A stretch of 56,958 bases of DNA from Candidatus Bathyarchaeota archaeon (GTDB lineage: Archaea; Thermoproteota; Bathyarchaeia; Bathyarchaeales; SOJC01). The stretch is taken from contig JAOUKM010000007.1 in NCBI GenBank assembly GCA_029882535.1, positions 1 through 56,958 of the forward strand, given 5' to 3'. Position 1 is the stretch's first letter, and every line of letters begins with the position of its first letter. The notes below the pieces were generated by a model. That model was not told the origin of the DNA. It did no database searches and saw only the letters and a list, made by a program, of their open reading frames with translations. The position numbers and the translations under genes are program-made. Below, piece after piece: positions 1-56,958 of this stretch.

Positions 1-1745
1 AACTCTACATACTCATTTAGAATTTCCAGTTCTTCAGTAGTCAAGCGGTCTTGAAATTTTGTCAGCAACGCCTTAGCATGGGCTTCTGGAACTCGAACAT
101 AGAGAATATCTTTTTCGTGGATATGTCGTCCTACGACAGGTTTTTCTAGAGAAACTGCCACTTGCATTTCAGTCACGGCTTCAGAAACAGCTTTTCCTCG
201 GTCTTGAATTTGGATAATCTCCCCCACACTCTCTCCGTCTTCTTTGACAAGAACAACCTTGGGCTTTATTCGGCCTGCTAAAACCTCTACTCCTACAATG
301 GCGGGCTTCGCTTTTCTGAAAACGTATCCAGGTAATATTCGAATTTTTCCTGGTGTAATAAGGCGATCAAACTCTTCAAGAGTTAGTTTGTCTCGTTCGC
401 GTCGTATCCACTCCACAAATTCGTCAATTAGGTGGTAGATTATGCTGTGTTGAAAGATTTTGACTCTGCGATCTCTAGCTTCTTCTTCAGCGTCAGGCAA
501 CACCTTTACGTTAAACGCCAAAATAGCTCCAAAAAGCGGCTCATGCTCCTTCACGACGTTAGCCTCTACAACGTCACGTTTTGAAACGTCGCCGACATCT
601 GCCATCCGTATTGGAACATTTTCTCGTTTCAAAATCTCGGCGATAGCTTCTAAAGAGCCTAATGCATCAGTTTTTAGCACGATGCCATCGACGTCTGTAG
701 CGATTTTTACTTTCTCAACTTCTTCAGAAACTATTTTGACAAATTCTTCAGTTTGTTCTTCTGAAGGCACTACATATAATGGGGCTCCGGCCAAAGCCGT
801 GTCCAACTCTGGAGCAGCTAGTTTTATTCCTGAAGCAGCGGAAACCGAGTCTACCGAAGAAAACTTATCGCGAGGATCCCTTATTTCGTCCAAGGGTTTA
901 GGCAAAAGAACCGCACGAACCTTCGTTACAATGGGCTTTTCCTCGCCTCCAATCACAACGGTATCTCCTTTCCTGAGAATTCCATCGTAAATAATGGCGT
1001 TAACAGTCATTCCAAGCCCCGCTTCTTCCTTCACTTCCAATACTGTTCCTTTTCCAGCACCCTCAGTTACTTGTAATTGAGTTCTAAGATACTGCTGCGT
1101 CAGTCCTACAAGAACTGATAGAAGCTCTGGAATTCCCTCTCCTGTTTTTGCGCTAACTGGCACAAGGGCAATTGTTCGCGTAAAATCTTTTATTTTGTCG
1201 AAGCGGTCAGACTGAAGGACCAAGGTGGAAAAAGTGCCCATAATTGTGTAAAGGCGGTTGTCAAGGTCTTCACGTACATAGGGGTCTTGAGATTGATACG
1301 ATTTCAAAAAAAGTTTTTCCGGCTGAGACAACCATCCTGGTATGCGATCAATTTTATTTACAGCAACCAGAAACGGCGTCTTCCTCACCTTTAAAATCTC
1401 CAAAGACTCGTAGGTTTGGGCTTCAAAACCCTTCAACACATCAATCACCAGAATAGCGATGTCAGCAGCGCCTCCGCCGCGTTTTCTAAGGTTAGCAAAA
1501 GCCTCATGCCCAGGCGTGTCAATCACTAGAAGGCCGGGAATCTGAATTTTTCCTTTCGACCGACCAAGTAATGGGCCACATATCTCTATAAGCGTGTCTA
1601 AGGGAAAGAAGCTTGCGCCAATGTGCTGGGTTATGCCGCCAACTTCGCGTGCTTGGACGCTGCTTTTCCTAATCTTGTCTAGCAAAAGCGTCTTTCCAGT
1701 GTCAACGTGTCCTAGCACGCAAACTATGGGTTGCCTTGTTGTCAT
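1..1745 (-). CDS. infB: Translation initiation factor aIF5B (IF-2), 3' end outside window
   Basis: This is the translational GTPase that promotes subunit joining and initiator-tRNA placement. The reverse strand from the ATG at 1745 stays open to the window edge, so only the last residues are missing. It begins MTTRQPIVCVLGHVDTGKT: the G1 motif GHVDTGKT is at residues 12-19, the switch motif DTPGHEAF follows around residue 80, and NKID is the G4 motif. About 581 codons are visible, near the full length of archaeal aIF5B, which lacks the long bacterial N-terminus. In many archaea this gene follows L7Ae-S28e-L24e and a nucleoside diphosphate kinase gene; here a radical SAM gene on the other strand lies between. 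Confidence 0.96.
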   Translation of the reverse strand, partial: MTTRQPIVCVLGHVDTGKTLLLDKIRKSSVQAREVGGITQHIGASFFPLDTLIEICGPLLGRSKGKIQIPGLLVIDTPGHEAFANLRKRGGGAADIAILVIDVLKGFEAQTYESLEILKVRKTPFLVAVNKIDRIPGWLSQPEKLFLKSYQSQDPYVREDLDNRLYTIMGTFSTLVLQSDRFDKIKDFTRTIALVPVSAKTGEGIPELLSVLVGLTQQYLRTQLQVTEGAGKGTVLEVKEEAGLGMTVNAIIYDGILRKGDTVVIGGEEKPIVTKVRAVLLPKPLDEIRDPRDKFSSVDSVSAASGIKLAAPELDTALAGAPLYVVPSEEQTEEFVKIVSEEVEKVKIATDVDGIVLKTDALGSLEAIAEILKRENVPIRMADVGDVSKRDVVEANVVKEHEPLFGAILAFNVKVLPDAEEEARDRRVKIFQHSIIYHLIDEFVEWIRRERDKLTLEEFDRLITPGKIRILPGYVFRKAKPAIVGVEVLAGRIKPKVVLVKEDGESVGEIIQIQDRGKAVSEAVTEMQVAVSLEKPVVGRHIHEKDILYVRVPEAHAKALLTKFQDRLTTEELEILNEYVE

Positions 1746-1811
1746 AATGTTCCCAGCGCTTGGATCTTTCTAAGGCTTAGTTTAAGAGCCTCATAAAAAT
1801 GCTGTGCCTTT

Positions 1812-1819
1812 GATATAAA
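1812..1819 (+). promoter_or_regulatory. Possible TATA box for the radical SAM gene
   Basis: GATATAAA lies in the divergent region between aIF5B and the radical SAM gene. It would place transcription start near 1840 and leave a leader of about 70 nt with a GAGG ribosome site just before the ATG at 1914. It is assigned only by pattern and spacing. Confidence 0.35.
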
Positions 1820-1913
1820 CTGTTTTGCTTATCGATGCTTTTACAGATATTCTTTAATGCAACTACTCTCTAAAAGAAAATTGTGGCGATCTCTGTCTGC
1901 GGGTTGAGGAAAA

Positions 1914-3455
1914 ATGCAGATCGAGCCAATTGAAAACCACCTGCTTTCAACAGTATTAAACCCTGCCTTAAAAAAAATAATTTCCAAGTTCGATATAGAA
2001 TGCGAAAAAGACGGAAGCCTGATGGTTAACTCCTTAAGGCAGTTCCTAGGTGACGACCTAAAACTCTGCGAAAGATGCAGCAAGCTAAGCAACAAAGTAG
2101 CTACGCCCTTTTACGAGGCAGGCAGCCGAATAATGCGCACTGACAAGAAATTCATGAAAAACTGCTTTCTCGATCCAAAACACGGTGACGCTTGGTTGAA
2201 AGGCTTCACTCTGATGATGAAAGGAATCGAAAAATACGGCATCCGAATCCCCTTTACTCCGGGTGGTCCATTTGAGGTTGTTTGGAACTTCACACATGTC
2301 TGCAACCTAAAATGTAAACACTGTTACGAAGACGCGGGTGAGTATAAACCTGAACTATCCACAGAGGAGGCGTTCCTCGCCATCGACAAGCTTTCGAAAA
2401 TAGCCTCAACCGGCCTTCCAGCTCTTTCTTTTTCCGGTGGCGAACCATTAATGCGCAAAGACTTTTTCGAAGTTGCTGCCTATGCTCACAAGAAAATTTC
2501 TTATCTTAGCGTAGCCACAAACGGAACACTACTCACGAAAGATAACGCAAAACGACTAAAGGATTTGGGCATAGAATATGTTGAGATAAGTCTCGACGGT
2601 GCAACTAAGGAGGTGCATGAGGAGCTCCGGCGTGTGCCAGGGTGCTTCGAAAAAACTATGAAGGGGATACAAAACAGCATAGATGAGGGCCTCGATGCTT
2701 GTATCGCCACTACAATACATAAAGAAAACATAGGTGAATTTGAGAAGATAATTGAACTTAGGGATAAGCTGGGCGTCCGATTTATACATTTCAATTACAT
2801 CCCTACAGGAAGGGCTAAAGCACATTTCGAGTTAGACCTAACTCCAAAGGAACGCCTTTCCATTCTCGAAATAATGGGGAGGAAAATTGTTGATCTTTCT
2901 ATTCAAACTAAGGAAGAAGAAGAAAAAACGGGGAAAAGCAACATAAGAGTTGACCGTTTCTTCAGCACGTGTCCACAGTATGCGAGTGTTGTCAAGAAGA
3001 TAGCTAAGGAAAAAAGACAAGACTTCGCCGTTTCTGCTCACTATGCTGCCATGAAAGGCGTGGAAACTGTGGCAAACTTTCTAGGCGGATGTGGCGCTGG
3101 AAGACTTTACATGTGTCTTGAGCCAAACGGCGACATCAAACCATGTGTCTTTTTCCCCACTAACGAAGAAACTGTTCGAGGCAACATCCTAAAAGACAAT
3201 TTGGAACAAATGTGGGACCATGACGAAATGTTTTGGAAGCTTAGAACAAGAGAGAATTTAAAATCATATAATGTGGGAGGACGTTTAGTTGGGTGTGGAA
3301 GCTGCAGAGACAAGTACATCTGCGGTGGTTGCCGTGCTCGTTCCTATAGCTATTTTAACGGCGACCTTGACTCTCCGGATATTGGTTGCATTGATAATGA
3401 AAAAATTTGGGAAAAAATTGTCATCCCTCTCTTAATCGCACCAACAACATCTTAG
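1914..3455 (+). CDS. Radical SAM/SPASM-domain protein
   Basis: This 513-residue radical SAM enzyme has the [4Fe-4S]-binding CNLKCKHC motif (C-x3-C-x2-C) at about residues 130-137, then the SFSGGEPL segment typical of the S-adenosylmethionine site. The C-terminal third carries clustered cysteines (CGAGRLYMC, CGSCRDKYICGGC, final IGC), which is the SPASM pattern that binds auxiliary iron-sulfur clusters. The roughly 125 residues before the radical SAM core have no motif I recognise. SPASM enzymes modify peptides, mature enzymes or make haem-like cofactors; the substrate cannot be told here. The ATG at 1914 has GAGG just upstream. It sits alone on the plus strand inside a ribosomal protein/initiation factor cluster. 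Confidence 0.88.
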   Translation: MQIEPIENHLLSTVLNPALKKIISKFDIECEKDGSLMVNSLRQFLGDDLKLCERCSKLSNKVATPFYEAGSRIMRTDKKFMKNCFLDPKHGDAWLKGFTLMMKGIEKYGIRIPFTPGGPFEVVWNFTHVCNLKCKHCYEDAGEYKPELSTEEAFLAIDKLSKIASTGLPALSFSGGEPLMRKDFFEVAAYAHKKISYLSVATNGTLLTKDNAKRLKDLGIEYVEISLDGATKEVHEELRRVPGCFEKTMKGIQNSIDEGLDACIATTIHKENIGEFEKIIELRDKLGVRFIHFNYIPTGRAKAHFELDLTPKERLSILEIMGRKIVDLSIQTKEEEEKTGKSNIRVDRFFSTCPQYASVVKKIAKEKRQDFAVSAHYAAMKGVETVANFLGGCGAGRLYMCLEPNGDIKPCVFFPTNEETVRGNILKDNLEQMWDHDEMFWKLRTRENLKSYNVGGRLVGCGSCRDKYICGGCRARSYSYFNGDLDSPDIGCIDNEKIWEKIVIPLLIAPTTS

Positions 3456-3458
3456 ACT

Positions 3459-3656
3459 CTAAGCCCTGCCTTTTTCCTCTTTGCCAAAATATTTTGTCCA
3501 TTTCAGCTTTCTCGCATCTCTACGCAATTTCAAACTGTTCTTGCGGCATTTACTTGAACAGAACCATAGGATAGTGCCGTCATTTTTAACATACATTTGA
3601 CCCGTGCCCTGCTGAAATTCGTGCCCGCAGAAGGAGCATAACCTCGATTTTGGCAT
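3459..3656 (-). CDS. rpl24e: 50S ribosomal protein L24e
   Basis: Zinc-binding protein of the large ribosomal subunit, 65 residues. Two cysteine pairs (CSFCG near residue 8 and CSSKC near residue 34) form the zinc site, and the basic [12 protein letters not shown] stretch is characteristic. The length matches the short archaeal form. It ends with TAG, 3 bp from the end of the convergent radical SAM gene, and is the last gene of the L7Ae-S28e-L24e operon. Confidence 0.97.
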
Positions 3657-3680
3657 CTATCATGTCTCCAGTTTTCCTTT

Positions 3681-3914
3681 TTAACGTCGCATTTTTCTTG
3701 CTTCTCGCTCCGTTTCTCTCAGCATCAACACATCTTCAACTCTGACTGGGCCTTTTAAGTTTCTAGTGATTATGCGACCCTTGTCTTTGCCTTCAAGTAT
3801 ACGCACTCGAACCTGTGAGATTCCACCTGTTGCGCTTGTGCGGCCTATTACTTGGATGACTTCGGCGGGAATGTGTTCTAGCTCTTGTGTTTTCGCTTCT
3901 TCTTTTTTGCTCAT
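3681..3914 (-). CDS. rps28e: 30S ribosomal protein S28e
   Basis: Small-subunit protein with an OB-like fold, 77 residues. The family core [19 protein letters not shown] and the C-terminal [13 protein letters not shown] are diagnostic. It starts 1 nt after the L7Ae stop and is followed by L24e, the standard archaeal order, so the three are surely co-transcribed. Confidence 0.97.
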
Positions 3915-3915
3915 C

Positions 3916-4296
3916 TTACTGTTTGCCTCGTTGAAGTGCCTCGATTCGGCTGATTATTTCTTTGATGAGGTTTGCAGCGTCGCCTTCTTTTACTATGCAG
4001 ACGGACGCAGATGGAACATCTATACCTACAGCCGGGCCTAGTTTCTGTTTTGTTGGAACGAAGACATAGGGGATTTTTCTTTCTTCGCAGAGTATGGGAA
4101 GGTGGGCAACGACTTCTGGTGGTTCAACGTCTTCTGCGATGACTACTAATTTTGCTATGCCGCGTTCTATGGCTTTTGTTGTTTCGTTTGTTCCTTTTCT
4201 GACTTGACCTGTTTGTGTTGCGATTTGGAGGGCTTCATAGGCCGCATCTGCTACTTCTGTGGGAATCTCAAATTTTACGTAGAATGGTTTGGACAT
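3916..4296 (-). CDS. rpl7ae: 50S ribosomal protein L7Ae
   Basis: Kink-turn RNA-binding protein, 126 residues. In archaea it serves in the large ribosomal subunit, in C/D and H/ACA guide RNPs and in RNase P. The RNA-binding motif [13 protein letters not shown] (residues 35-47) and the core [17 protein letters not shown] identify it. A GGGTGA ribosome site lies shortly before the ATG, with a TATA box at 4337-4345. First gene of the L7Ae-S28e-L24e operon. Confidence 0.97.
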
Positions 4297-4336
4297 TAGC
4301 CTTCACCCTTTTTGGCAGAGTTTATTCAACATCTCC

Positions 4337-4345
4337 TATTTATAA
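4337..4345 (-). promoter_or_regulatory. TATA box of the L7Ae operon
   Basis: Read on the minus strand this is TTATAAATA, a close match to the archaeal box A. It would place transcription start near 4315, giving a leader of about 20 nt that carries GGGTGA. Confidence 0.65.
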
Positions 4346-4400
4346 GGTTTAATGATTTTTGTGCATACAGCAATGCTGCTTCAAGGATATAAGCTTTGGA

Positions 4401-4763
4401 TTAAGTATGTTGTTTTGGTGACGTGTTACGTTTCTTTTCTTCCTCTAGGATTGCGCTCAACAAATTTGTGAAAATCTTTACTCCCTTAACGTTAACTATT
4501 GGAAGATGTACTCCTTTCTCTACTTCATAGAATTTTTTGTATTTTGGAAACTCTGTGAAGCAGACTTGGCTGATTGGGAACACGTGCTTTGCTATTTCGT
4601 GTTCGAAGGCTTTTTCGTAAACTTCAGCACATATAAGATATCCGTCTATCCAAAACAAACGATTTATACTAAAGGTTGATGCACACCAAATAAGATCGTC
4701 TAATGGGCGTTTGTCAAGTCCCAAAACGACAACTTTCTTTGTAGGTGCAATTTCTACGTCCAA
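4401..4763 (-). CDS. Hypothetical protein downstream of XPF nuclease
   Basis: This 120-residue protein is not recognised. It is soluble, with no signal peptide or membrane segment and no cysteine-metal pattern. Alternating hydrophobic strands (KKVVVLGLD, GYLICAEVY) and a charged C-terminus (EEEKKRN) suggest a small alpha/beta protein. It begins 8 nt after the stop codon of the XPF-type nuclease, so the two are probably co-transcribed and it may be a partner or regulator of the nuclease; that link rests only on position. Confidence 0.7.
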   Translation of the reverse strand: MDVEIAPTKKVVVLGLDKRPLDDLIWCASTFSINRLFWIDGYLICAEVYEKAFEHEIAKHVFPISQVCFTEFPKYKKFYEVEKGVHLPIVNVKGVKIFTNLLSAILEEEKKRNTSPKQHT

Positions 4764-4771
4764 AACTGTTT

Positions 4772-5476
4772 CTACTCCTTGAACGGCGTGTTTAAGACTT
4801 TTTTCACTTTCTTGCTAATTACGGGTCCGAGACCGTGTACTTCTTTTGCCCAGCCATCCACGTTAATTAGAGCGTTTATGGGAGTCTGGTATGATTCAAG
4901 GATGGCTAACGCCTTTTCATGGCCGATGTTTGGAAGACTTGCAACGAGGTATAATTGTGCGTCAGCCAGAGTTGCAGTTTTTTTTGCAGCGTGCACTACA
5001 GGAATCCGTTTTTCAACTATCTGTTCTTGTTTGGCAGCGGTGTAAAGAAAGTCAACTGTTCCTTTGTAGTTTGTTGTGTGAACCAACGCAATTCCTTGCT
5101 TTGCTAAAGCAAACATGGCGCCCCAGACTGCTGAGGGGTTGATGCGGGTGAACTTGTAAATTATCGGCAGATATCCCTCAAGTAGAACAATAGCGGTTGG
5201 ATAAAGTTCTTTTAGCCCGAAAAGCTGGTCAAACAGGTAACGACGTGTAAGTGTATAGACAAAATCATGAACCGTTTTCCGCTCCACAGCACAACGATCT
5301 GAAAGAATGTAATCGCCTTTTGACAGCGGATGAGTTTTAACTGCGGCTCCCCGTTCCACCAATCCTTTAACAATCTTTGATGCGCTACTTGCCTCGTGAT
5401 TGTCAACTATTATTGTAGGCTGGGGTTCTTTTTTTGGCTCTTCAATGTAAGGAATTAGCGTTTCTGTTCCAGACAT
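4772..5476 (-). CDS. xpf: ERCC4-type (XPF/Mus81) nuclease
   Basis: Structure-specific DNA endonuclease for flaps and branched DNA in repair or replication. Residues about 20-155 form the ERCC4 nuclease domain, with the catalytic GDYILSDRCAVERKTVHD (GDx(n)ERKx3D) motif. Residues about 165-230 form a tandem helix-hairpin-helix DNA-binding domain (SLPNIGHEKALAILES, VHGLGPVISKKVKKVL). At 234 residues it is the short crenarchaeal form without the Hef helicase; that form works as a dimer and with the sliding clamp. It ends with TAG. Upstream gene of a two-gene unit with the 120-residue protein. Confidence 0.93.
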   Translation of the reverse strand: MSGTETLIPYIEEPKKEPQPTIIVDNHEASSASKIVKGLVERGAAVKTHPLSKGDYILSDRCAVERKTVHDFVYTLTRRYLFDQLFGLKELYPTAIVLLEGYLPIIYKFTRINPSAVWGAMFALAKQGIALVHTTNYKGTVDFLYTAAKQEQIVEKRIPVVHAAKKTATLADAQLYLVASLPNIGHEKALAILESYQTPINALINVDGWAKEVHGLGPVISKKVKKVLNTPFKE

Positions 5477-5571
5477 TTTCTCAACTCAACCGTGAACGAC
5501 AGTCAAACATATGTTCACTGCTTAATAAAACGTTGACAAAAATCAGCGTTGCGCTTTACTGTGGTAAAAGA

Positions 5572-5594
5572 CAAAGAAAAAAAAAGAAAAAGAA
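5572..5594 (-). terminator. Poly-T terminator after EF-1A
   Basis: About 15 nt beyond the EF-1A stop codon the minus strand reads an almost unbroken T tract interrupted by single C residues. Archaeal RNA polymerase terminates at such tracts without a hairpin, so this is the likely end of the EF-1A transcript. Confidence 0.6.
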
Positions 5595-5608
5595 GGAGTT
5601 TACAGTTT

Positions 5609-6913
5609 TTAAGGTCCTTTCTTTGTGATTTCTTTGATTACACCAGCAGCCACAGTTGTACCCATGTCTCGCACCGCAAATCGTCCCAGTTCTGGAAAGT
5701 CAGTGTAAGGTTCTACCGCGATAGGGTGCAAGGGTTCCATTCGGACAACAGCGCCATCGCCTGTCTTCAAGAACGCCGGTTTTTCCTCAACGGTCTGACC
5801 AGTTCGAGGGTCAATTTTCTTGATAAGCTCTGTGAACCGACACGCCACTTGTCCTGTGTGGTAGTGAAGCACTGGTGTGTAGCCAGCTGCAACTGCAGTG
5901 GGGTGATAGATTACTATGATTTGTCCAATGAATTCTTTAGCAACGCTTGGCGGATTGTCTGGGTGTCCACCCACGTCTCCTCGGCGCACATCATTTCTCG
6001 ATATACCCCTCACATTAAAGCCTATGTTGTCTCCCGGCTCAGCTTTAGGCACCCTAGTGTGATGCGTTTCCATAGATTTGACTTCACCTTTCACATTCGA
6101 CGGCATAAATACAAGCATGTCACCTTCTTTTACGACTCCAGTTTCAACACGTCCCACCGGTACGGTGCCAACTCCTGTAATCGTGTAAATGTCTTGCACA
6201 GGTATACGTAACGGCTTCGTAAGCGGCTTAGGTGGAACCTCGAAACCGTCCAGAGCCTCAAAGAGCGTTGGTCCTTTGTACCAAGGCATTTTGTCGCTTT
6301 TCTTAAGCAAGTTATCTCCAGTCCAGCCAGACGTCGGCACAAACGGGATTTTATCCACTTTGAAGCCAACCATCTTAAGCATGCGGCCGATTTCACTTTT
6401 GATTTCTTCGTAGCGCTCTTGGCTCCAGTTAACCGTCGGGTCGTCCATCTTGTTAATGGCAACCGCCATCTGATGGCATCCCAACGTGAAAGCCAAGAAG
6501 CCGTGTTCTCGTGTTTGTCCACCAGCGCCGATACCTGCTTCAAATTCTCCTCTCTTCGCCGAAACGAAAAGTACAGCAGCGTCTGCTTGACTTGCGCCCG
6601 TAACCATGTTTTTGACGAAGTCTCTGTGGCCTGGAGAGTCGATGACCGTGAAGAAGTATTTTGGCGTTTCAAACTTGAGAAATCTGAGATCGATAGTTAA
6701 GCCTCGCTCTCGTTCTTCTTTAAGATTGTCGAGAACCCATGCAAACTTGAAAGTTTCCTTGCCCAGCTTTTTAGCTTCTTCTTCGTAAGACTTTATTATT
6801 CGTTCGTCGATGGCGCCAGCTTCATAGAGCAAGTGCCCAGTGGTTGTAGATTTTCCATGGTCAACGTGACCGATGATGATTAGGTTTAGGTGCGGTTTCT
6901 CTGATTTGCTCAT
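5609..6913 (-). CDS. tuf: Translation elongation factor EF-1 alpha
   Basis: GTPase that delivers aminoacyl-tRNA to the ribosome. G1 GHVDHGKS is near residue 15, DSPGHRDF and NKMD follow, and the beta-barrel domains II and III fill the C-terminal half (FNVRGISRNDVRRGDV, PAFLKTGDGAVVRMEP). The frame is open 13 codons further upstream to a TTG at 6952, but MSKSEKPHLNLIIIGHVDHGKS from the ATG at 6913 fits the family start and has GGAGAAGG a few bases before it. That gives 434 residues. The usual companion S10 gene does not follow. Confidence 0.97.
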   Translation of the reverse strand: MSKSEKPHLNLIIIGHVDHGKSTTTGHLLYEAGAIDERIIKSYEEEAKKLGKETFKFAWVLDNLKEERERGLTIDLRFLKFETPKYFFTVIDSPGHRDFVKNMVTGASQADAAVLFVSAKRGEFEAGIGAGGQTREHGFLAFTLGCHQMAVAINKMDDPTVNWSQERYEEIKSEIGRMLKMVGFKVDKIPFVPTSGWTGDNLLKKSDKMPWYKGPTLFEALDGFEVPPKPLTKPLRIPVQDIYTITGVGTVPVGRVETGVVKEGDMLVFMPSNVKGEVKSMETHHTRVPKAEPGDNIGFNVRGISRNDVRRGDVGGHPDNPPSVAKEFIGQIIVIYHPTAVAAGYTPVLHYHTGQVACRFTELIKKIDPRTGQTVEEKPAFLKTGDGAVVRMEPLHPIAVEPYTDFPELGRFAVRDMGTTVAAGVIKEITKKGP

Positions 6914-6990
6914 TTTTTCCTTCTCCATATATTGCTTATTTCTTTCCTCCAAATATTGGTGAAATTCGGTTTACACCACTGTTCCTTCAG

Positions 6991-7000
6991 CAATATTAAG
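6991..7000 (-). promoter_or_regulatory. Possible TATA box for EF-1A
   Basis: The minus strand reads CTTAATATTG about 80 bp before the chosen ATG. It is the best TATA-like run in this intergenic region, but a weak match. Otherwise 6953-7215 shows only AT-rich sequence and no additional gene that I can support. Confidence 0.3.
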
Positions 7001-7215
7001 TTTACTTTCTCAGATTCTGTCAATTCTTTTGGACTTACAGAAAAAACCGTGAGTGTTAACTAGGGACTTAGCAAGAAAGAGAAGAAGCGCCTACATATAT
7101 TGATTAAAAAACCACAGAGAGCATAGTTTGTTCTTGTTTCCCATTCACGCCACCACGCAAAATGTATTGCCAATTCATAAAGACTATCTACCGTTTTCCC
7201 ATTTCTTAAAAGTGG

Positions 7216-7905
7216 TTGTGCAAAAAGGAAGCAAAGGCATTCTTCGGCATTTATATAATCACAGTAGTGATAATAGCAAGTGCTTGCATATACATCAGTG
7301 CATATGCAAGAGAGTCGCTTGTGTTTGTTAGTTGCGAGTTTAATGATAGATACGATTTCATTAATATGGAAGTTAAAAACACTGGAAACACTAACATGAA
7401 GATTGTAGATTTGCAGATAAATCATGTTTCGTTATGGGATAACCCTAATGGGTCGATTACAGTAGATGCAGGAAAAACTCAGAGTTTAGGAGTTATGTAT
7501 AATTGGTCTTCAGGGCATAGCTATAGTCTAACCATTGTAACAGCACATGGAAACACCTTTTCATTACTTGAAACAGCGCTTCAAAGAGAACTCCCTTTGG
7601 AAATCGAAGACATATTTTGGGACTCCACTGAAAACAAGACAACCATAGTTGTCAAAAACATAGGCACAAGAGAAAGAAAAATCATAGGACTTGAGTTAAC
7701 CGATGCACTACCAATGTATTGTATGGTGACATCTTATACAAACATCGACATAGGAAAACTTGTCCCAGTCAACCAAACAGCCACAATCGTTCTCAACTCG
7801 TCAAATCACTTCCCACTTGCATGGACAAATGGCGAAACATACTATTTCAGTATAACACCTGAAACTGGACCTTTTACTATATTCACTAGTGAAGCGACAA
7901 CTTGA
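7216..7905 (+). CDS. Membrane-anchored or secreted hypothetical protein
   Basis: This 229-residue protein starts at TTG. Residues about 9-30 (FFGIYIITVVIIASACIYIS) form one hydrophobic signal-anchor after a short basic N-terminus, as in archaeal pilin-like or exported proteins. The rest is beta-rich and contains two similar segments, each with a polar strand then a VKNTGNTNMKI or VKNIGTRERKI turn, like CARDB/Ig-type adhesion folds. Several NxT/NxS sites suggest surface glycosylation. No catalytic motif is visible. It stands alone between EF-1A and the GTPase. Confidence 0.7.
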   Translation: MCKKEAKAFFGIYIITVVIIASACIYISAYARESLVFVSCEFNDRYDFINMEVKNTGNTNMKIVDLQINHVSLWDNPNGSITVDAGKTQSLGVMYNWSSGHSYSLTIVTAHGNTFSLLETALQRELPLEIEDIFWDSTENKTTIVVKNIGTRERKIIGLELTDALPMYCMVTSYTNIDIGKLVPVNQTATIVLNSSNHFPLAWTNGETYYFSITPETGPFTIFTSEATT

Positions 7906-8113
7906 TACGTGTTTAAGGTTTGAGACATAAGAAAGATGCCATTTTTTGCTACTCACCTTTATTAGACATAGCCACTTATTATTACCTAGTCTTGTGATTC
8001 TCGTTTTCTCTGTTGGTGTTTTTCCCTTTGGTGCCATATGGCTCAGTCACTGCCAAACAGCATAAATTATTCCAAAACCAATTTCCTTCTAAATAAATAG
8101 ATATTTCTTCACC

Positions 8114-8121
8114 TTTTTATA
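8114..8121 (+). promoter_or_regulatory. TATA box for the DRG-like GTPase
   Basis: TTTTTATA is centred about 24 bp before the ATG at 8142. Transcription would therefore start at or next to the ATG, so the mRNA is probably leaderless. The rest of 7906-8141 holds no supportable gene. Confidence 0.55.
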
Positions 8122-8141
8122 GTAAAAGGAATAGAGACACG

Positions 8142-9317
8142 ATGCCTACCAATTTGCCTGTAGAAGCAAAAAAGAAATGGAACGAAGCTTCGACAACCAG
8201 AAACCCAAAGGCTAAGCTTCAACTTTTACAAGAGTTTCTGAGCTTAGTTCCTAAACACAAAGGCACAGAAAAACTTCGTGCTCAAGTAAAAACAAAAATG
8301 GCTACACTACGGAGAGAGGCAAAAGAGAAAAAACGCAAAAAAATCGGTGCACATGGACCAAAGCTTTTTATTGAGAAAGAAGGAGCTGCTCAGATTGTTA
8401 TTTTAGGACAAACAAAGGCGGGGCGAAGCAGCCTTCTAGCTTCTATCACAAACGCGAAAGTTGAAGTCTCCAACTACCCTTTCACAACACACGAACCAGT
8501 TCCCGGCATGCTTCCCTTTGAAGACCTCCAATTTCAAATTGTTGAGGCCCCAGCAATAATTAGAGGTGCCGCGGAAGGAAAGACATGGGGACAACAAACA
8601 TTGGCGTTGGCTCGAAATGCTGATGGCTTGATTTTAATGGTTGACTTGGCTGAAAATCCCGTTGGACAACTTTCTCTTATATTGAATGAACTTGAAAACG
8701 CCCGTATTCTTGTCAAAAAGCCAACTGCGCGGGTGGAAATAGAACGGAAACATATGGGTGTTGGCTTAAGAATCTTTGTAATCGGCCAACTTGTCAATTG
8801 CACGCTTAAAGATGTGGAGACGCTGCTGAAAAGCTACAGAGTTTCAAACGCTGTTGTAAAAATATACGGTGATGCCCAGCTTGACGATGTCGAGGACTCA
8901 ATTTTTGAGAGCGCCGTGTTTCGTCCAACAATAATAGTGGCAAACAAGTTCGATGTCAAAGGAGTGACAGAAAGTCTTAGAGAATTGGAAAGACTTGTTG
9001 GCGGGCGCATCAATATAATTCCAGTGTCCTGCAAAACGGGGGTCGGATTGGAAGGACTTGGTGCAGGACTGTTTAAGTCGCTTGAAATAATCCGAGTCTA
9101 CACTAAAGAGCCAAGTAGCAAGGAACCGTCTTCAGCACCATTCATTTTGAAGAAGAATTCAATAGTTGCGGAATTGGCTAAGCAGATTCACAGTGACTTT
9201 TATAGACGCTTTTCTTATGCGAGAGTATGGTCAAAGCGACTTCCGTTCAGTCCACAGAAGGTAGGATTGTCCTTTATTTTGGATGATAAAGACGTTGTAG
9301 AAATGCACATGCGGTAG
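8142..9317 (+). CDS. DRG/Obg-like GTP-binding protein with TGS domain
   Basis: This 391-residue protein has three parts: a basic, helical N-terminus (about 1-70, rich in K/R), a G domain (about 82-310) and a TGS domain (about 325-391, ending VGLSFILDDKDVVEMHMR). NKFD is the G4 motif and VSCK fits G5. The P-loop reads GQTKAGRSS at 89-97, with Arg95 where GTPases have Lys, and the switch II site reads VEAPAII instead of D-x-P-G. DRG relatives act with the ribosome. The changes suggest weak or absent hydrolysis. It ends with TAG and meets S7 tail to tail. Confidence 0.87.
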   Translation: MPTNLPVEAKKKWNEASTTRNPKAKLQLLQEFLSLVPKHKGTEKLRAQVKTKMATLRREAKEKKRKKIGAHGPKLFIEKEGAAQIVILGQTKAGRSSLLASITNAKVEVSNYPFTTHEPVPGMLPFEDLQFQIVEAPAIIRGAAEGKTWGQQTLALARNADGLILMVDLAENPVGQLSLILNELENARILVKKPTARVEIERKHMGVGLRIFVIGQLVNCTLKDVETLLKSYRVSNAVVKIYGDAQLDDVEDSIFESAVFRPTIIVANKFDVKGVTESLRELERLVGGRINIIPVSCKTGVGLEGLGAGLFKSLEIIRVYTKEPSSKEPSSAPFILKKNSIVAELAKQIHSDFYRRFSYARVWSKRLPFSPQKVGLSFILDDKDVVEMHMR

Positions 9318-9318
9318 G

Positions 9319-9897
9319 TTATCTTGACGCCCTAGCGATTCTTTCCATTTCGTTGCGTTTAGACACTGCGTAGCTTTTTATGTCATTGTTTGCTGCCAGA
9401 ACAAGTTCTTCTGCTATGCACTCCTCCAATGTGCGAGAATTGCCAAAAGTTGATTTTCGCGCACCTTCCGACAATAGGCGAAGAGCAATGTCTACTCTTC
9501 TCTGAGGCGCAACATCAACAGCCATGTGATAAGCAACACCGCCATAGCTTATTCTGGTTGTGTCCTCGCACGGAGCAGAGTTCTCAACAGCTTTTACGAG
9601 GGCTTCAATGGGGTTTCTTCCTGTTCGCAAGTGAATAATTTCAAACGCGTTTCTTAACATGTTTATTGCTCGTGCTTTTTTGCCTGCGCTTTTCCCTGGC
9701 CTCATCAAATTGTTTATGAATCTTTCAACAATGTTTACTTCTGCCTTGTGAAATCTGTGATGTTCATGTCTGCCCATGCTGTGGGGGATATAAACTGGTG
9801 AAAGGGAAACGTATTTTTTTAAACCAATATCTTGTATCTGAACGTTCTTAAAGCTCCATTTTCCGAAAAGTTTTATCTCTTGCACTTGTTTGCTCAT
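9319..9897 (-). CDS. rps7: 30S ribosomal protein S7
   Basis: Small-subunit head protein that nucleates assembly and contacts the E-site tRNA. At 192 residues it has the archaeal length. The motif PGKSAGKKARAINMLRNAFEIIHLRTGRNPIEAL and the C-terminal RNEMERIARASR are family signatures. GGGTG precedes the start, 14 nt after the S12 stop, so S12 and S7 form an operon. EF-2, often next in other archaea, is not here. Confidence 0.97.
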   Translation of the reverse strand: MSKQVQEIKLFGKWSFKNVQIQDIGLKKYVSLSPVYIPHSMGRHEHHRFHKAEVNIVERFINNLMRPGKSAGKKARAINMLRNAFEIIHLRTGRNPIEALVKAVENSAPCEDTTRISYGGVAYHMAVDVAPQRRVDIALRLLSEGARKSTFGNSRTLEECIAEELVLAANNDIKSYAVSKRNEMERIARASR

Positions 9898-9911
9898 TTT
9901 TTACACCCTTT

Positions 9912-10352
9912 TCAACGCATTGGTTTCTGCTTTCTTCCGTATACAAGTTCGTTTAGAGACACGCCATTAACTGTGATGACTTTCCATCTTACACCGGGGA
10001 TGTCGCCCATACTTCCTCCTCGGGAGCCGCCGATGCCTTCAACTAATACCTCGTCATGTTCATCTACTACATTTAGAGCTCCGTCACCAGGTAGAAAGGC
10101 TGTGATAGATCTACCATTTTTGATGAGTTGTGTTCTCACGCATTTCCTGATGGCACTGTTAGGCTGTTTGCTTTCAACGCCAACCTTCTCTAGCACAATT
10201 CCTCGCGCCATGGGTGCGCCTTGTAGCGGGTCAGCTTTTACATCTAGTCTGAGCATTCGCCGTTTGTAGTAGCGGTCGCTCCACCGGAATTTTTTCCTTT
10301 TCTTGACTAGTTGTCTTGCGGCGAATTCACCAGTTGGCGATTTTGAACCCAT
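9912..10352 (-). CDS. rps12: 30S ribosomal protein S12
   Basis: Decoding-centre protein. LGGSRGG-like sequence ([22 protein letters not shown]) and [15 protein letters not shown] are conserved. The frame extends upstream to 10445, but the family start is [15 protein letters not shown] at the ATG 10352, giving 146 residues. The long AT-rich leader between 10352 and 10468 may carry the promoter. Operon with S7. Confidence 0.96.
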
Positions 10353-10452
10353 ACTTTCAAATCCTTTCGCTACGATAAACCGCACTCTAATATTTAAACT
10401 GTCACGCACATGCATCAAACTTACATAGGAAAAGATATGTACCATGTGGGCA

Positions 10453-10468
10453 TTATATAATTATATTT
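10453..10468. promoter_or_regulatory. AT-rich divergent promoter between S12 and a zinc-ribbon gene
   Basis: TTATATAATTATATTT is nearly self-complementary and can act as box A for both directions. For S12 it implies a leader of roughly 75 nt. For the plus-strand zinc-ribbon gene it lies only about 20 bp before the ATG at 10475, so the in-frame GTG at 10481 may be the real, leaderless start. Confidence 0.45.
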
Positions 10469-10474
10469 AGACTT

Positions 10475-10660
10475 ATGAGCGTGGCTGGTTGGGCGTACCA
10501 CAGCCCACCGATTACCTATTTAATCCATCGTATACTGGAATCCAACAAGTTTGTTAATTGCTGGAATTGTGGGGCAAGAAATCCGAGGAGCATGGAGCCC
10601 TGTTTTGAATGTGGAAAGAAGTTTCCGCGACAAAACATTACTGAAAAAATAAAAAAGTGA
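10475..10660 (+). CDS. Small zinc-ribbon protein
   Basis: This 61-residue protein has two CxxC knuckles, CWNCG near residue 29 and CFECG near residue 43, followed by a basic tail ending TEKIKK. That is the compact zinc-ribbon layout common in archaeal small proteins. The first 20 residues are hydrophobic and could be partly untranslated. Specific function is unknown. It lies between S12 and the TrmB regulator without an obvious partner. Confidence 0.62.
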   Translation: MSVAGWAYHSPPITYLIHRILESNKFVNCWNCGARNPRSMEPCFECGKKFPRQNITEKIKK

Positions 10661-10717
10661 AGTAGAGCGGTATTATAAAATTTAAGGGAAATACGCTGAG
10701 AGGCCTTCACTTAACAT

Positions 10718-11587
10718 TTAACTAAGGCCTTTCTTTCTTTGCTTTTTCTTTTTAATTTCCTCCAATATTGGGAGTATTGGTTCGCTTTTTCTCCACAATT
10801 CTTCGAAATGTTCACGCAAAATTCTTGCTAAAGGAGGGATTCTAAGCCATAGACCTTCAAGAGTTTGCGATGTTGTTGAGTTGGATTCTGATGGAAAAAC
10901 GAGAATTACATCTTTTTCATCAAATGTCATGAACCGAAGCGGAATCTCTTTTCTGTTCAGATATCTTACTTGGCTTCCAGCTCTAATATACTTTTCATAC
11001 ATTTTCAACTCTTCCAGAGTCCATGATTCTGTTATCTGTCTTACAACCCTCACGGATTTACCATTTTTAAGGGCAAACTCTACAGCTTCAAGTACTTCTT
11101 TTTCGGGAGGACGCAAAGACGTTGTGGCTACCGAAAGCTCTTTTTCACAGTTCCTTATGGCTTCACTGTAAATTGCAACGAATGCAGTGTCCCTTCGAGT
11201 AAACCACACTTTACTTCTTTCAATTTTACGGTTTTTGCTTTTTGCGTACATTTGCAGAAGCGATTTCGTTAATGTCTGAATGGTTTTCCTCTTTTCTTCC
11301 AATTGCCCTAATGTTTCTATCTCTATGCCAATTAGAAGATTTTTTAATCCTTTTGTTGGTTCCACAGCAGCATAAATTGTGGGCTTTCCAGACTGTTCTG
11401 CTAAAAGGCCTTTCTCCGTAAGACCTCTCAGTACATCGTAGGCTCTAGGCCTAGGTATTCCCGATTTTTGCGCTAATTCACTTGGGGTCATGGGGCCATG
11501 TGTCAGTAGAGAAACATAAGCTCGTGATTCATATGGGGTTAAACCGAATTGCTTATCTAAAATTTCAGCAGGCTTTCTATTTGCCAT
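10718..11587 (-). CDS. TrmB-family transcriptional regulator
   Basis: An N-terminal winged helix-turn-helix (LTPYESRAYVSLL and MTPSELAQKSGIPRPRAYDVLRGL, residues about 15-70) is followed by a coiled-coil linker and a C-terminal effector-type domain ending in a basic KKKKQRKKGLS tail. TrmB proteins sense sugars or other metabolites and bind palindromes near promoters. The start is taken as the ATG at 11587 (MANRKPAEILDKQFGL), about 20 bp downstream of a TATA-like run at 11601-11613; the frame stays open to 11641 but would then run through that promoter. Two perfect palindromes lie just upstream, so it probably regulates itself and the facing gene. Confidence 0.9.
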   Translation of the reverse strand: MANRKPAEILDKQFGLTPYESRAYVSLLTHGPMTPSELAQKSGIPRPRAYDVLRGLTEKGLLAEQSGKPTIYAAVEPTKGLKNLLIGIEIETLGQLEEKRKTIQTLTKSLLQMYAKSKNRKIERSKVWFTRRDTAFVAIYSEAIRNCEKELSVATTSLRPPEKEVLEAVEFALKNGKSVRVVRQITESWTLEELKMYEKYIRAGSQVRYLNRKEIPLRFMTFDEKDVILVFPSESNSTTSQTLEGLWLRIPPLARILREHFEELWRKSEPILPILEEIKKKKQRKKGLS

Positions 11588-11600
11588 AAGGCTTCCCTTT

Positions 11601-11613
11601 ATATTATAAATAA
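11601..11613 (-). promoter_or_regulatory. TATA box of the TrmB gene
   Basis: On the minus strand this reads TATTTATAATATA. Spacing of roughly 20-25 bp to the ATG at 11587 suggests a leaderless or nearly leaderless transcript. The first palindromic operator lies directly upstream of it. Confidence 0.5.
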
Positions 11614-11631
11614 ACTGCTCCATATAAATTT

Positions 11632-11654
11632 TGTTACACAAACAAAGTGTAACA
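11632..11654. promoter_or_regulatory. Palindromic operator 1 (TGTTACAC-N7-GTGTAACA)
   Basis: This is a perfect 8-bp inverted repeat with a 7-nt spacer. It is identical in both arms and in spacing to a second copy at 11695-11717, centre to centre 63 bp, which is six turns of B-DNA. It lies upstream of both divergent TATA boxes and is the likely binding site of the adjacent TrmB regulator. Confidence 0.8.
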
Positions 11655-11664
11655 GGAACAGAAG

Positions 11665-11672
11665 GTTTATAA
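11665..11672 (+). promoter_or_regulatory. TATA box of the facing small gene
   Basis: TTTATAAG lies between the two operators. Transcription would begin about 25 bp on, near 11694, exactly at the left edge of operator 2, so a protein bound there would block initiation. Confidence 0.55.
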
Positions 11673-11694
11673 GGTTCGACGATAATATTAGAAG

Positions 11695-11717
11695 TGTTAC
11701 ACGATCATAGTGTAACA
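11695..11717. promoter_or_regulatory. Palindromic operator 2 (TGTTACAC-N7-GTGTAACA)
   Basis: Second copy with the same arms and 7-nt spacing. It ends immediately before the ATG at 11718, so it covers the predicted transcription start and leader of the plus-strand gene. This placement is typical of repression in archaea. Confidence 0.8.
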
Positions 11718-11996
11718 ATGGGAGAGAAAAGAAAAATGGGAAAATCTGGTTTAAAGAAAATGCGTATGCTAGAAAGAACCTTCAATGGCAGATTAGTCGT
11801 ACCATTCAAGGTGGTTCTCAGAATAATTAAAAATAGTTCTGAGTTAACGCCAAATTTACAAGTTTCTAAGAAAGAGTTCTCTGACACTTCTGTAACTCAT
11901 GATCAACTCCAGAGAATTAATGCTCAATTGCTGAGAATGGAAAGGCAGAAGGCTGAAGCAATATGGCTTATTCGTGAAAAGCAGCGTTGCCTTTAA
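11718..11996 (+). CDS. Small basic protein under operator control
   Basis: This 92-residue protein is not recognised. It has a lysine/arginine-rich N-terminus (MGEKRKMGKSGLKKMRML), a middle hydrophobic segment and a C-terminal helix (LQRINAQLLRMERQKAEAIWLI) that could form a coiled coil. There is no cysteine motif or membrane segment. A GTG further up at 11694 is in frame but lies inside operator 2, so the ATG at 11718 is preferred. It is divergent from the TrmB regulator and is the most likely target gene. Confidence 0.6.
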   Translation: MGEKRKMGKSGLKKMRMLERTFNGRLVVPFKVVLRIIKNSSELTPNLQVSKKEFSDTSVTHDQLQRINAQLLRMERQKAEAIWLIREKQRCL

Positions 11997-12083
11997 AACG
12001 TAAGGCATTACCAACGAATCAAACTACAATGACTGTTAAGGATTTTCTGCTACGCAATTTCCCCTTTTTTCTGTGTCTGTGAA

Positions 12084-12161
12084 TCACAGCCTAGCGCGTT
12101 TATCTTTACGAGGATGAGCTTTCATTGGATTTATCTTCTCCCTTTCAACTTCAAGCCCCAT
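12084..12161 (-). CDS. Possible 25-residue basic peptide
   Basis: Inside an otherwise empty stretch (11997-12230) the minus strand has an ATG followed by a charged reading frame ending PMKAHPRKDKRARL and a TGA. The composition looks coding, but it is very short and no ribosome site is clear. It could be a real small protein or a remnant. Nothing else is visible in this gap. Confidence 0.25.
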   Translation of the reverse strand: MGLEVEREKINPMKAHPRKDKRARL

Positions 12162-12230
12162 ATTTTGAGTTTGGCGGTAGTTTTTTGGAAAAATACTTAA
12201 GGATTTACTCAAGTTTGTGCACTAACATAG

Positions 12231-13439
12231 TTAAGCAGATCGATTCAACTCAACTAACAGCGTATCTTTTAGCCCCTTCGGCCTAGTCTTCAATATATTG
12301 ACTTGCGAGACGTCATGAAAGCTGAGGAAGCTCCTCAATGTCGCTGCCAATTCAACAACAAAGTTTTCTTCAAAGCGATTTTCCTCTAAGATCACAGAAT
12401 TAATTATCATCGTTTTGTTCGCTCGGTCCAATTTCGGATCGATTCTTCCAGCAAATCTTGTGCCATAAAGGATCGGCAAGACATAGTAGCCGTATTGTCT
12501 CTTCTCTGGAACCTTGTAAATTTCCCAAGCGTAAACGAAATTAAATATTTCTGAGATCATTCTCCGATTCCAAATGACATTGTCAAGGGGAGCAATAAAG
12601 CGGATTTTTTCTTTGATGGAAGAATCTTCTGCGGCTTCAAGAGTGCTCAAATATTTTTCCAGAACGAAATAAACATGTTTAACGCCTTCTATCTTCACAG
12701 GAAAAATCTTCTCGTCTTTGACCATCTCTCCTACTATTGCTTTACGCTGAGCACTTTTTAACGCAAGCCAACCGAATCTCCAGTCTCGCACGTCGATGAA
12801 ACCGTAGGCCTCCATATATTTCTCAATCATAAATCGATCGTATTCCTTTCTGCTGGGTATCTCGGTGATCAAATTCTTAGGTAAGACGCGTTCCGTAAAG
12901 TCGTAACATCGACGATTTCCCTCAACATGGTGAATCATTACTTCACCACAGTCCCAAAGCAGATTCAAAACACGCTTAGCAGTTTTGCTTCCTATTTTCC
13001 CTTTAAAATCTTGTGCACACAATGGACCGTCGGCTTCGATTGCCGATAAGACGTGGCGGATCACGTTTTTGAGCTCTTCTCGCTTGGTTTTCAAGCGTTC
13101 ATAGAATGGAGAGTGGAACTCCATGTAATTCTGCATTCGATAACGAAAGTATCGGAATTCCTCTGTGGGAATGATTGATTTCTCATTGCACCAGTATTCA
13201 AACACAGCTCTGTCCTTGTAGAGTAATGTATCCAAATATGAAGGTTTGTAGTCGCTCACTCTATTATGAAGAACCAGATGGTGGTTGCGGTGGACAACAC
13301 GTACAGGATCAATTTGGACACACTCTAACCGCTTAATCGCATCCAACGTTCCGATTTTTCCCTCACCCTGCTGGAATCCTTGCCTAGCGATAAGAAATCT
13401 TCTGGCAGCCTTCTTTGAAACCGTTCTCAAATTCATCAT
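12231..13439 (-). CDS. AlkX/YcaQ-like winged-helix DNA glycosylase (HTH_42 family)
   Basis: This 402-residue protein belongs to the family of bacterial AlkZ/YcaQ glycosylases that excise alkylated bases and unhook interstrand crosslinks. It starts MMNLRTVSKKAARRFL, typical of the family. Near residue 37 it has CVQIDPVRVVHRNHHLVLHNR, where the QxD catalytic motif of the YcaQ branch sits. Repeated winged-helix segments follow, then a C-terminal beta domain (YYVLPILYGTRFAGRIDPKLDR). Activity in this organism is inferred. It is a single gene with no operon partner. Confidence 0.85.
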   Translation of the reverse strand: MMNLRTVSKKAARRFLIARQGFQQGEGKIGTLDAIKRLECVQIDPVRVVHRNHHLVLHNRVSDYKPSYLDTLLYKDRAVFEYWCNEKSIIPTEEFRYFRYRMQNYMEFHSPFYERLKTKREELKNVIRHVLSAIEADGPLCAQDFKGKIGSKTAKRVLNLLWDCGEVMIHHVEGNRRCYDFTERVLPKNLITEIPSRKEYDRFMIEKYMEAYGFIDVRDWRFGWLALKSAQRKAIVGEMVKDEKIFPVKIEGVKHVYFVLEKYLSTLEAAEDSSIKEKIRFIAPLDNVIWNRRMISEIFNFVYAWEIYKVPEKRQYGYYVLPILYGTRFAGRIDPKLDRANKTMIINSVILEENRFEENFVVELAATLRSFLSFHDVSQVNILKTRPKGLKDTLLVELNRSA

Positions 13440-13550
13440 ATCCCTTACCGTATTAGTCCATTAATTTTTCAAGTTGAATACGTTGTCATGTCAATAGTGT
13501 ATGTGTACGAATAAAAATGTCTACAAGAAAAAACTTTACTGAACCTCAAG

Positions 13551-13982
13551 TTATTCTGTCAATTGCAACACAATCTTTTCACCCGAACGATTGTAAACTG
13601 CCACATTTTCTTTTCCAACAAAAGGATAAGCCACGATCATCATTATTCTGCCAAAGGAATGGTTTAAATCTTCCATCGAAGGCTTCGACACACTGGAAGG
13701 ATGAGAGTGAACAGTTCCTATAAGCGAAAAGTCTATCGGAAGCATATATGGAGGAAAGCTTGAAAATCCTTTTCCATGGGTAGCCAACGGAGGAATGACA
13801 AGATCGGTTATTTCAATTCTATCTTTTCTTATCTTGCCGCGTAGAAGAAGGATTGTTTCTCGAGGATATGCAGTTCTGGCACTTTCTAAAATAGAGTTGA
13901 AAATGCTATACTTTATTTGCACAACTTCCTTTCTTTTTTTCTCGGATTTTTTATTTTCGAACATTACAATAATCTCGCTCAA
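13551..13982 (-). CDS. JAB/MPN (JAMM) domain metalloprotease
   Basis: This 143-residue protein of Mov34/MPN/PAD-1 type is related to zinc isopeptidases that remove ubiquitin-like modifiers. The JAMM residues are all present: Glu42 in YPRETILLLRG, His92 and His94 in HSHP, then Ser102 and Asp105 (HxHx7SxxD). The frame starts at a TTG (13982); an ATG six codons on at 13964 is an equally good start. In archaea such proteins process SAMP-type tags; no ubiquitin-like or E1 gene is in this window, so the substrate is unknown. Confidence 0.87.
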   Translation of the reverse strand: MSEIIVMFENKKSEKKRKEVVQIKYSIFNSILESARTAYPRETILLLRGKIRKDRIEITDLVIPPLATHGKGFSSFPPYMLPIDFSLIGTVHSHPSSVSKPSMEDLNHSFGRIMMIVAYPFVGKENVAVYNRSGEKIVLQLTE

Positions 13983-14084
13983 TGAGATCTGATTTACGAC
14001 ACTTTACTTTTACTTAACCGTTAAAGTAGTTATTGTAATTCTTTTTTCAAAAATGTGCGCGCACCAGTTAAGCGAGCCACAACT

Positions 14085-14092
14085 CATTTATA
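14085..14092 (+). promoter_or_regulatory. Possible TATA box for pdaD
   Basis: ATTTATAC about 50 bp before the pdaD ATG is a fair box A match. The region 13983-14137 between the divergent JAMM and pdaD genes is AT-rich and has no further gene. Confidence 0.4.
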
Positions 14093-14137
14093 CCATGTTT
14101 TAATTGCATTCAACATTAGCGAGGCAAAAAACAAAAG

Positions 14138-14608
14138 ATGATTCCTGAGGAGTTCTTCGTAACAAGTGGCAAAGCAACTAGTCCAGTTTCTGAACTTAAC
14201 GCGTTTGACCTTGCTTTGAAAAACGCTGGAATAGCTCACTGCAACTTGGTGCCAGTTAGCTCTATATTGCCACCTGAATGTAAAGAGAGAAAATGGCAGA
14301 AACTACCTGCTGGCTCTATTGTTCACGCTGTTGTTGCTCGTATGGATGGAGATGAAGGAGTCACTGTTGGTGCAGGGATTGCGTGGGCTTGGGAAAAAAG
14401 CGGAGAGTATGGTATTGTGGCAGAGGCTCATGGGTCTATGGACCGTAAGGCTTTGAGGGAAACTTTGGTGTGGAGGATTAGAGAGATGGCTGAGATTAGA
14501 GGAATAGAAATCGGGGAGGTCAAGTTTCGAATTGAGGTTTTGCGTGTGCCGATGGCCCATTACGGCTGTGTTATTGCAACGCTTGTTTATTGCCCACTAA
14601 CTTGCTAG
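14138..14608 (+). CDS. pdaD: Pyruvoyl-dependent arginine decarboxylase
   Basis: Converts arginine to agmatine, the start of polyamine synthesis; in archaea agmatine also modifies tRNA-Ile. The 156-residue proenzyme cleaves itself in the sequence NLVPVSSILPP, between Ser41 and Ser42, to form the pyruvoyl group. The GVTVGAGIAWAW segment and the C-terminal ATLVYCPL also fit the family. Single gene with a purine-rich leader, followed by an ABC exporter that is probably unrelated. Confidence 0.95.
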   Translation: MIPEEFFVTSGKATSPVSELNAFDLALKNAGIAHCNLVPVSSILPPECKERKWQKLPAGSIVHAVVARMDGDEGVTVGAGIAWAWEKSGEYGIVAEAHGSMDRKALRETLVWRIREMAEIRGIEIGEVKFRIEVLRVPMAHYGCVIATLVYCPLTC

Positions 14609-14727
14609 CAACTTCACGCGCACAAACATTATAAAATCAAACTGTAAGCATTTTTCTTTTGTTTAACGAATTTTTGAAAAAGCTAATATTGTTGAGGTTG
14701 TCCACTGTTGGGAAGGCGGAGAAAAAA

Positions 14728-15663
14728 TTGCACGAAGAAGTTGCTATCGAAGTCAAGTCGCTTGTGAAGAAATACGGAGACCTTACAGCTGTAGACGGCA
14801 TATCCTTCACTGTTCACAAAGGAAAGGTTTTCGCGTTTGTCGGTCCCAACGGGGCTGGAAAAACCACAACCGTAGAGATACTGGTTTGCCTGCGGAATTC
14901 AACCTCAGGACAAGCAAAAGTTCTAGGCTTTGACATTCGTGATAGGAAAGGACAGCAGCAAATCAGGAAGAGAGTCGGTGTCTTGCCCCAAGACTTCAAC
15001 ACTTTCGACCTCTTAACCGTGAAAGAGAACCTCAACTACTACAAGAAAATGTACGACGGAGGCATGGACATCGACGAACTGATTGAACTGGTTGATTTAA
15101 AGGACAAAGCAAACGCGTTATACAAGAACCTGTCAGGAGGACTAAAGAAGAGACTGGCTATCGCCATCGCTTTAGTGAACGATCCTGACGTTGTTTTCCT
15201 TGACGAGCCGACAACTGGACTGGACCCTAGGGCAAGAAGAGACATGTGGAACCTTATCGACGGGTTAAGAGAACAAGGAAAAACCGTCTTTCTGACAACT
15301 CATTACATGGATGAGGCTGAGGTACTCGCCGACACAGTTGCCATAATCAGTTTTGGAGAGATAATTGCTATGGGAACTCCGAGTAAATTGATTGTCAAGC
15401 ACGGTGGAAAGACTACTTTGGTAGTTGAAGAGGGAGGAAAAATCGTTTATGATTTGCTTGGGCAAATGTTTTCTGATGTAAGATTATAAAACGATGGAGA
15501 TGTTCTTGCAACCCTTAAAAAGAAATCTGATCTGCCAGACGCGGTTTCAGTGTTGAGTAAAAGAAAAGCGGCGTTTGCCGAGCTTATAGTTAGAAGGCCT
15601 ACACTGGAGGATGTGTTTCTTAACCTTACTGGAAAGAAGATTGTGGAGGGCGAATTGCATTGA
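14728..15663 (+). pseudogene. ABC-2 exporter ATP-binding protein, interrupted by in-frame TAA at 15487
   Basis: ATPase subunit of a DrrA/NatA-type exporter. Walker A GPNGAGKT, signature LSGGLKKR, Walker B DVVFLDEPTTGLDP and the H-loop TTHYMDE are intact. The frame is open upstream to 14659, but the TTG at 14728 has GGCGGAG just before it. At codon 254 a TAA interrupts the frame. Beyond it the same frame continues with no shift for 57 more codons to a family-typical end (LIVRRPTLEDVFLNLTGKK) and a TGA at 15661. The shortened product keeps the whole nucleotide-binding core, so it may still work. The permease start overlaps the distal stop. Confidence 0.85.
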
Positions 15664-16772
15664 AAAGAGTCTTAGCCATCGTTGCTGGCGCTCTAAGGAT
15701 GTGGTTTAGAAGCAAACATACCTTGTTTTGGACACTTGCGTTTCCACTCTTGCTGATGTTGCTTTTTGGAGCAATCTTTAGCGTGAGCCAAAATCCGACA
15801 TTTGATTTATACATGCAAAATCAAGATGTCGTAGATGGCGAACCCACTCTACTGTCAAATGCGTTCTGCGATACGCTGAACAAGACAGGGATATTAAACC
15901 TGCATATGGTTGATTCAACAGAGAATGCAACTCAGTTTATTGAAGGGAAGGGCATACAGAGGATGCTCATAATTCCGTACGGATTCCATAGTTCGGTTTC
16001 TGTTGGCAACAATGTTAGTATAGTTCTTAAGATGGTTCCAGCGGAGGTTGACACTGCTTCTGCCACTGTGAAGAGCGTGATCGAGCAGTTTGTGGAGATG
16101 TTCAACACGGAGTTAACAGAACAAGGTCCTCCGAAACTGGTCACAATTAAAGATGAAAGCATAGTGTCTGAGACGTTCAAGTACATTGACTTCTTTGTTC
16201 CAGGAATTATTGGGATGACTTTAATGACTTCAGGCATCTTCGGGGCTGTTGGATGGAACACCCGGAACAGAAAGCTTGGAATCTTAAAGAAGCTAGCGAC
16301 AACACCGCTTTCCAAGTTAGAGTGGATTATCGGAGTGGTGCTTTACGAACTGGTCATGGGCGCAATCTCCACCGCAGTCATTCTAACCGTGGGAGTTCTA
16401 GTGTTCAACTTGAAGGTTCTGCCAAACATCTACACAGTGATTCTAATCGTCTCAGGTGCCATAGCCTTTCCAGGAATAGGAATGGTGATTGCGCGTTTCG
16501 TTAAAGAGTCGGATTCTGCTGACGCTGCTGGAAACGCTATTACGTTTCCGATGATGTTTCTTTCCGGCAGCTTCTTTCCACTTGAAATGATGCCAGACTT
16601 CTTGCAGCAGATCGCGAAGGCTCTCCCCTTGACCTATTTAAATAATGGGTTGAGAGATTCAATGGTCTACGGCAACGTGTCGAGCACGCTGTTTAATACG
16701 GCAGTAATGTTAGGTGTGGGTGTGTTCTTTATTATCGTTGGTACACTGATAACAAATTGGAGAGAAGAATAG
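15660..16772 (+). CDS. ABC-2 type transporter permease
   Basis: Membrane subunit paired with the preceding ATPase; 370 residues starting at TTG, overlapping the distal stop of the ATPase gene. One transmembrane helix lies near residues 20-40, then a large extracytoplasmic domain (about 45-170), then five or six helices (FFVPGIIGMTLMTSGIFGAVGW, the ISTAVILTVGVLVF region, TFPMMFLSGSFFPLEMMP, and the C-terminal LGVGVFFIIVGTLI). SGSFFPLEMMPDFLQ is typical of ABC-2 permeases that export drugs, lipids or polysaccharides; the cargo is not predictable. Confidence 0.9.
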   Translation: MKRVLAIVAGALRMWFRSKHTLFWTLAFPLLLMLLFGAIFSVSQNPTFDLYMQNQDVVDGEPTLLSNAFCDTLNKTGILNLHMVDSTENATQFIEGKGIQRMLIIPYGFHSSVSVGNNVSIVLKMVPAEVDTASATVKSVIEQFVEMFNTELTEQGPPKLVTIKDESIVSETFKYIDFFVPGIIGMTLMTSGIFGAVGWNTRNRKLGILKKLATTPLSKLEWIIGVVLYELVMGAISTAVILTVGVLVFNLKVLPNIYTVILIVSGAIAFPGIGMVIARFVKESDSADAAGNAITFPMMFLSGSFFPLEMMPDFLQQIAKALPLTYLNNGLRDSMVYGNVSSTLFNTAVMLGVGVFFIIVGTLITNWREE

Positions 16773-16802
16773 CTTCTTAATGCCGATTATGATGCGCGCG
16801 CC

Positions 16803-17351
16803 TTACCTAGCTTTTTCTGCTCTCTTACCTTTATGCCGAAGCCCTCTTACTTTCTTTCCTGAACTGGTTAATCCTCGAAAAACTCGCCGCTTATGCGCTT
16901 TTTCGCAAATCCAGTTAATGTCCTTGTCTGTTTTGATAACTGGATGCGCCGGGTCAACCATGACGATTTCAAACCATTTGTAGCGTCCGTCTTCTCCAAC
17001 CCAGTAAGAATTGAGAACTTCCAAGTTCGGAAACTTTCTCGCTGCACGCTCTTCAGCTATTAGTTTAAAACTTTTTGCAGGTTTATACTTGACAGCACCC
17101 ATATGTTTTGGCTTTCTACCTGACTTGGGTCTAGGTCTGTTCAAGCCTCCCCGTCTTATTCTAACCCTAGTCATTACGAAGCCTTGTTTGGCTTTGTACC
17201 CCAGCTTTCGTGCTCTATCCAGCCTCGTGGGTTTTTCAACTTTAACAATCGAAGGTTGCTTTCTCCATTCAATAAGCCTGTGCCACATTAGTTCTTTCAC
17301 AAAGGATTCTTCTGGTTTTTCCCAAGCTTTCGAAATATATTTGTAAGTCAT
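16803..17351 (-). CDS. rpl15e: 50S ribosomal protein L15e
   Basis: Eukaryote/archaea-specific large-subunit protein, 182 residues. Diagnostic stretches are [13 protein letters not shown] at the start, [19 protein letters not shown] in the middle and [19 protein letters not shown] towards the end, then a basic tail. It stands alone here, convergent with the exporter permease. Confidence 0.97.
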
Positions 17352-17522
17352 ACCGTGTTTTCTCCAGTTTGTGGTTCAACCTTAAAGGTTACATTCCAAC
17401 GGATCGAGCGTCCGCCAACGGCTTGTAGGTAACACAATGAGAATCCTAATAAAGCTTTTTCTAAACATATCCTGGCAATGAATTTATTAGCCACAGTTCA
17501 AGTAGCCTAGAACCGAAGGAAA

Positions 17523-18455
17523 ATGGAAAACTGGGACCTGATTATAATAGGCGCTGGTCCAGCTGGATTAACAGCAGGAATATACGCTGGAAGAAGCAGA
17601 CTAAAGACACTCATACTTGAAGAGAAAACGCCAGGCGGCGAAGCAGCAGTCGCCCCATGGATTGAGAATTACCCAGGTTTTGAAAGCATCAGCGGACTAG
17701 AACTGATTGAAAAAATGACCAAACACTGCGAAAGATTTGGAGCACAGATAAATGGGCTGGAAAAAGTAGTGTCACTTGATCTTAAAGGCGAAGAGAAACT
17801 TGTGAAAACAGATAAGAATGCTTACTCTGCATCAGCAGTAATAATTGCCACGGGGACTCACAATCGACTGCTCAACGTGCTGGGCGAAGAGAAGTTCCAA
17901 GGACGTGGTGTTAGCTATTGTGCGTTGTGCGACGGCGCTTTTTTCAAAGGTAAAAAAGTAATTGTTGTTGGAGGTGGAAACTCAGCTGCAATGTCCGCAC
18001 GTTATCTTTCAAATATTGCGGCAAATGTTAAGTTAGTGCATCGCAAGGATCAATTAAGGACTGAAGAAGCTTGCATAGAGACTTTGAAAAAGCAGAACGT
18101 AGAGTTTCTCTGGAATTCCAAGGTTAAAGAGGTTAAAGGCGACGGCGTAGTGAAAAGCGTGATTCTACAGCATAACAAGACTGGAGAGGTTAAGAAGTTA
18201 GAGGTTGACGGCGTCTTCGTCCAAATTGGCGAGATACCTAACACCAATTTCGTCAAAAATGCAGGTGTCGCAGTAGATAAGGATGGCTACATCATCGTTG
18301 ATGCTCGTCAGAGAACAAATGTCCAAGGCGTATTTGCCGCAGGCGACGTGACTAACGGACCAGTAAAGCAAATTGGAACTGCAGTAGGTCAAGCCATAGT
18401 TACTGCAACAGAAGCATTTGGCTACATTAAACGACCCTACTATTACAAAGGCTAA
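17523..18455 (+). CDS. trxB: Thioredoxin-disulfide reductase
   Basis: FAD enzyme that reduces thioredoxin with NAD(P)H. It has an N-terminal FAD fold ([15 protein letters not shown], residue 10 onward), the redox-active CALC pair at residues 133-136 (usual CATC), a second dinucleotide fold (VVGGGNSAAMSARYL) and the C-terminal FAD motif GVFAAGDVTNG. At 310 residues it is normal for the low-molecular-weight type. A purine-rich CGAAGGAAA precedes the ATG. The second fold lacks a clear arginine pair for NADPH phosphate (VHRKDQLR), so cofactor preference is uncertain. Confidence 0.95.
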   Translation: MENWDLIIIGAGPAGLTAGIYAGRSRLKTLILEEKTPGGEAAVAPWIENYPGFESISGLELIEKMTKHCERFGAQINGLEKVVSLDLKGEEKLVKTDKNAYSASAVIIATGTHNRLLNVLGEEKFQGRGVSYCALCDGAFFKGKKVIVVGGGNSAAMSARYLSNIAANVKLVHRKDQLRTEEACIETLKKQNVEFLWNSKVKEVKGDGVVKSVILQHNKTGEVKKLEVDGVFVQIGEIPNTNFVKNAGVAVDKDGYIIVDARQRTNVQGVFAAGDVTNGPVKQIGTAVGQAIVTATEAFGYIKRPYYYKG

Positions 18456-18506
18456 TTTGCATTTAGAAAAGACGCTTTCTGAGGGAATAAGAGGCCCGTT
18501 TCATCG

Positions 18507-18568
18507 GAACCGAGTCAACACCTAAACGCAAGAGGCGTTTGCGCATGTGCGCTGGTGACTCAAGGTTC
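18507..18568. ncRNA. Candidate structured RNA or hairpin element between trxB and nfnA
   Basis: Nested complementary segments are visible. GAACC (18507-18511) pairs with GGTTC (18564-18568), and GAGTCA (18512-18517) with TGACTC (18556-18561). Inside are two short hairpins: AAACGC/GCGTTT (18524-18540) and GCGC/GCGC (18541-18552). Together they form a closed stem with a branched head, which fits an RNA fold. The strand is unknown and it matches no RNA family I know. The rest of the 18456-18862 gap holds a possible small frame and the nfnA promoter. Confidence 0.35.
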
Positions 18569-18675
18569 TGCGAGCTTCTTTTCCCACAGAAGGCAAAGCC
18601 AGAAAAACGTCACTAACTTATTTATTAGTAGTTGACTTGTACAAAAAATTTGTGGTAATATGCTGTTTCTGCCGT

Positions 18676-18792
18676 TCAGTTTTCCTTTAACACGTACTCG
18701 TCGTATTCTTTTTCAAGCTTATTTTTGTGGCTAACTCTTCTTGTGCAATTATAAAGTGCGTAGCCTGTCTCTTCTTTAAGTCCCTACCGCAA
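18676..18792 (-). CDS. Possible 38-codon reading frame with early in-frame TAG
   Basis: On the minus strand a coding-looking frame (LKEETGYALYNCTRRVSHK, then KLEKEYDEYVLKEN) ends in TGA. It has no ATG; the only start is a TTG at 18792, and two codons later a TAG (18784-18786) interrupts it. A TATA-like ACATAAAA lies about 25 bp before the TTG. It may be a decayed small gene or chance. Confidence 0.25.
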
Positions 18793-18813
18793 TCAATTTA
18801 TTAGTTCGTTTTA

Positions 18814-18833
18814 TGTAGTAAGCTATTTCTACA
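18814..18833. promoter_or_regulatory. Inverted repeat in the nfnA promoter region
   Basis: TGTAG-N10-CTACA lies about 15-20 bp downstream of a TATA-like ATTTATTA (18796-18803), covering the predicted transcription start of nfnA. This is a possible repressor site; the arms are only 5 bp, so support is weak. Confidence 0.3.
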
Positions 18834-18862
18834 CACGCAAAAGCTGTATCGGATGTGACGGC

Positions 18863-21107
<2,245 letters not shown>

Positions 21108-21109
21108 TA

Positions 21110-21131
21110 ATACTGATCAATCAGTATTTTT
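21110..21131 (+). terminator. Hairpin plus T-run after nfnB
   Basis: ATACTGAT-CA-ATCAGTAT is a perfect 8-bp inverted repeat starting 2 nt after the nfnB stop and followed by TTTT, like an intrinsic terminator. Nothing coding is seen in the remaining 150 bp to the next gene. Confidence 0.6.
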
Positions 21132-21282
21132 CCTGATTGAACTAGGAAGGAATCCAACCAAAAATTTGAAGATTTCAAAGAGAGCTTTTGGGGTCGTCTA
21201 AGCAGGAACTTGAAGACTTTGCGGAATAAGAGGTCTGAGATGATTCCAGTCCATTGAGGGAGAGCTGAGAAATTGCTAACTC

Positions 21283-22659
21283 TTAGGTTTTTTCTCGTTT
21301 TACTATTTGTCTTGCTGCTATCACGCCTGAAACCGACGCTTGAACAAGTCCACGTGTCAGCCCTGCTCCATCTCCGATAGTAAACAGATTTTTAATCGGT
21401 GTCTCTAAGCAATCAATTAATGCTAATCTTGACGAGTAAAACTTCACCTCAACCCCATACAACAACGTGTCCCTCGAAGCCAACCCCGGCGCAATCCTAT
21501 CCAAAGCCTCCAGCATCTCCAGAATATCCACTAAATATCGATACGGCACAACAAAACTCAAATCCCCAGGCGTAGCACTCCGCAACGTAGGCACCACAGT
21601 ACTACGTTTAATACGCTCCTCAGTCGACCGTCGCCCCGCCTCCAAATCCCCCAACCGCTGCACAATAACACCACCACTCAACAAATTAGTCAACCGCGCA
21701 ATATACTTTCCATACGCAATTGGCTCCTTAAACGGCTCAGTGAAAGACGTGCTGACCAAAATCGCAAAATTCGTGTTGCCGCTCTTCCGCTCTGCGTAAC
21801 TCTGCCCATTCACCGTTAAAACACCATCGTAAGACTCAGTGATGACCTCCCCATAAGGGGCGACACAAAAAGTCCTAACATAATCATCAAAAAACCTCGA
21901 ATAGTAAACAAGCTTCGGCTCATACAAAACATCCGTTAACTCCTCCAAAACTGCGGCTTGAACCTCAACGCGAACCCCCACGTCAACCGGGTTGTTCAAC
22001 GTCTTCAGGCCCAAAGCTTGAGCCTCACATTTTAACCACTCCGCTCCACTTCGCCCAGGCGCGACAACAACATACTTCGCAAAAATCCGGTCACCACCAA
22101 CAGTCTCAACGCCCTCAACACGTCCATCCCTAACAATAAGCCCCTTCACCTCACTCCTAGTCCTCACATCCACCTTGCCATCCAAGAAACTCCGCATCTT
22201 CCGAAGCGTCTCCGCACACTTCTCAGTCCCCATGTGACGAACCTTCTGCCGAACTAACTTTAAACCTGCAAGAGATGCCCTACGCTCAATCTCCTCAATC
22301 CGATCCACATCAACCCCATAAACGTTGTTCGGAGCACCAAACCTAGTATAGACCCCGTCAACATGACCCACCAATTCTTGAAGTTCCTCCTCGTTGACGT
22401 ATTTACCAAGCCAACCCCCCACTTTAGTAGAAAGAGTCAACTTTCCATCGCTGAAGGCCCCCGCGCCACCCCAACCATGAAGAACATTACACGGGTCACA
22501 GTTAAGGCATCCAAACCCTCTACTAGCGGGGCACTTACGCTTGTCAATGTCTGCTCCCTTGTCCAGAATCAGAATATTCAGCGACGTATTTTCCACAAAC
22601 TCTAAAGCCGAGAAGATGCCAGCTGGCCCAGCACCCACAATCACAACGTCATATTTCAA
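21283..22659 (-). CDS. FAD-dependent dehydrogenase (COG2509-like)
   Basis: The frame begins at 22686, but the TTG at 22659 starts MKYDVVIVGAGPAGIFSALEF and has GGAGGG 8 nt upstream, so 458 residues are likely. The GAGPAG FAD motif is at the N-terminus, then CPASRGFGCLNCDPCN with four cysteines, HGWGGAGAFSDGKL, and a closing GDGAGLTRGLVQASVSG. This matches a widespread but uncharacterised flavoprotein family related to geranylgeranyl reductases and electron-transfer dehydrogenases. The unusual run of Pro/Thr/Val codons is even through the gene and shows no sign of damage. Confidence 0.87.
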   Translation of the reverse strand: MKYDVVIVGAGPAGIFSALEFVENTSLNILILDKGADIDKRKCPASRGFGCLNCDPCNVLHGWGGAGAFSDGKLTLSTKVGGWLGKYVNEEELQELVGHVDGVYTRFGAPNNVYGVDVDRIEEIERRASLAGLKLVRQKVRHMGTEKCAETLRKMRSFLDGKVDVRTRSEVKGLIVRDGRVEGVETVGGDRIFAKYVVVAPGRSGAEWLKCEAQALGLKTLNNPVDVGVRVEVQAAVLEELTDVLYEPKLVYYSRFFDDYVRTFCVAPYGEVITESYDGVLTVNGQSYAERKSGNTNFAILVSTSFTEPFKEPIAYGKYIARLTNLLSGGVIVQRLGDLEAGRRSTEERIKRSTVVPTLRSATPGDLSFVVPYRYLVDILEMLEALDRIAPGLASRDTLLYGVEVKFYSSRLALIDCLETPIKNLFTIGDGAGLTRGLVQASVSGVIAARQIVKREKT

Positions 22660-22885
22660 GAGGCACCCTCCAAAGCCTACACACAATAGCCTAACTATAA
22701 TAAAAGTTTATAGATACTATTTCAGTTTGTGAACGTCTACTATATATTCAGAGTCTGGTTGAAATAATAGTAACTTCATTATTAAGAATGGAAATCCTTC
22801 GGTTATCGTCTGTAATCTTCGAATTATATATCACTACTAACAGATCTTAAGAGATACATATTGCGGTATTAATCGTGGATTTGCC

Positions 22886-23104
22886 TTATCTGCGTTCAGG
22901 AAGCTTTGAATACATTCCATCTGAAGTTCTATAGACTGCCAAACGTCCAATAGCCTTCCAATTGTCTCCATTTCTATGCCTAAGCTACACAACAATAACC
23001 TCAGCAGTAGGATCGGATTTTCCAGCCCAGATAGTAATTCCAAGAAAGTCGTTATTGTTGATGCGTGTGTAGAAACGTCCTTTAGGTTGAGAAGTTGAAC
23101 TCAT
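22886..23104 (-). pseudogene. Small conserved-looking protein interrupted by in-frame TAG at 22985-22987
   Basis: From the ATG at 23104 the frame reads 39 codons (FLGITIWAGKSDPTAEVIVV at the end), then TAG, then continues in the same frame for 32 codons (GDNWKAIGRLAVYRTSDG, YSKLPERR) to a TAA. The second part reads as one compact beta-rich protein with the first and has no start codon of its own. A Gln (CAG) changed to TAG by one transition would explain it. It starts 10 nt after the nuclease gene stop. Family not recognised. Confidence 0.5.
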
Positions 23105-23114
23105 CTGTCTCACC

Positions 23115-23618
23115 TTATTTCTCCATAATCTGCATTGCTTTTTCTCTAAAGTGGAGGATGTCTTCCGCTTTTGCTCTTGTAAATACATCTTCAAATTGCA
23201 CGAAATCTGTAATGGCATTATATGTTTGTTTAACTTCAAGTTCGCTTACCTTTTGTGCGTACATTATGTCTCCACAGGGCGCTATAACAACCAGAATGCT
23301 GTCATTCCAGAACTTTTTGTAGTCTGCAATTCTTTTTAGATACTTAATACTTGTTTCTCTTGGTGCCCTGCGCATCTTCACTTCAACAAGCATCAAATCT
23401 TTCTTTTCCTGGTCATATACAAGTAAATCTGGTGATGATCTTATTCTGCGAACAGTCCTGGAATTCTTTGTACCTTTCTCAGCTAGCTTGTTTCTGATTT
23501 CTGAAATGGTGGTTTCATAGCCGTAAGGAAAAACCGAATATCCCGATTTCTGCAACAAGACTTTAATTAGATCTTTTATCTGGCTGCCTTTTAGCAAGTC
23601 ATCGTGAAAACTACTCAT
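23115..23618 (-). CDS. PD-(D/E)XK-type nuclease-like protein
   Basis: This 167-residue protein has restriction-endonuclease-like active-site residues: SSPDLLVYD (Asp64) and LMLVEVKMRR (Glu79-Val-Lys81), with a preceding acidic helix (ISEIRNKLAEKG). The following strand ILVVIAPCGD completes the core sheet. It would be a Mg-dependent DNase for repair, restriction or recombination; substrate is unknown. It lies upstream of the interrupted 72-codon gene and is divergent from an XPD-type helicase, suggesting a shared DNA-processing role. Confidence 0.65.
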   Translation of the reverse strand: MSSFHDDLLKGSQIKDLIKVLLQKSGYSVFPYGYETTISEIRNKLAEKGTKNSRTVRRIRSSPDLLVYDQEKKDLMLVEVKMRRAPRETSIKYLKRIADYKKFWNDSILVVIAPCGDIMYAQKVSELEVKQTYNAITDFVQFEDVFTRAKAEDILHFREKAMQIMEK

Positions 23619-23729
23619 GTGATTCCCTCTTTCTTACTATCATCACAATGCTCATATATTTAACGCGAATCTCGATTGCTTCTGTCTCTAGATTAACATT
23701 AAAGCATGTAACAAAGCATAAGTTATTAA

Positions 23730-25826
23730 GTGGTAAGATTACACCAAGGGAGAAAGTTGCCTCAGATCTATGCTTGCCGAAAGTGTGGAAGGAGATATTC
23801 CTTTGAAGAGTTTGAAGAGAATAGGTTCTGTCGCGACTGTGGAACATATTTGATGCCAGAGAGCAAGGTTTCAAGGTTCCTGAAGGAAATCCGCAGAGCT
23901 GTAAAAAGCAAGACCTCGAAGAGTATACTTCCTGAAAACTATGAGATAAGAGGAGGGCAAATGGAGTTTATCAAGGAGGCAACTAAAGCTATCAAAAACA
24001 AGGAAGTTTTTCTAGGAAGTGCTCCTTGTGGAATAGGCAAGTCTTTGGCTTCACTTCTTGCTGTTCTGCCTCAGCTTGAAGAGGACAAACTGATGATTTG
24101 TTTTAGAACTAGAAGTCAACTACACATTTATCTTAAAGAGTTGAGGGCGTTATCTCGAGATCTTTCTGTAGCATCCTTCTTCAGCAAACAATACATGTGT
24201 CCGCTGCGGATAAAAGTAAATCTTCCCTATTTTGACTTTTTCGAAGAGTGTAAGAGACTGAAGGATAATTGCGAGTCCTCTACTAAGCCCTATTGTAAGT
24301 TTTATTGGAATAATATCCGAGCCAAAAAGCAAGCTGAGGAACTGGCCTTGGGTTGCGCTCGAAAAATTCTAGCTCCAAAAGAAGCAGTTAGACTGATGTC
24401 TAGACGAGGATTTTGTGCCTATGAAGCACTAAAAAGAATTCTTCATCGAGTTGATTTTTTTCTCGGAACTTATCATTATGTTTTTAATCCTAAGATCAGG
24501 CAGACGCTACTGAAGAGTTTGGGGGTCGACCTTTCTAGAGTCTACCTTATCATTGATGAAGCGCACAATCTTCCCACTTTTGCCAGAGAGTTGCTTTCCG
24601 ACAAATTAACAAGATATGCTGTGGAAAGGGCTCTCAAAGAAACTGAAAGGTTTGAACATGAGAAATTGATGTCGGTTCGAGAGTATCTTGACATATTAGT
24701 TGAGGAAGTTTTTCAAGTTGCCCAGCAGACTCTGAAGAGTGGGGAGCTTAGACGGCTTAATCCTCAAGAGATTGGTGATTTGTTTCTTAACCGAAGTGGA
24801 GTCTCTGGTCTAGAAATTGCAAGAATCCTTCAAGAATATGGCGAATATGTGAAAGAGAAGCGACTTGAAATAGGTTCTGAGAGGATTCTTAGCTATATCT
24901 ATCGAGTAGGCAAGTTCATAGAGACTTTTCTCGAAAACGATGGTACGGAGTATATCCATCTGGTGAGTAAGGATCAGAAGAGTAGGATTGCTTTAGAGGT
25001 CAGGAGTTTTGATGGAAGGGAGATGACGAATCCTGTTCTGCGGCAGGTCCGTGGAAGCATTCTTATGAGTGGGTTTCTCTCTCCTCCTAGAGTTTACAGA
25101 GATTTGACGCTTTACGAACCCAACAACGCATGTCTCAAAGAGTTTGATCCTCCTTTTCCGCCTGAGAATAGACTCATATTGGTTGCCCGAGGTGTGTCAT
25201 CGGAGTTTAAAAGAAGAAATAACGAGATGCTTGAGAAATGGGGAGACTACATCGAAGCCATATCTGATGCAAATCAAGGCAATATAGCTGTTTTCTTCAC
25301 AAGTTATGGATTAATGGATAGAGTTTTCCCTTTGATAAAAACGGACAGGAAGATGATTGTGGAACAGCAAAAGACGAAAAGAAGAGATGTGATTGAACAA
25401 CTGACTAGGTCTTCTGACAGCTTGCTGTTTGGAGTAATGGGAGGCAAATTTAGTGAGGGAATTGATTATCCCCATAACATTTTAACATGTGTAGTCGCTG
25501 TAGGTCTCCCTTACGCAACGTGGGACATTTACCAGAAAGGTCTGATAAATTATCTTGAACAACATTTTCCTGAGAACGGTAGGACATATGCATATTTGGC
25601 GCCTGCGATACTCCGTTTAATTCAAACATGTGGACGCGTCCACCGATCAGCTAATGATGAAGGTTGTATAGTAATCCTGGACGGACGCGTCATGCGTCCA
25701 GACATCCGACAATATCTTCCAAGCTATTTCAAGAATGAAATGAAAATAATACAGACTCCTGCAAAGTGTGCGGAAAAGATTAGCCAGTTCTGGCTTAAGT
25801 CATCTACACAAGCGCTCTCATCGTGA
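23730..25826 (+). CDS. Rad3/XPD-family DNA helicase with N-terminal zinc ribbon
   Basis: This is a 698-residue superfamily 2 helicase starting at GTG. Residues about 16-38 carry CRKC and CRDC, a zinc ribbon not usual in XPD. Walker A is SAPCGIGKS (97-105). Cysteines 157, 174, 181 and 189 are placed like the XPD [4Fe-4S] domain. DEAH sits in LIIDEAHNLP, and motif VI is QTCGRVHRSANDEG. XPD-family enzymes unwind DNA 5' to 3' in repair. The zinc ribbon may guide it to a partner or substrate. It is divergent from the nuclease gene, 111 bp apart. Confidence 0.92.
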   Translation: MVRLHQGRKLPQIYACRKCGRRYSFEEFEENRFCRDCGTYLMPESKVSRFLKEIRRAVKSKTSKSILPENYEIRGGQMEFIKEATKAIKNKEVFLGSAPCGIGKSLASLLAVLPQLEEDKLMICFRTRSQLHIYLKELRALSRDLSVASFFSKQYMCPLRIKVNLPYFDFFEECKRLKDNCESSTKPYCKFYWNNIRAKKQAEELALGCARKILAPKEAVRLMSRRGFCAYEALKRILHRVDFFLGTYHYVFNPKIRQTLLKSLGVDLSRVYLIIDEAHNLPTFARELLSDKLTRYAVERALKETERFEHEKLMSVREYLDILVEEVFQVAQQTLKSGELRRLNPQEIGDLFLNRSGVSGLEIARILQEYGEYVKEKRLEIGSERILSYIYRVGKFIETFLENDGTEYIHLVSKDQKSRIALEVRSFDGREMTNPVLRQVRGSILMSGFLSPPRVYRDLTLYEPNNACLKEFDPPFPPENRLILVARGVSSEFKRRNNEMLEKWGDYIEAISDANQGNIAVFFTSYGLMDRVFPLIKTDRKMIVEQQKTKRRDVIEQLTRSSDSLLFGVMGGKFSEGIDYPHNILTCVVAVGLPYATWDIYQKGLINYLEQHFPENGRTYAYLAPAILRLIQTCGRVHRSANDEGCIVILDGRVMRPDIRQYLPSYFKNEMKIIQTPAKCAEKISQFWLKSSTQALSS

Positions 25827-26015
25827 TCGCGCGAGTGCACACATAAGTTCCGATATAATGTTATCAAATAGAAGTAATTAATTCTCAGAATAGCCTAACT
25901 ACAATGTATCTTTAGCGTCTCACAAATCCAGAATGGCTTAGCCTATCCACTAACAAAACACTGCAGCGCCGCTTTTTTCAGGCATCCAGCTTTCATCAGT
26001 TTCGCGTTCCACTTC

Positions 26016-26294
26016 TCAATCTTTGATTGCTTCTAGAAGGCTCATCACATTCCAAAGTTTCACTCGAGTATACGGCGGCATATTCGGGTCTTGAAGAATA
26101 TCGTCGAGAACAGAAACTGCGTTCGAAGCCCTCACCGCAGGAGTTAATTCTCCAGTCTGAAGTGCACCTATTGACTCTTTGGCAGCCCGCCTTATGTTGC
26201 GTGGGGTTGTCGTGTCTTCAGAAATCTGACCAAGCACCACCGTGGCCTGTCCTATTCTTTCCTCGTATTCTTTCAATTTCTTCTTACTCACCAT
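26016..26294 (-). CDS. UPF0147 family protein
   Basis: This 92-residue all-helical archaeal protein of unknown function is clearly of the UPF0147 family (EDTTTPRNIRRAAKESI, VRASNAVSVLDDILQDPNMP, VKLWNVMSLLE). The family is nearly universal in archaea. It is divergent from a zinc-ribbon protein. The 25827-26015 gap before it holds nothing I can name. Confidence 0.9.
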   Translation of the reverse strand: MVSKKKLKEYEERIGQATVVLGQISEDTTTPRNIRRAAKESIGALQTGELTPAVRASNAVSVLDDILQDPNMPPYTRVKLWNVMSLLEAIKD

Positions 26295-26356
26295 AGGCTG
26301 TGCCTCCCCATGGTAAAATTGAGAGCAAGCCTCAAATTATCCAGCAATAATATTTA

Positions 26357-26731
26357 GTGTTTGAGGTTTTAAACTTGTCTAAAAAACCCAAGGACATTCA
26401 ACACATGGTTGACCTGTTAAAGCAAGGCGCTACACTTACTGAACTTGCTTGTCCAGCATGTTCCTCTCCCTTGTTTAGGTTTAAAAGTGGGGAGTTGTGG
26501 TGTGCCAAATGCGAAAAGCGTGTTATCGTGTTAAAAGAAGGTGAAACTGCGGAAAAGGTGACAAGTCAAGCGCAGCTAGTAGCCCTCGAAACTACAATAT
26601 TAACGAAAATACGAGCAGTTGAGAAGAGGATTAGAGAAGAAGAGAATTTGGAGGAACTGCAGAAACTCAACACGGTTTTGACCTCGCTTTTGGAGAATCT
26701 TGAGAAACTGAAGAAGATGAAAGAAGCCTAG
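26357..26731 (+). CDS. Autoantigen p27 (SSSCA1)-like zinc-ribbon protein
   Basis: This 124-residue protein has an N-terminal helix, then CPACSSPLFRFKSGELWCAKC (residues about 33-53), the zinc ribbon of the Sjogren/scleroderma autoantigen 1-like family, and a C-terminal coiled coil (EKRIREEENLEELQKLN). The frame starts at GTG 26357; a TTG at 26375 (MSKKPKDIQHM) with GAGGT upstream is the more likely start. Function in archaea is unknown. It is followed closely by a 175-residue protein. Confidence 0.82.
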   Translation: MFEVLNLSKKPKDIQHMVDLLKQGATLTELACPACSSPLFRFKSGELWCAKCEKRVIVLKEGETAEKVTSQAQLVALETTILTKIRAVEKRIREEENLEELQKLNTVLTSLLENLEKLKKMKEA

Positions 26732-26741
26732 GTGCCAGAGT

Positions 26742-27269
26742 GTGCTGGGGCATTACGAAAATTTTCCAAGAATCATCCACGGCATCGCCCGCTTCTCTTA
26801 CAAAGCTTCGCGAGGAAAAGTTCAGCAGGCAATTGCATCGGCTTTTTATTGGTTGACCCAAGAAAAGTGTAGGCTTGAAGAAATAGCCTATTCGTTTCCG
26901 CAAAGCTGCGTGGTGGACTTCGAGTTTGGCATTGGGGAAGATAGTGTTTTTACTTTTCTGGATAAGGCTGAGTTAGGCGTTTTGGAGGTTGAAATTGCAA
27001 AGAAGGCGTTAGTGTTTTTGGATTTTCTGTGTGTTCTTCAGTATCACGTTGTTGACGAGTCGAGAAGGCGTGCTCCATTGAAATTTGATTATTACATGTT
27101 GCGGTTTGCATTTGCTAGGAATTATATGGAGTTTTTGGTTTCGCATGAGCGTGGACCGCAACGCGTTCATGTAGAAGACTTGATAGTTTTCTTGACGGAG
27201 CACATTAATAAGGAATTGGCTGACCGGTATTCCGTTGCTCTAAAGCTTGAAGGCACACGGACGGTTTAG
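26742..27269 (+). CDS. Hypothetical helical protein
   Basis: This 175-residue protein starting at GTG is not recognised. It is mostly alpha-helical, soluble, with no metal-binding cluster and no membrane segment. The N-terminal MLGHYENFPRIIHGIARFSY and KVQQAIASAFYWL resemble RNA- or partner-binding helical bundles, but this is only an impression. It begins 10 nt after the p27-like gene stop, so it is probably in the same operon, and its end overlaps the convergent thymidylate kinase by 4 bp. Confidence 0.65.
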   Translation: MLGHYENFPRIIHGIARFSYKASRGKVQQAIASAFYWLTQEKCRLEEIAYSFPQSCVVDFEFGIGEDSVFTFLDKAELGVLEVEIAKKALVFLDFLCVLQYHVVDESRRRAPLKFDYYMLRFAFARNYMEFLVSHERGPQRVHVEDLIVFLTEHINKELADRYSVALKLEGTRTV

Positions 27270-27874
27270 TGTTTCTCTAAGAACTTTAAAACCATGTTTT
27301 CAATGGCTTCAGCTACTTCTTTTATTGAGACGTTTCCATCGACCATTACAAGTTGCTTTTCTTCTACTAGTTTTAAGTATAGTTTTCGTACGTTCTCTTG
27401 TGTCTGCAGCGTCTCCATGACTGATTTTCTTCGTTTAATACGGTTGATTACGATTTTTGGCAGAACGTCGATGTATACTGCTAGGTCTGGTTTGACAGCA
27501 TGTTTGTTTAGTTCTCTTATCCATTCCTGGTTGAGGTTGACTGCTCCTTGGTATGCAATGGAAGAGTATACGTAGCGGTCGCAGACAACAGTTTTTCCTG
27601 CTTTTAAGAGTGGTTTGACTTCGTTTTCGACGTGGTCGACACGGTCTGCTGCAAAGAGCACGGCTTCTACGACTGTTGGGACGCGGTTGTTTCCTTGAAG
27701 TATGTGTTTTCTTATTATTTTGCCGTAGGTGCCTTTGCTGGGTTCTGTGGTGTAGACGGCGTCGTATCCTTTCTTTGTAAGAGTTTTTACGAGGCGGTGG
27801 GCCTGTGTGGTTTTTCCACTGCCGTCGATGCCCTCAATACAAATAAACACGCTATGATGCTTAGTCTCTTCCAC
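27266..27874 (-). CDS. tmk: Thymidylate kinase
   Basis: Phosphorylates dTMP to dTDP. It has a P-loop EGIDGSGKTTQ (residues about 13-23), the TEPSKGTYG segment contacting dTMP, and DRYVYSSIAYQGA (the DRY/H motif) around residue 97. At 202 residues it has the standard length. The lid region has basic residues RRKSVMETLQ. Single gene, convergent with the hypothetical helical protein. Confidence 0.96.
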   Translation of the reverse strand: MEETKHHSVFICIEGIDGSGKTTQAHRLVKTLTKKGYDAVYTTEPSKGTYGKIIRKHILQGNNRVPTVVEAVLFAADRVDHVENEVKPLLKAGKTVVCDRYVYSSIAYQGAVNLNQEWIRELNKHAVKPDLAVYIDVLPKIVINRIKRRKSVMETLQTQENVRKLYLKLVEEKQLVMVDGNVSIKEVAEAIENMVLKFLEKH

Positions 27875-27964
27875 TTACACCAATCCTCTTCTGCTTAACA
27901 TCCATATCTAAAACTGACTCCTTAAATAGCAATAACTAAGATAAAAATTGGAGTGTTGATAGTG

Positions 27965-29242
27965 ATGAATCAGCGTTGGGGCGAAATAAAAGACCCCGTT
28001 CACGGATACGTTTACATAACCGAAACAGAAAAGGATATAATAGATTCTTTTCCGATGCAACGACTCCACAGACTCCGCCAACTGGCAGGCGCAGAATACG
28101 TCTACCCTGGCGCCAACCACACACGTTTTGAGCATTCCATAGGCACCATGTACCTAGCCCAGCGACTAACAGAAAACTCTAATCTCTCCCAGTACCTGTC
28201 CAAAGAAGAAACTCAAATGATTCGTCTCGCAGCGTTACTTCACGATGTGGGACACGGACCGTTTTCACACGTTTTTGAGTATTTGCTCGAGAAATTCCTC
28301 GGCAAAACCCATGAAGAAATAACCGTTTGGATGATAGAGAAATCCGAGTTGAGCGACATCTTGGAAAAGGCGGGATACGACGCAGATGAAGCAGCAAAAC
28401 TCGCCACAGGTTCGCTGCGCCGAAAAGGAAAAATGTTCATGGATCAAATCATCCAGAGCGCTGTCGATGTCGACAAGCTTGACTTCATTGTCAGAGACAC
28501 TTACCACACCGGCGCAGAATACGGTAACGTAGACGTTTTCCGCATAATCCACATGCTCGACGTCCTAGACGAAAACCTAGCTGTCGACATAGGCGCGCTC
28601 TCTGCTCTCGAATCTTTCATACTAGCCCGCATAGAATCCTTCAAAAGCATCTACTTCCACCGCGTAAGCAGAGCCGCCCAAATAATGCTTGCAACAGCCA
28701 TGGAAAAAGCAAAAGACGAATTAGGACTTGTGAATTTTAAAACACCCGAAGAATACTTGGCTCTTAACGATTACACCGTCTGGACAATGCTAAAACTGTG
28801 CGAAAAATCCCGCAAAATCATGAAAAACCTGGAAAGGCGGCGGTTGCTCAAATGCGTCTACGACCAAACTTTCCATGTCAAGGACAAAACAGTCTCCAAG
28901 CTATTCAGCACCGAAGAAATCCGCAACGAAATGCGAGACAAAATCGCCGGAGAAGCAAGTGTGAACCCACAGTTTGTAGTCATCGACGTACCAACACTAC
29001 CCTCTGTACCCTACCACCACTCTGCCTTAATTGAACCCATGGAAATCCCTATCTTCCACAAAACAAGAGACGGAAAAAAGGTTCCTCAACGTCTCAGCGA
29101 AATTTCGAGAATCTTCGAAGCGTTAAGAGGATTCATAAACGTCGTACGTGTCTATACCGAAGAAAAATATCGCGTAGAAGTTAGTGAAGCGGCAACAAAG
29201 GTGCTAGGCGAACTTCCCTACTCGGCAAGAATATCCTATTAA
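27965..29242 (+). CDS. HD-domain phosphohydrolase (dNTPase-like)
   Basis: This is a member of the COG1078/SAMHD1-like HD family that hydrolyses dNTPs or other nucleotides. It starts WGEIKDPVHGYV and has TRFEHSIGT with the first His, then LLHDVGHGPFSH (HD pair), and the later Asp in VDVDKLDFIVRD. GGAG lies 8-11 nt before a GTG (27962) and the ATG (27965), either of which may be used; about 425 residues. It is followed after 13 bp by the two phosphomevalonate dehydratase genes, probably as one transcript. Confidence 0.92.
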   Translation: MNQRWGEIKDPVHGYVYITETEKDIIDSFPMQRLHRLRQLAGAEYVYPGANHTRFEHSIGTMYLAQRLTENSNLSQYLSKEETQMIRLAALLHDVGHGPFSHVFEYLLEKFLGKTHEEITVWMIEKSELSDILEKAGYDADEAAKLATGSLRRKGKMFMDQIIQSAVDVDKLDFIVRDTYHTGAEYGNVDVFRIIHMLDVLDENLAVDIGALSALESFILARIESFKSIYFHRVSRAAQIMLATAMEKAKDELGLVNFKTPEEYLALNDYTVWTMLKLCEKSRKIMKNLERRRLLKCVYDQTFHVKDKTVSKLFSTEEIRNEMRDKIAGEASVNPQFVVIDVPTLPSVPYHHSALIEPMEIPIFHKTRDGKKVPQRLSEISRIFEALRGFINVVRVYTEEKYRVEVSEAATKVLGELPYSARISY

Positions 29243-29255
29243 CAGGTGGCAACCT

Positions 29256-29672
29256 TTGAGGATACGCGTGTTAAAAGGAAGAACCATCGTCTTAGGATAT
29301 TGCAGAGGAACAGCGTTAGTGGCAAAAAAACCCATAAGCTTCTTGGGAGGCGTAGACCCAAACACGGGAACAATCATAGAAAAAAACCACGACTTAGAAG
29401 GAAAAAAACTGAAGGACACAATTCTCTGCTTTCCCCACGGCCACGGCTCAACAGTAGGCAGCTACGTTCTCTACGCCTTGGCAAAAAAGAACTTAGCGCC
29501 AAAGGCAATCGTAAACCAAACAGCCGACCCCGTCGTAGTGGTAGGCGCCATAATCGCAGAAATTCTAATGGTAGACCAAATAGACATCAGACAAATCAGA
29601 TCGGGCGATAAAGTTGAAGTTGACGGGGAAAAAGGAGCAGTTAAAATCTTGGAGAAGAACCCATGCACTTGA
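29256..29672 (+). CDS. Phosphomevalonate dehydratase small subunit (aconitase X swivel domain, DUF126)
   Basis: Small subunit of the archaeal enzyme that dehydrates mevalonate 5-phosphate to trans-anhydromevalonate 5-phosphate. It is 138 residues starting at TTG. The swivel-domain signatures PHGHGSTVGSYVLYAL, NQTADPVVVVGAI and the DPNTGTI region are present. It overlaps the large subunit by 10 bp, which points to translational coupling. Confidence 0.92.
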   Translation: MRIRVLKGRTIVLGYCRGTALVAKKPISFLGGVDPNTGTIIEKNHDLEGKKLKDTILCFPHGHGSTVGSYVLYALAKKNLAPKAIVNQTADPVVVVGAIIAEILMVDQIDIRQIRSGDKVEVDGEKGAVKILEKNPCT

Positions 29673-30823
29673 CAACTGAAGAAGAAAAAATGTACGATGG
29701 CGAATACGGCTGGGCATGTCAAATTTCTATGCGGATTCTCACCCGCCTCGGCGACCTGTTCAGCGCAACAAAACTAATACCCATAAAATCAGCCCACCTG
29801 TCTGGAGTGTCTTATAAAACTCTTGGTGACGCCCCAATTGAATTTTTAGAAGAACTTGCAAAAACGGCGGGGAAAGCCAGAGTGGAGGTAACGCTTAACC
29901 CTTCTAGCCTCGACCCCAACCTAACCAAGTTTTCAAGGAACAAACATGAAAAACAACGTCAAATTATTGGCCTATACAAGAAAATGGGTGCGGACCCCAC
30001 TCTAACCTGCACACCTTATTATCTGAAACAGCCTTTGCAGGGTTTTCATTTTGCGTGGGCCGAGTCCTCAGCAGTAGTATACGCAAACTCGGTCTTAGGT
30101 GTCTACACAAACAGAGAAGGAAGCCCAAGCGCCTTAGCCGCGGCACTAGTTGGAAAGACTCCAGACTATGGCATGCATAGGCCAGAAAATCGTGAACCCG
30201 CTGTTCTAGTTAACGTCGAGACGAGGCTTAGGAATGAAGCTGAGTTTGGAGCTTTAGGCATACGCCTAGGAAATCTGCTCAACGACAAAATTCCCCTTTT
30301 AAAGGGCTTACCCAAGCATGACAATGATGACCTCAAACAGCTAGGTGCCGCAATGGCTACAGCTGGAATGACAACCATATTTCAAACGGGTAAACCAGTT
30401 GAAAAGACGTGGCAAGAAAAAGTCTCTGTTGAGAGAGAAGACATAGAAAACACCATGGAAAGTTTATCTACAACAGCTGAACAGCCAGACCTAGTTTTTC
30501 TCGGCTGCCCCCACTGTTCCATAGAGGAACTAGAGGAAGCGGCGACTTTTCTTGAGGGGAAAAGAGTGAAAGATAATTTGCGGTTGTGGATTTGCACATC
30601 TAGATGGCTTAAGGAAAAGGCAGAAAACTACGTCAACATAGTCGAGGAAGCTGGCGGACATGTGGTATGCGACACTTGTGCCATAGTCACGTGGTTAAGG
30701 GATCTTGGAATAAACTCGGTCATGACAAACTCCGCTAAAACAGCTTACTACGCCCCTACAATGAATAAGGTGGACGCGTTGTTTGCTTCGTTAAGCGAAT
30801 GTTTGGAAACAGCTTGCCTATAA
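29663..30823 (+). CDS. Phosphomevalonate dehydratase large subunit (aconitase X catalytic domain, DUF521)
   Basis: Catalytic subunit of 386 residues. The MHLTTEEEKMYDGEYG start, YYLKQPLQGFHFAWAESSAVVYAN and FLGCPHCSIEELEEAA segments, and VCDTCAIVTWL near the C-terminus, are typical; the cysteines in the last two are candidates for the iron-sulfur cluster. With mevalonate kinase, isopentenyl phosphate kinase and type 2 isomerase 9-12 kb away it makes up most of the modified archaeal mevalonate pathway. The UbiD-like anhydromevalonate phosphate decarboxylase is not in this window. Confidence 0.93.
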   Translation: MHLTTEEEKMYDGEYGWACQISMRILTRLGDLFSATKLIPIKSAHLSGVSYKTLGDAPIEFLEELAKTAGKARVEVTLNPSSLDPNLTKFSRNKHEKQRQIIGLYKKMGADPTLTCTPYYLKQPLQGFHFAWAESSAVVYANSVLGVYTNREGSPSALAAALVGKTPDYGMHRPENREPAVLVNVETRLRNEAEFGALGIRLGNLLNDKIPLLKGLPKHDNDDLKQLGAAMATAGMTTIFQTGKPVEKTWQEKVSVEREDIENTMESLSTTAEQPDLVFLGCPHCSIEELEEAATFLEGKRVKDNLRLWICTSRWLKEKAENYVNIVEEAGGHVVCDTCAIVTWLRDLGINSVMTNSAKTAYYAPTMNKVDALFASLSECLETACL

Positions 30824-30858
30824 AAGGAAGCAGAACAAGGGAATAGGAGTTAAAAAGA

Positions 30859-30949
30859 TTGGAGAAAAAATACCTGCAACGTTTGCGGCAAGAAAGTCGG
30901 CGGCGGAGTCTTGGTCTGCTGCGAACAACCTGTGGAACTGAGTGAATAA
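30859..30949 (+). pseudogene. Desulforedoxin-like mini-gene with homopolymer frameshift
   Basis: A TTG at 30859 with AGGAG 8 nt upstream starts a frame that shifts at a run of six A (30865-30870). If one A is removed the product is about 29 residues containing CNVCGKK, GGGVLVCC and ending EQPVELSE, the C-x2-C ... CC iron site of desulforedoxin and the N-terminal domain of desulfoferrodoxin. The CC spacing is shorter than in known desulforedoxins. Either a real indel or a sequencing error in the homopolymer explains it. Confidence 0.45.
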
Positions 30950-30957
30950 GCAGCCTA

Positions 30958-31302
30958 TTAAAGCTTGCAGACGTCAGCCATACTCTTCTTCAATTCTTTA
31001 TAGTCTGTGACTAGCGAAAGACCCGCCTCTGTTAACTCTGTTTGACCTCCATGCTTTCCACCCCTTCGAGTTTTAACAACATGTGTCCCAAGACGTTCTT
31101 CTACGTCTTTGACGAGACCCCACGCATAGCGATAAGACATATCTAAAGCCTTGGCAGCAGCACTAAGTGAACCTTCTGCCTTGATGCTTTCAAGGAGCTT
31201 ATGTGTTCCCTCTCCGAACACGTATTTTCCATTGATTTCGAACCACAACTTGAAGGCAGGTTTGATTTTTGGGTTTTTTGTGGAAATTGGCAACCGAGTC
31301 AT
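30958..31302 (-). CDS. ModE-like winged-helix regulator (LysR-type N-terminal domain)
   Basis: This 114-residue DNA-binding protein has the ModE N-terminal fold: GEGTHKLLESIKAEGSLSAAAKALDMSYRYAWGLVKDVEERLG, then the wing TRRGGKHGGQTELTEAG. It lacks the molybdate-binding MOP domains of full ModE, as is common in archaea. Oxyanion or metal transport is the usual target, and an ABC importer begins 1 kb away across a tRNA gene, so it may regulate it; this is inference. Confidence 0.87.
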   Translation of the reverse strand: MTRLPISTKNPKIKPAFKLWFEINGKYVFGEGTHKLLESIKAEGSLSAAAKALDMSYRYAWGLVKDVEERLGTHVVKTRRGGKHGGQTELTEAGLSLVTDYKELKKSMADVCKL

Positions 31303-31467
31303 CTTCTAATTTGTTACGTAACTTAGGCTATTGAGTTTTGCTAACAAAAAAGCATGTATTCGCTTTCTAATCTTTCGAAAACGCAACTCGCACAACCTTG
31401 GCAGCTTTCGATATAGAGATAGATTTATTGGAAAGAACCGTTAATTTGCATAATGCTCCGAGAATGG

Positions 31468-31564
31468 GCTCCGGTAGAAGCCAATTGTCTGCCGAATATA
31501 GCCCGGCTAAGTATTCCGGCCTTTCGAGCCGGAGACCCGGGTCCAAATCCCGGCCGGAGCACCA
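31468..31564 (+). tRNA. tRNA-Glu (TTC anticodon) with about 19-nt insertion in the D arm
   Basis: The acceptor GCTCCGG (31468-31474) pairs perfectly with CCGGAGC, followed by A73 and an encoded CCA (31562-31564). The anticodon stem-loop is CCGGC-CTTTCGA-GCCGG with anticodon TTC, and the T arm is CCGGG-TCCAAAT-CCCGG. After T8-A9-G10 there are 19 extra bases (31478-31496) before TATAGCCCGGC resumes the D arm. Removing them restores a G-T-A-T/G-T-A-T D stem. The insertion looks like a non-canonical archaeal intron. The leader repeats GCTCCG at 31455-31460. A GATTTATTGG box lies about 30 bp before it. Confidence 0.85.
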
Positions 31565-31630
31565 CTTTTAGTTTTAAGCCAAAAAGTAATAGGCAACTAA
31601 CAGATATTGTTCTGAGAAAAGGTGAGAATT

Positions 31631-32290
31631 ATGGAAAAATGGTTTGCGCGAAGACGGAAATCCAAGGTTCTCGAACTTGCGGATAGGCAGATGATTTTAG
31701 CCACAGACACGGTTGCGGATTTACAGAGAGCCGTAACTGCAGCTGCAAAAAACAACAAAAAAGAAGCTGAAACTCATATTGGACATTTGTCTAAAATTGA
31801 ACACGAAATCGATGAACTGCGAAGAACCATCTTTGAAGAATTAACAAAAAACACAATGGCTCCTCATGACCGCGAAGACATAATGCATCTCGTTAAAAGA
31901 CTGGATGAAATGGCGGACCACGTTAAAGATGCGGCGAGAAGCCTCGATTTAATACTTAAAATGGATATTCCAAAGGTTTTCTGGGAATTACTTGTTTATG
32001 TATCAACTAAACTGGTTGAATGCACGAGGATTTTGCGCCGAGCAATTGAGGCGCTTGGAACGAATCCGCCGGAAGCAAAAAGGCTTGCAATAACGATTGA
32101 TAAAATAGAGGGTGAAATTGACGCAAAATATCAAAAGATAAAGGAACTTTTTCTTCAACATTCAGACGAGATGAATGCGGCAACAGTGATTTTTCTTCGA
32201 GACTTGGCAGAAGAAATGGAGCATGTGGCAGATTCGTGCGATGATACTGCGGATTATGTGAGAATTCTTGCGGCTACAAGAGAATTCTAA
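31631..32290 (+). CDS. DUF47/PhoU-like helical regulator protein
   Basis: A 219-residue PhoU-type helical bundle (the frame opens at 31622, but the ATG at 31631 has GGTGAG upstream). Conserved acidic motifs for metal clusters are visible: HLSKIEHEIDELRR, KRLDEMADHVKDAARS and DLAEEMEHVADSCDDTADY. DUF47 proteins accompany phosphate or other anion transporters and modulate them. The next two genes encode an ABC importer, so co-function is likely. Confidence 0.88.
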   Translation: MEKWFARRRKSKVLELADRQMILATDTVADLQRAVTAAAKNNKKEAETHIGHLSKIEHEIDELRRTIFEELTKNTMAPHDREDIMHLVKRLDEMADHVKDAARSLDLILKMDIPKVFWELLVYVSTKLVECTRILRRAIEALGTNPPEAKRLAITIDKIEGEIDAKYQKIKELFLQHSDEMNAATVIFLRDLAEEMEHVADSCDDTADYVRILAATREF

Positions 32291-32359
32291 GTGCTGTCAT
32301 TAACCTGAGACGCCTAATATACGCCTTGGATAAATAGAAAGTGAGAGAGAAAAGCAAAA

Positions 32360-34015
32360 TTGCCCAAATTCAAAGTCGCAGTCTTGGACAAAATTTCATC
32401 TCATAAAACAATCGCATATTCAATCTACATTGGCGCCATACTTTTCTTTCTCGTGTTGATTCTGATTCCACCCATTTTCGGAATAGGCCTAAAATGGAAC
32501 CTTATTGGAGAAATTACTGCAAACCCTGAGTTAATGTCCAGAGCAGTTAATGCCATTTGGGCATCCTTCGCAGTTGCCATCTTCGTTTCCATAATCGACC
32601 TTGTCGCTGGAATACCTATAGCATGGTTCATTACAAGGGGAAAATCCAGATGGCTAAACGTCGTAGACACACTTGCAGACATCCCCTTTGTAGTTCCAAC
32701 AGTTACGCTAGGCTATTCTCTGCTTCTGTTTTGGAGCAGTCCCCAAGGAATTTCGTCTCTTTTTGGCGACAGTCTTGTTTCTCCAGGATGGCTCCTTGTA
32801 ATACTTCTCCACTTTGTTTTTTCTTTCCCTGTGGTTGTAAGGGTTATGGTGGGAGCGCTTCTCGATTATCAACGCACTTTTGAAGAAGCGGCTAGAACAC
32901 TAGGGGCGCCACCTTTCACTGTAGATAGAACCGTCACTTTCCCAATATTGAAGCCTAGTTTAATCGGTGCTTTCGTGTTGGCTTTTGCCAGATCAATTAG
33001 TGAAACAGGAGCGACGATGATGGTGGCTGGAATTTTTTTTGAAAACGGCGCAATCTTTGTAAAAAATATGAAAATCCAAGGTCAGCTAGGTCCTTTGGTT
33101 TTTGTAAGCCTGATACTAATATTAATCTCGTGCGCGATTTTCGGCGCGATACTTTTTTTTGGGTCGAAACTAAATGTTCCTATTCAACGTGTTTGGCCTT
33201 CGTTCGAAAGAAAGTTAAGTTCAAAAGGTGTAGCTGCTACTAGAGACACATTAACACTACTAGTCTTCTCCTTATTGGTCATAATTCCTTCACTTTTCGT
33301 AGCGTTACCGACGTTTAACGCGATAATGGACGGCACCATAAACAATGCAGTTTCGGGGTCTGGAATTTGGCAAGAGTATTGGTCAAGTTTAGGCTTGTCC
33401 TATCTTGTCGGAGGACTCGCAACATTATTAAGCATATTGGCAGGGCTGCCCATGGCGGTTTTAATTGCGCGAAAAAGGCTGGGAAGATCCGTTTCAGCTG
33501 TTTTAAACATCCTCATCAACATCCCAATAATTGTGCCTTCTACAGCTCTGGGAGTTTCTCTCAGTATTTTTTGGACTAGCTCTGCATTTGTGCCAGAGAT
33601 AATGTTGCTAATTTTAGCACATCTTTCAATCACTTATTCCTACTTTGTAAGATCTTTGGTCGCTGCAATAGAGCGTACAGACATAGAATTAGAAAATGCT
33701 GCTCGTATTCATGGAGCTAAACCTTTTACTGTGTTCAGAACTATAATTTTGCCCTTGACGAAGTATTCGTTGCTTGCTGGTGCCATCATGGTGTTAACGA
33801 GAAGTGTAAGTGAAACTGGGGCAACTCTTGCTGTAGTGTCTCAGCTGCGAACAGTGCCCGTGCTACTTGTAGAATGGCTTAGCGAATATCAAAACAATCA
33901 GTTAACTACCATTACTCCATCCGACATTGGGTTAGGCTGCGGAATCCTCATCGTTCTTTCTTTTATAGTGCTACTTTTCCTTAAATTAGGAGCTGGGAGA
34001 AAAGCTGTCTACTAA
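32360..34015 (+). CDS. ABC importer permease, two fused permease domains
   Basis: This 551-residue membrane protein starts at TTG and has about 12 transmembrane helices in two homologous halves. Each half carries the binding-protein-dependent permease EAA-type loop (EEAARTLGAPPFTVDRTVTFPILKP near residues 172-197; ENAARIHGAKPFTVFRTIILPLTKY near 447-472). The fused arrangement is seen in FbpB/ThiP/sulfate-molybdate-like importers. No substrate-binding protein gene lies nearby, so the substrate (iron, thiamine, oxyanion) is undetermined. Confidence 0.9.
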   Translation: MPKFKVAVLDKISSHKTIAYSIYIGAILFFLVLILIPPIFGIGLKWNLIGEITANPELMSRAVNAIWASFAVAIFVSIIDLVAGIPIAWFITRGKSRWLNVVDTLADIPFVVPTVTLGYSLLLFWSSPQGISSLFGDSLVSPGWLLVILLHFVFSFPVVVRVMVGALLDYQRTFEEAARTLGAPPFTVDRTVTFPILKPSLIGAFVLAFARSISETGATMMVAGIFFENGAIFVKNMKIQGQLGPLVFVSLILILISCAIFGAILFFGSKLNVPIQRVWPSFERKLSSKGVAATRDTLTLLVFSLLVIIPSLFVALPTFNAIMDGTINNAVSGSGIWQEYWSSLGLSYLVGGLATLLSILAGLPMAVLIARKRLGRSVSAVLNILINIPIIVPSTALGVSLSIFWTSSAFVPEIMLLILAHLSITYSYFVRSLVAAIERTDIELENAARIHGAKPFTVFRTIILPLTKYSLLAGAIMVLTRSVSETGATLAVVSQLRTVPVLLVEWLSEYQNNQLTTITPSDIGLGCGILIVLSFIVLLFLKLGAGRKAVY

Positions 34016-34033
34016 CATGGATGGTGAGTGTTG

Positions 34034-35143
34034 ATGCCGAAAATACAATTGAAAGGAGTAACAAAACGTTTCGGAAAGAAAATTCTAGCAGTTGACAACG
34101 TTAGCTTAGAAGTTCACGATAAAGAATATTTTTCACTCATAGGACCAAGCGGCTGCGGAAAAACAACATTACTCAGAGCAATTGCAGGCCTAATTCATCC
34201 AACCAAAGGAAAAATCTACATAGACGACGCCTTAGTCAACAATGTCCCTCCAGAAGACCGTGGAATCGGCTTCGTCTTTCAAACTTATGCCTTGTTTCCA
34301 CACATGAATGTTTTCGACAACGTAACCTACGGACCCAGAGTAAAAGCTTGGGAAGAGAAAAAAGCTGCGAGCCTCGGTCGTGAAACGTTGGAGATGGTGA
34401 AGCTGGAAAAGCGTTTTGATGCTTACCCACACGAGTTAAGTGGTGGCATGATGCAACGTGTCGCAGTGGCGAGGGCATTAGCCGCTGGCTCAAAAATTCT
34501 TCTGTTAGACGAACCTCTCGGCGCTTTGGATGCAAAAATTCGTAATGAACTTAGATACGAAATCAGACGACTTGTGAAGGACTTGGGATTAACGGCTATC
34601 CACGTAACTCACGATCAAGCGGAGGCAATGGCTATTTCTGACAGAATCGCTGTTATGAAAAAAGGTCGCATACTTCAGGTGGGAACGCCTTACGAGTTGT
34701 ATATGAAACCTCAGCAGATTTTTGTGGCTAATTTTATCGGAGAATCCAATTTTCTCGAAGGACGAGTGACTGGAGTCAAAGGTGACGTGGCAACGGTGAG
34801 ATTACGTGGTGACTTGAAAGTTAGCGCCAAGAAAAACAAGGCAGCCCAGATGGATAAGAGGGTTGTTTTGGCAGTTAGACCTGAAGCTTTCGAGATAGCA
34901 AAGGGACGGAAAAATTTGGTAAATGGGTTAAATGGAGTTATTGAGAAAGTTCGGTTTGAAGGAACGGATATTCGCTACGAAATTCGCTTAGCTAATGATG
35001 ACTCAATTATTGTTGTAAGGCCGAGTTTGGGAGGGGAATGGCTCAAAGAGGCTGATGAGGTAACAGTTGGGTTTTCGCCTGAGAAAAGCCACATGTTCTT
35101 ATATCCGCCGAAGGGTTTAATGGCTGAGCTGGAAGTGGAATAA
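34034..35143 (+). CDS. ABC importer ATP-binding protein
   Basis: ATPase of the preceding importer, about 369 residues. Walker A GPSGCGKTTLLRAIAG, Q-loop FQTYALFPHM, signature LSGGMMQRVAVARAL, Walker B ILLLDEPLGALD and the H-loop HVTHDQAEAM are complete. A TOBE-type C-terminal domain (about 285-360, RPEAFEI to VTVGFSPEKSHMFLY) is typical of the CysA/PotA/FbpC group. In-frame GTG and TTG codons lie just before the ATG at 34034. Confidence 0.93.
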   Translation: MPKIQLKGVTKRFGKKILAVDNVSLEVHDKEYFSLIGPSGCGKTTLLRAIAGLIHPTKGKIYIDDALVNNVPPEDRGIGFVFQTYALFPHMNVFDNVTYGPRVKAWEEKKAASLGRETLEMVKLEKRFDAYPHELSGGMMQRVAVARALAAGSKILLLDEPLGALDAKIRNELRYEIRRLVKDLGLTAIHVTHDQAEAMAISDRIAVMKKGRILQVGTPYELYMKPQQIFVANFIGESNFLEGRVTGVKGDVATVRLRGDLKVSAKKNKAAQMDKRVVLAVRPEAFEIAKGRKNLVNGLNGVIEKVRFEGTDIRYEIRLANDDSIIVVRPSLGGEWLKEADEVTVGFSPEKSHMFLYPPKGLMAELEVE

Positions 35144-35200
35144 ATCTTGAAGGGTGACATAAAGCAAAGTGCGTAGAGCCAATAGCAAGATTTTTTGCCA

Positions 35201-35362
35201 TTATTCGTATCTTTTTAGGTACAATGGTTTGCCGGCTTCTTGTATTTTCTCTTCTTGAGTCATGTCCTTAAGACTAATTTTAACTGTCGACTCCTCGGAG
35301 TCCGCATAACTCCCTTCAGCTTCGAGGCTTTCTTCAATCTTCTTGAATACTTGAGAGCTCAT
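35201..35362 (-). CDS. Small acidic protein (53 residues)
   Basis: A minus-strand frame with an ATG at 35362 encodes MSSQVFKKIEESLEAEGSYA, an acidic middle, then ISLKDMTQEEKIQEAGKPLY and LKRYE, ending TAA. The protein-like composition and the absence of any competing frame support it. It is soluble and probably helical, and not recognised. It fills much of the gap between the importer ATPase and the winged-helix gene. Confidence 0.5.
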   Translation of the reverse strand: MSSQVFKKIEESLEAEGSYADSEESTVKISLKDMTQEEKIQEAGKPLYLKRYE

Positions 35363-35488
35363 TTTCTTTACGCTCAATTAAGACCCCTCTATTGCACAAA
35401 ACCGTTTACGCTAAACGTTCGTGTTTTAAAAGAGTAAAATTCTTTGTGTGTCTTAAAAAAAAACCACATTTTTGACCCAGCAAAGACA

Positions 35489-35827
35489 CTAACTTTCCTC
35501 TTCGAATTGGCGAACATGCTTTGAAAGTAACGGTCCAACTTCGCTTGCTTCCTCAACAACTGGCAGAATATTCTTAAGTTTCTGCAAGTATCTTTGCGCT
35601 TTCAACGTTTTGACTACTGCCAATCCTCTTTCAGTAATAGCGTAAACGACTCTTTTCTTGTTTAGAGGTCGTTCTTCGACAAGATTATTTGAAATTAAAA
35701 AGTTCAAGTATCTCTTCAGCGTCCTGCACTCTATGTCAGCCTCATACGAAACGTCCTCAAAGTTTAAAGACTGAGGAACCAGAGCTTCGAGAATGCTTAG
35801 ATACTTTTCTAATCTTGAACGAGGCAT
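35489..35827 (-). CDS. Winged-helix transcriptional regulator
   Basis: This 112-residue DNA-binding protein has helix-turn-helix RLEKYLSILEAL and VSYEADIECRTLKRYLNFLISNNLVEE, then a wing NKKRVVYAITERGLAVVK, followed by a dimerising helix. It is like the single-domain archaeal winged-helix proteins of the PadR/ArnR-like class. Targets are unknown; the nearest gene is the 53-residue protein. Confidence 0.75.
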   Translation of the reverse strand: MPRSRLEKYLSILEALVPQSLNFEDVSYEADIECRTLKRYLNFLISNNLVEERPLNKKRVVYAITERGLAVVKTLKAQRYLQKLKNILPVVEEASEVGPLLSKHVRQFEEES

Positions 35828-35953
35828 AGCATTGTCTCTCCTTTCTTATGATTCATTGCTGTGAATAAATCTCTTAAGAAATCTGAGTAACTATTTGAAA
35901 TTCATATTTCTCGAAATTGCAATGTCCATATTGCGGTTATTCCACTTCAGCAC

Positions 35954-36505
35954 CTAACGATTCGATTTGCCGAGGTAAATTCTGAGAGCAGACAAAAAAA
36001 CCCATGAGATGGTTGCCAATGATGATATGGTTTCAGGCACCGCGATTCCCAAGCTATAAATTCCCGCTGAATATAATATCCATGAACCTAAACATATCAT
36101 AAAATCTGCCAAGGCTACAACAGATTTTCTTTCCACAGTGTAGATTACTGAAGCGAAGCCCAATGACACAAAAAATAGCACCGACACAAAAAAGTGGAGA
36201 GAATCGTACACTTCATCAAAAGTAGCAACCAGTTGAAGCAGTAAAGCCGAGATTAACAAGCAGTAGCTGGTATACTTGGCATGATTCCTAAAAGCTGTGA
36301 TCGAATAAATCATGATGAAGAATCCAACTAGCAGCAAGCCAAAATTGAACACTGGTGCAATGTCGCTTCTAACGGCGTGTCCAAGATCACTTAAGGCATT
36401 ATCCGACTAGCTAAACCAAGGAGACAAAATTATGGAGACTGCGATGAAAAGATACGCTACTAGAGGGCCAGCTACTCCAAACAGAGCATATTTCCGTTCA
36501 TTCAT
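35954..36505 (-). pseudogene. DUF998-like membrane protein interrupted by in-frame TAG at 36407-36409
   Basis: From the ATG at 36505 (MNERKYALFGVAGPLVAYLF) the frame reads 32 codons, ending SPWFS, then TAG, then continues in the same frame SDNALSDLGHAVRSD and on through a six-helix membrane protein to 35954. The family sequence at this spot normally has Trp (SPWFSW-x-NALSDLGH), so a single G-to-A change TGG to TAG explains the stop. A GTG at 36352 could start a shorter 132-residue product lacking the first helix. The missing part is small, so recent inactivation, read-through or a base-call error are all possible. Confidence 0.75.
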
Positions 36506-36523
36506 ATTTATCCCTATACTGCT

Positions 36524-38278
36524 TCAACGATGACAATAATAAGCGGTAGTTAAGCCGTCTTCGTCGCTGTCTATTCTTACGAAGCCAAACCTTTCAAACT
36601 GCACGACAGCATCAACTTGTAGCTGCTTACAACTCTCTTCAACTAAGCCCTTAGCAACAGACGCATCTTGTAACACCACTTGACACTTTACGACGGTATT
36701 TTCAGGAATCCAATGAATTAAAGGCGCCTTAACTTTCTTAGCTTCCCCATACTCTTGGCTATGAAACATCGCCTTCACAACATCTTCTTCCATACAGTCT
36801 ATCCTTATATTGAACAACTCCATAAACCGTATTACTCGGCCTTTTTCCATTCTCTCAACATCTTTTGTTGCCACCCAAAACCGCGCAACACCATCTTTTG
36901 GTATGACGTTGAATTGTCGAAAACCCCTTTCCGGATAATCAGGATGCAAGGGAATTTTTGCTGCAAATGGTTTGGGAAGATAGCGTACAATCAGTTTTTT
37001 TGGGTTGTGCACAAAGAAGTAACGGTTTGCTTTAGGTTCAATTATCCTTCGGTTGTATGCGTACAGATTTTCCCAGCTGAGCGTCACGTCTTGCGTTTTA
37101 GGTCCCACATCGACGATCAACCGTTTTGTTGCGTCTGCTTGTATGCCTCTACGTCTAAGAGCTGCAAAGGTAGCCAACCTTGGATCGTCCCAGCTTTTAT
37201 AGAGTCCATCACGCATGCCTTGCACAATCTTCGATTTGCTCAAGGACGCCCCAGTGATTTTCATTCGTCCATAATGAATGGCTTCTGGGTACGTCCAGCC
37301 GAAATAGCGATACATGTACTCCTGTCGAGTCTGATTAGTCAAGTGCTCTTTTCCACGTATTATGTGAGTCACGCCCATGAGGTGGTCGTCTACGCCGCAT
37401 GCAAGGTTGTATAGCGGCCAAACACGATATTTGCTGCCAACTCGAGGATGCGGATAAGTCTCGGTGTCGATTATGCGCAGTGCCGGCCAATCTCGAACCG
37501 CTGGATTCGGATGTGTAAGGTCTGTTTTGACGCGGACAACAGCATCTCCTTCCTTGTAAGTGCCATCGAACATTTTTTGCCAACGTTTTAACTGTTCTTC
37601 AGGCAGCACGCTGCGGCAGGAGCATGGTTTTTTGGCTAAAATCAGTTTTTTGAACGCTTCAGACTTGCAGGTGCAAATGTAAGCATTGCCCTCTTTAAGC
37701 AATCGCTCTGCATGTTCGTAATAGATGGGTAAACGGTCGCTTTGAATAATATACTCGTCAGGCTCACATTCTAACCATTTTAAGTCCTCTTTTATAAAGT
37801 CGTAAAACTGTAGCTGCGGACGTTTCAGTTTGGGGTCAGTGTCTTCAAAGCGCACAAGAAACTTTCCCCCATACATCTTTGCATATTCATGACACAGAAT
37901 TATCGCCCTCGCAGAGCCGAGATGAATAGGCGCGTCGGGGTTAGGAGAAAAACGCGTCACAACCACTTTATACTTGTCTACGTTTGGCAAAGGTGGAAGC
38001 CTCTTCTCCTCTTCAACTTTCTCTCGAACGAGAGCCTCAGGCCAATTCTCTTCCACAATCTTTCTCTGCTCTTCAAAACAGAGGCTGTTAACTTCTTCAA
38101 CAACCTCTGCCACAATGGGCACTATCTCCTTAACCTTCGCTTTCAAACGCGGTTTTTCAGCAAGTAACTTACCGATAACTGGCGCTGGATACGCTTTTCC
38201 TTCATGGCGAACAGCATTTAGCAATGCAATTTTCTTTATTTTTTCTCTAAGTTCGGCGTTAAAAGACAACGAAGTCAC
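36524..38278 (-). CDS. gltX: Glutamyl-tRNA synthetase, archaeal type
   Basis: Charges tRNA-Glu (and tRNA-Gln in archaea lacking GlnRS). At 584 residues it has archaeal length. The class I motif SPNPDAPIHLGSARA (HIGH-like) is near residue 112 and SLSKSKI (KMSKS) near residue 360. A cysteine group CTCKSEAFKKLILAKKPCSC near residue 214 may bind zinc. The C-terminal half is the GlnRS-like beta-barrel anticodon domain. It ends the long minus-strand housekeeping block, 8 bp from the GGPP synthase gene. Confidence 0.96.
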   Translation of the reverse strand: MTSLSFNAELREKIKKIALLNAVRHEGKAYPAPVIGKLLAEKPRLKAKVKEIVPIVAEVVEEVNSLCFEEQRKIVEENWPEALVREKVEEEKRLPPLPNVDKYKVVVTRFSPNPDAPIHLGSARAIILCHEYAKMYGGKFLVRFEDTDPKLKRPQLQFYDFIKEDLKWLECEPDEYIIQSDRLPIYYEHAERLLKEGNAYICTCKSEAFKKLILAKKPCSCRSVLPEEQLKRWQKMFDGTYKEGDAVVRVKTDLTHPNPAVRDWPALRIIDTETYPHPRVGSKYRVWPLYNLACGVDDHLMGVTHIIRGKEHLTNQTRQEYMYRYFGWTYPEAIHYGRMKITGASLSKSKIVQGMRDGLYKSWDDPRLATFAALRRRGIQADATKRLIVDVGPKTQDVTLSWENLYAYNRRIIEPKANRYFFVHNPKKLIVRYLPKPFAAKIPLHPDYPERGFRQFNVIPKDGVARFWVATKDVERMEKGRVIRFMELFNIRIDCMEEDVVKAMFHSQEYGEAKKVKAPLIHWIPENTVVKCQVVLQDASVAKGLVEESCKQLQVDAVVQFERFGFVRIDSDEDGLTTAYYCHR

Positions 38279-38286
38279 TCAAATTC

Positions 38287-39369
38287 TCAGATTTTTCTTT
38301 CGATAAGATAGTCTGCAAAGGCTCTTAATTTTTCTTTTGCAGCTGAAGCAGGGAGTAGCTTGTCAACATTGTTCCAGCTTTCTCTCACGATTTTACGTGC
38401 ATACTTTTTTGCATAGTCAATAGCGTTGTACTTCTCCATAATGGCTATGGCTTCGTCACGTAGTTTCTGCTCGTTTGTGTGCATGGTTAAAATTTCGTTA
38501 AGTCGCTTTCTGTCTATAGATGTTGCTTTTTGCAAAGTATAAATAACAATCAATGTCCGTTTGCCTTCAGAAACGTCCATTCCCAGCGCCCCTTTCTTCT
38601 CAGTAAACGCTTTTCCAGTTAAGTCTAAGACATCATCTTGTATCTGAAAAGCAACACCAACCGCCTCTGCAAAACGTCCCAATATTTCAGTCAACTCGTC
38701 ATCAGCACCCGACAAAACTGCAGCCAGCCTTGCCGCTATCCTAGCTAAAGTTCCAGTCTTGTAAGCACACATCTGCAAATAATCCTGCTCACCTATCTTG
38801 TCAGCATCTGCAAGTCCTCTGTGCCACGCGATATCCATAGCTTGGCCGAAGCTGAGGTTAATCATTTCTTGCACGTAAATCTCGTAAGCCTTGTTCAATG
38901 TGGCAGGTGGGATTTTGTCTCGATTTTTAACAAGAGACAAGAGGGGAAGGTAATACATAGCGTTGCCAGAGTTTATGGCTATGTCCAAGCCGAACAGCTT
39001 GTAGGTGCACGGTTTGCCTCTGCGGAGTTCTGATTGGTCTTCTATGTCGTCTACCATCAACGTTCCGTTGTGTATGACTTCGGGGATTATGGCGTATTCT
39101 AGGAAGTCTTTGGGACTCTTTCCTAGGGCTTCGCAGATTAATAGAAATAGGCTGGGTCTCCAACGTTTTCCGCCTCGGTCGAGAAACTCCCAGATAGGCT
39201 CCGCAATTGCTTTGTCTAAAGCCTCGAGGTTGTACGCGTATCTTGGCGCACTAAGATCAAAGACAACTGCGTCTTTCTCAAATTTTCTCGGGATATATTT
39301 TTCAATCATCTCATCAATAACAGCAACTTGCTTTTCTAAAAACTTCTCAACACCAATCTCCATAGTCAT
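38287..39369 (-). CDS. Geranylgeranyl diphosphate synthase (polyprenyl synthetase)
   Basis: Builds C20 or longer prenyl diphosphates for archaeal ether lipids. The first Asp-rich motif is DDIEDQSELRRG and the second is QIQDDVLD; FDLSAPRYAYN at the N-terminus is common in archaeal members. It is 360 residues. The start ATG overlaps the stop of the IPP isomerase (ATGA); an ATG two codons on, with GAGG 8 nt before it, is equally possible. Last isoprenoid gene of the cluster. Confidence 0.94.
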   Translation of the reverse strand: MTMEIGVEKFLEKQVAVIDEMIEKYIPRKFEKDAVVFDLSAPRYAYNLEALDKAIAEPIWEFLDRGGKRWRPSLFLLICEALGKSPKDFLEYAIIPEVIHNGTLMVDDIEDQSELRRGKPCTYKLFGLDIAINSGNAMYYLPLLSLVKNRDKIPPATLNKAYEIYVQEMINLSFGQAMDIAWHRGLADADKIGEQDYLQMCAYKTGTLARIAARLAAVLSGADDELTEILGRFAEAVGVAFQIQDDVLDLTGKAFTEKKGALGMDVSEGKRTLIVIYTLQKATSIDRKRLNEILTMHTNEQKLRDEAIAIMEKYNAIDYAKKYARKIVRESWNNVDKLLPASAAKEKLRAFADYLIERKI

Positions 39370-40460
39370 CGCCTCGCATACAATTCAGGTTTGAAACCTC
39401 GCTTTTCCAACCACTCCGCTGTCTTTCCCAACAACACCACAGGAGCCTTCTTTAACTCGTCCACCGATTCTGCGCCGACAAGAAACATGGCGTTTCTCAA
39501 CTCTTCAACAAAGAAATTCAAAGCTTTCTTCACTTCACTTGCGCTTTTAGTAGCTGGACGTAGTATAGGGGTGGACATGCTGGCTAGACTCGCGCCTAGC
39601 GCTAATGCTTTTGCCACATCTGTGCCTGTTCGCACTCCACCTGAGGCTATAACTGTAAGTTTTGTAGAGTGGCTGACTTCGACGAGACTTGCTACGGTAT
39701 GTATGCCCCAGTCCCAGAAGCTCTCGCCCAACCGTCGGCGAAACACGTCTTCAGCAGCTTTTGCCCGATAATACTCTACAGCTGCCCAGCTCGTTCCACC
39801 AGCACCAGAAACATCAATACCTTTCACTCCAACCCGTTCTAGCTTCTTAGCAACCTCAGCAGACATGCCTGCTCCTGTTTCCTTTACAATTATGGGTATT
39901 TGAAGCGCCTTTGCTATCTCCTCTATTTTCTGAAGAACACCAGCATAACCTGCCTCACCTTCTGGTTGAATCGCTTCCTGCAACGGATTCAAATGAATAG
40001 CCAAAGCATCGGCTTCAATCATTTCCACCGCCTTTTCAGCCTCCTTCACGCCATATCCTTGTACAAGTTGAGGCGCTCCAATGTTGGCAACTAAAAAGGC
40101 GTCTGGCGCCTTTTTTCTAACAATTTTATAAGTCGATTCTAGTTTAGGTTCTTCTATCGCGGCTCTTTGGCTTCCAACACCCATTCCTAAGCCAAGCTCC
40201 TCAACTGCTTTGGCGATAAACGTGTTGATTTTTGTGGCTTCTCTTGTACCTCCAGTCATGGCACCAACAAAAATTGGAGCAGAAAATTTGTGGCTGAAGA
40301 TATTCGTAGTGAGACGGATTTTGTCGCGGTCAATTTCAGGCAAAGCTTGGTGCACGAAGTAGACATTTTCAAAACCAGTAGTAATTCGTCTAGCCCCTAC
40401 ATCTTCTTCTAAGGAGATTTTTATGTGTTCAGCTTTTCTATTCTCTGTCTGATTAGGCAA
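39366..40460 (-). CDS. fni: Isopentenyl-diphosphate delta-isomerase, type 2
   Basis: FMN enzyme that interconverts IPP and DMAPP, 364 residues. It has MTGGTREATKINTFIAKAVEELGLGMGVGSQRAA, VDVSGAGGTSWAA-like GIDVSGAGGTSWAAVE and the ASGGVRTGTDVAKALALGA flavin phosphate site. The final TGA overlaps the GGPP synthase ATG. The RNase J gene found here in many euryarchaea is absent. Confidence 0.96.
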   Translation of the reverse strand: MPNQTENRKAEHIKISLEEDVGARRITTGFENVYFVHQALPEIDRDKIRLTTNIFSHKFSAPIFVGAMTGGTREATKINTFIAKAVEELGLGMGVGSQRAAIEEPKLESTYKIVRKKAPDAFLVANIGAPQLVQGYGVKEAEKAVEMIEADALAIHLNPLQEAIQPEGEAGYAGVLQKIEEIAKALQIPIIVKETGAGMSAEVAKKLERVGVKGIDVSGAGGTSWAAVEYYRAKAAEDVFRRRLGESFWDWGIHTVASLVEVSHSTKLTVIASGGVRTGTDVAKALALGASLASMSTPILRPATKSASEVKKALNFFVEELRNAMFLVGAESVDELKKAPVVLLGKTAEWLEKRGFKPELYARR

Positions 40461-40466
40461 TACAGT

Positions 40467-41249
40467 TCACTCTTTTTCGATTAATGTACTGACTACTTTT
40501 TCTTCCCTAAGCGCCTTGTAAACATTACATTCCTCGGCAGCATTAACAATTATCGTCGGAATGTCAGCGTCAATAGCTGGTATCAGTTCTAAAATTTTGC
40601 CCAACATCCCCCCTGTCACGTCGGTTACTTTTGCTTTCTCAATATTGTGTAGCAAAGTTTTCAATTCCTGCAATGTGATGTGCGGTATTAGTTGTGCAGA
40701 ATCGTCAGTCTTCGGATCTGCTGTGTGTAGTCCATCTACGTCAGCGCCAATAATTATCTTATTAGCCTTGAACTTTGTTGCTAAGGTGGCAACTAGCTGA
40801 TCACCAGAGAGTATTGTGAATCCTATGTTGTTGTCTAGAACTGCGTCTCCAAAAAGCACAGGCACAAACCCTATGTCTAAAAGCTGGATTAACGTGCTGT
40901 TGTAGAAGATTTGAATTCGTCTAGCCTTCGTAACTATGCAGGACGACGGAGAAACAGAAAAAGCAGCAATATTATGGCGTATTAGAGCATCCACAACTAG
41001 TTTGTTCAGTTCAAGCATGGCTTGATGGGTTTTTGAAAAGCCTTCAATTTGTGATGGATCTTCGTAGCCTTCTTTGATCTTGTATTGTTTTGCTAGAGGA
41101 TGACCGAAGCTGCCGCCGCCATGCACTATAATTAAACGTTCAACATTTGCGTCAGCTATTTCCTTTGCCAGCCGCTGTATGGCATCTAGGTTGGGAGTCA
41201 TGGGTTTTCCTTTATCTGTTATCACGGAGCCGCCGAGCTTCAAAACCAT
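40467..41249 (-). CDS. ipk: Isopentenyl phosphate kinase
   Basis: Phosphorylates isopentenyl phosphate to IPP, the last step of the archaeal mevalonate route. It has an amino-acid-kinase fold: LKLGGSVITDKGKP at the N-terminus, VHGGGSFGHPLAKQY with the catalytic His that marks this family, and VTDVTGGMLGKI near the end. The open frame extends to 41348 through the end of mevalonate kinase, but the family start is MVLKLGGS at 41249, giving 260 residues. It lies 10 bp after the kinase stop. Confidence 0.95.
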   Translation of the reverse strand: MVLKLGGSVITDKGKPMTPNLDAIQRLAKEIADANVERLIIVHGGGSFGHPLAKQYKIKEGYEDPSQIEGFSKTHQAMLELNKLVVDALIRHNIAAFSVSPSSCIVTKARRIQIFYNSTLIQLLDIGFVPVLFGDAVLDNNIGFTILSGDQLVATLATKFKANKIIIGADVDGLHTADPKTDDSAQLIPHITLQELKTLLHNIEKAKVTDVTGGMLGKILELIPAIDADIPTIIVNAAEECNVYKALREEKVVSTLIEKE

Positions 41250-41259
41250 CAACTTGGCT

Positions 41260-42255
41260 TCAGCTCTGCTCTTCAATTTTAGCTCCGTCCGCAGTTCTTC
41301 TAGCAACAAAAGCCCTTCCGCCAGCCTGCTCAATAGCTTTTTGGACATGCTTTAAATTCTTCGGTTTGGCTAAAGCAATAATGCAGCCCCCTCCCCCTGC
41401 GCCTGTCAATTTTGCACCTAACGCTCCAGCTTTCCTTGCTGCGAACACCAGTCTTTCTAACGATTCGTTTGAAACGCCGACAGCATAAAGAAGGGCGTGA
41501 TTGATGTTCATAAGCTCGCCTAACAGTGCTAAGTCGCCATTTTGCAACGCCTTGACAGCAGCACAAGCAACTTCGCCTCCACTCTTTATTACTGGCTCAA
41601 CAATGGACGGATACGAGTCATGTATCCTTTTCACTTCCGCAACTAAGCTTCCAGTAGATCTTTCTATGCAGGTGTTTCCGATAACAAGAAGAATGTCAGC
41701 AGCCACTTCCAACCGAGTGAAACCCTTATTCCTTTGATATAATACGACGCCGCCATACGTTGCAATTGTAGGGTCTACGCCCGAGGGAGTGCCGTGAATC
41801 AGCTTCTCAGCGTCATAGGCAATCTGAAAAACATCTTCCTGTGCTAATTCTACATTCAGCAATCTGCTCATTGCAAGTGCGGTTGCAGCCGCTACCGCTG
41901 CGGAGGAACCTAGCCCTGCGGCAACTGGAATTGAGGAGTTAATCTCAACACTGACGCCCACATTCTTTCCACGATGTTGGCCTAAGACTTTCCTTGCTGC
42001 AACCATTATCGGTTCCAGTTTAGCTCGGATGTTTTCTTTGCCTTTTTCTGCTGAAAAACGATTATTTTCGAAATAACCAGCCACGCCTAAATCTCTTGAA
42101 AGCACACGTATACGTTTGTCATTTCGCAGAGTTACTGTTACATAGGCGCGCTTGTCAATGGCTAACACGATTGCTGGCTCGCCGTAAACGACGAAGTGCT
42201 CGCCGAACAGTATTATTTTGGCTGGTGCAGAGGCTGTTACTGCCAAAGACACCAC
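41260..42255 (-). CDS. mvk: Mevalonate kinase
   Basis: GHMP kinase forming mevalonate 5-phosphate, 331 residues. It has APAKIILFGEHFVVYGEPAI at the start, the ATP loop PVAAGLGSSAAVAAATALAMSRL, HGTPSGVDPTIATYGG and the C-terminal KLTGAGGGGCIIAL. It is followed by isopentenyl phosphate kinase and preceded by MEMO 8 bp upstream. Confidence 0.97.
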   Translation of the reverse strand: MVSLAVTASAPAKIILFGEHFVVYGEPAIVLAIDKRAYVTVTLRNDKRIRVLSRDLGVAGYFENNRFSAEKGKENIRAKLEPIMVAARKVLGQHRGKNVGVSVEINSSIPVAAGLGSSAAVAAATALAMSRLLNVELAQEDVFQIAYDAEKLIHGTPSGVDPTIATYGGVVLYQRNKGFTRLEVAADILLVIGNTCIERSTGSLVAEVKRIHDSYPSIVEPVIKSGGEVACAAVKALQNGDLALLGELMNINHALLYAVGVSNESLERLVFAARKAGALGAKLTGAGGGGCIIALAKPKNLKHVQKAIEQAGGRAFVARRTADGAKIEEQS

Positions 42256-42263
42256 TACCTTTC

Positions 42264-43109
42264 CTATTTTGTGAACGCAGCAGAAGCGTAACCGACAACA
42301 GCCGAATAATCTCCTGTAACGTCACCGCTTGTTTTATAGCAAAGAATTTGACCTTTTTTGGCGCCGAAAAGTTTGGCTGCAGTAATAAGAGCCACAACTG
42401 GACCATAACCGCAGGCAGTTATGTGATAACGTTCAATAGTTGAATAAAACTCTTTTTCATCCAGCTTTTCTAAGGCACTAAGCGCTTTCCTATCTTTCTT
42501 TTCCGCTAACTCGTGGGGCTCATAATGTGTCATGTCTGTAGAGGCGATTATTACAGCGTTTTTTCCATCCAAAGCCTCTGCGACAGCTTGACCCACTTCA
42601 CGGCTTGACTCAAAATCTTGCATCAGAAAACTTACGGGTACGAACGTGAAAGCTGAGCCGTAAAGATACTGTAGAAAAGGAAGCTGAACTTCAATAGAAT
42701 GCTCAAAAACATGCGCCAACTCGTCTACATCAATAATTCCTGATTTGCGCAAAATCTGGTCTGCAGTTTCTTTGTCGATTTGTACGTCACCTAAGGGTGT
42801 TCGCCAAACTCCTTCCTTCATAACCGCTAACCCGCTACCTTGCCCAGTGTGATTTGGACCAAAAATCACGATGACATGTGGCTTACCGTCAGCAGCCAAA
42901 CAGGAGTATGAATGGGCAGCCACTGGACCTGAGTACATATAACCAGCGTGAGGACAAATTAAGCCAACAACATTTCTTGAGCCCTTTTGCACAATTGGAA
43001 TCTTCCCAGGGCCCAGTTTGTGGGTGAAGCAGTTTTCTATCTGTTTTTTTAATGCTTCTGGAATGCCAGCGTAGAAACTTCCCGCTTGGCATGATCTCCT
43101 TATTTTCAC
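42264..43109 (-). CDS. MEMO-like protein (AmmeMemoRadiSam system protein B)
   Basis: This 281-residue protein of the MEMO1 family is related to non-haem-iron dioxygenases. It starts RRSCQAGSFYAGIPEALKKQ and has CPHAGYMYSGPVAAHSY, FGPNHTGQGSGLAVM and ASTDMTHYEPHELAEKKD with the metal-ligand His residues. It lies between S2 and mevalonate kinase, a conserved archaeal place. Function in archaea is unproven; the AMMECR1 and radical SAM partners are not adjacent. Confidence 0.93.
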   Translation of the reverse strand: MKIRRSCQAGSFYAGIPEALKKQIENCFTHKLGPGKIPIVQKGSRNVVGLICPHAGYMYSGPVAAHSYSCLAADGKPHVIVIFGPNHTGQGSGLAVMKEGVWRTPLGDVQIDKETADQILRKSGIIDVDELAHVFEHSIEVQLPFLQYLYGSAFTFVPVSFLMQDFESSREVGQAVAEALDGKNAVIIASTDMTHYEPHELAEKKDRKALSALEKLDEKEFYSTIERYHITACGYGPVVALITAAKLFGAKKGQILCYKTSGDVTGDYSAVVGYASAAFTK

Positions 43110-43127
43110 TGACGTACCCTCAGTTGG

Positions 43128-43838
43128 CTATTCAACTCGTGATATTCTTGCTTCAAAATCGTCAATGGACAACTCCAAGTCTTTGTCAAGCGCCAATTCT
43201 CCTTTCTCACGAAGCACTTGCCTCGCCAGCATCCAATAAATGACTGCTAAAGCTCTTCGACCCTTGTTGTTCGTTGGAATCACAAAGTCTACGCCAGAAA
43301 ATTCGTTATCAGTGCTACACAATGCGATGACTGGAATGCCCATAATCCCTGCTTCTTTCACAGCTTGCAAATCAGCTTTCGGGTCAGAAACAATAATGAC
43401 TGCTGGTTCGATGTGTTTTGGATAAAAAGGATTTGAGAACAGCCCGGGAACAAATCTTCCTGCAATAGATGTTGCCTTTGTTACTTCACAGAACTTCGTT
43501 GCTGGATAACGTGCATAAAGTCGAGCTGCAACAACAGCGATTTTTGCTGGTTCAAATCTTGAAAGGAATTTCGCTGCGATGCGTATACGTTCATCTGTTT
43601 TCTTAACATCCAGCACGAACAAACCGTCAGGTCTTACACGGTAGATAAATTGATCCATGTCTTTCGTTTTCATACGTGTGCCTATGTGGATGCCTGCGGA
43701 GAGTAGCGTATCACGTGGTAATAAGAGTTCTTCTTCAGTTGCCACTGCTAATTCTTCATCACTTTTTTCCTGTAAATTCGTCTTCTCGATATTCCCGGCA
43801 TTCTCAGTTTTTTCATTTTCTTCTTTTTCTGACAGCAA
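43128..43838 (-). CDS. rps2: 30S ribosomal protein S2
   Basis: This 236-residue protein has an acidic N-terminal extension (about 35 residues, Glu/Lys-rich) before the conserved SAGIHIGTRMKTKDMDQFIYRVRPDGLFVLDV. The RYPATKFCEVTKATSIAGRFVPG and VIPTNNKGRRALAVIYWMLAR segments confirm it. The start is a TTG at 43838 with GGAGG upstream, inside the end of enolase (26-bp overlap). Confidence 0.96.
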   Translation of the reverse strand: MLSEKEENEKTENAGNIEKTNLQEKSDEELAVATEEELLLPRDTLLSAGIHIGTRMKTKDMDQFIYRVRPDGLFVLDVKKTDERIRIAAKFLSRFEPAKIAVVAARLYARYPATKFCEVTKATSIAGRFVPGLFSNPFYPKHIEPAVIIVSDPKADLQAVKEAGIMGIPVIALCSTDNEFSGVDFVIPTNNKGRRALAVIYWMLARQVLREKGELALDKDLELSIDDFEARISRVE

Positions 43839-45099
43839 TATTTTCCTCCTTTAACGGAATTTTAGCCATTCTCGCTCTTTTTCCAAGCGTGTCTTCTATC
43901 CTGATAAGTTCGTTAATTTTTGCGATTCGAGCTCCTTCAATCACGCCCGTCTTAATAATGGGACAGTGAAAAGCTACCGCCAAATGAGCAATCTCCGCAT
44001 TCACAGTGTCGCCTGACCTATGCGATACTACCGGCGCGTATAGTGCTTCTCTAGCCGTTTTTGCGGCTTCCCAAGCGTCGGTAAGTGTTCCTATTTGATT
44101 GGGCTTTATTATTATCGAGTTAGCAGCGGCTTTTTTGATTCCATGTTTTAGTCGTTTAACATTTGTAACAAACAAGTCGTCGCCACAAATGAGGCAGTTG
44201 CTGGCTGTTTTTGTTAGCCACGCAAAATTTTCAAAATCCTCCTCGTGAAATGGGTCTTCCACGTAAATTAGGTTGTATTTTTCGATCAATTCCAAAACAT
44301 ATTCCACCTGCTCTTCGGGTGTTCTTTTGGTTTTTTCATGAGAATAAATGTAGCATTTCTTTTTGGAGTTCCAAAGAGTTGAAGCAGCAACATCTACTCC
44401 TACTCTACATTCGAATCCAAGCTGCTTTGAAACCTCTTCACATGCTTGCATCATGAGCTCTAGAGCTTCGTAGTTATTTACGTCGGCAATCCAAGCGCCT
44501 TCATCGCTTCTTCCACTTGTAAACGTTTTCTTGGTTTTTCTAAGAATTTCACCCACTTTTCTATGGAACGCCACGTTTGCCTTTGCAGCATCCCAAAAAG
44601 ACTTTGCATAGATGGGTAAAACCAAAAATTCTTGTATATCAGGAGCTCTACCATGGGCGTGTTTACCTCCGCTTAAAACATTTCCTAGAGGAAATGGGAG
44701 TTCATAAGCAAGGTGACCTCCAAGATATTCATATAATAGCACATCATAAGAGTCGGATGTTGCTTTTGCGGCACACAAAGAGATAGCGTACGCAGTGTTT
44801 CCTCCTATCTTTTTGAAGTATCCCGTTCCGTCGATTTCGTGAAGAAGATAGTCTATTTCTTCTTGTTCATTTGCATCCATGCCAACTAATTTAGGTGCAA
44901 TTGATTTTTCAACGATCTCTACTGCGGTCTCTACACCGCCTTCTGGATAATACACAACTTCAGCCAAGCCTTTGCTCGCTCCCGCTGGCGCGGCTGCTCT
45001 TCCAAAACCAGACTCAGTTTCTATGTCCACTTCTATTGTTTCGTCTCCACGACTATTGAAAATTCTGCGCGCCACAACTTCCTTTATTTGACTGGACAA
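43813..45099 (-). CDS. eno: Enolase
   Basis: Converts 2-phosphoglycerate to phosphoenolpyruvate. It is 428 residues, with IKEVVARRIFNSRGDETIEVD, the metal ligands in VGVDVAAS, YVEDPFHEEDF and CGDDLFVTN, the catalytic Lys in IIKPNQIGTLTDA, and SHRSGDT. RNSRGNPT of most enolases reads FNSRGDETI here. It is in the ribosomal cluster between RpoN and S2, as in many archaea. Confidence 0.96.
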   Translation of the reverse strand: MSSQIKEVVARRIFNSRGDETIEVDIETESGFGRAAAPAGASKGLAEVVYYPEGGVETAVEIVEKSIAPKLVGMDANEQEEIDYLLHEIDGTGYFKKIGGNTAYAISLCAAKATSDSYDVLLYEYLGGHLAYELPFPLGNVLSGGKHAHGRAPDIQEFLVLPIYAKSFWDAAKANVAFHRKVGEILRKTKKTFTSGRSDEGAWIADVNNYEALELMMQACEEVSKQLGFECRVGVDVAASTLWNSKKKCYIYSHEKTKRTPEEQVEYVLELIEKYNLIYVEDPFHEEDFENFAWLTKTASNCLICGDDLFVTNVKRLKHGIKKAAANSIIIKPNQIGTLTDAWEAAKTAREALYAPVVSHRSGDTVNAEIAHLAVAFHCPIIKTGVIEGARIAKINELIRIEDTLGKRARMAKIPLKEENIAVRKRRK

Positions 45100-45118
45100 G
45101 CCTAGGCATCTCCCCCCT

Positions 45119-45343
45119 TTACGGTGGTCTCATCTGTCTTTTTTTTCCAGTGTCATAAAACTTAATGATTTCATCGATAATTTCTACATGAGAAAGAAGC
45201 ATTCTTCGGCAACAATAACGCGTTACGCCGAGGTCATCTAAGACTTTGCCTGCATCTTCCCCTTCTTTTACTCGTCTAGCGAAGTCTTCCCATTTGTCGC
45301 CTATTACTTTGCCGCATGTGAAACAGCGAACAGGAACAATCAT
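45119..45343 (-). CDS. rpoN: DNA-directed RNA polymerase subunit N
   Basis: Zinc-binding RNA polymerase subunit homologous to eukaryotic Rpb10; 74 residues. The CFTCGK near residue 8 and [13 protein letters not shown] near residue 42 are the diagnostic atypical zinc motif. Subunit K, which often follows, is not found here. Confidence 0.97.
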
Positions 45344-45362
45344 TTTTCAGTCCATCCTTTTT

Positions 45363-45776
45363 TTATCTGTAGCTTTTCTGGCGTTTAGCACGTGCACCTG
45401 GGCCTCCAAATTTTTTAGATTCCTTTCGTCGAGGGTCACCTGCAAGCATGGTTCTGTCATATTCGGTGAAGACCGACTGCAAATGTTTGCTTTTTGTCCA
45501 CTTTAATAGTCCTCTAGCCATCGCCATTCTCACAGCTTCTGCCTGTCCTATGAAACCACCACCAGAGACTTTTATGTTTATGTCCATCTGATTCCTGAGT
45601 TCATCACCAACTTGAAGAAGAGTTTCCGTAATTTTCAATCGAGCGATCTGCGGCTCAAAGATCTCTAGGGGAACATTGTTTATTCGAATTCTCCCTCTGC
45701 CTGCTCTTATTGTAGCTCTAGCTATAGCGGTTTTTCGTTTTCCACTAATTGTTACTATTTTCTTTGAACTTGGCAT
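45363..45776 (-). CDS. rps9: 30S ribosomal protein S9
   Basis: Small-subunit head protein, 137 residues. It has [48 protein letters not shown] and the terminal [14 protein letters not shown], whose C-terminus reaches the P-site tRNA. It starts 1 nt after the L13 stop. Confidence 0.97.
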
Positions 45777-45777
45777 T

Positions 45778-46224
45778 TTACTCGCCTACCGGGATCCACC
45801 CAATTTCTTCAACCAGCTTGCCCACAGTAATGTAGGGGCATTTTAGCTTCTCAGCTCTTGCCTCCGATATTATTTCCAACTGATGGTCTTTAAACTCTTT
45901 AGGCACCCCGATGAAAACACGTAGCCTTTTATATGCTTCTATACCTTTTGGCTTTTTTCGAGGTAGCATTCCTCGAATTGCTCGTTTCACAAATCGGTCA
46001 GGACGTTTAGGAAAATATGGACCTTTTCGAGGATGCCCAATTTCCAACTTCTGTTTCGTCTCTTTTACTCTACTGAGTCTTTTCCCAGATATGACTGCTT
46101 TTTCCGCGTTTAGTATTATGACGCTTTCACCTTGAAGAAGGCGTTTTGCAACTACAGTTGCCATTCGGCCCAATATCAAATTGTCCGCGTCAACAATTGT
46201 TACCAGTTTGCTTTGAGGTTTCAT
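45778..46224 (-). CDS. rpl13: 50S ribosomal protein L13
   Basis: Large-subunit assembly protein, 148 residues. [23 protein letters not shown] and [29 protein letters not shown] are family signatures. It lies 5 bp after L18e and 1 nt before S9, in conserved order. Confidence 0.97.
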
Positions 46225-46229
46225 ATTTT

Positions 46230-46592
46230 TTACCCAACAATTCTTACGTTCGAGCCCTTAGGATTTTTCTTCACCAATTCGGGAAACGTCAAACACTTTC
46301 CCTTTGCCTTTTTTATTTTTTCTCTAGCTGTAGCTGAAAATGCGAAAGCGGCAACTGTTATAGGATGAGAAAGAGTTCCAGCTCCAAGAACTTTGCCAGC
46401 TACCGCCACTACTTGGCCTTTCTTGGTGTGCCGATTTATGCGGCTCAAATTCACGGACACGCGTCTGCTTCTTGTCTTGGACACAGCATTGGCTATGCTG
46501 TTCCATATTCGTGCATCATTTTCTTTCGCTGCTTTCTTCAAAAAGCGAATGAGACTTAGTTGTTGTGGGTTGTCAGGCTGTCCTTTTTTCAT
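46230..46592 (-). CDS. rpl18e: 50S ribosomal protein L18e
   Basis: Archaeal/eukaryotic large-subunit protein related to L15, 120 residues. RIWNSIANAVSKTRSRRVSVNLSRI and VVAVAGKVLGAGTLSHPITVAAF identify it. Its start overlaps the end of RpoD by 20 bp. Confidence 0.96.
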   Translation of the reverse strand: MKKGQPDNPQQLSLIRFLKKAAKENDARIWNSIANAVSKTRSRRVSVNLSRINRHTKKGQVVAVAGKVLGAGTLSHPITVAAFAFSATAREKIKKAKGKCLTFPELVKKNPKGSNVRIVG

Positions 46593-47403
46593 CTTTCTTC
46601 ACTGTTAATTGGTTTAAAAAATCCTTCAATTTTCCTTCCAGAATATTAAATGCTTCTCGCAGGGTTCTTTCCGTCGAAAGGGCGCCTGTTGATTCGATGC
46701 CGAAAACAAAGGAGGTTTCGTCCCAAGTTACTTCTATTGCTTTAGGTTTTTTTGGGCAAGCATCTACACAGTCCTGACATATAGTGCAGTTTTCAATGTT
46801 TCGAATCTCAATCTTGTTTCCTGCTTTTATAAGGATATTTTTTGGACAAACCTTTATGCAGTCACTACACAAGTTGCAAAGTTTAGTGTCTATTGTAATG
46901 ATTGGCACATACTTGTAAGCACACATAGAAACGGGCTGCCATCTCGCATGATCTTTACCTTTTCCCAACCGCGCGTAGGCTTCTAGTCTTATTTTTTGTC
47001 CTGGCGCTAACTTGGCTATGGGAATTTTGTTGCTCACGGGAACTATAGATGGATTTTCTGACTTGAAGTCACCGGAATACACGTTTATGATATGGTCTTC
47101 TGCTTCTGCTTCCAGCACTAAGGACGCGCGGCAGAGGTTGCATCCAAACTCGCTTTTGCATGTACAGTTTTCAGGCAAGTTGTAGGTGTCTAAATCTGTT
47201 TTCAATGGGATTAGTCCAATTCGGTGGGCTAGAAATTCGTCTTGAAGTGGGGAGGAGTTTTCGATGATAACTACGTCGTCCATGGCCATGGTAGGTACTT
47301 CGGAGAGTATTATTCTTCGCAACGTGTTCATGAAAGCCGTGTTAGTTCCTTCAATAAGCAAACGCAAAGAAACGTCGTTCTTCTCTAAGATTTGAATTTT
47401 CAC
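46573..47403 (-). CDS. rpoD: DNA-directed RNA polymerase subunit D
   Basis: Alpha-like RNA polymerase assembly subunit, 276 residues. The dimerisation domain has ANTAFMNTLRRIILSEVPTMAMDDV-like TNTAFMNTLRRIILSEVP. The insert domain holds CTCKSEFGCNLC and two ferredoxin-type groups, CNLCSDCIKVCP and CTICQDCVDACP, each with four cysteines, so this subunit can bind two [4Fe-4S] clusters. It ends in the usual SFVFGIESTGAL. Confidence 0.97.
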   Translation of the reverse strand: MKIQILEKNDVSLRLLIEGTNTAFMNTLRRIILSEVPTMAMDDVVIIENSSPLQDEFLAHRIGLIPLKTDLDTYNLPENCTCKSEFGCNLCRASLVLEAEAEDHIINVYSGDFKSENPSIVPVSNKIPIAKLAPGQKIRLEAYARLGKGKDHARWQPVSMCAYKYVPIITIDTKLCNLCSDCIKVCPKNILIKAGNKIEIRNIENCTICQDCVDACPKKPKAIEVTWDETSFVFGIESTGALSTERTLREAFNILEGKLKDFLNQLTVKKDEKRTA

Positions 47404-47466
47404 GAGTTTTACGTTCCTTCCATAGCCATATTAGCCAACATTTTTAACACTGCAAAACACACGGTA

Positions 47467-47862
47467 TTACACTCTTCGACCTCTTCGACCACCTTTTCTT
47501 CGAGTGCCGTCGTGAGGAATGGGCGTAACTTCTTCAATGCGACCTATGCGGAACCCAGCTCTTGCTAAAGCTCTTATTGCTGCTTGTGCTCCTGGGCCTG
47601 GGGTTCTGGCGCTTGAGCCGCCAGGTGCTCTTACTTTTATGTGTATGGCTGTTATGCCTTTTTCTTTTGCAGTTGAAGCGGCTGCACTTGCAGCGCGCAT
47701 GGCGGCGTATGGTGAAGATTCTAGGCGATCTGCTTTTACGAACATGCCGCCACTGGTTCTTGAAATTGTTTCTGCTCCTGAGATGTCTGTTACGTGTATG
47801 ATAGTGTTGTTGTATGAGCTGTAGATGTGAACGACGCCCCATTTTTCGGTTTTCTTACTCAT
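47467..47862 (-). CDS. rps11: 30S ribosomal protein S11
   Basis: Platform protein of the small subunit, 131 residues. [24 protein letters not shown], the [28 protein letters not shown] core and the basic end [15 protein letters not shown] are diagnostic. It is between S4 and RpoD. Confidence 0.97.
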
Positions 47863-47887
47863 GCTGCAGTCTGCTCCTCTTTATCGT

Positions 47888-48433
47888 CTATTTTTTGGTT
47901 TCGGTTTGAGGCGTACTGACTAGATTTTGACGCAATGGATGATTTGGGTTTTCTATAGTACTGGTGGGTGCATAAGTGATGTGAGCTTCTTCATCTCTTA
48001 GCACTAAGTAGCTTGGTGACGTTACTTTTTTTCCGTCAATAGCTATGTGACCGTGTGTTATAAGCTGACGAGCTTGATATACTGATTTGGTTAAGCCGTT
48101 CTGAAAAACAAGAGATTGTAGTCTTCTTTCAAGAATGTCTTCGATTGCTAGATCTAGCACATCGTCTAGGGCGGCAGTTTCTGGAAGTATTCCAAGTCTA
48201 TCCAGTCTGTTGAGAAGTTGTTCCTTCAATTTTTGTCCTTCTTTCTCAGGCATGCCTAATATGGAACGTGCTATGCCTCGGAACTTTGATAGCGCTGTCT
48301 TGTGGCGCCACAATTCCCTTTTGTTTCGCAGTCCATACTGACCAAGCAGCTTAAGTTCTGCCTGCAATATGTCAATTCGCCATGGAAACCTAGGAGTTTC
48401 ATATTTCTTTCGCTGCTTTTTTGGATCACCCAT
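47888..48433 (-). CDS. rps4: 30S ribosomal protein S4
   Basis: 16S-binding assembly protein of archaeal type, 181 residues. MGDPKKQRKKYETPRFPW begins it, and the S4 RNA-binding domain ERRLQSLVFQNGLTKSVYQARQLITHGHIAIDGKKVTSPSYLV follows. The start shares one base with the S13 stop (TAATG-type junction). Confidence 0.97.
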   Translation of the reverse strand: MGDPKKQRKKYETPRFPWRIDILQAELKLLGQYGLRNKRELWRHKTALSKFRGIARSILGMPEKEGQKLKEQLLNRLDRLGILPETAALDDVLDLAIEDILERRLQSLVFQNGLTKSVYQARQLITHGHIAIDGKKVTSPSYLVLRDEEAHITYAPTSTIENPNHPLRQNLVSTPQTETKK

Positions 48434-48900
48434 TACCTCTTAGCCCCCATAGGCCTCTGTTTCTTTTTGACGCCTATAGCCTTTCCTTTCCTTCCAGTGG
48501 TTTTAGTCCGCTGACCACGCACTTTAAGCCCGTAGGAGTGGCGGTAGCCTTTCCACGATTTTGTGGCTTTTAGAAGATTTATATCTGTTTTTGTTTGAAG
48601 AACAAGGTCGGAGCCCGTGAGATGTAAATTTTTTCCAGTTTCTAAGTCTTTTTGGCGGTTAAAAAGCCATTCTGGCAAATCGTACTTAGTTGGATTTTCT
48701 ATTATATCTTCTAGTTTTTCTAGGTCTTGGTCTGAGAGAAATCCGAGGCGGATTTCTGGGTTTATTTCGCCTTTTTTTACTATGGTGTTTGCCATGCTGA
48801 TTCCTATTCCTTTTATTTTGGAGATGGCTCGGGCTACTTTTAGGGTGCCATCTAGGTCTGTTTCTACTATTCGGGTGATGTGGCGGAATTCTTTTGACAT
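48433..48900 (-). CDS. rps13: 30S ribosomal protein S13
   Basis: Head protein contacting tRNA and the B1 bridges, 155 residues. It has FRHITRIVETDLDGTLKVARAISKIKGIG, a helix-two-turn-helix, and the KSWKGYRHSYGLKVRGQRTKTTGRKGK basic tail. First gene of the long minus-strand block; a strong TATA box lies at 48948-48957. Confidence 0.97.
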   Translation of the reverse strand: MSKEFRHITRIVETDLDGTLKVARAISKIKGIGISMANTIVKKGEINPEIRLGFLSDQDLEKLEDIIENPTKYDLPEWLFNRQKDLETGKNLHLTGSDLVLQTKTDINLLKATKSWKGYRHSYGLKVRGQRTKTTGRKGKAIGVKKKQRPMGAKR

Positions 48901-48947
48901 TTTAAGTCTCCAGCGTTTTGAAGCTAACTACCGAAAGTGATACGCAA

Positions 48948-48957
48948 TTTATATAAA
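48948..48957 (-). promoter_or_regulatory. TATA box for the S13-to-GluRS block
   Basis: TTTATATAAA is a symmetrical box A about 50 bp before the S13 ATG, placing transcription start near 48925. It is the only strong promoter seen for the 12-kb block, though internal promoters may exist. Confidence 0.65.
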
Positions 48958-49007
48958 CTTTCCTTAGGTTAAACCCCCAACTCAACATATTTATGTAAGG
49001 CGGTGCC

Positions 49008-49337
49008 ATGGCGTGCCCCGTTACTTATTTCCTATGGGAGCTTCAGAACAAAATGTTGGTAAGTGTCAACTGGGAGGATCCAGCGCTCAGACGGTGGCTA
49101 GGCACCATGGCAAGGGAGGGAACCAGATACATTTACCGAACAGCCTTCAAAGCCTATGCACAGTTCACAGACATGTCTGCCTCAGCATTGATCGATGAGG
49201 CTTTGGCAGACATCAAGAGAGATCTTAGAGAGAAACAAGATGTTGTTTTGACGCGTTTAGTGTATTTCTATTATTGGCTCAAGGAGGCGTATCCATGGAA
49301 GAGCAGGAGAAGAGGAAAGTTTTATATGGATGGATAA
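49008..49337 (+). pseudogene. Truncated tyrosine-integrase-like protein (N-terminal core-binding domain only)
   Basis: This 109-residue protein (start possibly at MLVSVNWEDPALRRWLGTM, residue 16) resembles the N-terminal SAM-like DNA-binding domain of archaeal tyrosine recombinases (YIYRTAFKAYAQFTDMSASA, DIKRDLREKQDVVLTRLVYF). It ends at SRRRGKFYMDG without the catalytic R-H-R-Y domain. It is therefore a remnant of an integrated element or a solitary DNA-binding piece. Two tRNA fragments that look like attachment sites lie 6-7 kb away. Confidence 0.6.
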
Positions 49338-49352
49338 TCCAACCAATCTTCC

Positions 49353-49928
49353 ATGAAATCACTAACAACTCGCCGCCTTGCACTACTCACCATACTATCC
49401 ACCCTATGCATAAGTATTCAACTAATGCCCCGCCCCCCAAATGTCGAATTCACTTCTTTGCTTGTCTTTATCGTCGGTGTTTTTTTCGGCACATTTATAG
49501 GTAGTGCACTAGGCACCACTGTGATGTTCATAAACGGATTTTTATCTCCTTGGGGATTTGCCGGGCTGATGTTGCCTTTCCAGATAACTGGAATGATTAT
49601 CATAGGCATTGTAGGTGGACTTTATGGACGGACAAAGAAAGGCACGTACACTCTAAGTTCGTGCGGTGAGACGGCAGCTTTAGGTGCTTTCCTTACGCTT
49701 GTTTATGACGTAATTACAAATTTTGGCGTTGCCGTATCTAATATTGTGCTTGGAATGCCAATATTACCGGCGTTTATAAGTGCAATTGTTTTCGGGGCTC
49801 CTTTTTCGTTAATCCATGTTGTATCAAACTTCCTTGTCTTTTCACTAGCTTTCTTTCCGCTAACAAAAGCTTTACAGAAATTCTTCGGAGGTGAAAACAT
49901 TTGGAAAAAAGCTTCTTTACCTATGTAA
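49353..49928 (+). CDS. ECF transporter substrate-binding S-component-like membrane protein
   Basis: This 191-residue protein with about six membrane helices starts RRLALLTILSTLCISIQL, typical for energy-coupling-factor S-components. A Gly/Thr-rich helix (VGVFFGTFIGSALGTTVMFING) and GETAALGAFLTLVYDVITNFGV also fit. S-components bind vitamins and dock to a shared EcfT/EcfA module, which is not in this window. It overlaps the DUF4430 gene by 28 bp, so both are surely translated together. The partner suggests a corrinoid as substrate. Confidence 0.75.
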   Translation: MKSLTTRRLALLTILSTLCISIQLMPRPPNVEFTSLLVFIVGVFFGTFIGSALGTTVMFINGFLSPWGFAGLMLPFQITGMIIIGIVGGLYGRTKKGTYTLSSCGETAALGAFLTLVYDVITNFGVAVSNIVLGMPILPAFISAIVFGAPFSLIHVVSNFLVFSLAFFPLTKALQKFFGGENIWKKASLPM

Positions 49929-50536
49929 TTCTCGGCGTGGTCGTCTGGGCAGTTTTGGGAACCGTCGTCGCTGGCTATTATTTCGTCCAATATCACACAT
50001 ATCAAAATGAATATAACAATCTAATTAATCAGATTGCTGCATACAACAGTGTAGTCGACAATCTAGCCAGCCAGTTTACTTCTTCATACAACGATTTAGC
50101 CGATCAACTCGATGCGTACAACAACCTAACCAACAATCTAGCTGATCAACTTGACGCTTATATTAGAGATATTTCAACCGTGTTGGAAGGTATCTCTCTT
50201 AAAGCTAACGTTCTTCTAAGCTATGGTAACGAAACGAAAGTTTGGCATAACAACACTGTGCTTCCGTTAGGCTCAACCGCATTCACAGCCATATACTCAA
50301 TAGCAGATAACATAAACTATACAGACTATGGAGGAGAGCTTGGAATACTAGTGACATCAATAAATGGTGTAGCCAACAATTCTACGCATGGATGGTTCTA
50401 CTGGTACTGGGACTCTGGAAGCTTAGAATGGATACTTCCAAATTACTCATGTGCAAAACACATACTTCACAGAGGAGACACGATCGCCTTTACTTATGCT
50501 AGCTATATGGAATGGCCGCCACAACCACCTACCTAG
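49901..50536 (+). CDS. Membrane-anchored coiled-coil protein with DUF4430 (transcobalamin-like) domain
   Basis: This 211-residue protein starts at TTG with a strong GGAGGTG ribosome site 7 nt upstream inside the preceding gene. Residues about 8-30 form one membrane anchor. Residues about 33-95 form a coiled-coil stalk with a repeat (DLADQLDAYNNLTNNLADQLDAY). The C-terminal domain (about 105-205; GILVTSINGVANNSTHGWFY, RGDTIAFTYASY) matches DUF4430, known from the cobalamin-binding end of transcobalamin-like proteins. It looks like an external capture protein for the ECF S-component. Confidence 0.75.
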   Translation: MEKSFFTYVILGVVVWAVLGTVVAGYYFVQYHTYQNEYNNLINQIAAYNSVVDNLASQFTSSYNDLADQLDAYNNLTNNLADQLDAYIRDISTVLEGISLKANVLLSYGNETKVWHNNTVLPLGSTAFTAIYSIADNINYTDYGGELGILVTSINGVANNSTHGWFYWYWDSGSLEWILPNYSCAKHILHRGDTIAFTYASYMEWPPQPPT

Positions 50537-51125
50537 ACTGGTGTGTGGCTGTTTTAACGGCGTTGTAGCCTAGTTTAAAAGCCTTCAGGTTTATGTCTAG
50601 ATATTTGGCTGGCACCAATTCATGCAATGCCCCTTTCAAAGCCTCAACGTTCATCGGTAGTTTCTCAGTAACTGCCAACGCTCCTATCATCACCACATTC
50701 TGAGTTATTAGGGCACCTACCTGTTCCGCCAAAGTTACAGCGTCAATTAAAATGATGTTTTCCGTAAAGCCTCTGATTTGTTCAAGAACTTCTCCGACCT
50801 TTGGATATTCAGCTCCGCTAATTTTGAAAGGATTAGTATTCACAAGAACTATTGTTTTTTGTGAGGCAAATTTGATGTTTCGAAGAGCCTCCATGGGTTC
50901 GAAGCCAACGATTACGTCTGCTGTACCTTCTAAAACAGTAGGTGCAAGTGCCTTTTCGCCGATCCGTACATGAGAAACCACAGCTCCACCTCGTTGAGCC
51001 ATGCCATGAAGCTCACTTACACGCACATTGCAGCCTTTTTTGACTGCAGCAGTTCCTAAAATTTCTGCTGCCAAAAGTATGCCTTGTCCACCAACACCAG
51101 CTAAAATGATATTGAATTCTTCCAA
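50529..51125 (-). CDS. iorB: Indolepyruvate:ferredoxin oxidoreductase beta subunit
   Basis: Gamma-type (transferring) subunit of the 2-oxoacid oxidoreductase that oxidises arylpyruvates to aryl-acetyl-CoA. It is 198 residues, with NIILAGVGGQGILLAAEILGTAA at the start, REV-like SELHGMAQRGGAVVSHVRIG and EPMEALRN. It follows iorA after 14 bp. Its end overlaps the convergent DUF4430 gene by 8 bp. Confidence 0.94.
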   Translation of the reverse strand: MEEFNIILAGVGGQGILLAAEILGTAAVKKGCNVRVSELHGMAQRGGAVVSHVRIGEKALAPTVLEGTADVIVGFEPMEALRNIKFASQKTIVLVNTNPFKISGAEYPKVGEVLEQIRGFTENIILIDAVTLAEQVGALITQNVVMIGALAVTEKLPMNVEALKGALHELVPAKYLDINLKAFKLGYNAVKTATHQSR

Positions 51126-51139
51126 AGTATAGCCCTCCT

Positions 51140-53023
51140 CTAATGTGCTTCCATGCTTTCTATAGCGTCATAAGGGCAGACTGAAGCGCACAATCCACAT
51201 GCTACGCAAAGGAATTCGTTAATACTAGCTCTTTCTTCTTCAACGGTTAAGGCTGGACAACCTAACAGCTTAATGCAAGCCATGCAATTTGTGCATTTCT
51301 CGGTAATCTTGCAAACCATGATTTCTGCACTTTTGCGTCTTCTTTCTCTAGCTACCATTAAGGCGCATGGCGCTCGAAAAACTATGACTGAAGGCCCGGG
51401 ATATTGCAGAGCCTCCTTTAAAGTTGCTTCGGATTCTTTAATTTTGAAGGGGTCAACCACTTTTACATTTTTTACACCGCACCCTTCAGCAACCTTTTCA
51501 ATACGTATTTTCTCTGTTGGGCTACGCATACCAGTTATACCAGTTCCTGGATGTGGTTGATGTCCAGTCATCGCTGTTGACAGGTTATCTAAAATAACTA
51601 CAACAATCTTGTGATTGTTATAAACAGCATTAATAAGTCCTGGGATTCCCGCATGGAAAAATGTAGAGTCTCCAATTATCGCGATGGTTTTTGCGTTTGT
51701 TACCCTACGTATTCCTTGGGCAGTGCCTATGCTGGCGCCCATGCATATCATTATGTCTCCAATATTTGAGGGTGGAGCAATTCCTAAAGCATAACAACCT
51801 ATGTCGGTTGTATAGATTGCTTCTTCTCCTGCAGCTTTTTTTATTACGTAGAAGGATGCTCTATGCGGACATCCAGCACACAATATTGGCGGTCTTAGTG
51901 GCAAATCTCTGGCAACTTCAGTGTATCTTTCATCAATTTTGTTAAAGTTTATTGGCGATTTTCTGCCAGTTATCTTGGCTAAACCTGTTGTGACAGTGCG
52001 TATTGAAAACTCGCCTTCCCTTGGAAAATATATCCTATTCATTTTTCCAAATATTTCGACCTTCGGCGCACAGTCCTTGGCTATAGCCTTGATCTGCATT
52101 TCCAAGTAAGGTTCAAGCTCTTCAACGACAATTATTTTTTCATGCTTTTTCAGAAATTCTCCAATCACTTTTTCTGGAAGCGGATGTATCATGCCAAGCT
52201 TTAGGACGCTAACATCTATGCCTAACAAATCTGCCGCTTCAACTGTGTAGTTATAAGCTGAGCTTGAAGAAATTATGCCGAATTTTCTATCTCTCCCTTC
52301 AAGTACAACTCTGTTGTAGAGAGACATATTACTGATTCCTTTAGCCATTCCCAGCGTTTTCAAAAGTACTCCGTGTTTGGGTCTGGAATTGGCTGGAACC
52401 ATTACTAAACGTTTTACATCTTTAATGAATTTTCCCTTTAAGTTAGGTTTCGTAAGTCTGCCATATACTACAGATCCACGCGTGTGGCTTGTGCGAGTTG
52501 TGGTTCTTAACAGTACTGGTAATTCTAGTTTTTCAGAGATTTCAATTGCTGAAATTGTCATGTCTTTTGCTTCCTGAGGGTTGGACGGTTCTAGGCATGG
52601 CAGATTTGAAAATAGTGCATAGAAGCGGTTATCTTGTTCGTTTTGAGAACTATAGCATTCTGGGTCATCGGCAGTAACTATAACAAAGCCACCCCTTACA
52701 CCAGCATAAGCCAAGGTCATAACTAGATCCGAAGCCACATTTAGCCCAACGTGCTTCATAGCGGTAAGGGCTCTGACTCCACAGTTTGCCGCGCCAGCAG
52801 CAACCTCCACCGCAACGATTTCATTGGTGGAATATTCCATATACAAGCCGGCTTGAGCAGCAATTGCTGAGATAGAGTCACCTATCTCAGATGCTGGTGT
52901 GCCTGGATATGTCGTGACAATGCCTATGCCCGCTTCTAAAATCCCTCTAGCAATGGCCTCGTTACCAAGCAAAAGCACATGTTTTCCAGGGCTGTCTTCT
53001 AACAGCACACTCAGATCAACCAA
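51140..53023 (-). CDS. iorA: Indolepyruvate:ferredoxin oxidoreductase alpha subunit
   Basis: Thiamine-diphosphate subunit, about 627 residues. It has an N-terminal pyrimidine-binding domain (YPGTPASEIGDSI, YSTNEIVAVEVAAGAA), the TPP site GDSTFFHAGIPGLINAVYNN and two C-terminal ferredoxin groups, CTNCMACIKLLGCP and CVACGLCASVCP. The frame is open to an ATG at 53053, but the TTG at 53023 has AGAGGAG 7 nt upstream and gives a family-like start. It works with IorB, feeding electrons to ferredoxin during breakdown of aromatic amino acids. Confidence 0.94.
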   Translation of the reverse strand: MVDLSVLLEDSPGKHVLLLGNEAIARGILEAGIGIVTTYPGTPASEIGDSISAIAAQAGLYMEYSTNEIVAVEVAAGAANCGVRALTAMKHVGLNVASDLVMTLAYAGVRGGFVIVTADDPECYSSQNEQDNRFYALFSNLPCLEPSNPQEAKDMTISAIEISEKLELPVLLRTTTRTSHTRGSVVYGRLTKPNLKGKFIKDVKRLVMVPANSRPKHGVLLKTLGMAKGISNMSLYNRVVLEGRDRKFGIISSSSAYNYTVEAADLLGIDVSVLKLGMIHPLPEKVIGEFLKKHEKIIVVEELEPYLEMQIKAIAKDCAPKVEIFGKMNRIYFPREGEFSIRTVTTGLAKITGRKSPINFNKIDERYTEVARDLPLRPPILCAGCPHRASFYVIKKAAGEEAIYTTDIGCYALGIAPPSNIGDIMICMGASIGTAQGIRRVTNAKTIAIIGDSTFFHAGIPGLINAVYNNHKIVVVILDNLSTAMTGHQPHPGTGITGMRSPTEKIRIEKVAEGCGVKNVKVVDPFKIKESEATLKEALQYPGPSVIVFRAPCALMVARERRRKSAEIMVCKITEKCTNCMACIKLLGCPALTVEEERASINEFLCVACGLCASVCPYDAIESMEAH

Positions 53024-53180
53024 GAAACTTCTCCTCTGCTTTATAGAAAGCATTCATAGTCTTATCGCTTCACTTATAACTTTCTCTAAGAAGCCTAGAC
53101 AAAGTTAAATGAAGAAAGTCACGACCGAAAGAGATATTAAAACAGATATAGATAACAGCGGAACCAACGAGGTTTGAAAA

Positions 53181-54626
53181 ATGTCCATAAAATTATGTTC
53201 AGGTAAAGAAATACCCATAGAGATGCACAAGGCGAGAATGGTGCAGAAAATTTGGTTGATACCAGTGGAACACCGGCTTAAAGCTATAGAGGAGGCGGGC
53301 TACAACACGTTCCAGCTCAAAACCAAGGACATATTTCTTGATATGTTAACTGATAGCGGCACAAATGCTATGAGCGACAACCAATTCGCTGCCATGATAA
53401 AAACCGACGATGCTTATGCAGGTAGTATGACTTTTTATGAATTCGCCGATGCAGTGAAAGACGTTTTGGGGTATAAGTATGTAATGAATGTTCATCAAGG
53501 AAGAGCAGCAGAACACTTGATATCGAAAGTTTTTGCTAAACAAGGGGGCATTATACCTACAAATTATCATTTTACTACCACTAAGGTGCATATCGAACTG
53601 ACTGGAGGGTCAACATGCTTAGAAATCTACGCTGATGAAGCACTAAAAACAGAGAGCACTCACCCGTTCAAGGGTAACATGGACCCACAAAAGTTGAGAG
53701 ACACTATTAAAAAACATGGTAGGGAAAAAATACCTTTCGTTCGTATGGAAGCAACAACTAACTTGCTTGGTGGACAACCGTTCTCTATGAAAAATCTCAA
53801 AGAGATCAAACAGATTTGCAGTGAATACCGCATTCCTCTGGTACTTGATGGAAGTCTACTTTGCGAAAACGCATATCTTATAAAACAACGAGAAAAGGAG
53901 TGTGAAAGCAATACGGTTGCAGAGATAGTCAAAGAGATGTGTGGTATAGCGGATTTATTCTACATGAGTGGAAGGAAAAATACATGCGTTAGAGGCGGTT
54001 GTATAGCGACAAACAATGAGGAACTCTTTGAAAAGATAAAGCCGTGGCTTCCAGTGTATGAAGGTTTCTTCACATATGGGGGAATGTCCCAGAGAGAAGT
54101 TGGCGCTATGGCTGTCGGGATGCGAGAAATGGTAGACTTTGATCTTGCAGGTTGTGCAGTAGAGCAGATAAAATATTTTGTAAAGAGACTTCGTAAAACA
54201 GGAATTCCGGTGGTCACACCGCCAGGTGGATTAGCTTGTCATTTAGACGCGATGAAGTTTCTACCTCATATTCCTCAATCCGAGTATCCTGCGGGAGCTT
54301 TGACAGCTGCCCTTTACATAGCCTCTGGGGTAAGGAGCATGGAAAGAGGTACTATTTCAATGGAAAGAGACCAGGAAGGAAATGAAGTCTTTTCTGATTT
54401 GGAACTGACAAGGATTGCACTTCCAAGGAGAGTTTACACAATATCGCAAATTGAATATGCTGTTGACAGAATAAATTGGCTATATAGCCACCGAGATGTA
54501 ATAAAAGGGTTAAAATTTGTATATGAACCACCAGTGCTCAGGTTCTTCATCGGAAAGTTGGAAGCCATCGACAATTGGGGAAGAGACCTCTGCGAAGCAT
54601 TCAAGAGTGAATTGGGTGACTATTGA
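53181..54626 (+). CDS. Tryptophanase / tyrosine phenol-lyase family beta-eliminating lyase
   Basis: PLP enzyme cleaving tryptophan to indole, pyruvate and ammonia (or tyrosine to phenol). It is 481 residues, with MHKARMVQKIWLIPVEHR, HQGRAAEHLISKVF, VRMEATTNLLGGQPF and the PLP lysine in YMSGRKNTCVRGG. Its ATG has GAGGT 8 nt upstream. It is divergent from iorAB across 127 bp, suggesting joint aromatic amino acid use. Which amino acid it prefers is not clear from the motifs I can see. Confidence 0.93.
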   Translation: MSIKLCSGKEIPIEMHKARMVQKIWLIPVEHRLKAIEEAGYNTFQLKTKDIFLDMLTDSGTNAMSDNQFAAMIKTDDAYAGSMTFYEFADAVKDVLGYKYVMNVHQGRAAEHLISKVFAKQGGIIPTNYHFTTTKVHIELTGGSTCLEIYADEALKTESTHPFKGNMDPQKLRDTIKKHGREKIPFVRMEATTNLLGGQPFSMKNLKEIKQICSEYRIPLVLDGSLLCENAYLIKQREKECESNTVAEIVKEMCGIADLFYMSGRKNTCVRGGCIATNNEELFEKIKPWLPVYEGFFTYGGMSQREVGAMAVGMREMVDFDLAGCAVEQIKYFVKRLRKTGIPVVTPPGGLACHLDAMKFLPHIPQSEYPAGALTAALYIASGVRSMERGTISMERDQEGNEVFSDLELTRIALPRRVYTISQIEYAVDRINWLYSHRDVIKGLKFVYEPPVLRFFIGKLEAIDNWGRDLCEAFKSELGDY

Positions 54627-54638
54627 CCTCTTCATAAG

Positions 54639-54704
54639 TTGCGCGCGCATTACTGGGGATGATGGAAAAGCATGGAGAATCCTATAAAACGCTAACGCGC
54701 GCAA
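54639..54704. repeat. Inverted repeat of GC-alternating arms
   Basis: TTGCGCGCG (54639-54647) and CGCGCGCAA (54696-54704) are perfect inverted repeats 48 bp apart in the gap after the tryptophanase gene. They could form a hairpin end for the two convergent transcripts. Similar GC-alternating runs occur at about 55601 and 56506. Confidence 0.4.
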
Positions 54705-54773
54705 TTCGATAGTTCCAGCGTGGACATGTGTTTACAAAAAAAGAAAAAATGTGATTAATGAGTGTAGTCTTGG

Positions 54774-55346
54774 TTATGTGAAGGTTGTTCCACTTTTTGG
54801 TTCTGCTTGTTGCACTTGTATTGTTTTTATCCACTCTTTTTGCATTGTGAATTGCTTTTGCTCTCCATCGACGCTAGCATAGTTATAGTTTACATTTAGG
54901 TTTAGGATTATCCTCATTTGCAGTGTATTACCGGCCTTAACTGCTCCAGGTTTGAATTCAAAGATTATTTGCCTATCGCATCCATCTGTAATATCCAAGG
55001 TTTTATTACAAAGCATGTAGCCCGTTGCATTAGTAATCTGGAATCTTAGTCTTAATGTGACATTTAGGTTGTGGAATTCGGTGTATCTGAATCTATTTTC
55101 AGAGGTTATTCTTTCTCTATGAACATATCCTTTCCCTTCAAATGGAGAGTTACCAAAATTTCGTATGCTATATGCTTTTGCTTCCCAAGAATACTCTGCA
55201 CCTGATAAGGGTGATGATATGACAGGATCGGTTTGGTAGGTCAATGAGAGAACGGTAGCATCGTATCTGAAAAGGGACCATATCAATAAAGAAGATATCA
55301 AAATTACCAATGTAATGGAAATTGTTGTCACAATTTTCTTATTCAT
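54774..55346 (-). CDS. Secreted or membrane-anchored hypothetical protein
   Basis: This 190-residue protein has a single N-terminal hydrophobic segment (residues about 6-27, IVTTISITLVILISSLLIWSLF) and a beta-rich outer domain without catalytic motif. It has one cysteine pair (CNKTLDITDGC) and several NxT/NxS sites, which fits an archaeal surface protein. Its ATG overlaps the stop of a 41-residue membrane peptide, so the two are coupled. Not recognised. Confidence 0.65.
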   Translation of the reverse strand: MNKKIVTTISITLVILISSLLIWSLFRYDATVLSLTYQTDPVISSPLSGAEYSWEAKAYSIRNFGNSPFEGKGYVHRERITSENRFRYTEFHNLNVTLRLRFQITNATGYMLCNKTLDITDGCDRQIIFEFKPGAVKAGNTLQMRIILNLNVNYNYASVDGEQKQFTMQKEWIKTIQVQQAEPKSGTTFT

Positions 55347-55471
55347 TAACTCTCACTCCAGTATTCGCATGCATCAGTCTTAAGAGAGCCTTCATAATCT
55401 AGTGCAGCCATTAGTAGTAAGGTCAAGGTCAAAGTCTTCAGTATGACTGTTAGGAAGATGTTTTTCCTCAT
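55346..55471 (-). CDS. 41-residue membrane peptide coupled to the secreted protein
   Basis: The ATG at 55471 begins MRKNIFLTVILKTLTLTLLL, a basic start plus one hydrophobic helix like a signal anchor, and ends TDACEYWSES. The TAA overlaps the next ATG (TAATG), a tight junction that supports translation. Function unknown. Confidence 0.5.
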   Translation of the reverse strand: MRKNIFLTVILKTLTLTLLLMAALDYEGSLKTDACEYWSES

Positions 55472-55811
55472 TTTCAAAGTGTTTCACCAAAATAAACTTG
55501 GAAACGGCTTCTTTTAAGGGAATCGTTTCGAAAAAACTCGAATATTGCCATAGAATAGTTCTAGAAACCTCGAACTCTATTGTTACAGTTCATTTTACAA
55601 CGCGCGCTTTTTTTCTTCGCGCAAATTTACAGGACTTGAGAGTTTTTCTGCAAGTATGTAGAATGGATAAATACTGCAAAACGCTAATGTGCGTGCTTAT
55701 CCATTGAAAGTGGAAATAGAAGTTTCTTGCATAATTCTCTTGCGGGTTTTGTTAAGTTATTCAGGAAGCGTAAGTAGAATCCCTCAAAAGTGTGGGGAGT
55801 TTGTCCAAAAG

Positions 55812-55853
55812 TGCGGGAGTTGGGATTTGAACCCTCCACGATGTGGAGATATC
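55812..55853 (-). other. tRNA 3'-end fragment followed by shared 11-bp element (att-like site 1)
   Basis: On the minus strand GGGTTCAAATCCC and CTCCCGCA (55812-55834) match the T loop and acceptor 3' strand of a tRNA. The T stem is broken (49-65 and 50-64 do not pair) and no GCGGGAG 5' half lies upstream, so this is not a full gene. Nine bases beyond GAACC, GTGGAGATATC (55843-55853, plus-strand reading) is also found beside the second fragment. CTCCAC-GAT-GTGGAG is a local inverted repeat. The 620-bp stretch before 55969 otherwise holds only the small peptide gene. Confidence 0.6.
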
Positions 55854-55968
55854 ACTCAATCTCCTCCTTTTTTTCTGCGTACGTGCAGGCGCGTGCAGGG
55901 AACTATTAAATACTCTGATTCACCATCAATAGCGTCTAAATTAGATGGAGAAAGAAGGTGTAAACAAG

Positions 55969-56079
55969 ATGCCAACATGGATTTGCACTGAATGTAAGAC
56001 TGAATATACAGGTAGATGCCGACAGGCGACATGTCCAAACTGTGGAGCGCCCAAGGAAAAGCACACCAAGAAGGCATAG
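55969..56079 (+). CDS. Small zinc-ribbon protein (36 residues)
   Basis: The frame starts MPTWICTECKTEYTGRC and ends CPNCGAPKEKHTKKA, with CxxC near residue 6 and CPNC near residue 22, a rubredoxin/rubrerythrin-like zinc or iron knuckle. An AAGGTG ribosome site lies about 10 nt before the ATG. It lies 19 bp before a VOC gene, so the two may share a transcript. Specific role unknown. Confidence 0.62.
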   Translation: MPTWICTECKTEYTGRCRQATCPNCGAPKEKHTKKA

Positions 56080-56098
56080 CATTGCTATGGTGTTTTGA

Positions 56099-56479
56099 AT
56101 GTTAGATCATACAATTGCGCACTTTGAAATTCCTGCCGACGATGTAGAGAAACTGCGGAAATTCTACTCAAAACTGTTCGGATGGAAGATTGAGAAGATG
56201 CAGGGCTTTACAGAGTATTGGAACATTGAAACGATTCCTGTTGATGACAAGGGCATGCTATTACGACCAGGAGTAAATGGGGGAATGATGAAAAAGCAGA
56301 ATCCAGAACATAAGCCAGTAACCTACATCGCAGTCGAGTCTGTAGACGAGTACAGCAAGAAGATAGAGGAATTAGGTGGAAAAATCACAGTACCAAAGCA
56401 AGAGATCCCTGGAATAGGCTGGTGGGCCTTCGCCCTAGATCCCGAGGGAAACCAATTCGGTATTTTCCAGAGCAAATAG
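56099..56479 (+). CDS. VOC-family (glyoxalase/bleomycin resistance-like) protein
   Basis: This 126-residue protein has the beta-alpha-beta-beta-beta repeat: HFEIPADDVEKLRKFYSKLFGWKIE, GGMMKK, YIAVESVDEYSKKIEELGGKI and FALDPEGNQFGIFQ. The His8 and late Glu positions could ligate metal. VOC proteins include dioxygenases, epimerases and glyoxalases; the substrate here is unknown. Confidence 0.88.
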   Translation: MLDHTIAHFEIPADDVEKLRKFYSKLFGWKIEKMQGFTEYWNIETIPVDDKGMLLRPGVNGGMMKKQNPEHKPVTYIAVESVDEYSKKIEELGGKITVPKQEIPGIGWWAFALDPEGNQFGIFQSK

Positions 56480-56588
56480 ACCATCAACTTCAATGCCCCC
56501 CTTTTTGCGCGCGCGCATTTGAGTATGTTACTGAGCAGGATGGACTAAAATTCTTCGGGAAGCGAATATAGAGTCGCCGGTATGTCTG

Positions 56589-56632
56589 TGGCGCCGCCGG
56601 TAGGACTCGAACCAGCGACCAGTGGAGATATC
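56589..56632 (-). other. tRNA 3'-end fragment followed by shared 11-bp element (att-like site 2)
   Basis: On the minus strand GGTTCGAGTCCTACC and GGCGGCGCCA (56589-56613) look like the T loop, acceptor strand, G73 and CCA of a tRNA-Ser-like gene. The T stem is mismatched and no 5' half is found. Eight bases on, GTGGAGATATC (56622-56632) repeats the element beside fragment 1. The region 56480-56958 has no gene I can support. Confidence 0.55.
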
Positions 56633-56785
56633 TCCCGAAAACCATAGTTTAAGTTGGTATACGTGTGCATGTGCTTTGGAATTAGCGAAGTTGAACAGCT
56701 TTGCTGGAGTTTTTTGATGGGGCAGCGGCGTACCCGTGTTGCTCAGAGGAAGGTGACGAATCACGGTTAGGCTGCTTAAATGTCC

Positions 56786-56810
56786 TTGTCCCCAAAAAAA
56801 ATTGGGACAA
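56786..56810. repeat. Hairpin with A-rich loop
   Basis: TTGTCCC (56786-56792) and GGGACAA (56804-56810) form a 7-bp stem around an A-run. It may be a transcription end or the remains of a mobile-element end. Confidence 0.4.
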
Positions 56811-56853
56811 AGACAATTGAACAGAGGACGAAGTAATTTCTCTTTCAAGCGTG

Positions 56854-56887
56854 TGTACTTGTACCATTTTTTTCTAGTACAGGTACA
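56854..56887. repeat. Long inverted repeat near the window end
   Basis: TGTACTTGTAC (56854-56864) and GTACAGGTACA (56877-56887) are complementary at 10 of 11 positions around a 12-nt T-rich loop. It is a possible operator or hairpin for the gene beyond the window. Confidence 0.45.
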
Positions 56888-56958
56888 TTTATTTCAGTTT
56901 CCTCTTAATGGAATTTTTCTTTAAGCTGCTAGTTACTCAGAAAAAGCTTATTTTGGTT

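Follow-up and report, generated by a model that had tools for sequence, protein, structure and literature searches.

A short D-stem intron and an associated leader copy of the acceptor strand in an archaeal tRNA-Glu(UUC) gene

A tRNA-Glu(UUC) gene interrupted between G10 and U11

The window analyzed here (the whole stretch of 56,958 nucleotides, contig 7 of a 1.73 Mb, 97.5%-complete genome) carries at 31468-31564 a tRNA-Glu(UUC) gene with 19 extra nucleotides (31478-31496) between G10 and U11. This matches the description in the first-pass annotation, a tRNA-Glu(TTC) with a 19-nt insertion at 10/11, and the same insertion was found again in about 39 genomes. The features of the locus, all on the forward strand, are listed below.

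31424..31429, + strand: TATA-like promoter element TTTATT; TTTATT(C/G)G is conserved upstream in relatives
31455..31460, + strand: leader copy GCTCCG (GCUCCG in RNA), putative surrogate 5' acceptor strand, able to pair in full with CGGAGC at 31555-31560
31461..31467, + strand: variable spacer AGAATGG, whose last bases would extend the outer helix
31468..31477, + strand: exon 1, GCUCCGGUAG, tRNA positions 1-10, from comparison with Glu(CTC) and intron-less orthologues
31472-31475, + strand: 5' strand of the central helix, C5-U8, in exon 1
31478..31496, + strand: 19-nt intron AAGCCAATTGTCTGCCGAA at 10/11, at the same site in about 39 genomes
31491-31494, + strand: intron strand of the central helix, GCCG, pairing with C5-U8
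31497..31564, + strand: exon 2, U11 to CCA, from sequence, Rfam match and exon search
31555-31560, + strand: 3' acceptor strand CGGAGC, within exon 2

Excision of 31478-31496 (AAGCCAATTGTCTGCCGAA) joins the exons so that GCTCCGGTAG is directly followed by TATAGCCCGG..., the same context as in the Glu(CTC) gene of this genome (GCTCCGGTAGTATAGTCCGG, locus L029) and in 43 uninterrupted Glu(TTC) genes of relatives. The excised product is a complete tRNA and CCA is present in the gene, confirming the intact arms and encoded CCA noted at first reading. The sister Glu(CUC) gene (L029) carries an ordinary intron after the anticodon, while its D arm is uninterrupted (GCTCCGGTAGTATAG), and this uninterrupted arm fixes the exon borders of the Glu(UUC) gene. 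The ends of the insert cannot slide to either side, so the position of the insertion is exactly 10/11. A split or permuted tRNA gene was ruled out, as both exons and the leader are collinear within 110 nt.

Counted from the first T of TTTATT, the leader copy is 31 nt away and the mature G1 44 nt. The 44 nt are at the long end for this genome, whose other tRNA genes mostly have the motif 28-42 nt from the mature start, and the spacing points to a probable start of transcription at or close to the leader copy.

ARAGORN made no call for the tRNA gene at 31468-31564, and the Rfam RF00005 match covered its 3' part alone (31495-31553, 30.5 bits). Such a failed call and low score would fit a degenerate or dead tRNA copy, the alternative that had been raised in the first-pass annotation. 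Against it, the check for a second Glu(UUC) gene found none in the 97.5%-complete genome, which leaves this gene as the sole Glu(UUC) found; its exons are intact, and insertion, motif and leader are conserved over families, as described below. A dead copy is thus hardly credible, and this reading was rejected.

The PhoU-like protein encoded at 31622-32290 matched, among named records, Bathyarchaeota MAGs only, and when orthologues were searched through this neighbor, the tRNA was absent from the 3-kb flanks of the relatives checked. Elsewhere in the window, 17368-17415 on the minus strand matched the eL15-Euryarchaeota ribosomal protein leader (RF03144, 37.8 bits); a match in a Bathyarchaeia genome is outside the named range of that family.

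Distribution and splice motif of the 10/11 intron

Exon 2 was used as query for orthologues in the family of the window. Those found in eight more genomes of the family all had an insertion of 18-31 nt exactly at 10/11 together with the leader copy. In four genomes of the same family (G007, G010, G011, G012) the exon-2 search gave no Glu(UUC) match; in these the gene may have diverged or been split further, or the assembly may lack it. Pattern scans were then extended over 257 genomes of the class, 398 of the phylum and one further family, and matches judged by eye to be non-tRNA were dropped (L136-L138, L167, L179/L219, and likely those in G210, G246 and G251). The results showed the 10/11 intron, 16-32 nt long, in about 39 genomes of nine families from Bathyarchaeia and other families of the phylum, a count that includes related and therefore non-independent genomes. 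The carrier families are f1, f4, f5 and f7 in the order of the window, f11, f13 and f22 in the same class outside that order, and f35 and f43 outside the class. In f22 and most members of f35, the intron sits on Glu(CUC). Named public records with both intron and leader copy are CP070835.1, CP070649.1, CP070683.1, CP070730.1, CP070765.1, CP070826.1 and CP070754.1.

Further introns were apparent in the Glu(UUC) genes of G185 and G186 (L168, L169), which besides the 10/11 intron and leader copy seem to have extra D-region introns and, near 70/71, an intron of about 30 nt that interrupts the 3' acceptor strand. Genome G031 has two Glu(UUC) genes (L128, L129), one with the 10/11 intron, the leader copy and a D-loop intron, the other with a D-loop intron only, without leader copy and starting where the leader copy would be.

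The splice motif was evaluated in 37 distinct intron genes. The intron lies so near the 5' end that the 4-bp central helix must use the tRNA's own C5-U8, three of which (C5, G6, G7) belong to the acceptor stem. In the 37 genes, C5G6G7U8 pairs with the intron bases just 5' of the 3' bulge (GCCG 20, ACCG 8, GCUG 1, GUCG 1, GCCA 7). All 4 bp are intact in 30/37 genes and 3 of 4 bp in the other seven, f4/f22 genes with GCCA and one mismatch. The bulges read AG^A in 33/37 and AN^U in 37/37, and AG^A and AA^T in the window copy. For the inner helix h', the first pair is A-U in 26 genes, G-C in 8 and G-U in 2, and the second is G-C in 29, C-G in 5 and A-U in 2. When the 3' sides of h' were dealt among the genes 5000 times, the shuffles gave a mean of 80.6 and a maximum of 111 pairs versus 143 observed, and none of the 5000 reached 143. 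Long, clear inner helices are present in L098, L107 and L159. In the window copy the inner helix of the bulged register is just 2 bp long, and this register has a rival in a continuous helix of 7 bp that lacks the 5' bulge. The pairing of GGTAGA with TCTGCC proposed earlier accordingly survives as a competing continuous register in the window copy, whereas the conserved pairing is that of C5G6G7U8 with GCCG/ACCG, followed by the AG^A bulge. The outer helix (UGG-G1C2U3 with A14G15CCCG) is only partly conserved, and on the exon side it is separated by unpaired bases.

This comparison indicated that 31478-31496 is a real intron, with the same site and motif conserved across families. The short D-stem intron suspected from the first inspection is supported by the conserved site, by a splice motif conserved with compensatory changes, and by the lack of a second Glu(UUC) gene.

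The class of splicing endonuclease, a check named with the original observation, was also determined from the genome, which encodes two tRNA-intron endonuclease subunits, with genes on C8 and C19. The catalytic residues of this enzyme are Tyr, His and Lys. One subunit was closest to the Aeropyrum catalytic subunit (chain 3p1z_B) and kept all three residues; the other aligned to the Methanocaldococcus enzyme and had neither Tyr nor His. Two kinds of subunit would point to the heterotetrameric alpha2beta2 type of assembly. The alpha2beta2 endonuclease has been linked to non-canonical introns (PMC4090602).

The leader copy and its predicted role in the precursor

All 37 distinct intron genes have a leader 6-mer, located 3-14 nt before the mature G1, that can pair in full with the 3' strand CGGAGC (GCTCCG 27, GCTCTG 8, GCTTCG 2), with at most one G-U pair each. 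Shuffled leaders reached such pairing in 1.7% of cases. The variants GCTCTG and GCTTCG are confined to sites that tolerate G-U, while the spacer, 3-14 nt long across genes, drifts freely in length and sequence. As the 3' acceptor strand never changes, the evidence for pairing is one-sided (G-U), with no two-sided covariation. In the same set, a pairing-competent 6-mer was present in 4/43 intron-less Glu(UUC) genes and 0/26 intron-less Glu(CUC) genes. Three of these four, the Glu(UUC) genes L119, L132 and L184 in relatives of intron carriers, keep the leader copy at the same locus, which likely reflects intron loss with the leader remaining. No other tRNA gene of the genome has an upstream copy of its own first six bases, and none of the three tRNA genes of the same genome with D-arm introns, Lys(TTT), Leu(CAA) and Leu(TAA) (L040 at C6:47600-47950, L033 on C21, L042 on C46), has a leader copy.

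To return to the carriers, an intron-only search of an evenly drawn phylum sample found 17 genomes, 16 of which were also found in a separate search for leader plus intron; in the 17th (G099) the gene is cut by a contig end and the leader copy lies on another contig. The intron-only scan ignored the leader, yet all 17 genomes have the leader copy, so the coupling is not a selection effect. Taken across genes, the leader seems to be a conserved, functional component and not an accident. The repeat GCTCCG at 31455-31460, which could compete for acceptor pairing, had been picked out correctly in substance by the first-pass annotation.

The leader copy could also be read as an exon, encoding positions 1-6 and joined to G7 by a second short intron in the acceptor stem. 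The same mature sequence would result, GCTCCG followed by GTAG. This arrangement is very improbable, because those borders do not allow a bulged 4-bp helix to be drawn, the spacer between them is free in length and sequence, the seventh leader base is not conserved as G, and the change of leader C5 to U (GCTCTG) would place a G-U pair in the mature acceptor stem.

The fold of the precursor was predicted by RNAfold for 35 genes, as secondary structure at 37 °C only. In all 35 precursors the predicted partner of the 3' acceptor strand was the leader, and in none of them the true 5' strand; in the window precursor the probability of leader/3'-strand pairing was 1.00. With the native leader, the splice helix had p>0.5 in 28/35 and was not the predicted fold in 7/35. 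When the entire leader was replaced by A, the true acceptor stem formed in 33/35 and the splice helix kept p>0.5 in 9/35. Changing the six-base copy alone to A gave the true acceptor in 19/35 and the splice helix (p>0.5) in 19/35; the acceptor was restored in only 19 because the spacer also pairs in some genes. In spliced RNA with the leader attached, RNAfold kept the leader paired in most cases and did not predict its displacement. Displacement must therefore rely on tertiary structure or enzymes, and it is the weakest link of the model.

We propose, with a probability of roughly three in four, that the locus is a functional tRNA-Glu(UUC) gene whose non-canonical splicing-endonuclease intron at G10/U11 is coupled to a leader acting as a decoy acceptor strand. 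Sequence and comparison support the site of the intron and its conservation, the covariation of the motif and the coupling of leader and intron, and folding supports the pairing of the leader in the precursor. In the precursor, leader GCUCCG would pair with the 3' acceptor strand and close a tRNA-like fold. With the 3' acceptor strand occupied by the leader, the true 5' strand would be left free for the intron; it would pair there and present the bulges to the alpha2beta2 endonuclease, which would cut, with ligation to follow. The 6-bp leader strand may then give way to the true 5' strand, whose 7 bp would stack on the T stem, and RNase P would remove the leader last, so that splicing would precede 5' trimming. 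On a broader view, to which we give about even odds, this leader-encoded mimic of an exon strand would be a conformational switch, holding a decoy acceptor stem until the D-stem intron is removed and forcing splicing before RNase P trimming, and the module of 10/11 intron and decoy leader would either be old or have arisen more than once within the phylum, on both Glu isoacceptors.

Two other roles of the leader copy were weighed against this evidence. The intron might be an ordinary non-canonical BHB intron and the copy a functionless relic of its origin, in which a short piece of the tRNA 5' end would have been duplicated. TACK archaea commonly carry non-canonical introns (PMC4090602), the intron-less L119, L132 and L184 show that the copy can exist without the intron, and in some Glu genes without the 10/11 intron (L123, L128) the tRNA starts at the leader-copy position. 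A neutral remnant, however, would decay like the spacer, whereas all 37 copies stay pairing-competent across at least two classes and both Glu isoacceptors, with leader changes only to G-U-compatible letters, and in-silico removal of the leader restores a closed acceptor stem and loses the splice helix. A relic is unlikely on these grounds. It is possible, if doubtful, that the pairing of the leader serves chiefly to shield the precursor or hold back RNase P, and so acts on processing order and not on the splice fold, a role compatible with the decoy model. In bacteria, leader pairing into the acceptor/3' end reportedly inhibits RNase P binding (PMC9433436), and Methanopyrus trims 3' and 5' ends before intron removal (PMC3695527), so that this gene would need an exception. 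Against it as the main role, the intron to which the leader is coupled has a motif that depends on the acceptor strand, and the tRNAs whose D-arm introns can do without that strand, Leu(CAA), Lys(TTT) and Leu(TAA), have no leader copy.

Meaning and comparison with known systems

The decoy model shows how an intron can be maintained even though its splice motif is at odds with the acceptor stem, as the leader retains a duplicate of the strand. If this is true, the 5' leader of these tRNA genes is in part functional and not disposable, RNA structure determines the order of maturation, which can run opposite to that in Methanopyrus, and these essential tRNAs will go on escaping gene finders that take no account of leaders. 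In the text of the open-access literature searched, neither a leader duplicating the acceptor strand nor a cis leader that replicates an exon strand in strict association with a single intron site was found.

The intron itself is of a known kind, the non-canonical archaeal tRNA introns, relaxed motifs included. Such introns have been described with BHB, hBH and HBh' motifs in the nomenclature of Marck and Grosjean (PMC4090602). Like them, the present intron is short, lies outside 37/38, and has a central helix of about 4 bp, putative bulged cleavage sites and alpha2beta2-type genes in its genome. Position 10/11 is absent from those named in the text of that report (20/21, 22/23, 25/26 ... and 3/4), and the introns differ further in that here the central helix uses acceptor-stem bases and a dedicated leader copy is present.

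In the split tRNA genes of Nanoarchaeum and Caldivirga (PMC3218864, PMC4033280), as here, a leader pairs elsewhere in the precursor so that a BHB-type motif forms. Unlike these, the present gene would give one transcript spliced in cis, and its leader mimics an exon strand while lying outside the BHB. The D-loop introns in the two tRNA-Glu of Methanopyrus kandleri (PMC3695527) offer another parallel, since there too a second, non-canonical intron of the D region is retained late; in that case 5' trimming comes first, on a mature acceptor stem, whereas the present gene is predicted to keep its acceptor strand engaged up to splicing. Finally, in the bacterial leader/3'-end pairing that slows RNase P, the leader likewise pairs with the 3' end of the pre-tRNA, and there it reportedly extends the acceptor stem (PMC9433436), whereas the leader of the archaeal gene would replace the 5' strand of that stem.
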